Origin: Pagrus major
Taxonomy: Eukaryota > Chordata > Actinopteri > Spariformes > Sparidae
NCBI RefSeq assembly: GCF_040436345.1
Contig: NC_133218.1
Location: forward strand, 23,669,070 to 23,733,069
DNA: 64,000 bases
Direction: 5' to 3'
Numbering within the stretch: the first letter of the stretch is position 1; every line of letters begins with the position of its first letter. Below the pieces are notes generated by a model. The model was given only the letters and a program-made list of their open reading frames with translations. It was not told the origin of the DNA and ran no database searches. Positions 1 through 64,000 of this stretch are shown piece after piece. The position numbers and the translations under genes are program-made.

Positions 1-1458
1 AAATTGTGCAACATCTGAAATCATCCTCCTGCTGCCTTGATGTTTTCCCAACAGGCTTTTTCAGAGCTGTTTTTAACTGCGTGGCATCAGATCTCCTGCA
101 AATAGTCAAGAGATATCCTCTCTAAGGCTATAATCTAGACAACCCAATAACGATATTACAGGCCTTTATTAAACCTCCCATTTTTAAGTAAAATCATTGA
201 AAAGGCTGTTTTTTTAAAGTGCTTACCTTGTTGTTTAAAGGTACTGTACAGATAAACTTGCCTTGCAGCCTTAAAGGTGGAGTAAGCAATTCTGGAGGAG
301 ACAGTTAATTGTTGAATCTCATTCCCAGGTCCTCAGATACTGAGACTCAGTAATAATAATATTAATCTTTCACCAGCATTGGTCACCTCACCGTTAATTG
401 TCTTTGTCTACATGAATGACACACTAATTTGGATCTGTCGTCATGAGAGCAATGAAATGTGAAAAATTCAAATTCACAAATCCAGTAGCACTGATGTTGA
501 CCAGAGCTGTTTGGGCACAGTTGTGGAAATGGCACTAATGCAGACATGGATTGACAGTCCAGGAGCAATCAAAAACATGGCATGCTGTAATTACAGCTGA
601 CTGCTGTGAGGTGTTTTCTTTGTATTTCTGACAAACCAGAGAAAACCCTTCAAATAGATGTTATGGTTTTAAAGCCAATTTTAAAGGCTTTCAGAGCTCG
701 TGTGGATCAAATTCCCTAAACTTATAAATTTGGACTGTTATTCTGTGTTGCTTCTCTTGGTTTTATTGTTATTGACAGACGAAAGTCTCCTGTTTTCATT
801 ATTTTATCACTTTTTCTGTGTTTCATATCACTCTGCTTTAACATTTCATAATTGCAGATTGAATTGTTGAGTGTAAACTCAGTGTTTCTGTAGACATATT
901 GATTCAAGATGTCTTTCAAGCGTAGTATTTTAATACCATCTCTGAAGAGGAATTACAGTCACTTTTGTTCTGCCTTAACTGTTGGATCACAGCACCCTCT
1001 TGTGGACGAAGCCGCAAGTTATGACATGCAGTTGTGGGTAAATGTGACAACTATACTTCAGAAAGAAGCATGGATCAACAAACTGCCCAAGACAATGTTT
1101 GACATTTCAGACTGGTTGAGATCATATAATACCGCAGATTAAATACCCAAATTACAAATGTACTAACATTCATAACAATGCTACTCCTCTAAACCTGTTA
1201 CAGAGCATAAGCAGGAAAAACTAAAGGTGTTACAACAACTTTGTACAGAGCAGAAACAGTCCCTCAGGTTGCTGCTCTGTCAGTCTCCTGCACAGATTTA
1301 CCCTTGTGTCAATGTTCTATATGAATGTTTTTGTTTTGCTTCTTTCTTCATAGATTGCCATTTGTTTATTACTTAAATTAATTTGCTGTATTAAAATATA
1401 CCCCTTACACCTCACAAACTCATACTGTTCAGTGTACAAAATCAAACCTACAGAAAAT

Positions 1459-1512
1459 TCTGGTGGGCTAATGATTGAAAACCAGAATCTGGTGGGCTAA
1501 TGATTGAAAACC
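1459..1512. repeat. 29-bp tandem duplication
   Basis: A 29-bp unit beginning TCTGGTGGGCTAATG occurs twice head to tail; the second copy is 25 bp long before the match ends. It looks like a simple local duplication with no coding meaning. Confidence 0.8.
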
Positions 1513-1907
1513 CTTCCATGAAACCAGATATGTCAGGTGGAATTTTGGGGAAATGTTTCAATTTCAAAAGTTAAGTGTATCGATAACTGCAGAATCACTG
1601 TATCGTGATACAAATATCATTTTGCGAAACATATCGTGAATTGTATCATATCATGAGTTACGCTTTGATTCCCACTTTCAAATAATATTTGCTGATTTAG
1701 CATTACCTACTATAATATTATTGGTCATGATGGTCAGTTTCACTGAAATCAATGCAGCAGAACCAGATTTTTCCAAGCTGACTCAAGTGACATCACATGA
1801 GGACATTTATTCAGCTCCCTCTGGACCTAAAGAGGCTTTATATAACTTTTTTCACACAAAGTTTTACTCCTTAAAACCTGTAAATAGACTTTGATGTGTA
1901 AATCAGA

Positions 1908-1965
1908 ATCAGAAAGACTTTATTGATACCCATGAGGAAATTGCATAAAAGTCAGTGAATTTCCC
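1908..1965 (+). repeat. dispersed fish repeat (ACTTTATTGAT type)
   Basis: The string AATCAGAATCAGAAAGACTT followed by TATTGAT and a GAGGAAATTG motif is a very common dispersed repeat in teleost genomes, probably the tail of a retroelement. Assignment is from memory of the motif. Confidence 0.55.
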
Positions 1966-4552
1966 CTTTAAACAGTAAAAAGGGGGAAAGTTTATGCTCA
2001 GGAGTTAATCAGAGATTATTGTATAGATATTTATCACGCTGTCTATGAGAATAATTGTGATGATTATGATGATAATGACGAAAAGCTGACTAGTTCGCTG
2101 CTGGCCCTGTTCTGCCCGGCTCTTCCTTTGTAGTCTGCAGACTCAATACTCTACGTGCACAACAGTGAAGAGATACTAACTACTAACTTGACACCAACAC
2201 CACCTGTGCCGGGTAGTCAAATGGGCATTGCAAAAGTATGTGATAGATTGATGTGAGTGTGGGTATCCCCATAAAATGACACCGACAAAACTGGCACACA
2301 GTATCCCTGCAAACCTGTTTCATGGAGGAATACAAACATTTGGTTTGGCAAAGAAACTGTTGAGTAGCTCCAAGAAGACTTGGATGCACACGCATCTGAA
2401 TGATTTATCGCTGCACTGGATTCTGCCTCCTTCGTAAGCAATAAATCGGTATCCAAGCGTTATGATACAGATATGTATTCTATGTGTTTGTTTGGTTTCA
2501 CAGGCAAAGGTGGGATGATGTCGCCGATCTAAATATATCCTGTTTCGTTACATGATATCTTCAAGTGAGGTGACCTCATTTCGTTAAAAAAGTAACTCCA
2601 TTTTTACATTTCTGGGAAAGCATTATATGACCCTGGTGTCCTTCCATAAACATATAATGTAGAGGCCAGATATTTAAATATATATTGCTGGCTGGACATA
2701 CAAAAAAAATCTGAAAATACATCTCGCATATTGGATTAAAATAAATTAAACTGCTATTATTAACCAACACAGAACAAACAGTTAAGACAAGACACTAATA
2801 AACAGGAAGTAAGGTGAAAATAACCATCTGAAAATCAATGAACATGTTTCAAAACCCTAATATGTACAGAGGCAGCCTATTTACAGCCCATGCACTTATA
2901 TATAGTTCAAAGAGATGAGTAATTTTTATGTGCATTACTTTCTTTGTGACATGGGGGTGACCCGAGTTAATGATTTGCGTGCAATTCTTCCCATCAATCC
3001 CTGTCAAGTCCTCCTGCACACCAGCTGCATACCATTACTGAGATGGCTCACATTGTGGACGCATGAGGTAATGAGAGCAGCTTGGTTGAGTATACTACAC
3101 ACGTACTAAAAATCTAGCCTGGTTGAAACCACAGGTGGTGCTCAGTGCTGTTTTTGTGCATGATGGAGAAGACACAGGTCAGCATCAACGATATGGCCGT
3201 ACAAGTACCCAATCCTGCTGTGAATCAGGTGTTATAACAACCTTACATCCTTATATGGATTTCTATGGAAGATCAGAGCTGTTTCCAATATGTGGTGCAA
3301 ATGTTGTAGATCTTATTTACACTAAATTAGGATAGTGACATATTGGATAATGATATATTCTAATGGTGTAGTAACATAGAACCACTTCAAGCTCTGTAAC
3401 CTTCAAAAAGAAAACTTGATTATGACTTTTAATGGTGGACTGTTACGTTAAATAAAAAAAGGTGTTTAATGATTTAGGAGTTGAATCATCAATTGGACTG
3501 TAAAACTGAAATTAATGACACCCAAAAAACAAAGAAAGAGTAAATTGAAAATGTATAAAATTGTTAGAGGACACTGTTAATACAAAGCATATTGTGCAGG
3601 GAACCTTAATGACAGAAAGATATAGGTCCTTCTGTGGCACCTATTCCTTCAGTCATGGCATAGCCATTCCTTTGCCACATTTAGAAAATGTCTTTCATGG
3701 TTACCTAATGCTCCTTGTGACACTGTGACAAGGTGATCCACAACCCATACATCATACAACTGCAATGCTACACATGTAAAAAGAATAACAGCAAGTATAT
3801 ACACATTCAAACGAGTGTGCGTCACACAGCTGATTTCTTTCAAAAGAGAAAATATGCAGAAATTCAAATTTGGCTCAGTTTTTAGCAACCAAAAGCAATT
3901 AAAATGATCAGTGATTTGTTGTTTTAATTAAGTTGTGAATAATTAGTTGCTCTTTACTTGATAAAGGCGCCTGTGACAGCTCCACCGTTGATTTAAGATA
4001 TCTGTCTGTTCTACAGTGGGACCTCGTCATCGACTCTGCATGATGATCTGTAGAAATCCAGTGAAAGAGCAGGTGCAGCCTCCTGACTCTATGAACATCC
4101 TGCACTGGATACAAGTGGCTATCTCTTCGTCTTCTTCTCTGGTCACGACCTTTAGATGCTTGCATGAGTTGAACCATAAAATAAATTGCATTGCTAATAA
4201 ATAAAGCTTGACAGTCACTGCCATTTCAAAGAGTATATGTTTTCACTGCGGTCCCTCAGCATGAGACATTATCTAATTAGAGATATTCTCACCAGAATGT
4301 GTTTCACAGAGTGTTTCGGATGACACACGTGCAACAAAAGTCTCATTATTGAGCACGAAGAGTGAAAATGGAACAAGTTGAAAAACAGTGTGACGAACAG
4401 GGCACTTTGAGGAGGTGTTGAAAGATGAGTTAGTAGTGAGCGCTGGTGGAGGTGGTGTCATGCAGATGCCTGTCCCCATCGATGCATTGGAAAAGTGACA
4501 TCAACATCAACAGTGAAAATGGCTCATTGATGACCAGGGGAGGGCTACACTG

Positions 4553-4560
4553 TATATAAA
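4553..4560 (+). promoter_or_regulatory. TATA box of pth1
   Basis: TATATAAA lies about 30 bp upstream of a plausible transcription start (about 4585). A noncoding leader exon would run to 4683, with a donor GGTAAGAA at 4684; the acceptor TTTGTTTCAG ends at 4817, ten bases before the start codon. A TATA promoter and a leader exon separated by an intron are usual in vertebrate PTH genes. Confidence 0.75.
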
Positions 4561-4826
4561 GGAGAGAACCCTCCTCGCACCAAAGACTGATCAACAAGTT
4601 TGACTTTCTTTGCCGCACTGATAAGGTACCATCTCAACAAAACCTGCCATTCTTTCTCCTGGATATAAGGACAGAAAAAACTGGTAAGAATGGCATGATG
4701 GTAGATCAGTATGTAGTTGTACAATTGGAAATGATAAAGAAAATATTGTTAGAAAGTGTTAAATTGGGAAGCAATGAAATAAGTTTTCTAACCCATATTT
4801 GATTTCATTTGTTTCAGTTAGTCAAC

Positions 4827-5186
4827 ATGTTTTCTTTGAGGCACTTGGAAACATTGATCCTGATACTTTTCCTCATCAGTCTAAACATAGAGGCTAAACC
4901 ATTAAGGTAAATCTGGTAAAAAAAAAAAAGTGAAAAAAATAACAAACTTAATAATTCACTTGCCTGTGTTGACAGTGGTATTTTCTATTTCCACAGAAAG
5001 AGAAGCATTAGTGAGGTGCAGCTCATGCACAACGTTCGGGAACACAAACAAGTGGGAGACAGACAGGACTGGCTTCAGGAAAAGTTAAAGGACATTATTG
5101 TTCCCAGCGCCAAACCACAACACGGACAATCACAGAATATTAACAATATTTTCCCAAATGATGTGTTTGGATCGAACACGTGGTAG
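4827..5186 (+). CDS. pth1: parathyroid hormone precursor (pth1 type)
   Basis: Two coding exons, 4827-4906 and 4997-5186, joined across a 90-bp GT-AG intron, give an 89-residue prepro-hormone. The N-terminus is a hydrophobic signal peptide (about residues 1-22, core LILILFLISL). A short pro-segment ends in the dibasic KR cleavage site at 28-29, and the mature peptide starts at S30. It carries the PTH receptor-binding signature SxSEVQLMHN followed by a basic amphipathic helix ending DWLQEKLKDI. The mature peptide is 60 residues, shorter than the 84 of mammals. PTH is secreted and acts on class B receptors in calcium and phosphate control. The intron inside the pro-segment and the neighbouring BTBD10 support PTH1 over PTHrP. 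Whether it is the teleost a or b copy cannot be decided here; PTH4 is a less likely alternative. Confidence 0.9.
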
Positions 5187-5470
5187 AGCTGAATGCAGCC
5201 TGTTTGCTCTCCTGTATGAAGAAGCCCCAATGAAACATCTGAGGATCCGACAGTGAAACTAATTTTTCTAGCTGTTATCGTTTTGTATGTTTGTATGTCT
5301 TTTTCATTGTTAATTTATTTTGTTTATTTATTTATTGAAGCTTTTATTTATTCTTTTGTTTTATTTTATTTTCATCTCATTTATTAATTTTTTACTTTTA
5401 TGTTTCAAAATTTAAATTATCTTTCATTCAACCAATTTGTTTACATTCTTTGGCAATGTCTAACAATAGG

Positions 5471-5476
5471 ATTAAA
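5471..5476 (+). other. candidate polyadenylation signal of pth1
   Basis: ATTAAA about 285 bp after the pth1 stop, following AT-rich sequence. It is the first plausible signal I see; its use is inferred. Confidence 0.4.
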
Positions 5477-5534
5477 GTCAAGATCTCAGGCCATCATATG
5501 GAAGAAAAACTAGGTTTTTGAAAAGATTTTTAAA

Positions 5535-5815
5535 GGACCAGTATGTAGGATTTAGTGGGATCGAGCAGTGAGGTTGTTTGGTTTGTCCGTTCTGGGTTAC
5601 TGGAACATGGTTGTGCAACATGGACAACTCTGTGGAAGAGGAAATGCTCCTTGTAGATATAAAAGACTCATTTTAAGGTAACAAAAACACAATATTCTTA
5701 GCCTCAGATGATTAAGGTATATATTAATGAAAACATTATCTTAAACATTATATTCCATTTCTGCCTATAGATCACCGAGATCCTGCACACTGGTCATTTT
5801 ATAAGTTAAATGTTA
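5535..5815. repeat. dispersed teleost repeat (GGACCAGTATGTAGG family)
   Basis: The block begins GGACCAGTATGTAGGATTTA, contains GGTTTGTCCGTTCTGGG and a TGGAAGAG segment, and ends near CCTGCACACTGGTC. The complementary ends and internal phrases match a short nonautonomous repeat that is very common in fish genomes. A relative lies at 52447-52853. Confidence 0.65.
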
Positions 5816-5819
5816 TCTA

Positions 5820-7939
5820 ATACTCTCCTGCTTCGGAGTCAAAATTCACTATTTAAAACATTTTTTACTGTATATTGTAACATGTAAATAAGGACCAACT
5901 CAACAGCTAGTCTTACATATTGTTTCACTTGCACAACATCCTTTCAAAGTTACTAACAGGGATAGGAATGATTTGATGGTATTCTAGTTTTAACTGCATT
6001 GATCTTTTTTGCTTGTGCTTGTCAGGTTGTCCTCTCTTCTTCTGATCCTGCAAATGTCACTAAATTATTTCCACAAAACCTCTTCTGAATAAATCTCTGC
6101 TGGAACTCCCTCGCCTCGCTCTTTTCTGATAATCCTGTAAATCTCAGTTTGTTTATCCACAGCGCTGTGAGCTGTTGACCTCTTTGTTTTCCTGTGAGCC
6201 TTTATGAGCCGGATCCTCCAAAAATTTAACTAAGATGTTTATTGAGTCAAGAAATTACGCATAATACTCATTATCTTGACTCGAATGACATATTAGCAAC
6301 TTGCATCATTTCAGCATATCACAACATTTTTGAGTAAATGAATCGAAATGACCGCGATGTAGCAAAACGTAATCTACAACAATCTGTAACGTTTCTTCCC
6401 ATCTGCCTGTATCTCTAAGAATATATTGGATAAAACATCCAGGGTCTGATGATGCAATAGTTTAAATTAATATCATAAATGCTGACTTTTCCCCTTTCAT
6501 ATCCTATATGCTGTATAATGATGAAGTATAGCCTTTTACTTGATTCCAGCTTCGGTGTAATAAATATTTAATTTGATCTGATTTTCCTCCTACATCCATC
6601 AAATATTGCGAATAAGATGTCTGAATTATACTGCATTACTTTAATTATTTTTAATGGTTCATTTGCTTCATATCAAATGTCCAATGCTGATCTTTCATTA
6701 AGGTTTTAGCTCCCATTGAACGTCTAACACTCAGGTCCATATTGAGAACTTCAGAACTTTTTCCCATCTCACTGCAATACATAGAGGACCTTTTTAACCC
6801 ACGTTTTTTTTGTTTTTTTTTGCATGTCCCTATCTTAAAATAAAGACAAAATACAACAATATTAGATAGTAGCAGAGCTTTCTCTTACCACACTGACTCT
6901 CTTGAACAAACTCTTAGCTGCTATTACAGAGGCTGGCTCTATTGATTTATTCCTCACTGTCTTACAAGTGCCCATAAACTTATTTGGTGGATTTTTTATA
7001 TAGTGTAGAGAAGTGTTAATGTAACTGTAATCGGAAACTTCAATGCCATCTCTATACAGAGGGGCTGTGGCACAGAATGGAGTTATATCAAATGTAATGC
7101 AATTATGTCCATTTTTGCAAGAATATTTCCTCACCACCTTCTATAAAGCCTATCACTGCTTAGCAGTATGCCTTCCTGGACATCCAGAGAGGTCTGTCCT
7201 CTTCTGTCCCCCGACGCCCTGTCGTTTCTGAGCTGCACTGGTCTCCCAGGGATGTCTTTAAGGGCTTGGCCTGGCCCCAGCCATTCACCAGGTCTTTAAA
7301 TATCTGATATTGGTCCCACAAGCCTATTACTGGACTCACAACGTCTATTACTCCATATTAGTGGCTCCTTTGCATGGTTTTTGAAATCCCTCTTCAAAGT
7401 TTTTATGTTTTTTGTAAAGAAATATTTGTATCTTTATATCTCAAATCAAGGACAGGTGTTAAAAAGAAAGAGAGAAGTTGTTCACCCAGAGAGCACATTC
7501 TGCTTCAATTATGTTTTTTAACACATTCTCACACTCACAATAACATTATGGCAAGATGCTGCTTGATTTATTTTCAGATTCCAACATTTTCTCAGATTAA
7601 AAGCAAAGCAAACGTAATTTTTTTTCCTTGCAGCTGCTGTTTTCCACAATGAATATCAGAACACTGGAGATGATGAAGACTTTCAGCTTCAGCAGCTTTT
7701 GTGTCCTCAAAAAAAGCATATGGCCAAATATCGCGAGAACTGCCAGAGTCGGTCAACTCTCGATTTCCTTTTTAGGAAAAAGTTAAACTCGTTCTACCAG
7801 CTGTTAAAAAACAGGTCAGCTTCATTCAAAACATTTTCATTTTTAAATTGAATCCATTCTTTGGACAAAGCTAACGAAATTAGCAAATTTGGCAATAGGT
7901 TTAATTTTCATCTTCGTGTCTGCGTCAGCACGTCAAGCC
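5820..7939. other. intergenic DNA between pth1 and btbd10
   Basis: No conserved reading frame, RNA gene or clear repeat seen. Open frames near 6862-7137 and 7374-7652 show no family resemblance and no splice context. Confidence 0.5.
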
Positions 7940-15062
<7,123 letters not shown>

Positions 15063-15815
15063 GGACACACAAGTCCTCTTTTCAATGCCTCTGCCTCTCT
15101 CCGCCTCCCCTAGTCCTCCTCCCAGCATGCTGCAGCATGGAGCGCCAGGGGCACCATAACCATATTGCCTTGACACCTCCTTTGCAGCCTTAGAGCCTCA
15201 AGAACCTGGTTGACTGTAGAGAATGAAAATGAAGGACATAAGACTGGTGAAAAGAAGTGTTCACTATTATTTTGATTTTGTTTTTTACTTGACCAAAGGA
15301 ATTTATTTTTCTGTTTGGGGGGGGGGAATCAGTAAAACACTTATTATTATTATTATTATTATTATTATTGTTATCATTATTAACATTATTATTTGCAATG
15401 TTATTGTACCTTAATTTGATGGGTTTGGCTGAGCACTCTTGTGGTGTCACTGTTGTCTCACAGGTTTTATTTCACTGATTAGTTTGATTTTTGATTCTCT
15501 CGGGTGGCCTAACTACTAAATGTGCTTTGGGGGGAAGGAGACAAGAAAATGGAGAAAATCTGGCTTTCTGATCATGGAGAAAATCAGTCATCACCACCTA
15601 GTGTCATGATCTACAGTTGAACTTCTCTCAGATGTCTTTGAATCTTGTAATTGGGTATGTAGTCATTGGCTGGATCTGATATGTGATGTTATGCTCCTCC
15701 CGCAAGATATTAAGCAGAGCACAGGCTGTTGTGGTCAGAATCTTTTTGTGCAAAGCTTGAAATTGTTGTTTAAAAATAAAACGTCAAATCATCAAATAAA
15801 GACATCAAAATAACA
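15063..15815 (+). other. 3' untranslated region of btbd10
   Basis: About 750 bp from the stop codon to two canonical signals, AATAAA at 15775-15780 and 15795-15800. An (ATT)n tract lies within it. The end point is inferred from the signals. Confidence 0.65.
15341..15369. repeat. (ATT)n microsatellite
   Basis: About nine perfect TTA/ATT repeats in the btbd10 3' UTR, preceded by a run of nine G. On the opposite strand it yields a spurious poly-Asn frame. Confidence 0.9.
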
Positions 15816-15819
15816 TGTT

Positions 15820-16559
15820 TGTATATTTGATCCTTGATTGATTGGAGCGAAGCCACATGTGAGGAATAAGAAAGGAAGGGAGTGAACAGTGCTGTACACT
15901 CAAGAGGGACGTCTTAACCAGAATGGATCACAATCTTGCATATTTCCCCAGTCGATGGAAGATAACGAGACAAGACTTGTGTGCTGCTGGTGTGCATTTC
16001 GTACCAAGGGAATACCAGAGTCCAGGAGCAAACCCAAAAAGCTTTTATCTATGGACATGACTTGGTTTAGATTTGGATTAAATGAAAACTAAGCAATTTT
16101 GAAAATTAATACAACTTGGCTCTAACTATAAGTACAGATTATATGCTTTATCCAGTTAGTGCAGAAGCAAAAACCAAAGACAGATTAAATGCCAAAAGTA
16201 AATCCCTTAAAACAAGAATCAATCAGAGAGATTTATGTCCTTACACTATTATAGCCTTATCATATGTTGGACAAATAAAGACTGGCTACAGTTTAATGAC
16301 TGCACAGGAAAACTAACAGAGGTTCCTCACATGAAGAAAGATCTTTTGATATTTATTTTTTTATTTATTTATTTATTTTTTTTAAACTCCCTGAAAGATT
16401 ACTGTATTTTTTTGTCTTTCTTTACCTCTTCTTCTGGCAAAGAGAAGAAACCTTTGTTCAAAATAACACAAATTTGTACCGTGGGTATCTAGAAACAGTG
16501 GATTAGTGTGATCATACTAACCAGCCTTATTAATGATATGTTTGGTGGCAGATATGTAG
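15820..16559. other. intergenic DNA between btbd10 and the BMAL1 relic
   Basis: No gene recognised. Holds a T/A-rich low-complexity stretch (ATTT repeats near 16350-16385). Confidence 0.5.
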
Positions 16560-16870
16560 GCCACTCAATAGATGATCACACCAGTTTCACGTCTTGACCT
16601 CCTTTAGCTTGTCCTGAAGCCCTGAGCTCTCGGTATAAACCTCTTGTCCAGCCTCAAGTGCTTCAAAAACATCCTCTTCAGTCAGAGCTGTGGCTCACTA
16701 GTCTCATGCTAGGTTGCCTCTTCTCTTCACTCTGGCCATATTCTCCACCCGTCCTCCCCTGTCCCCTCTCCAGAGCCACAGACACCAGAGATGAGACCGC
16801 CTCCTCCAACACCGTCTGGCCCTCCGAGGTCACAGTGGACATGTCCATCCTTTCACCGGTAAACAAACAA
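16560..16870 (-). other. unassigned open stretch, possibly eroded 3' end of the BMAL1 relic
   Basis: The block is richer in GC and in coding-like triplets than its surroundings. The - strand reads an open frame containing VTSEGQTVLEEAVSSLVSV, then shifts to a frame containing LTEEDVFEALEAGQEVY before a stop near 16590. It sits where the last exons of the BMAL1 relic should lie, but I cannot align it to the known BMAL1 C-terminus (no SLLEADAGLGG-like tail). It may be diverged BMAL1 sequence, another exon, or chance. Confidence 0.25.
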
Positions 16871-17049
16871 GGAATTGTTTATGCAAGTAAACAATCTGCA
16901 ATATTTGGTTTCTCTCTTTTCATTTCATATGCTCTTATAATTCTTGAGGGCAAGTGTGTTCAATTTTCTACTTTCCTCATATGAATAATTTTACATTGAA
17001 AGGAACTAAGAAGACAAAAAAACAAATGTCAATATTAGCCAAGAGATGG

Positions 17050-20000
17050 TTATACCTCTGGATTTCCAACAGTTCCTCTGCAATCATCTGCCCAATCCTC
17101 CCAGCACCTGTCCTCGTTCCAGTCTCTGTTTGGACACCCGGCCTCCCTTCACCTGCATCAAGAAGAGGCTGTAACCTGTATTATCTGCTGCTTTGCTTTG
17201 TTGGTTCAGAATCAACACAAGAAGGAAGGGGCTTTGTCACCTGGCATCAGTGCAGCGCCCATTGTGTGTTGGGAGGCATTGGACAGATGATAACTGCTCT
17301 CAGGTGGGTTGTCTGGAGTACTGCTTTGTCATAAAAAAGTAAAAGAAAAGGGGGAGAGGTATGTGGGATATCTCAACAGAGAGGATACAATGTAATAACA
17401 CATAAAACAATAGATCTATATGGTAAGTCTGGGTAGCAATCTAATGCTTAATAATAAACAGGACAGATGTCATACAATAGGATTATAAAACATGATGTAA
17501 CATTTTCAGCTATAAAGGATAATTTGTTCTTACGTGACTACAGTGTTGGTAGAGATAATACACTCCACCTCTTTGGTCCAAGGGTTCATGAAACTGAACC
17601 ACTTCTCACTGTGATGAATGAGCCATCTTTTATTTTGAACTTGTAGCAGTTGGTATTGATCTTCTCTCTCATCTGTAGCGCTTACAGCAAACAGCAGCAG
17701 AGGGGGACAAGGACAGGTAATGGATGAACTGTCCACAGGTGAGATGAATTACAATGCTATTTTCACACATTGCTCCATTCTGCTACTGAAACTGTAACGC
17801 CACCGTACATTAATCAATATAATCACTGTACATGGACAGCAGAGTCCTATATATATACTGTAGATATTTGCAAGAACAGTTAATCAGGTGTGGTGTTGTC
17901 CCTTCTGTTAGATGCATACATTACCTTTCCTGTGACATTCTGATAAATGAGTAATATCATCTTCATGAAAATATTCGTAAAAAGAAGTACCCAGCAGCTC
18001 ATGAGGTAAATAAGCCAAAACGGCGGTGGCCCTTAGAAAGAAAAGAAAAAACACGTATTCACATGGAATTTTATCTTTAATATATTTCAGTACTAATTAA
18101 AGATCTAATCTGGAAAATATGTCCAGGGCAGCATATATTCAGATTAACCGACAGCTGTTGCTCTTTGTAGAGATACTTCAAGATCAAGAAATTACTATCT
18201 GAAAACTGATTGATAAGATATGTTTGTACATTAACATTAAATTCAAGTTTATTCAAATATACTGTTGTAAAAACAGGCTTTGTGGTAAGAGTTCTGACCT
18301 GTGATCCACAAAGACAAACTTTCTGTCAATAGCATGACGTGAAACAAACTCCATGGGCTTGAGCTTGACGTGATTCTGCACTGGCTGAGAAACAGTGCGG
18401 GGATGCAACCGACCAACAGCCACCAGACAGCTGAAGTTACATCCATCATTGTCCAGGTTATTATTTTCATACAGATCCACACTGCGGTGGGGGACCAACT
18501 TTTTAAGTATCCAGTGCTGTGAAAGGTGCAGAAGGCCTTACGATCAGCTGTGAATAAAGGAAACGAGGTGACAGATGATGATTTTTACAGTTTTGCAGAC
18601 TGGAGATGAGTCATGTTTACACAGATGATTAACATTTTGTCTCTGAAAAGCAGGTTCTGCTGTCAACCATTACACAGAAGTTAATCCCAAACCTGTGGTC
18701 TTTTCAGATGAGGCGCTAGAACACCTAATACAGTCTAATACAGAGGGTAGGTCGACCATCGTGGATAAAGAATGAAAAATATATCTATTGTAATTGTTAA
18801 TTCAGTTTGTGTGATTTATTGTTGCATGTAGGCACTAATAATGCCAGCTCATCGAAAAAGCTGTTAATTTTGTCCCTGCGTCTCTTCTCTATCTGACTGT
18901 GACTCCTCCTGTATGAGAACAAAAGCAGCTTTGGTCACCTGGCTTTCTTATTGCAGCCTTGATGGTCGTCACCGACCCTGTTGAAATATTGATGTATGAG
19001 GAGCTGTACAAGCCATAATTCATTCTGGCCTTCACGCATGACAGTATATGTCTACATACACACATAGACTCTCATATATTTACACATTTTGTATATATAA
19101 TCTGTACTCTGAGAAAGTATTGGGGGAAATGAGTACTCAGATCACTTTTTATGTTACATATTAGGTGATCCAAGTAATCTGTTATTTAGTTATGTTTTCA
19201 AATTAGTTTGTTAGTGTAAGAATTTCACCGTATTTCCCCATTCCTTTTGTTGCCACAAGAAAGAAAATCCCTTTGCACTTTTCCTGTTTCTCTCCCACCT
19301 CTTGATGTTTTCAAATTCACAGAATTTTTTAAACAAATAAATGCTAGCCAAGTGCTTTTTATGACTGTTTCTTACTCATTACCATGACAGCTGTAGCCCA
19401 TAAAAAATCTGTATACATGAACGACGACTTTACCTTGATTTTTATCAATGACAGAATTAATTATGGCATGTACGGCCTTACATAATAAAGTACGTTAGCC
19501 CATGCAAATAATTATGACAAAGATGATTAAGTGACACTTTTAACACATTCAGCTCAACAGTAAAGCATTGTTTTAATCCACATGTCACACAAAATAAAAT
19601 GAAAAAGTGGTGGTATTTTAGTACCAAACTCTATGACTAAAACCTAGCTTCTTTGTGTGTGTCTTACAGATGTAAGACTATTTGTAAGACTATTTATAAG
19701 AATACAATATTACAATTAACTAGAAAAGTGTACTAAACATAGTATTCTGGTGTCTAACTAACTAATGAGCAGTCTGGCCATAAGCAATGTTTAGTTTCTA
19801 AGCACATTTATCTTAATTCTTCAATGCACAGTAATTCTTCTATATTGCATTGCAGCTTTTTAGTGTTTGAAGGATACAAGATCTGTAAATAAATATCTGT
19901 GAAAAATCCAAATCCAATACTGTGAGGTTGAAGGTGAAGTTAAGATATATTATCTAGACAATTTTGTAAATTGACAGAAGGGGAACAAAGTGTCACATGT

Positions 20001-20160
20001 GAGCAGCTTTCAGGTGTGATGCAGAGTACGACTGCGTCCGTAGACTCACTTACATGGTGTAGCCTTCTTTTCTTTTGAGAGAGAAGGTCTTAGTGGAGCT
20101 GCTGATCAGGTTTGTTGATCGTGAGGATGTGAACCTGCTCATCTTAGATGAAACGTCCAT
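17050..20160 (-). pseudogene. bmal1: BMAL1 (ARNTL) pseudogene
   Basis: BMAL1 is the bHLH-PAS partner of CLOCK. Recognisable exons in order: 20160-20054 (start MDVSSKMSRF, like MDISSTISDF); about 18908-18790 (bHLH, SQIEKRRRDKINSFFDEL); 18547-18299 (RKAFCTFHSTGYLKSW, then DGCNFSCLVAVGRLH and FVSRHAID); 18031-17925 (PAS-B, AYLPHELLGTSFYEYFHED); 17680-17534 (EKINTNCYKFKIKDGSFIT, then WFSFMNPWTKEVE); and 3' pieces at 17300-17050 (NASQHTMGAAL; GTRTGAGRIGRMIAEE). Donors and acceptors around 17534-18547 are still canonical. Lesions: an extra base just before the SQIEKRR run; a TAA at 18797-18799 in helix 2; almost all PAS-A missing, with only a stop-ridden scrap near 18640-18700; a frameshift near 18475-18490; a 4-base loss near 17600. 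Position and convergence with btbd10 match human ARNTL. Sequence favours BMAL1 over BMAL2 (GCNFSCLVAVGRLH). Confidence 0.9.
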
Positions 20161-20165
20161 CTATT

Positions 20166-22505
20166 AAGTCCATGTGAAGACAACTTCATAGAATATTGTT
20201 ACATTAAACCCAGTTATCAGGTCATTATAAAACTATTAGATTTCAAACTTAGAGCAGCATGAACAGATTTAACAGCTGGGAGTTGCAGCATCAATTTATT
20301 TTTGTCCTCTGTGGTAGACATGAGTGTGAGACCTCTACAGTAAATCAAGCACCATTTATGCAATCTATCTCAGTCCTGTTGGCTCTCTAGTGATGTAACA
20401 CACATAGGGGTTTGACTTACAGAGCACATCTTCTGTCTTTGCTAATAGGAATTGTAGCAAACATGTTTTATAGCAGTGAGGGAGGGAAGTGATCGAACTT
20501 ACAATAATCTGTTGTTTCTGTTCCAAATAAGGATGTTGTTTGTTTGTTTGTTTGTTTGTTTGTTTGTTTGTTTGTTTATGAGAGTCTTACCGATAAATTC
20601 ATCAGACCTACATAGATCGTGCATCCCTACCAAATAGATGCCTTGCAATGTACTTTTTTTTGGAAGATTAACCTGACGTCCACTACAAGGGCCATGCTAT
20701 AAAACATAGATAAATACAATTTTGGGGCAAAAGTCTATGTCTGATATGTTTCCTACATCCCAACTTCTTAACTTAACTCTTGAGACCAAGAAAGATTTCA
20801 CAGAGGCAAAGGCTCTCCATACATTGCATTCACCTGCTTGTTAGTCAGCACACACAGCTGAGAGGAATGAAAGGAAGCTGAACCTCCACATATGGTAAAA
20901 CCCTTTAAGCTGAGCAATATCAACTGTGTAAACTGAGATGAAATAACCGTCTGATGCATGTTTTTAAGAGGACGTGTATGTGTTCCTTAACTGAAGATCA
21001 AAATCAGTCTTGCATAAGACTCGATACATCTGACAATGAAATTTGATAATGAACAGGATCTGATGTAACTGTGATGTCAAAGGATCCTTGTTGGTTATGC
21101 AAAAGGCTGTGTAACACATCAAGTCTACATTTGATTTGTCAATTAGAAACAATTTTCTCCCTTGAGGATGAACATTTGCACTTTTAAAAAAATGTTTCAT
21201 AAATACAATTGGAGAAATCCAAAAAGAGAGGGATTGAGCCTTAAAATAAAACAGGTTGAACAAAGAGAGAACAGATGGCAGGAGGAGTAATTGCACATTA
21301 TTTCACATTATCAGAGTCATATGAGCTTTTGGTCCCCTCCGGAGATTAAAGCATTACTTTGTCCTTCCAGTTTGCAACACAACATCCTCGTATTACTAAA
21401 CATCATAATTCCTTTTCCAACATTGTTATTAGCTTAGTTTTTAACCTTTACTGTTATATAACAGCATCTCTGGGTTTTATCATATCAAAGTGAACGTCTC
21501 TTTAAGAGACCTGTCTTCTCTATCCAATGCAAAAGGAGAAAATACAAGCAAATACAGAACAAAATGGAGCTGAGATACAAGACAACATACAGTAAGTTTC
21601 TGGGGGAAATGAAACTGATGGAGTTATTGTAAAGCTGTCAAAGCTCCATGGAAACTGTTGTTAATCCTACAGATTAACATCATTCATAGAACCAGAAAGA
21701 TGACAATTCAGAGTGGATGCAGTGATCCACGTGGATCGTAAATGTGTGAATCGAACAATAAAGGCCTTGCGTGCCGTTTAACTGAAGAGTTAGCTGGGGC
21801 TGATATACCTTGTACACCCACTGTTTAGGGACTCACCCACTCTTTCTGTTGATGATAGACACAAGACAGGGCATTAAAATTGGATTGATTTGATGAAATG
21901 TCTCAGAGAAATGAGCAACTTCCCCCTACTTTCATTTGACTCAAGAAAAAATGCTTCTTAAATGGCCTTAGGAAAAAAAGTCAGTCTCAACAGAAAACAG
22001 GCAGACTGTGATGTCACTGCTCAACAGACCACGGTGATCTGGCTGACTGTGATTATTAACATTTGTTTGTAGCACCAGTAGTATTTGTAAACCTATGTTT
22101 TCATTGTGAGAACAAAAAGGAGAGAAAAGGTAACAAATATACATATACATATACATCAAGAAATCAAAAGGTTTCCGTTCAAACACAGTTTACAGGTTTT
22201 TAAATATTGTTATATATCCTCAGGAAGAGACGATGTCTCGCCTGCAGAGACTTTTGGGTCGTCGCCTCTTCTTACCACATGCTGGCAGTAGAGCGCAACA
22301 AACAGATGAAACATCTCCACACTTACTAACTGTACATCCAACTCATCTAACAGGTTTAAGATGTGTCAGTCAAATTATTGATCATAAAATTATATGTCAC
22401 CAGAAACAATACTTCACAATCAGCATTTGAATAGGTTGGTAGGTATTGGAAGAATGATTAATCACATGATAGTGTGATACTGGAGTTGTAAATAAAATCA
22501 ATAAA
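20166..22505. other. gene-free DNA upstream of the BMAL1 relic
   Basis: No reading frame or RNA gene recognised. This would contain the former bmal1 promoter and any noncoding first exon, but I could not identify them. A (TTTG)n tract lies at 20538-20577. Confidence 0.5.
20538..20577. repeat. (TTTG)n microsatellite
   Basis: Ten uninterrupted TTTG repeats (phase GTTT/TTTG). Confidence 0.95.
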
Positions 22506-23022
22506 GTCTTCTTAAGCTCATCCAAAAATGAAAATTCAGTCATTATTTGGGTTTCTGGAGCATTTCTGGAGCTTCACAGCAAAACAACGTTGCAGCATTC
22601 TCCTAAACAACTGCAGTAGATGGCAACTTGTTTTAAACTTTAAAAAGCAAACTGAAAAAACATAAAATGGCTCCATACAGCTTGCCCAATTTAATTCAAG
22701 TCTCCAGAAGCCCCAAGATCCCAAATTGATTTGACATGAATTTCTTTTCACACTTTTTAAAGCCGAAATTGCTTTTATTTGCTGTAGCTGCTAAGCTAAA
22801 AGTGTTAGCATGATGTCCATCTGAAATGGCTTCATGAGCTCAACCACATGTCAAGGGCGTAAATAACGTCTTTGAAAAATGAAAGTGGGATCTCAGTCCA
22901 CCTACTTCAGTTGTTTAGGAGAATGCTGTAATGTTGTTTTGCTGTGAAGCTGTGGACTACGAAACTTCAGCCCACTTTCCGTCACTAGACTGAATTTTCA
23001 TTTTTGGGTGAACTTGTCAACA
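22506..23022. mobile_element. foldback/MITE-like element, copy 1
   Basis: The outer ~120 bp at each end are inverted copies of each other: left CCAAAAATGAAAATTCAGTC, AGCTTCACAGCAAAACAAC and GCATTCTCCTAAACAACTG; the right end gives the same phrases on the other strand. The middle holds TGTAGCTGCTAAGCTAAAAG. A second copy lies at 39312-39835. No coding capacity, so it is nonautonomous. Boundaries are approximate and I could not fix a target duplication. Confidence 0.7.
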
Positions 23023-25904
23023 ACTTGTGTCATGTCATACAAAGTGAACACCTCAGAATATTTTTAATTAATTACTCAAATGTGTGACACAAGGGAAAGA
23101 GCTGAAATAATGTCCTCATCGACTGCACAGTATTATTAAATCCTATTAGAGAAGCCTAATTTCACTGTAGATTTAAACCAGCCCTGTGTTGTGATTGCTT
23201 ATATGTAGATAGTCCACTAGGAGTCTCTATGCACTGGTAAGTGTTGATGCCCACTGTCTGTAAATGACAAGGGCTCTAACTTGGCTCAGATAGTCAGACA
23301 TGATATCCTTAGACACAGGATATACTGACTCTACCCCAAACTCTCCCTCCTGTTCAGTTAAGGAGATAACATCTTGGGTGGTATCAGTGTTCGAACCAAA
23401 CCACTTACAAGCTATTTATTTTTTCATTTAGCAGAATCAGATACATGAGCATGAACATAGATGACAAAGTGTTGGATCTCAGACATGGCAACCTGTTTAA
23501 TAGCCTCAGACTGTGTCTGCAGTAAGTCATGAAACATCAGTCAGTGGAAAATACATAATTAAATGGGCAGGAAAGCTCAATCAGCACAGACTAGAGTAGA
23601 CTAGAGCGATTCATAGTTAGTGAAAAGCAGAAAGATCTTGGAAAGAGTCAAGTGAATATTTATATCATCACAATAAAGCATAAACATAAAACTGTGGAGC
23701 TGAATGTAAGACATAGATTCAGAAGTGAGCTGTAAAACGAACTACCTTTTGGCTGTTATCCCCCTCTTCCAACAGCTGTGCGAGGACAGACTGTGGTGTC
23801 GTCTAATTTAATATAATTCAGGCAGAGAGATGTTAACATGCAACATTATATCTTATTCAACCCCATCCCGATCCAACCATCTGCTCCTTTTGTGAGATAA
23901 AGTGTCAGTGTGCCACACATCGACATGAGAGAGTGTGTGGCCTGTTTTTAATGCTGCATTTTCTGGAGTCTTGTCTAGAGTTAAATCAATCATGATGTTA
24001 TTTATAGTGTTTCCCACAATAAATTGCAAGGTAGTCACACGGCTTTAGTTTGCTTTCATTCCACGGTTTATATTTGAGGATAAAGAAGAATATGCTCCAG
24101 TTATATGTGTTTATATCCGCTCAGCATATCAAACCATAAGTGGAAATAACATTAGCAAAATTGATTTAGATACAAAAAAGCCTTGAACATTCACTCTGCT
24201 GTCCATCATCTTTAAAGACTTATACTAAAAAAAGGCTGACAAAAAGTCATACAGGATAAGCTCAAGAAAAGTTAAATGTGGAAACGGTCACCATCAAAAC
24301 AATGCGAAAAACAATTTGTATTCTATTTTTTTCTTATAAAGTAAAAGAAAAACAAAACAACACAAAGTGAAACCAGAGACGAGGCAACAACACAAAAGGT
24401 CAAGTGTCAAAGTCAGACAAAAGTAACCTGAGACAAAATGTGCTAATGGGCAGATTTGTGTATGGTGACTGTCCCATATGAGAACATCCATCAGATTTAA
24501 GGCTTCATTCTGCTACAGTGGAGTATAAGCATGTTAATGTGATTGTGATGTCAGCATTTTAAACAGCATCGTGTGTATTTCAGCTACACAGCCTGTGTGT
24601 GTATGACAACTATTGTCTCACAGGGAGATATTTTAAGGGAATTACTTTGTCCTCTTGATGGAAAAATAAGAGTGTAAATTTATCATGCAATTAGACCTAC
24701 TGAGTGATATAAAATGAAGAGCATCCCTGCTTATGTAAAATATTCAAAATCTCTGTTCGGACATAAAAATTCTTGTTGATTGTTATCATGAGCCCCACTA
24801 AACCTCTCCTTTTGTCAGGAGTGAGTCATGAGGATTCTTGTCATATCCAAGGGCATGTCAAGGTTGCATGTTTGGGTTTTGTGGAGAAATGTTGATCGAA
24901 AAGACTCATGGCAACCAGGATCAGACGATGACTAAACTGTGTTATTGTCTGTCCAAGTCATGCTGGTGAAAACTGTGTGGCTGTTGAATCACAGATTAAA
25001 AAGGAGTCAAAACACAACCTTATGACTACATGTGTCGTACACAGCTAATGCTTGCAATTTTCTCACAATTTTCTTTTTCTGTTCTGTTTTTCATACATAT
25101 TATTTGCAGCAATTCTTCAGTGTTAAACACACCAAAATCTAATGAAATTGCACAGTGCTAGCATTTAAAACAATGATTGTTTCAGCTCATAAACTAGTGT
25201 CCTATTTCTCAGAAGACAGATTAAGCAGCCGGCAGCCATCGGGTAACAAGCAACAGATATCCTAACATCTGTGCACCTGATTATATTACTTTACATCTAG
25301 TCAGACACTGCTACTACTTTCATGAGGATGATTATTAGAAAGCTTTACCTGCTGTGGTACAAATCACAAGCTCCTCTTAAAATTCTGCTTTTGGGTGTAG
25401 CAGACTGTGTTCAAAAAGTAAATGGCAGTGTAAGTAATAAGGTTATTGCAGTGAGGGACAGGATTGCATACATTTTAGTCAGTCCGTCAGATCTCTGCTC
25501 ATCCTTCTTAAAGCAGGATCATTTTATGCAACATGGAAGTTTGGCCTGTCACGTAAGGCCTTAAAATGTACATTTATTATATTCATCACCTCTGGATTGG
25601 CCTTGACAACAAGCTTTGACTCCTGTGACCCTCTCAAAATGTAGTGGTGTGTTGTACTGGCAACCAAAGCAAGCCTTACAGTTTAAACTGGCTATTACTG
25701 TAATTTAAATACAGAGATTGAATCATTTTTCACTTTTTTTTGTTTCTTGGAACGAGTGAAACAGCGCCCCTCTGGATTGTAACGGCTGGTCAATGTCAGT
25801 CGGTCTGTGTGGTGACAGCGATGATTGCAGGCAGACAGTGGAGACTATCGTGGACTCCAGCAAGATGAACCCAGGGAGGCCCACGTCACGCATACAGTAT
25901 AGAG

Positions 25905-26560
25905 CAGGCAGGGCCGTAGCCAGGATTTTAGAAATACTGAGGTCATGTATGCTAGGCCCAGTAGGGGGGCACATTAGATACAAACTAGAATATTTGTATT
26001 TCCTGCGAAAATACAGTGTGAATGCTGACAGCTGAAGTGAATTTGGAAAAATCTCCTGAATATACTGGAAAATAATTGCTTGAAATTGCCTGAATAATTG
26101 CCTGAAATGCATAAAACTATAATACATTGCACTACTCTGCTGAAAAACCTTCATGTAGTAGTAGTAGTACAAGTAGTACTAGTAGTAGTAGAAGTAGTTG
26201 TAAGAGAAGAAGTAGTAGTACAAGTAGTAGTGTTAGTAGAAGTATTAGTAGTAGCTGAAAAAAGGCAGAAAGGCTAAAAAAAGCTGAACATTTTGATAGC
26301 TGAAGGGTTTCTCTAGCTGAACGTATGCTGAAGTAGTAGCAGAACGAAATTTGAAAGATTCCCCATAAGAATAAATGGGCAAAATTTTGTAGAAAAAGTG
26401 GAATATTTCCAAAAGTATTATAGATAGAAAAGCCAAAAGTACAAGAAGTAATGTCCTTAAAGAGCTGAACATCTGAACAGCTGAAACGTCTTCAAGAAAC
26501 TGAAACAAGTCCAGTTGCCTATGACACAGCACCTAGATTAAAACAATTCGATTTTTATTG
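25905..26560. repeat. dispersed repeat patch with GGGCCGTA end and AGCTGAA repeats
   Basis: Begins GGGCCGTAGCCAGGATTTTA, matching the GGGCCGTACGCAGGATTTTA copies at 32214 and 32452. It continues through a trinucleotide tract to a section in which AGCTGAA and related words recur about every 20-40 bp. Probably fragments of two element families. Confidence 0.5.
26155..26253. repeat. imperfect (AGT)n microsatellite
   Basis: About 33 triplets, mostly AGT/GTA with interruptions (ACAAGT, AGAAGT, TTAGT). Confidence 0.85.
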
Positions 26561-28939
26561 AATTGTCTATAGGCTATACTTAATTCTTGCAGTTTGCATT
26601 TGAGATATAATACAGTAGAGAAGCATCAAAAAGCCTTGAACATCAATATTAACATGTTGTATATATGAAACAAAATCCTACAGCAGTAAACGTTTCTGCA
26701 AACCACTGATACATTCACATTGGTACGCGTCATAGGCTACGAACCATATCGACAGTTCTACTAAACATGTCGCGTCACCATCACTAATAAAGTAGTTTCA
26801 CACCATTATCCTGCTTAAAAGTGTATACAGTATATAACTCTGACAATTTACATTTATAACCTTAAAGCAACATTATGTAAATTTGTTACAATAACAGCTT
26901 CAAAACCATTTTAAAGGAAACATATTACGCTCATTTTCAGGTTCATCAGTTTGTTTTACTGGAATACGTTTACACGCTTTAAAACACATCGGTTTTTATC
27001 ACACTGTCCAGTGTTCAGTGCTCTCTGAACAGCACCACTGCTTCTTCTCTGAATCCGTCCTCCTCCATTTTGGACCGAAGTAAAAATGTGATATATCAGT
27101 ACACTTACAACAGGTAACATGAAAGCCTGTCTTAAAAAATGAAGAGCCCCCTTGACTATAATTTGAAAGAAATATATGGCAAAATTCATTTTAATAAATC
27201 CCCCCTATTATGTTTCTCCTTTCTTCACCTGTAGAGTCTAGTTTAGTTTGTGTGTGGGTTCCCACAGACATCCAGATGACTGGTTTCCACGAAAACACTC
27301 ATTTTCAGCTTGAAATAGGCTCCACCTTTCATCAAATCAGGGAGGTTTGCACTTGAGTGTCAAGAGTGCTCTCCTGCCTGCACATATTGATCTGGCAGAA
27401 ATTCCTTGTTCCTTATTTGCACACTGAGTAGATGTTTTTCTCTGAATGAGAAGCAGTCTACATGAAGGCCTTTAGATTTTATTCTTGGAGCATTTTAAGC
27501 TTTTTTATGACGTTTCTATGACGTGTCCTACAAGGACACATTTCTTTTGAATTCAAGCAAAGAATAAAGAAACCAAAAGATTGGCTGATGTTTGTGTATG
27601 CACTGCTGTACTCAGCATGTTGAGAGAGTTTTCACCAGAGAGTGAGCAGAGTCCTCACTTCAAAGTGTGGACATATGATCTTTGATGATACATCTTTGAT
27701 CAGCATCATCTCTGGAGTTATTTGCTGACTGACCAACGGAAAGCCAACCTGCTGTGTGATTGTGGCTCCAAAGATAGAAGTAAGCTTACTTTGTGGATTT
27801 CGTGATTTGCTTCTCTATCTTTGGAATAGTGTCCAGCAGCATGAAATACACCTGGGAAAGGGGTTGTGGTGAGGGTATGAAGGAGAGGGCTTTGAAAGAA
27901 AATTGCCCTTTGAAGTCTTATCCACAACAAAATCTGCTGTGCATGATCTCTTCCATGTCAGTGTTTCCCATTGATTAGCCTCGACTGTGGCAGACCATCA
28001 AAGTCTAATTTGTCCTGCCACAGATTCATAATAATCCGAAAATATTTTTACTTCTTATCATGGCATTAAAGGTCTCTAAAGTTTTGCGCCGTTGCTTCAG
28101 CAAAGCATCTTTCACTCACTGTTAATCAAGGCAGAGGCACCCTGCTGCAGTACCATCCAAATGAATGACGGGCTGCCTTTTTTTCATGCTTTTTTTCTCT
28201 CTAAACACCCTTTCCAAGAAAAAGTTAGAAAATGGAAAAAACTATCCGGCCATGCATAGAGACCTATCAGCACACGACACACCTCTTACAACCCTGACGT
28301 TTCAAGTTCAGTCTAAAGTAGATTAAATCTCATAATCAGCCAAAACAATCAGACTGTTGTCTCCAGAAAAACAACCACTCCTGGTTTGCATCCTGTCTCC
28401 CCTCATGCCAGAATTGGTTTATCATATTACATTTTGTTCAAATGGTCAAATGTCTGCTTTTGAAGTTGATGACGAACAAAATATTTTATCTCTTTGATTA
28501 TACGGACTTCGTGAACAATCAGGAATTTGCAAAACACCTTTTGGAAAAAAAACCTTCTGAGGTCTGATGAGCTGTGCAGTTGTGTTGTAAACGTGACCTT
28601 TTGAGGTCAGATGACATCACTCAGTGTTGAGCTGTGTCTCGTCTGGTTGCTTCTACTGATAAGTTATATATAACTATACAGCCATCTCCTCCTACCTCTG
28701 TGTTGTAAAATCATTTTTACTGTGTGTAATCTGAACTTGTTGGTTGAAGAATTAACATTCCAACATGGTGGCCTCCTGAAAACTTGTTTATGTTTTAATT
28801 TAAGATAAATACAGTTTTGTTAACTTTTGTTTAAGTTCTTGCCAAAATTGTCTTCCTGTAATATCGGAATTTTGTCAGTTTAAACAACTCAAGGAGTGCT
28901 GAGTGCTGTTGCAGCTATTATCCTCTCTAGATTAGAGTT

Positions 28940-29319
28940 TTAATTTGTTTTCTCGAGATCTCAAGTTATTCATGTCATTATCCTTATTATTTTGCTTATG
29001 TCATCTTTTGGTTTGCTTTGAAACTCCCAAAAACCCACCCCACAGAGCAGTGTGTGTATGTAATGGTCCACTCTGAATCTTATGAAGTTGTTTTCTTGTG
29101 ATATATGATCTCGTTATCTCGGGACAACATTTGTTATTTTGTCATTACATAAACAAAGATCTTTTGAGATCTCTAAAATTATCCTCTGCAAAACAACATT
29201 TGTTATTCCGCGATAATGACATAAATAACTTGTGATCTCAAGAAAACAAATTCAATTTAACTTATCATGAGAAAACTGAGGGAATAATGTTTGACCCCTG
29301 ACCTTTTAGGGCTTCTGTA
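28940..29319. mobile_element. older, degraded relative of the IS3EU-like element
   Basis: Read on the - strand from 29319, the block starts TACAGAAGCCCTAAAAGG, close to the terminal repeat of the element at 31074. It then repeats the same order of words: TTTTCTCATGATAA, TTTGTTTTCTTGAGATC, ATAACAAATGTTGT and CCCGAGATAACGAGAT. The other arm survives as TTTGTTTTCTCGAGATCTCA near 28948. Divergence is much higher than in the 31-kb copy and no transposase is left. The left boundary is uncertain. Confidence 0.65.
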
Positions 29320-29329
29320 GCAATGAATG

Positions 29330-30879
29330 ATTCAAGAGAATAACAAACCAAAATAAATCAAGCGAGGTGTATTTCAATGTAGTGTGGATGGATTGTAATG
29401 AACAGCAAGAAGTAAATTGATTCACCTGAAGAATCCAGACATTTTCTGTCATGCAGGTATTTCGTCAATTGAGATTTTAAAACCTGCAAAAATTAAAATA
29501 AAAATAAAAAATTCAAATCAACATGCAACTAACAAACCGGTGACCAAAGTTGTCATGTTATTTCTGTTTAGCAGGTATTATATGTGCTCCTAATGAGCAA
29601 CCAGCAGCTTCATCTTCCATCACTCAATTCATCCAGCAATGAGCAGGGCTTCACCATTATGAATTTAGGCTAAGAAAGTGCACATGTGTTCATTATTCCC
29701 AGTAATAATAGACAAAAGGCCTCCAGCTTCCCAGACACGCAATATACATTTTAGATGTGACCCCACTGCCGTTAAAGGGCTTTCAGCCGTCCTCTCCAAA
29801 GACGGAGAGTGTTTCTCTGTGACTGAACTCCTGTCAGCTGTTTTAAAGGCTCATCAGCATGCATGTTATTCAGGCCAAGACCATCTGTGGAGAGCCACAA
29901 ATCGCAGCATAATAATTATTCTTGAACTACTTTTCTGAGGCAGGGAGCACAAAAGAAATTCAGTAAGTCTCAAGAAAAAAGCTGCAGACGATTACCATAC
30001 AAGTCAGAGGAAGAAATACTTTCTTTTACCATCAATGTGACAGATTTTACCCTCTCAGCGGTGACTAAATTCTGTACAGTCACATGTAGACAGTTACTTT
30101 TTTAAGCCTCAATTTTACGTCATCAGTATGATAAATAATGTAACTGAAACCTAAACTTGTTATTTAGCAAGTAGAGCACTTGGACCAAATATACAGTTTA
30201 TACAGATGGTGCCTACTCTGTTTATGGGCATGATCTTCACTGTTCAAAGATGGAAAGTGCAGCTAGCATGGCTAACATAAAGCTTTAACAAAAAGAGCCT
30301 GGAGAGGTTTGGTTTGTGGCTATTGTTCTCGATACACTCCCTCTTGGCCAAACTAATCTCAGTTGGCTCTTCATGGCTCCTTGCCTGGCGCCTCATCCTG
30401 GTAGTTTTAGTGAAGTACTTTCAGGGTTTAGTGGAATGATACACCGCAATACATCTTACAAGTGTTCAACAACTTCAGGAAGTCTGTGGCAAAACGTGAC
30501 ACACCCATAAGTGAAGAAAAGAGAGCTTACGTGTATTACAGCCCAGCTGGTGGCTCAGTTGTCTCCTCCAACGAACACCCAGACATTCTCTTATTGACAA
30601 TAACAGAGGATTTCAAGGGTGTGCTTGTTGTATCAGTTACAGAAAAACTCACGAAGGCGTCTGGGACTTTCTGAAATTCGCTGAATTATCCTTCTCTCCA
30701 TTAAAGTTAATGGATCCTGCTCTAGGCAAAAATCACAAGATCTTTTCTGCAGAACAATCGCTGTGTTCTCCCCCTTCTTATCACCTAATGGGAAAGTTTG
30801 GTTTCACATATAATGGGAATGGATTGTGTTGCACTACTTTTATGGGTCACACCATTTCTCCTTTCAAAACACACACACA

Positions 30880-30916
<37 letters not shown>

Positions 30917-31067
30917 TACAGTGGAGACTGAAATAGGATCAAAACAGCAAGGATGTACCAAGTGTTGCAGTGCAAGGGCTATTTAAACTGTGGCTGTAGC
31001 TGTTTTAGTTTATATTTTGGCAGATATGCAGCTATCTGAGCATGCTGATGATCCAGGAGCTACAGTC
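29330..31067. other. gene-free region
   Basis: No gene recognised. The part at 29560-29940 is unique-looking and of even composition, and could be conserved noncoding DNA. A (CA)n tract lies at 30869-30914. Confidence 0.45.
30869..30914. repeat. (CA)n microsatellite
   Basis: About 22 CA units with one AAAC interruption. Confidence 0.95.
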
Positions 31068-31188
31068 ACAATGTACGGAAGCCCTAAAGGGCCATGCATT
31101 CATATTTCCTCCGTTTTCCCATGATAACAAGTTAATTTCATTTGTTTTCTGGAGATCTTGAGTTATTATCTCGAAATAACAACTGCCG

Positions 31189-31450
31189 TTTTCCCGAGAT
31201 AATGGGATAATTTTCTCGAGATCTCGAGATAACGAAATTTTGTTTTCCCGAGATAACGGGATAATTTTCTCAAGATCTCGAGTTAACGAAATTTTGTTTT
31301 CCCGAGATAACGGGATAATTTTCTCGAGATCTCGAGATAACGAAATTTTGTTTTCCCGAGATAACGGGATAATTTTCTCGAGATCTCGAGTTAACGAAAT
31401 TTTGTTTTCCCGAGATAACGATATAATTAATTTGAGATCTCGAGATAATG
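31189..31450. repeat. 54-bp repeats in the left arm of the transposon
   Basis: The phrase TTTTCCCGAGATAA recurs at about 31189, 31243, 31297, 31351 and 31405, a strict 54-bp period. Each unit contains the palindrome CTCGAGATCTCGAG (CTCAAGATCTCGAG in one unit). Units alternate between CGAGATAACG and CGAGTTAACG, so the higher-order period is 108 bp. Because 54 is a multiple of three, frames stay open on both strands; these are not proteins. Confidence 0.9.
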
Positions 31451-31465
31451 ACTGTGATATGATAG

Positions 31466-31736
31466 GCCTGAGATTATGGAGATGCCCGGGACCTCGTAAC
31501 TGGTCAGCTATGTAGTTAACGACAACATCAGGCTCACTTAGATTGCGCCACCGATATATCTGAGGCCTTGCTAACCGTCTTTTTAGATTACGCACACTAA
31601 TGTGTATATTATCTGTTATAGCAAGGCATAATGCTATTTCAGCCTGTGTCAGGCCTTGATTGAAAAGATATGTGACGCGGTGATCAATATACTCCTGCTC
31701 CTCTGACATTGCTACACTGAATGATGTTTCCTGCAA
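31466..31736 (-). pseudogene. N-terminal fragment of an IS3EU-type transposase
   Basis: About 90 codons from a Met at 31736 (or 31709). The segment contains EYIDHRVTYLFNQGLTQAEI and IHISVRNLKRRLA, a helix-turn-helix-like N-terminus typical of integrase-core transposases abundant in fish and other animals. After about residue 90 the frame runs into the inverted-repeat arm and out of the element, so the apparent 234-codon frame is artificial. The DDE catalytic core is missing. Confidence 0.7.
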
Positions 31737-32109
31737 TGATTTAGTATACTACACTATCGTTTTGTTTTTTCAAGATCTTGAATTAATCATATCGTTATCT
31801 CAGGAAAACAAAGTTTCGTTATCTCGAGATCTCGAGAAAATTATCCCATTATCTCGGGAAAACGGCAGTTGTTATTTCGAGATAATAACTCGAGATCTCG
31901 AGAAAACAAATGAAATTAACTTGTTATCACGGGAAAACGGAGGAAATAAAATGTATGAATGCATGGCCCTTTAGGGCTTCCGTAACAATGGACTCAAGAC
32001 TGAAAACAAAAAACTAATCATAATTGTCTGAGAATAACATTGTACAAACACATAGCAGGCACTAAAATGGCCCAATAGATGTCTGTCCGATTTACCAACA
32101 AACTGACTT

Positions 32110-33290
32110 TCCCATTAGCCTCGGCTATACTTTGCATTTGGTGCATTTAGCAAATGTTAACATGTTAACAGACAAAACTATGACGAACATGGTCAACAAA
32201 AATCAGTAGCATTCAGGGCCGTACGCAGGATTTTAGAAATACCAAAATTCAAATTTGCTATGTGGTGGAGGGTACTAGAAATTCGGGCCCCTCCATGCAA
32301 GGGGGTCCAGTGCAATGTCAGTCCCAATCACTTTGCAGGCCCGCCTCCAACCCTGACCCCAGATCCGAAAAAGTGTCTGTACAGAGGGGCACCAGCACGC
32401 TCCAAACGGCCTGAAACACTCTCCTAAACACTTTCTGGAGGAACAATCAGGGCCGTACGCAGGATTTTAAAAATCCCGAGGTCCAAAATTCAAATTTGCT
32501 ATGTAGTAGAGGGTCCCCCTCCGTGCAAGGGGGGTCCGGTGGCATCTTTCAGTGAATAAAGTAAACACATGGTCAACTGATAGGCTATTTACATGCTACC
32601 ACAATCTGCTAGAATTAAGTCATGAAAATACCAAGGCTAGTTACTAGGCAGAGTTTACACAGATGATGCAATCCAAGGATGAAAAAGCACCAACGTTTCT
32701 ATATTGTTACACCACTCATTGTAACAGTCAGTAAATTTGCATTTGTTTTTGTAACTTTATTACCAAACCTGTTTTAACTGATGCTGTATAGACACTGGTT
32801 TTCTTCGAAACTGTGTTAATAAGTACGTCTCTGCCTCTCCTTTGGCAAACACACTGACCTGGCGCCAGCTGGACTGACTGATTAAAATATAAATTTACGT
32901 AAAATTTTTGATCAAACCAGGGCTGTCAAAATTTTTTCTTAGATTTAATACTCATTTCATATCATACATACATACAAAACGCGTTCGGCTCACCGCCTGT
33001 TATTGGTGAGTCGATTTTAAGAAACTTTGTTTGAGTCTAGCACTACACCAGCCATGGTTCTGAAGTATTTGCGGACATTTGGACCGTCACAAAGTAATAC
33101 TTTGTTTCACTGACCGCAGCATTTAATTCAATTAATTGTTTAGGTAATTATTGGACAACTTTTATGATGTGTACTTGGAAAAAAATACCGAGGTCCGGAC
33201 CTCGGTGACATCAATGCTGGGTACGGCCATGGGAGCATTTTAGCATGCTACAGTTTTAATGCTACAGCATTAACTCAAAGCACTGCTCTC
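32110..33290. repeat. old dispersed repeat interrupted by a younger insertion
   Basis: CCCATTAGCCTCGGCTATAC followed by GTTAACATGTTAAC and, after 33233, AGCATTTTAGCATGC is the familiar fish repeat also seen at 60880-61450 (CCCATCAGCCTCAGCTGTAC). The 1-kb block 32214-33233 splits it. Confidence 0.55.
32214..33233. mobile_element. nonautonomous element with GGCCGTAC ends
   Basis: The left end is CAGGGCCGTACGCAGGATTT; the right end, on the other strand, is CCCATGGCCGTACCCAGC. The flanks share AGCATT on both sides, a possible target duplication. Internally the left end is partly repeated at 32452. No protein recognised. Termini are imperfect, so the class (hAT-like or other) is left open. Confidence 0.5.
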
Positions 33291-36200
33291 CTTCAGTGCA
33301 GGCTCTCAGAGTCACTAGCATGGTGGAAGACTCTTAGACTCGTCAAGTTAAAGATGCTTTTCTCTGTGTTGTTTGGCTATGTTGCCACCAGCTGTGGTTT
33401 AAGACTCCAAACGAAGTTATGCAGTTATCAAAACTTCAAATGCATTCACTTAAAGTTGAATCATTTCTTATTGCACAATCCACTTTTTACACAACTAACA
33501 CAGAAGTCATGATTTGCAGGCTACTCAAAACGGATGCAGGCGCACATGAACATTTCACCTCAGAGTTCAGAAATTGTCCTAATCCCATCCAAAAATATTC
33601 AAGGTCCATCTTCCCCCACTGACATTTTATTTAAAAAAAAAAAAACAGTCTTGATCATAATTTGCTGCTTTGCAATGAGGAATACATTATTTGTATCACC
33701 TGTTGTCAAAACCAGATCTCTTGTTTCTGACAAGGCATCCGAAAAATGGACAAAACTGTAACCTAGACGTCTAGACACCTTTTGACCTGCTAATCCCTAA
33801 AGAAATGCCCCACTGGACACCTTGGATTATGTCGGTGAATTTACAGTGTGCTCTTGTGATGATAAGTGACAAGTTTTCTACCATGAAAACCTGAAATCTC
33901 CATTTGAATCCACTGTGAGTGAAATGTCTTCAAGTTTGCCACAGACACTGTTCCCTCAGTAAAAGTAGGATCTTTGTTTGAAGAGCTTTAAAAGAGTGTG
34001 TTGCCTGCTGTGGAGAGATGACTGTGGGATGATTCATTATGGCTTTTAGATTTATCTGCCTAAAATGATTTTTGCAAAGGTAATTCTCTCCAAAACAGCG
34101 GATTCTTTATAAATGACTTTGCATGGTTTATTCAGATTGCAGTCAGATATCTATGACACCAGCGTGATTATGGCTTTCTGAGGTTTGCTTGTCCTAGACT
34201 TTGTCACTGCACTAGTTGTGATTCAGCTCCTCTGAAGAAGGTTATTGGAGGGTAATGAGCCTGTTGCTGACAGATCTGGGCTACGTCTGCTCCTACAGGA
34301 GGTGACAGGCCTTGAGACGCTCAAAAAGAGGTTGTACAGTATCCCACAGGCAAGGTCCTTGGGTCAGCACCCGGCCTTACAGGATTAACACACCTGCCAC
34401 TGGCACAATGAGGTCTAATGAGCGCACGCTGGCGGCCCCAGTCTGCTAGCAGCAGGCCAAGTGCTCTCTGAGTGGCTCACACCTCAGCGCCTGTAGTGAA
34501 GTCCTGGCTCTCGAGTCAATACCTTCATTAGTGACTTCATGGCGGATCACTCCGTGAGGCCGAACAAAGGCTCCCAGGAACACAAAGTGACACATTCCAG
34601 GGATTAGAGAACGCTGGCAGGTTAAGTTAATTTATTTTCTTGACACGCAAGGAATTTGCTTTGACAACAGGAGAAATAACACAGTTCCGCGTAATTCATT
34701 TGACGAGGTGATTTTTCTTCCACTCAACAGTTTGATGTAGTTTGAAGTTGTGTAGACATGTTTCGCCATGTCGGCGGCATTTTTGTGCTTTGCACATCTG
34801 AGGCAGTCTTAAAAGTTGAACGTTCGCATTAAATTGTTAGAAAATCTACATGACTTTAAAGATATAAAGTGAGTTTGTTTTCCTTTGTTGAATTTTCTCC
34901 AGCACAATTTAATTCCCTTCCCTGGTTTTCCATCAGTTAGATATGCGACTAATAAATCACCACAAATTCAAGGTTACCGAACAAAATTAGCACAATCATA
35001 TTTTGAGTTTATATGAATTACTGTTAAAAGATGTAAAAAAAAAAAAGTAAGTAAAAGAAAGAAAAGTGACCCTAAATACAAATGAACGTGAAGTATTTTA
35101 TCTTAACCTATCAGAACTTTTAATTCTGACATCGTAGGCTTCAACAAAACTGTTGTTTCACTCTTGTCCTCCACCATTGCCACTGTTATTTTAGGGAAAC
35201 ACAACTTGTTATCTAGCTACATTAAGAAATTCATTCATTCTTCAGATTCAGTTTAATGACGACCAGTGATCTAGGTGTCTTACAATGCAGTCTTCAATTC
35301 CACCTGTTGCTAAGATAACTAATTTGAGGAATTTATAAGTGCAATAATCAGGATTTCTTTTCCTTATTAAGACAAAGTGGATGCATGGAAAGACTCTCAC
35401 AGCTGTTTATGTAGTTAACTACGGTGACATTATGATTTAGTGGCCGTGCAGCAGACCTCTGCTAGCTTCACATGAAACCTGCTGTTCTGTCCATGAAGAG
35501 CTAGAGTTGGCTAGTCCTGTTGCTTCAAGTGTGCTTCCTTCATTGACTCCCACTCGCCTACTGTTCACCTTCATGACCCCCACCCCCTCGCAAAGAGTCA
35601 AATGGCAGCGATGCTTCAGTAACTTTAACCTCTGATAATATGACCTGTGAACCCTGTGATGACCCCCGAACAAAGACTGTGACATCGTCTTTGTTGGGGC
35701 CTGGTATGTTTTTGTTAGCATGCACAAGGATGTGACTTGTGCATGTTTACGTACATGTGAGGAAGTTGTAACAAAAGACACAATGTTGGATCTATGCTCG
35801 TGTGATAATGAAGACGAAAGAGGCTCTCAGACAGGCTTCAGAAAACTCAGACTGCATACCAGAGAGAAAAATGTTCAAACTTATGACAGATGTTCCTTTA
35901 AACCTTTTGTCTCCTTTTAATCAGGCCAGCTCAGCGAAAAGCTTTAGAGAAGCACACTTCAGATTCCTGAATTTCCTCTCGAGTGGCTCCAGAGGTCTGG
36001 GGACTCTCCACATAATCATCTTGACATTTATAAAAACTCCATTCAGCGATGTGGGAAGCACTCCTCACAGACTTCACCTGTGAAACAAAAGAGGAGGAAT
36101 GTGCTCGTGGTTTCCTGCGGGAATAAAACTGTACGTAGTATTACATTCACACTAGTCGCATGTGAGATAAAGAGGGGTTTTTTTCTGTCAGGTCAGCCTA

Positions 36201-37495
36201 ATTTATGTTCATCTGTGTGACAAAGTGGCAAATGAAAAGAGAGCCACATGAGAGAGTGCTGCTGTGTGTCAAGAGGCAGGAAGGCTGCCATTCACAGGGC
36301 ATGTAATACAGCACTTCCCCGTGTGTGTCTTTTTCTGTCATTTCTTTGTGAGCACCATTTTGGGTTTCAGACCTTGACTGTGAGGACCCCTCTATACTAT
36401 CTACCCCTCTATTCTGAGTGCCCCCTTGTCCCTGAGAACAACATTACAAAGTGGCTGAAATCCCCCCTATGACACTGATGACCCTTCACTGTCGATGGCG
36501 TTTATGTAAACAGACGCGACGGGACATTTCCAACATTTTGCCGTCTTCAGCTGTGGTGATTTCTCTCGTGTTACCGTGCCGCTCCCGGCATTATCACAAT
36601 GGCGTTTGCCATTTATCTGATGGAGATAGAAAAGCAAGCGCGCTCGCAATTTGTTCACAACTTCTCGCTATCAATCAAGTCATCAAATAAGAAAGAGCAC
36701 TGCTTCATTACCTGGACACTAGCAGTGATTTATAGGCTAACATCAGCAAGCGGTGCTTCAACCCTGCCAGTCTGCACAGATATTAGAGGAGTGGTGAAAG
36801 TACAGCAACTTCTCTGCTCTTTAGACAAACCTCTGTGCTACACATCATAGTGATTTATATGATGTTGCCTTATCAATCATTTAAAATGATAAAAAGAGTC
36901 TCTGAGGAGTGAAAACATGATAGATGACTGTGTAACACGCTACACTGGGAACACAGACTTCACCCCGAATGATCCTCCAATGTTCACATGTATATGAGAG
37001 TTATGTAACGTTGTGTTTGCTGCTGTGTCACTGAGTCACTGTATCTGCTGAGAAACCACGTAGCTCGTCTTTTATTCTTCCTGTGGTTTTGAATAATTCA
37101 ATACACCTATTAACCAGGCAGGACACAGGTAGTAATGTATACTTTTGTGTTGTCTTGAGTATCACTGTGTATTCAGTTAAAAAGGGCGGTTTATCACGGG
37201 TAGAAACTCAATACTGTTTCTGGTGCTGTTATTGTTTTTGTTTTATTCTCGAACATTGAGCCAGGAAACTTTTTGTGAGCAAAATAATCCTATTTTCCAT
37301 CTTCGCTGCAGGTGGAAGCTGTTTGTCAGTGGCTGCAGATGACAGCAGGAACGTCTCGTACTGCACTGAAGTACACTGTATATAAACAGAGCGTTTCTGT
37401 TTATGTGAAAGGCCTTGGACGATGTTTCAGGGCTGCAAATCAAACTGAACTTCTGTGGGCCACAGTGTTGGTTTGATGCCAGTTCAGCTGCATTA
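33291..37495. other. gene-free region with candidate conserved noncoding blocks
   Basis: No gene, RNA gene or clear mobile element. Two blocks, 34190-34680 and about 35440-36080, are unique-looking, more GC-balanced and without repeat words, unlike the rest of the desert. They lie in the interval between BMAL1 and RASSF10, which could hold long-range enhancers. Conservation cannot be tested from one sequence. Confidence 0.4.
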
Positions 37496-37499
37496 TAAA

Positions 37500-38670
37500 A
37501 TAAATCCACCACCAGAACACTTAAAGTCTTCAGATGGTTCAGAATGCTGCAGCTAGAGTCTGAACACGTACGAGGAAATTTGATCATATTACACCAATCC
37601 TAGCCTCACTGCTCCCCAATTCATATAAGATCAGACTTTAAGGTGCTGCTGATGACATACAAAACTGTACACAGCCTTGCCCCGTCGTACATGTCAGATC
37701 TTATTACCATATATTCCACCTCATGCATTACGCTCTCAGACTTCAGGGCTCCTGACGGTTCCCAGGGTTAGAGAGAACCTCAGACATCAGACAATCTGGC
37801 TCTACTGACGCCTTTAAAATCTAAACTCAAAACGTATTTCTTTGACTTAACCTTGACTTCGATTGCTAGCTTCTTCAGTGGGTCGGTCTCAGTCTCAATG
37901 AGTTACCTACAGTATTAGAATTCACATTGTCCTGCCGACGAGAAACAATCTGTTTATTCTGATTAACATTGCGTTTCTCTAACTTTTGTTTTTGTTTTCT
38001 GTCCCCACCAGCTGCAAGCTGTGTCACTCTCTCACTCTCTATAGCTTTCTCCTCCTCCTCTTTTCATTCAGGCTCCCTCCTGATGGACCTCGGGACCCTG
38101 GGACCATCTACCTCTCCTGGCTCCTGCTGCCTCACATATTGACAGATCTGGATCGTCATACCCTGGGCTCCGCTGGATCATTCTCTCCTCTGTTTTACTA
38201 TCTCCTTACATCTGTATTTATGGAAAATTTGATACCTCTTCACTCCGATCTTCTCTATTTTACTGCTAATTATCTTGCATGACCTGCCCTCCTCCAGGTC
38301 ACCAGGGTGGAGTGGAGGTCGTGTGACTCCGGCACCACTTGGCGATGCCTCAGCCTGCTCAGTCGTCCTCCTGGATCCGCACACTTTACATATATTATAT
38401 CACTTGTATCAGATATTCTGTCAATGCAATTTGTAAATTGTGATTTTGTTGTTCTGTTCTGTACATGCAACATCTGTTGCATGTCTGTCCGTCCTGAGAG
38501 AGGGATCCCTCCTCCGTGGCTCTTCCTGAGGTTTCTTCCGTCTCCTGCAGGTTTTTCCTCACTCGAATCGTGGGTCTAAGGACAGAGGATGTCCTTCACT
38601 GTACACATTGTAAAGCCCAGCGAAGCAATGTGATTGTGATTTTGGGCTATATAAATCATACACAAGGTTC
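37500..38670 (+). mobile_element. 5'-truncated L2-type LINE, 3' end
   Basis: The + strand encodes, with breaks, the C-terminus of a LINE reverse transcriptase: FKVLLMTYKTVHSLAPSYMS near 37636, and KSKLKTYFF near 37820. A 3' untranslated part follows with GAGAGAGGGATCCCTCCTCC, TCTTCCTGAGGTTTCTTCC and GGTCTAAGGACAGAGGATGT, ending with TTTTGGGCTATATAAAT near 38641-38657. This is the common teleost L2-like tail. Frameshifts and stops show it is dead. Confidence 0.8.
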
Positions 38671-38679
38671 TTGCTTATA

Positions 38680-39311
38680 ATTAATAAATGGAATCTGCCA
38701 GTGGGACATTTACATTGTGAACATTTATCTCACTGATCACTGGACTTTTGAGGTGTTTGTGTCTTATTTTAAGATGTTTTTGACTAGAAATGACACTAAT
38801 ATATATTAGTGTAAACATGTAGGTCTCTTGCAAACTGAATTTACAATTATTTGGAGTAAACCAGTTTACAGTATGCTTAGGCTCATAAACATCACACAAC
38901 AATGCTGCCAGACATCTCGGACAGCCTGTATTAGACTGTAACGTGTACGTATGCAGCAATGATTACAAAAGTATGGCTGTGGTTTGAAGTTTTTAAGAAG
39001 GAGGCAAAAAGGGAAGCGTTTCTGTCTTTGATTCTATTGATACTTTAATAAGGATATCTTTTGACACAAGTATTGATCCCATAGCAGTGCTCTCTTTCCC
39101 CCACACTCACATCTGTACACCCCAGTCAACTCATTGGAATCGGTTTAATGTGAAGTAACATGAGGTCAGGGCGTGCTGTGGCACTAAGAGCTGTGACAGA
39201 ACGAACGTAACTGGCCAGTGTCATATCTAATCAGTGCATCTTTGGTGATCAACGTGAGGATAATAATATTCACTTGGGCCACAGTGTCGTTTCCATAATG
39301 ACTGCTGAAGA
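38680..39311. other. intergenic DNA
   Basis: Nothing recognised. Confidence 0.5.
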
Positions 39312-39835
39312 ATGCTGAAGTTCACCCCAAAAATGAAAATTCAGTCATTATCTTCTCAGCCTCATGTCGATGGAAAGTCAGGTTGTAGTCCACAGAACAT
39401 TTCTGAAGCTTCACAGCAAAACAGAGCTGCAGCTTTCTCCTAAACAACTGAAGAAAAACGGTCCCATACAGCTCGTCTGGTGTAATTCAAGTCTCCAGTG
39501 TCCCGAGAAAATGATGTTATTTACAACCACTTTTAAGCTGAGATCTTCATTGTAGCTGCTAAACTAGAAGTGTTAACGCGCACCTTGTCTGAAGAGGGTG
39601 TAAATAGTGTCTTTTCAAATCAATTTTGGAGCCTTGGATGAGGCCAGACAAACTGTGTGGAGCCATTTTATGATTATTTTTTGTCAATTGCACTTTCACT
39701 TTTTAATACAGTCCCCATTTACTTCAGTTGTTCAGCAGAATGCTGCAAAGCTGTTTCGCTGTGAAGCTCCAGAAATGTTTTGTGGACAATGAAACGTCAC
39801 CTGACTTTCCATCGGCATGAGGCTGAGTAGATCTA
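39312..39835. mobile_element. foldback/MITE-like element, copy 2
   Basis: Same family as 22506-23022. The left arm (CCAAAAATGAAAATTCAGTC, CATGTCGATGGAAAGTCAGG, AGCTTCACAGCAAAACAG) is repeated inverted at the right end (CTGACTTTCCATCGGCATGA). The centre carries TGTAGCTGCTAAACTAGAAG. Arms are about 120 bp and still about 85-90% alike by eye. Confidence 0.7.
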
Positions 39836-40264
39836 GTCTTGGCTGTCAAACAGAATCACTAATGCTGCAGGAAAGAGAGTTTATCACAGCTCAGGAAGAT
39901 CAAGAGAGTTTCAAATATACCACGAATATATCATGACCGGTGCTGATTGGTTGCGGGAGTAGTAGGGAGTGAAGAGTGAAGGGAATAAATTCGTCTTGAC
40001 CTCACAGATTTACAGTCTGCAGATTACATCACTGTGTCTTTAAAGGCAAAGTAATCTCAGTACAGTAAAATGATTGATTGTAAACACATAAAGCTGACAT
40101 GAAAATTGTCTTTGCGTAAGAGTTGTTCCCGACACTTTGTGGATTTGCAGATTTGGTTTCCACCCCACCACCAAAGCTGTCCTCCCTGTTACCATTTATA
40201 GACTGAGCAAGAATTCATGAGACATCACAGAGCTGAACTGGCCTTTACCGTATCCATTTTTATT

Positions 40265-40924
40265 TACGCAGCTGATGGATAAAATGTGGAGGCTGTGTGC
40301 TACTGTCCCAAACCCCACAGAACCATTGAACACTGTGTGTCTGTATAAAATGTAACTTATCATCTGTGTTTAGTCCAGGATGTAGACCTCCAACATCAGC
40401 TTTGTGCCTGTTTTGACTGCAGATATTCTTATTATGACTCTGTGATTCACAGCAAAGAGGTTTTCTTTATCACTCGGTGAAAGCTGAGATGTTGCTCACA
40501 GAGTAATCCGAAGACCTTTGACTTGGTGTTTTGGCTGCAGCTGTCTCTGAGGTGTGGATTAGCACGGCAGAGGTTGTGGAAGTGATGGAAGTGATGTGCT
40601 ATCACGCTGCAGTCCTGACTCAAACATGCACGAGGGTTTCAGATTCATTTTTCAGTTTTGTGGAGAAAAGAGGAACAAACGAGCTTCAAGAACTGTTTTA
40701 ATTTTGTGGTTAAAACAACTTTCTTGTTGAGCTCTTGAACCAGTTTTAAAAGGGATGTTATAAAAATAAGGGAACATATGGGGATTATTATGATGCCACA
40801 CAAAGATAAGCTCAGTTTTCTGTCATCCATGTTGAAATAAAGTGTGTTTTCAGTTGCTTTAGAGTCCTAATAATCCCTGAGAGTGTAGCAGTTCTTTAAA
40901 AATGATTAACAGTCAGATCCAATC
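40265..40924 (-). other. 3' untranslated region of rassf10
   Basis: From the rassf10 stop down to the first AATAAA on the - strand (40264-40259). The end is inferred only from that signal. Confidence 0.4.
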
Positions 40925-42211
40925 CTAAACCAGTGACTCCCACACCGGCTGGCTGTCTGAGTCCTGACTGTGCAGAGAACTTAAGCCAGTGTCTGAGTCG
41001 TCGTCGTTCCCACTGTGGGTCTTCGACAGACCCCTGGCCTGCTCCACCCACTCGCTCTTCCTCTCCAAAGTGCTCATCATCCCCGTCTTAACATCCTCCC
41101 CGTGGCAACATCCCTCCGTCCTTTCCTCTATGTCCAAAGTGTTCACTTTCTCCAGCAAATCCCTCATCTCCTTCTCCCTCGCCACACAAATCTCCTGGGT
41201 CAGCTCTAAATCGCTCCTAATTGCTTCTAAATCCGTGTTGAGGCGCAGGCCGATGTACAAACTCGCATCTAGCTGCGTCCTGAGCCTCTCTCCTTCCAAA
41301 AGCAGCTCGTTTTCTGATGCTGCCGTGTCTCCTGCTGCGTCTCTGCTCCGCAGCTCCTCCGTCCTCCGCTCCATCCAGCGGTGGTTCAGCTCCTCCTGCA
41401 CCTGCGTCCCGATGGTGTCTATGAGGGCCTCCTGCTGCCACAGCTCCTCTTCCAGTCTCACCACCTCCTCGCACTGTCGCACATACTCCTCAAACTTGGC
41501 GAGAGTCTGAGCTGAGCACAGTTTGTCCGCCTCTCGGCTGGAAGCTGCAGCCGCCTCCACTAAATACGTGTCCTGCACATAGTTAATCCCGTGTCTTCTC
41601 ATCCTGTCCAGATGCACCTTCGCCTCGCACCTTTCGATCTCTGCGTCCAGCTCTGTAATCCTCTGGATCTGCTGGCGGATGGTGTGATCCTGAGAGATCA
41701 CCAGATGAGCCAGAGTTTCCATCCTCTCCGCCGAAGACGCGTCTTTCTGCACCCTCTTCCTCTTGTTGATCTTCTCCAACTTTCTGAAAGCTTTCCGAAC
41801 AATCCGACGATGTTTCTCAGGTGAGATGGCACCCATGGGAGGGCGCGCGGTGCCCGTGGTGACACAGGGGCTGTGTTTGCTGAGCACAACGCGCGCCTCT
41901 GCGCTCCGGGCTCCGTGGTTCGCCAGAGACGCGTCGCTCTTCACCAACACGAACTTCACGTTCCTCTGCTCCTCTCCCCACGCCACCCACAGACGCAGCA
42001 CTTTGGTCCTGTTCGGTAAAATCCTCTCGAAACCTCTCCATTTCTCCACCAGGCAGTAAGACTGTCCTGCGGAGAGGCCGAGCTGCGAGTTCTGGTCCTC
42101 CAGAAGCACTTTGATCACATCAGCGCAGGTTGTGCGCTTCGACAAGCCGAAGATGAGCTTCTCCTCTCGGCAGACCCACACTGAAATCTTACCCTCCTCC
42201 GACTCCATCAT
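40925..42211 (-). CDS. rassf10: Ras association domain-containing protein 10, single exon
   Basis: An uninterrupted 428-codon frame, as expected for a gene whose coding region is a single exon in mammals. The N-terminal RA (ubiquitin-fold) domain spans about residues 5-105: KISVWVCREEKLIFGLSKRT, then VEKWRGFERILPN and VKFVLVKSD. Next comes a basic stretch (RRIVRKAFRKLEKINKRKR). The conserved ERMETLAHLVISQDHTIRQQ to AKVHLDRMRRHGINYVQDTY block (about 165-225) follows, then coiled coil to about 370, and the family tail SDTGLSSLHSQDSDSQPVWE. Human RASSF10 has 507 residues; the difference is mainly absent low-complexity runs. It is an N-terminal RASSF family scaffold linked to mitosis and tumour suppression, mainly by expression studies. 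Two Mets open the frame (MMES); either could start. The gene lies between bmal1 and tead1 as in human. Confidence 0.96.
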   Translation of the reverse strand: MMESEEGKISVWVCREEKLIFGLSKRTTCADVIKVLLEDQNSQLGLSAGQSYCLVEKWRGFERILPNRTKVLRLWVAWGEEQRNVKFVLVKSDASLANHGARSAEARVVLSKHSPCVTTGTARPPMGAISPEKHRRIVRKAFRKLEKINKRKRVQKDASSAERMETLAHLVISQDHTIRQQIQRITELDAEIERCEAKVHLDRMRRHGINYVQDTYLVEAAAASSREADKLCSAQTLAKFEEYVRQCEEVVRLEEELWQQEALIDTIGTQVQEELNHRWMERRTEELRSRDAAGDTAASENELLLEGERLRTQLDASLYIGLRLNTDLEAIRSDLELTQEICVAREKEMRDLLEKVNTLDIEERTEGCCHGEDVKTGMMSTLERKSEWVEQARGLSKTHSGNDDDSDTGLSSLHSQDSDSQPVWESLV

Positions 42212-42504
42212 GAGTGTCTGCTAAACTTTACCTCTCATCAATAAAAAAAATCACAACAAGTCCTTCTTAAAGTTGTTTTAAATCCGCATGCGTCCACACT
42301 CATGTCCTCTGTGTGCCTGCGCGCTGCGTCCCAGACGCGTCTGCGGCTCCATGTGTCCCTCTGGGCGCTTTTCTGAGACAAGGAAACATTTTGCTGCCCT
42401 GTGATCACATGACCCCCATCAGCAAGTGTCAGTAAACAGGACTTCAGTTTGTCATGTGTGATTTTCTGGTGAGAGGAGCCGCTGGAGCCAGGATGATGTC
42501 AGCA

Positions 42505-42790
42505 GTGTTGAAAGAAGTACCCAAAAGTGAAATAAAAGTAAAGATATCGAGCACATTAAGTACAGATGAGTATCAAAAGTAATTTTCTGGAAATAAATTA
42601 CGTAATAACGTGTGTACATACTGTATGGGTCGACCCTTTGGCTCTGATGCAGCATGAAATCTGCAAAGTAACTTCAGTTATCAAAAACTGTGGTGGAGTG
42701 GGAGTATAAAGTAGCGGAAAATGAAAAAAAACAACTCAAGTACAAGTACCTCAAAAGTAACTTGAGTAAATGTACTTTAGTTACACACAT
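42505..42790. repeat. dispersed repeat (AAGTACCTCAAAAGTAAC family)
   Basis: Words such as GAAAGAAGTACCCAAAAG at one end and AACTTGAGTAAATGTACTTT at the other are typical of a very common teleost nonautonomous element, also at 50285-50750 and in part at 9360. Confidence 0.6.
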
Positions 42791-42925
42791 GTATGGATTT
42801 CAGTGCCGTATTAATCACATGTTACATTCTGAGGTGTGTTGGATGTGTCTTGTGTGATGCTGTTGTGGCTGTATCCACCAGTTTCTAATGAAACGGTCAA
42901 AGGTAAGCAAGTTAAGGTGAGTGTG

Positions 42926-42953
42926 AAAACAAACAAACAAACAAACAAACAAA
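42926..42953. repeat. (CAAA)n microsatellite
   Basis: Seven uninterrupted AAAC/CAAA units. Confidence 0.9.
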
Positions 42954-43054
42954 ATAATGGGAAATAAAAGAAACTGATACTGGTTATATGATACTGGTTG
43001 GGTTGATATGGACTGGTAGCAGAATTTATATCTAACTCTGGTGTTACTGTGATT

Positions 43055-43195
43055 AGTGATGCACAATAAATATCCACGTGATAAATCCTAGGCCCCATAT
43101 TTGGCCCAGTATCGGGAAATTTGTCATATCAGCTTTATACTGGTAGCGGTGAAATTATAGCCGATAAATGGAGCCAATAATATGAAGCCAAATTG
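43055..43195. repeat. dispersed repeat (GTGATGCACAATAAATATCC type)
   Basis: TAGTGATGCACAATAAATAT through GGCCCAGTATCGG to GCCGATAAATGGAGCC resembles hAT-type nonautonomous ends of teleosts; related to 9250-9710 and 57125-57440. Confidence 0.45.
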
Positions 43196-46019
43196 CTTTT
43201 GTTGACTTAACAAGCTCAGCATTCATGTACTCAAGTGGCAGCATGTTCCTCTAAAGTTGGTTTGCAGTCTGTCAATAAACAAGGAGAAGAATTAGAGGTG
43301 CAGCAAGTTGTTGTAGTGCTGCACCTGGGTAGAGCCACACAGTGTAGACTAGAGAGCCAGAGGTGTCCTGCTCCATCCAACACTGGTGACAACATGATTG
43401 TAATTTGCAATACGTGTTCAGCAAAGGTTCAGAGAGGAGTGAGAAAGCCCACGAGTTTTAACACAACAGATTTTAGTTAGTTATGGAATATTAAATCGCC
43501 ACATCAACTCCTTACAGGTCAGGACTTGATCGCTGAATCTTGTGATCTGATGCAGCCGGTGGTTGTGATGCAGTGAAATATCAACAGCGAAACACTTTCA
43601 AATAATGAAAACTATCATTCAGACTCACACAGAAGAAGAAAGAAGAGAGAGTCGCCAAGGCTGCGTGGCGGAGTCAAGTGATCGGCTTCAGTTGATTATC
43701 TTTTTTCTTCTCTTTCACTTTTGTTGATATGATTTAAAGGTTTACAGTGAGGAGGGTTCCAAACATTGTGCTGCAGCACTAAAGGAGAGCGGCTGAGTCT
43801 GAACTGAATGTGTACGAGTGTCAGCTGAGGCTGTGTCTGTCCTTGATGCTTAAAGTCAAGTGATGTCTTTTTAAAATGCTATGTCGAGGACTAATTCATC
43901 ATTTGGACCCTGTTGGCTTTCAGTTGATTATCCTTTTTCTTCTCATTGACAGATTTCAGCCTTGGCGAGTCTTGAACTCACTCGTGAACTTTAATCGCAA
44001 AGCAAGAGAGCAAACTGCTTCTCACTTCTGTCTGTGAGACGGGCCAACAGACAGACTTTATCTGGAGTTTGGGTTGTCACTGCTGCTGGATCTGTCCTCA
44101 CAGGAGGCATGTAAACCCAGAGACACAACAATAAACATCTGATACATTTATCGAAACTCGTGGTAAAAGATGTCTGCCAGTTTTTGGACGTGCATCCTGT
44201 GGTGCTAAAATACATGATAGATCTTGTTTTTAAAGGATAGGTTCGCCCAAAAATGACAGAAATGGTCAAGAATATGAAGCGAAACTAAGGCAAATGAATA
44301 TGATTTAAGTAGGAAAATAAACAAAGAACAATTTGCTGATGTGTTCATGCTGATCTGTCTTTAAAATTGAATTTGGATCAGTTTTATTAGTTGTTTCCTC
44401 CATCGTAGTTAAACACATTACAAGGAGTTTGTACCTGGTTTAACAGTCTCCGTAATGACCTACATAAGTATGCGAGACCATCAGCAGGTAAACTGGCTAT
44501 TTCTGTATAATCATTATGGTTTTTCTCAGCGTCTGTCACCAGGTCAGACTCTGACGTATGCTGCTGGATAAGTCATCTTTTTTTATCAGGATGAATTGAG
44601 GAGTCTCACAGTCTGAGGAGAGAAGCTGCTCTGTTGTCTGGTGGCACCAAAACAAAGTTAACTTTGTTTCACAGATACATTACCTCACCGTCATGCATCC
44701 TGCAAACAGATGTTGAAAACAGAAAAACATAATTTGAGATATGTTGCCATGATGTTTTTATTGCTTCCAAAACGAAGGCACACACCAGCCAGATCAATTT
44801 TTATTGCAGGAGGCGGTGGTAATGTTTTTGTCCCTGGGGCCACCGACATCCACCAATAATAAGTTCTTTGTAGCTTTAATGATTGAAAAACTGTGGGATA
44901 GGTGGGAAACGTTTGTCGACCAATGTGATAATTAAAATAAAATATTTTCAATCTTCACTCATCATCAACAATCCTCATTCAACCATGGACTGAGATAATC
45001 ATTCTGACATTTTGGGGGGGAAATAAATGACAATATTCAAAAGTCAGACAGAGTTACGGCCAATTAAAGGTATTCTGTTGTTGTAGCACCTCCTAAAATG
45101 TCATCATAATCTGTCAGATCAGACACACACGTATGTACACATGAAAGATGGTGTTGAACTACTGAAGAACCAAGAACTATAATTTTGCTGATACCCCTCA
45201 CAGCTCAGGAGGTGTTAATGAAAGTGTGAAGAGCTTTTTAATCGGCCACGGGGTGGTGCTACATACTCCAAGAACTAATCAGATTTTCTTGAATGCTGGA
45301 ACCACTTTCTATTGAACTTTATTGTTGGGTAGTGTTTCACATATATTATCAACACCAAAAGTCTTTCTGCAGGATGTGTACTAGCAGTGTGGTTTGAGAA
45401 CCCTACTTGCCTAGATGTAACGTCACAATTTTCCAGTATAGAAATTGCAGCTGATATCATTCCCAAACTACCTGACGCTTGGCTGTCAATCAACAACCAA
45501 AATAAAATGGATAATGTTTTGTTTTCATCAATAATGTCTGCAAACACTGCAAGAAAATAAGCTAATATTTTCATTTTTAAATGAGTAACCTCTGATACAT
45601 GTAGTTTAAATGGTCATAGTTATTGTTTGGGCCTTTTATTACTTTTATCATCTCATTTCTGCTACAAGATTTGATTTAAGATGCTAATATGACTGTATTT
45701 TTAATCACACGGTTTATACTACAGGTTACTGGTGTCGTTATGTACAAGTTAAGGGACTCATGATACTTTTAAACTAAACAATGTCTCCCTCTGGTGGTGG
45801 CTTCTGTTACTACAGTGGTGTACATTAAATATGTTCCCTGACATGTGAAGCTGTGACACTAGCAGTAAAATATAAAGCCAGCCAGAGGCTCCATCTACTG
45901 TTGATCTGAGGTTTCTGCAGTTAAAGAGTTAAATCGACAGAGTCATGACCGGAGCACTGCTTTCTTACTACTTCAGCTCGGTAATAATTCGAAGCGACAA
46001 CAAAAGGAGGCAATATTTT

Positions 46020-49000
46020 TCAGATTTATTTAACTTCAATATTGCATACATACAAAGTATCTAGAAAGCTACAAAATATCTACTATTATCAAGAAGGCAT
46101 CATAATGTTACGGAGCAAAGACAAGACCATAATGCAGAAACACGGAAACATCGCAGAGCCTCTTTTCTCTCCTTTGCTCCAACACTTTTTTACTGTCAGG
46201 GATACGAAAAGATATCACACATCTGTACCAAGAAAAAAGCTAAGATATAATTTTGTACAAAGCACCTTTTTACAAAAACAAGTCTGCACACAAAACCCAA
46301 AATGTGTGTATGATAACTATGTGAGCTGTGTGAAAAGTCACTTTAAAGCCACCATCTGAAAAATGGTCATAAAACAAAAAGGTACCAGTACCTACTCTTC
46401 AACATAATTACAAATAACAAGAGCTAAACTGCTGATATGTTTGTAGCATGATTCCTCAACGTTTTTTTTTGTTTGTTTTTTAACGTGTCCATTTCCTCCT
46501 CGAATGGTCCACCAGACATTCGTGCCAGCGAAGGCATCAGTCCTGCTGTTGTAGTGTTGAAACGACATGTCAAAATGTACCAGCAGTGCAGCAGCAACAT
46601 CATTACCATCTTATTCGGCTTGCAATATACAGATGATGTCATCACAAAACCAAGTACAACTGTATACAAGTACAATAAGAAAACAGGAACGTCTCACTAA
46701 ATAATCAATAAATGTGAACAGATACACAGGGTAAACATAAAGAAAGCCTCAGCGTCCACAGGACTGTGGCAAAATACTGAATGATTGAACTTTATCTGCA
46801 TCCACCAGAGACATTGTCTGCAATTATTTAGAGCTTCTTCGGCTAAAATACTTTAGATGATTATAATTAAATGTTTGAATAGCTATGGTCTTTGTGGTGA
46901 AAAGTATTAACCTTGACGGCCTCGTCCACATTAGCAGTTGTGAAAAATTAGTTTCTGAAACGGCATCTCAAACAGTTTCAGACGTGACCGCATTAAAACA
47001 GTTTCGACTGTTAGAATTAAATAACCTTTCACTTTCCGCCCTGAAAGATAATAAATGATAAAAAAGTTGGTCTCTGCCACGCCGACATCACAGCTGCATC
47101 ATCAACGGTAACATTGTGAAAGTGTGATGTTTGTGGTTTTCAAATCGTGCGAGCGTGTGGTCGCGGGAAAGAGGGAAGAAAAACAACCAAAAAAAAAAAA
47201 ACACTTGAACCTGCAAGTGTGCACGGAGCAGACAGCTGCAGTGTTTCTACGAGTCCTGCATGCAGTCAGCAGCGGTACGTTATCAGCAGGTCTTTCAGTC
47301 TTTCCTTCAAATACTCAATTTGTGAAATCAATTTTCAAAATAAAAATGAATATATCATTTATTTATTTATTACCAGTAACCAGCTATCCTCTGCCGACAT
47401 TACAATCCTTCTCAAAGGCAATGTGGTGATTGGTTTCACTTATGTCTCATTTTTTGGTCTAGCAACATTTAATTTGTAATTTCTGTCTGATGTTTTTGAA
47501 GCTGGAAATTTTAAAACCAAAGGCACTTCCTTGCTACCATGCAGGACATGACAAAAGATTGACTGTATCTCTGTATTTTTTTTGGTCTTCTACAACAGGA
47601 AAGGCAGTCAGTCTGTGTTTATAGTACACTCTTTGAAAAAGGCTTACAGCGTTAGAGAAAATATAACCTGTATTATAACTCTTATTATAACTTAATGTCA
47701 CATAAGTGTACTGCCACTTAACAACAACAACTGTATTCCTCGGAGTGTACCAGTTATAAGAAACGTGATTTGTAAGATGCGAGTTGTTTTTGCCTGTTTC
47801 ATCCACAGAAAACAAAGGGTAACGTTAGAGTATAGTCTAAGGCACTGTACATCTACCCTTTGGCAGATAATATTGTGAATTTCTCACACAAACGTATAAA
47901 GAGTCTTCCCGTGTAGAGATCACAGTTTTAGTGGCATCTTTTGGAGTTCACACAGCTATAACATGTTTAAGGCTGGGGGATCGGTGTAGGCCACAGAAAC
48001 ATGTGAACATAGTGTGAAAGGCAGCAATACTCTGGCTTGGAGTTATTCTAGGCGAGTCTTCCAGGGAGGGCGAAGCCACAGCGGACTGAGCCAGGCATGC
48101 CGTTTACAAGTGATTCATAGTGTTAGGATTTTTAAAACTACTATTCTGAAACCACAGATGTAACTGGGGGAAAGTAAGCGTCACTAAGGCAAGCTCAGGA
48201 AGGGGAACAAAGTGCTTTTGGACGAGATGAGAGTCATCTGTCTAAAACCCAATTATCCTCCTGTCAGCTGTCACAGAGGAAAGACTCGTTTGCAGGACAG
48301 AAATGCTTAGCAAGGTGGTAAGACTTTTTGTCGAGCAAATGCAAAAATGTTTGTAGTTATTTTCACAGTGCATTAATTCTGTTAGTGTCTAAGACTTGGA
48401 GTGCTTCAACAGGGATAAATATAGTAATGAAAGCTGGGTTGGTTTTAAAGAAATAGCAGTAATTCTGCAAGATTAACAACTACTCTCCTCCAACTACCGT
48501 CTTTGTAGTGTTGTTAGTTTTGTTTCTTTGGAAAATCTATTGGCTGTGGGTGCACGTCTGTATATCGACAGTGTGTATGCTCACGAAATTATGAAGTACA
48601 GACGTACAAAACACACTCAAACAAATTAACACAGACCACATCAGGCCGCTGATAGAAAAGGCAGCATTCTTTTTTTTTTCTTAGTCTACATAACAAAGCA
48701 GAAAGAGACAACATACATATTTCCATTTACCAAATCAATCGAGTAAATTCTTTAACAACGGCCACATTTATACCCAACGGAGAACATATTTTAAACAAGA
48801 ATTCCCATATTTAAACATAAAACAACTGTACCGCAATTCACAGCTGCAGTCAAATAACAAACACTTTATATTAAAACAAATTTATAACAACCGACTTCAC
48901 CCGATGACCAAAAAGCATTGTAGGTGTGACTTTCAGGTAGAGGCACTGCCACTTGTTTTGAGGTTGGTAAGTCTATGAAAGGGGGGGAGTGGGGATTGAG

Positions 49001-49034
49001 CGGTGGGGAGGGAGATGAGGAAGCTCGGAGCCTC
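46020..49034 (-). other. 3' untranslated region of tead1
   Basis: About 3 kb without recognisable genes or repeat families, from the tead1 stop to an AATAAA on the - strand (46030-46025). Long 3' UTRs are usual for TEAD1. The end point is inferred. A poly-A run on the + strand near 47190 (AAAAAAAAAAAA) lies inside. Confidence 0.5.
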
Positions 49035-62202
<13,168 letters not shown>

Positions 62203-62793
62203 CTCCATTAAAAAAAGAGAGAAATGGAAAATAAAAAACAAGAAAAAACAAAAAAAGTACAAAGTGGATTATACATTTCTTTGTTTTAAAAAAAACCCTT
62301 GAAGGAGATAATGTGCGTAATAGGAGCATCTCCAAACCACACACCAAGCTAACAGCCAATAAAGCGTTATGCTGTGTGTTGTCGTCACTTAAGTGAACTG
62401 ATTAAGGAGGATGCAGGCCCCTTTAGCACACATTAAGAGCACCCAGATGTGATCTGCTGTGTGCTGAATGACAATTGGCTAGTCTTGTATTCTTACGGGA
62501 GCAGGGGCGAGGCATTTCACCGGCCAAGTTTACACAGTTCAACATTATTTAATATTCTCACATGTGCAGCAGTGCAAGGAGCAGTTTGAAAGAGAAGTAA
62601 TGTGCATTGATGAAAGGTATGAGGGCCGGATCTACATTCTTCTCCAACAATTTTCACACAAATCACACCCAGGAGTAATTTTCTGGCAGAATCGGGGCGA
62701 TCTAACAGAAAGGGCATCATCAAGGGTTTCCTCTGAGGGCAAATATTTACATTATTAACATATCTTTATGCTCATAAAGTCGATACATTAACT

Positions 62794-63035
62794 AGGAATG
62801 AAACAATTATTAATTGATCAGCGGAAAATGAACCAGGAACTACTTGAATAATCATTTCCATAATTTTTCAAGCAAAAGTTACAAACACTGTCTGGTTCTT
62901 GGTTTTCCAACGTGACAATTTTTGGGTTTTAAGTCAAGCGGCCAAAACATTTAAAGACATCAGTTTGGGCTCTTGGAAATTTCACTGAACACTTTTCACT
63001 ATTTTCTGACATTTTTTAGAGAAAATAACAAAAAC
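62794..63035. repeat. dispersed fish repeat (GGAATGAAACAATTATTAAT)
   Basis: GGAATGAAACAATTATTAAT, ATCATTTCCATAATTTTTCA and AGCAAAAGTTACAAACACTG fit the common GATTAATCGATTAAT-type element, opposite in orientation to the next copy. Confidence 0.6.
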
Positions 63036-63072
63036 AAGAAAAGAACCAGCAGATTTACACATTATCAAAATC

Positions 63073-63391
63073 AGGGCTGCCACTAACGATTATTTTCATT
63101 TTCAATTAAACTGATGATGTTTACTGTTAATTGTTTAGACTATAACTGTCAGAAAATACCAAGAAATGTCAACCAACAGTCCAAAATCCAAAAGGTATTT
63201 AGTTTACTATAAGAAGACTAAGAAAACCAGTAAAAAATAGCCTTTAAGAAGCTGAAACTAAAGAATATTTGACAAATCTTCTTTAAATAAATGACTTTAC
63301 AGTTGCTTGATTACCAAAACTTTAATTTAATTAATTTAATCTCGCCCAATTTTCAGCTCCATTGAAAATACTTGTTAGTTGAAGCCCTTAC
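63073..63391. repeat. dispersed fish repeat (AGGGCTGCCACTAACGATTA)
   Basis: AGGGCTGCCACTAACGATTA at one end, AAGAAGCTGAAACTAAAGAA inside and TTAGTTGAAGCCCTTA at the other end; same element class as 62794-63035. Confidence 0.7.
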
Positions 63392-63561
63392 ATAAATAAC
63401 AGCAATTACACACACATTACACATTTAAACAAATGATAAATATAGCTGTGTTTTTTGGTGTAGCTGTGAGTAAACAACTCTGTCTTCTCTCTGTCTGATT
63501 CTGTGTCGAGTAGAAGAGTCACAGAGAAACAACACAGCCTTCCTGCTCCAGACTGATCAAT

Positions 63562-63634
63562 TCACACACACACACACACACACGCACACACGCACACACG
63601 CACACACACACACACGCACACACGCACACGCACA
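63562..63634. repeat. (CA)n microsatellite with CACG variants
   Basis: About 36 dinucleotides, mostly CA with CG interruptions every 4-10 bp. Confidence 0.95.
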
Positions 63635-64000
63635 GTGATCGAACGTCACTGTAGACACTGGCTTGTTTATCACTGTCACTCAAGTCAGTGGTCATACAGG
63701 GAATTTCCTGTTCAGATGGGAGATCAGTCAGTGGGTGAGTGAAGCACCATCAGAGCTGTTCAGCATCAGGTCACAAGAAAATAAGAATCAACTCAGTCCT
63801 TTCATTTATTTTTAAAACTTCATGTACAATATTACTTTTCTGTTTAATTTCAGTGTACTTATTTTACTAAATGTAACTTACTCGTATTGTATATTGTGTA
63901 TTTCATCAGGCACTGGTGTTACACTTACTTTCTACTGTTTTTAATCTTATTTTATTGTAATTTCTGAGCAACCTCAGGCACAAGAATTTCCCTCAGGATT

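Follow-up and report, generated by a model that had tools for sequence, protein, structure and literature searches.

Different teleosts reportedly kept different bmal duplicates, and Wang is said to have found in 2009 that fugu, tetraodon, medaka and stickleback carry bmal1a without bmal1b, as judged by presence or absence in early assemblies. More recent surveys treat bmal1b under the name arntl1b. A 2025 preprint on Perciformes detected no orthologue of arntl1b in Sander lucioperca or Sparus aurata with either TOGA or Exonerate, and presumes that all the perciforms it studied lack the gene, as other Acanthomorpha do (PMC12154703). Two further papers describe arntl1b as absent in the notothenioids examined (PMC10298351) and list it in pike and salmonids (PMC8674837).

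Here we describe the remains of this gene in Pagrus major. An earlier sequence-only reading of the locus had placed the loss in this lineage. Published work does not make it special to that lineage, since arntl1b is reported absent in perciforms (PMC12154703) and notothenioids (PMC10298351). The loss of bmal1b is already known, while its remains, an inverted exon within them, and a bound set by berycimorph fishes are mainly useful detail. For the same gene, the preprint detected nothing in Sander lucioperca or Sparus aurata, whereas the present genome holds readable remains. Berycimorphs keep an intact bmal1b, so that within Acanthomorpha the loss falls after their split from percomorphs. Likewise, the notothenioid passages describe absence where remains are found here. 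In the portions of the open-licence PMC literature that were consulted, we met no description of the relic, of its inversion, or of the bound given by berycimorphs.

We consider it almost certain that the locus is an in-place bmal1b (arntl1b) pseudogene, with the bmal1 role probably resting on bmal1a elsewhere in the genome. Like other in-place genome-duplication pseudogenes, it is syntenic and intron-bearing, carries many disablements, and has its other copy elsewhere. The inversion of a single exon is its odd feature and, to our knowledge, an unusual lesion among pseudogenes of this kind.

Genomic setting and surviving exons

The window, meaning the whole 64,000-nucleotide stretch analysed, is C4:23669070-23733069 in a 785.9 Mb genome of 25 contigs. 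It contains pth (+), btbd10 (+), the bmal1 relic (-), rassf10 (-), and tead1 (-) in that order (Table 1). Gene order and orientations match those of human 11p15, as the sequence-only reading had proposed. The rassf10 of the window shared 95% identity with Sparus aurata and at most 83% with other named fishes among the 120 matches listed; Sparidae fall within Percomorphaceae (NCBI taxonomy). Rfam gave no match in the window. Elsewhere in the window, a 234-aa ORF at 31032-31736 (-) contains a 54-base tandem array (31188-31448; 4.8 copies, 93% matches). By eye its N-terminal part is transposon-like, with all Pfam matches below cut-off.

Exons of bmal1a were located at C8:22897554-22915018, as separate exon matches along nearly the whole of percomorph Bmal1a. 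A second btbd10 lies tail to tail with it (C8:22923121-22934310), and a second rassf10 is present at C8:27.18 Mb. With these three genes on C8, C4 and C8 form a pair of partner blocks in which bmal1a has the relic as its counterpart. Both the expected order of its flanks and this C8 block with bmal1a and btbd10 place the relic at the original position of the gene. A genome search with Bmal1 found no intact bmal1b elsewhere. These data agree with the earlier proposal that one bmal1 duplicate was lost in place with another elsewhere, as bmal1a lies on C8, the relic lies on C4, and two bmal2-like loci are also present. The latter, at C8:6884765-6885037 and C14:7679743-7680123, are both present in the genome and were labelled from their lower identity.

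Exons of the relic were numbered after the coding exons of bmal1a from the same genome. The window was searched by tblastn with a human BMAL1 sequence that, over residues 61-489, is nearly identical to the BMAL1 chains in the PDB. This revealed an ordered series of exons on the minus strand (best E 3e-27), recovering the N-terminal, bHLH, PAS-B, and GAGRIGQMIAEE exons that the sequence-only reading had placed there. Exon 13 and the inverted exon 6 had escaped that reading. A genome-wide HLH search, blind to the finding, matched the relic bHLH above the curated cut-off (38.2 bits; C4:23687872-23687979, equal to window 18803-18910), covering profile positions 2-36 of 53 only. Pfam analysis identified the same truncated domain (PF00010 positions 2-36 of 53, 39.8 bits). 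No PAS domain exceeded the Pfam cut-off in the relic pieces scanned, with exon 11 reaching PAS_11 at E 0.003 (17.9 bits vs a cut-off of 25). Splice signals were readable at exons 10, 11, 12, and 14. Introns with splice signals separate the surviving exons, unlike the intron-less structure of a processed pseudogene, and the earlier claim that the relic is not a processed copy was upheld.

Table 1. Features of the bmal1 relic and its neighbours, in window coordinates
Feature	Position	Strand	Evidence or remark
pth exon piece	4995-5096	+	sequence match in window
btbd10	~11371-15062	+	first and last piece seen
bmal1 relic	17056-20160	-	between btbd10 and rassf10
rassf10	42211-40925	-	single open frame
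tead1 exons	~62052-49038	-	sequence match in window
Exon 2 remnant (N-terminus)	20054-20160	-	tblastn, spliced alignment; donor GTAAGT kept
Exon 4 weak scrap, ~30 bases from exon 5	18938-18967	-	part of bHLH tblastn match; too short alone
Exon 5 head (basic region, helix 1, loop; ends inside helix 2)	18800-18908	-	tblastn, HLH profile
TAA codon at or past break	18797-18799	-	base-level reading
Exon 6 (first PAS-A exon), inverted, 3' end approximate	18654-18739	+	39.8 bits profile match
Exon 10, +2 shift near 18480-18490	18299-18547	-	tblastn, spliced alignment
Exon 11 (PAS-B)	17925-18031	-	tblastn, spliced alignment; PAS_11 below cut-off
Exon 12 (PAS-B), 4-base deletion near 17601	17534-17680	-	tblastn, spliced alignment
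Exon 13, 1b-type, edges approximate	~17241-17323	-	spliced alignment, paralogue scoring
Exon 14 (GAGRIGQMIAEE), 12-base deletion	17056-17152	-	tblastn, spliced alignment

Inversion, missing exons and frame lesions

Profiles of the missing exons were built from 42 intact proteins and scored across the window. Exon 6 was detected on the plus strand at 39.8 bits, compared with 21.7 bits for the runner-up on either strand. At the nucleotide level, 47 of 74 aligned bases were identical to bmal1a exon 6 (score 53.5, compared with at most 27.5 in 100 shuffles), and the acceptor AG had turned along with the exon. When the 251 bases around it were searched against the genome, with common words skipped, their sole match was themselves. 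A single match means that the inverted piece is the gene's own exon 6 rather than a duplicate of it. The exon is also worn, retaining 14 of 24 residues as in bmal1a. This wear, like that of the other exons, favours an inversion of long standing over a misjoin in the assembly. No cause of the inversion was found, and a repeat was considered and rejected: short inverted matches near the edges were at most 31 bases long and at most 93% complementary, and the stretch matches the genome once.

The match to exon 5 ends at ~18800, inside helix 2, where the rearranged stretch starts. The sequence-only reading had reported a stop in helix 2; the codon is indeed TAA but, because the exon 5 match stops at this point, it lies at or past the rearrangement break and is not a plain point mutation. 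The same reading had described PAS-A as almost gone. This is correct for the later PAS-A exons, which gave no signal, but the first PAS-A exon is present in inverted form.

For the exon 5 tail, exons 3 and 4 joined, and exons 7, 8, 9, 15, 16, and 17, the best profile scores in the window were 17-23 bits, equal to the runner-up level. Neither the later PAS-A exons nor the transactivation C-terminus left a trace in the window by this approach. Short spliced-alignment pieces assigned to missing exons (e.g. 16825-16784) were at chance level and were dropped. Within the surviving exons, exon 10 has a net shift of +2, exon 12 lacks 4 bases, and exon 14 lacks 12 bases, the first two accounting for the frame breaks previously noted near 18475-18490 and 17600. 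The locus therefore shows the multiple lesions of a pseudogene: an inverted exon, a cut exon 5, exons without signal, and shifts of +2 and -4.

It is very improbable that the gene is whole and that these lesions arose as errors of sequencing or assembly. In keeping with such errors, the splice sites are partly intact. However, 33 of 160 codons that encode the same residue in all 42 intact proteins are changed, and these are spread across the surviving exons. In addition, the inverted exon 6 is itself worn, and several exons have no signal anywhere in the window.

The in-place bmal1b pseudogene probably formed as follows, in an order of lesions that is our reconstruction. The gene, a bmal1 duplicate from the teleost genome duplication, would have been released from selection after percomorphs split from beryciform and trachichthyiform fishes. 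A rearrangement would have cut the bHLH exon inside helix 2 and flipped the next exon, the first of PAS-A, and the other PAS-A exons may have been lost along with this event or after it. Small indels would have broken the frame in exons 10 and 12, and the C-terminal exons would have been lost. The resulting locus is predicted to be unable to yield a bHLH-PAS partner of CLOCK, with the bmal1 role probably carried by bmal1a on another contig.

Assignment of the relic to bmal1b

Fish Bmal1a and Bmal1b proteins were compared with the window by tblastn, a check suggested in the sequence-only reading. The relic was matched, but the order of paralogues was ambiguous. By summed bits over 25 queries, Centroberyx affinis 1b ranked first (500.2), followed by Aplochiton (479.8), Chanos 1b (476.3), Chaetodon 1a (475.9), and Centroberyx gerrardi 1b (474.3), placing another 1b below a 1a. 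When the relic was placed in a tree with 42 intact proteins, it joined the three berycimorph bmal1b sequences with support of 99/94, on a long branch. An AU test did not reject its placement with bmal1a (p 0.38 for euteleost 1a; p 0.225 for percomorph 1a). As both the AU test and the tblastn bits are ambiguous, it is mainly synteny and exon 13 that identify the relic as bmal1b.

Exon 13 differs between bmal1a and bmal1b. Of the 42 rows, all but four contained the anchor motif, and these 38 proteins were scored against the relic. The three berycimorph 1b proteins were the top three of the 38 (Centroberyx affinis 54, Diretmus 47, and Centroberyx gerrardi 47, with the next at 43), identifying the exon as 1b-type.

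Linkage of bmal1b and rassf10 in other fishes was read from contigs of equal size, which were taken as the same contig. On this basis rassf10 accompanies bmal1b in two species, Centroberyx gerrardi (38,969,015) and Diretmus argenteus (56,394,213), as expected of a bmal1b block. In a third, Aplochiton (45,010,363), it accompanies a bmal1 without a paralogue label. In Chaetodon auriga, the one species seen for the other paralogue, the longest contig of the bmal1a cluster measured 29,774,467 vs 33,648,271 for the rassf10 contig.

Decay, timing and meaning of the loss

None of the 33 changes at the 160 invariant codons is a stop. In a neutral simulation (150 runs per step), this number of changes corresponded to ~0.10 changes per site. 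The observed number was reached in 9% of runs at 0.08, while at 0.15 fewer than 1% were at or below it. First and second positions compared with bmal1a gave 0.106 changes per site (95% limits 0.073-0.148). These counts omit exons too worn to find and may be low. No stops occurred in the 283 codons of the in-frame aligned pieces (without exon 13), an outcome expected about one quarter of the time at this level of decay. Overall, decay of the relic is modest. Conservative changes made up 14 of 33, compared with 31% expected (p 0.11), and 23 of 51 in a looser set (p 0.024). The excess is slight, as if some changes predate the death of the gene.

These features bear on whether the surviving PAS-B exons are still useful, as a short protein or as RNA. 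The absence of stops in the pieces counted, the mild conservative excess, and the splice sites kept in exons 10-12 and 14 would fit such a use. We nevertheless regard it as very improbable, since both exon 10 and exon 12 carry a frameshift, a promoter-proximal exon 1 could not be identified, and decay fits the neutral simulation. A mild conservative excess is also expected from weak selection before gene death.

Third positions of the relic differed from those of bmal1a in 147 of 270 codons. Outside exon 12, differences were found in 130 of 222 codons, compared with 103 of 236 for the functional btbd10 pair (p 0.0015), a pattern that reads as duplication-old divergence plus extra decay. Exon 12, which shares 127 of 148 bases with bmal1a, is closer to it than exons 10 and 11 together (third-position differences 17 of 48 vs 75 of 114, p 0.0005). 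Either old gene conversion or rate variation could account for this closeness. Conversion from bmal1a into exon 12 was not retained as a finding, its third positions being no different from the btbd10 control (p 0.34). The closeness of exon 12 would also suit derivation from bmal1a, as a processed copy or through recent duplication of a fragment. Such an origin is scarcely conceivable given the introns and splice sites, the conserved block on both sides, and overall third-position differences at least as great as those of the old btbd10 pair.

Intact bmal1b was identified in two Centroberyx species (Beryciformes) and in Diretmus (Trachichthyiformes); both orders belong to Berycimorphaceae. Because these fishes keep the gene, bmal1b of the present lineage was lost after the percomorph/berycimorph split. 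Among the best 120 matches to Centroberyx bmal1b, all eight percomorph-named rows were labelled 1a; any percomorph bmal1b could be hidden within the 90% clusters, in unnamed rows, or beyond rank 120. Diretmus argenteus bmal1b has 86% identity to that of Centroberyx affinis and a longer branch (0.1 vs 0.01), which may hint at relaxed selection on a still intact copy.

The teleost duplication is ~250-320 My old, and the btbd10 duplicates differ at 45 of 89 fourfold sites. Together these imply a slow clock, and a 'recent' death, as ~0.10 changes per site had suggested, was withdrawn on this account. We used four rates, from 1.2 to 4 x 10^-9 per site and year, in part derived from this duplication age. 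With 0.114 changes per site and its confidence limits, rates of 4 to 1.2 x 10^-9 gave a loss age of about 19-137 My. Both a single loss at the percomorph base and a later loss are compatible with this range. More tentatively, and rather doubtfully, bmal1b might have remained under selection into the percomorph radiation and then died late and separately in several lineages. If so, relics with different lesions would be expected in other families, and these could be used to time how the fish clock was stripped step by step.

What befell the relic is ordinary for a duplicate gene, apart from one odd lesion, and it yields a useful timing bound. Where surveys of perciforms and other acanthomorphs record arntl1b simply as missing, it offers lesions that can be compared between species, and such a comparison would separate one shared loss from several. 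Intact berycimorph bmal1b narrows the 'Acanthomorpha' bound on the loss. In this fish, bmal1a and the bmal2-like genes presumably cover the function of bmal1b. As bmal1a and two bmal2-like loci remain, the effect of the loss on its clock is probably small.
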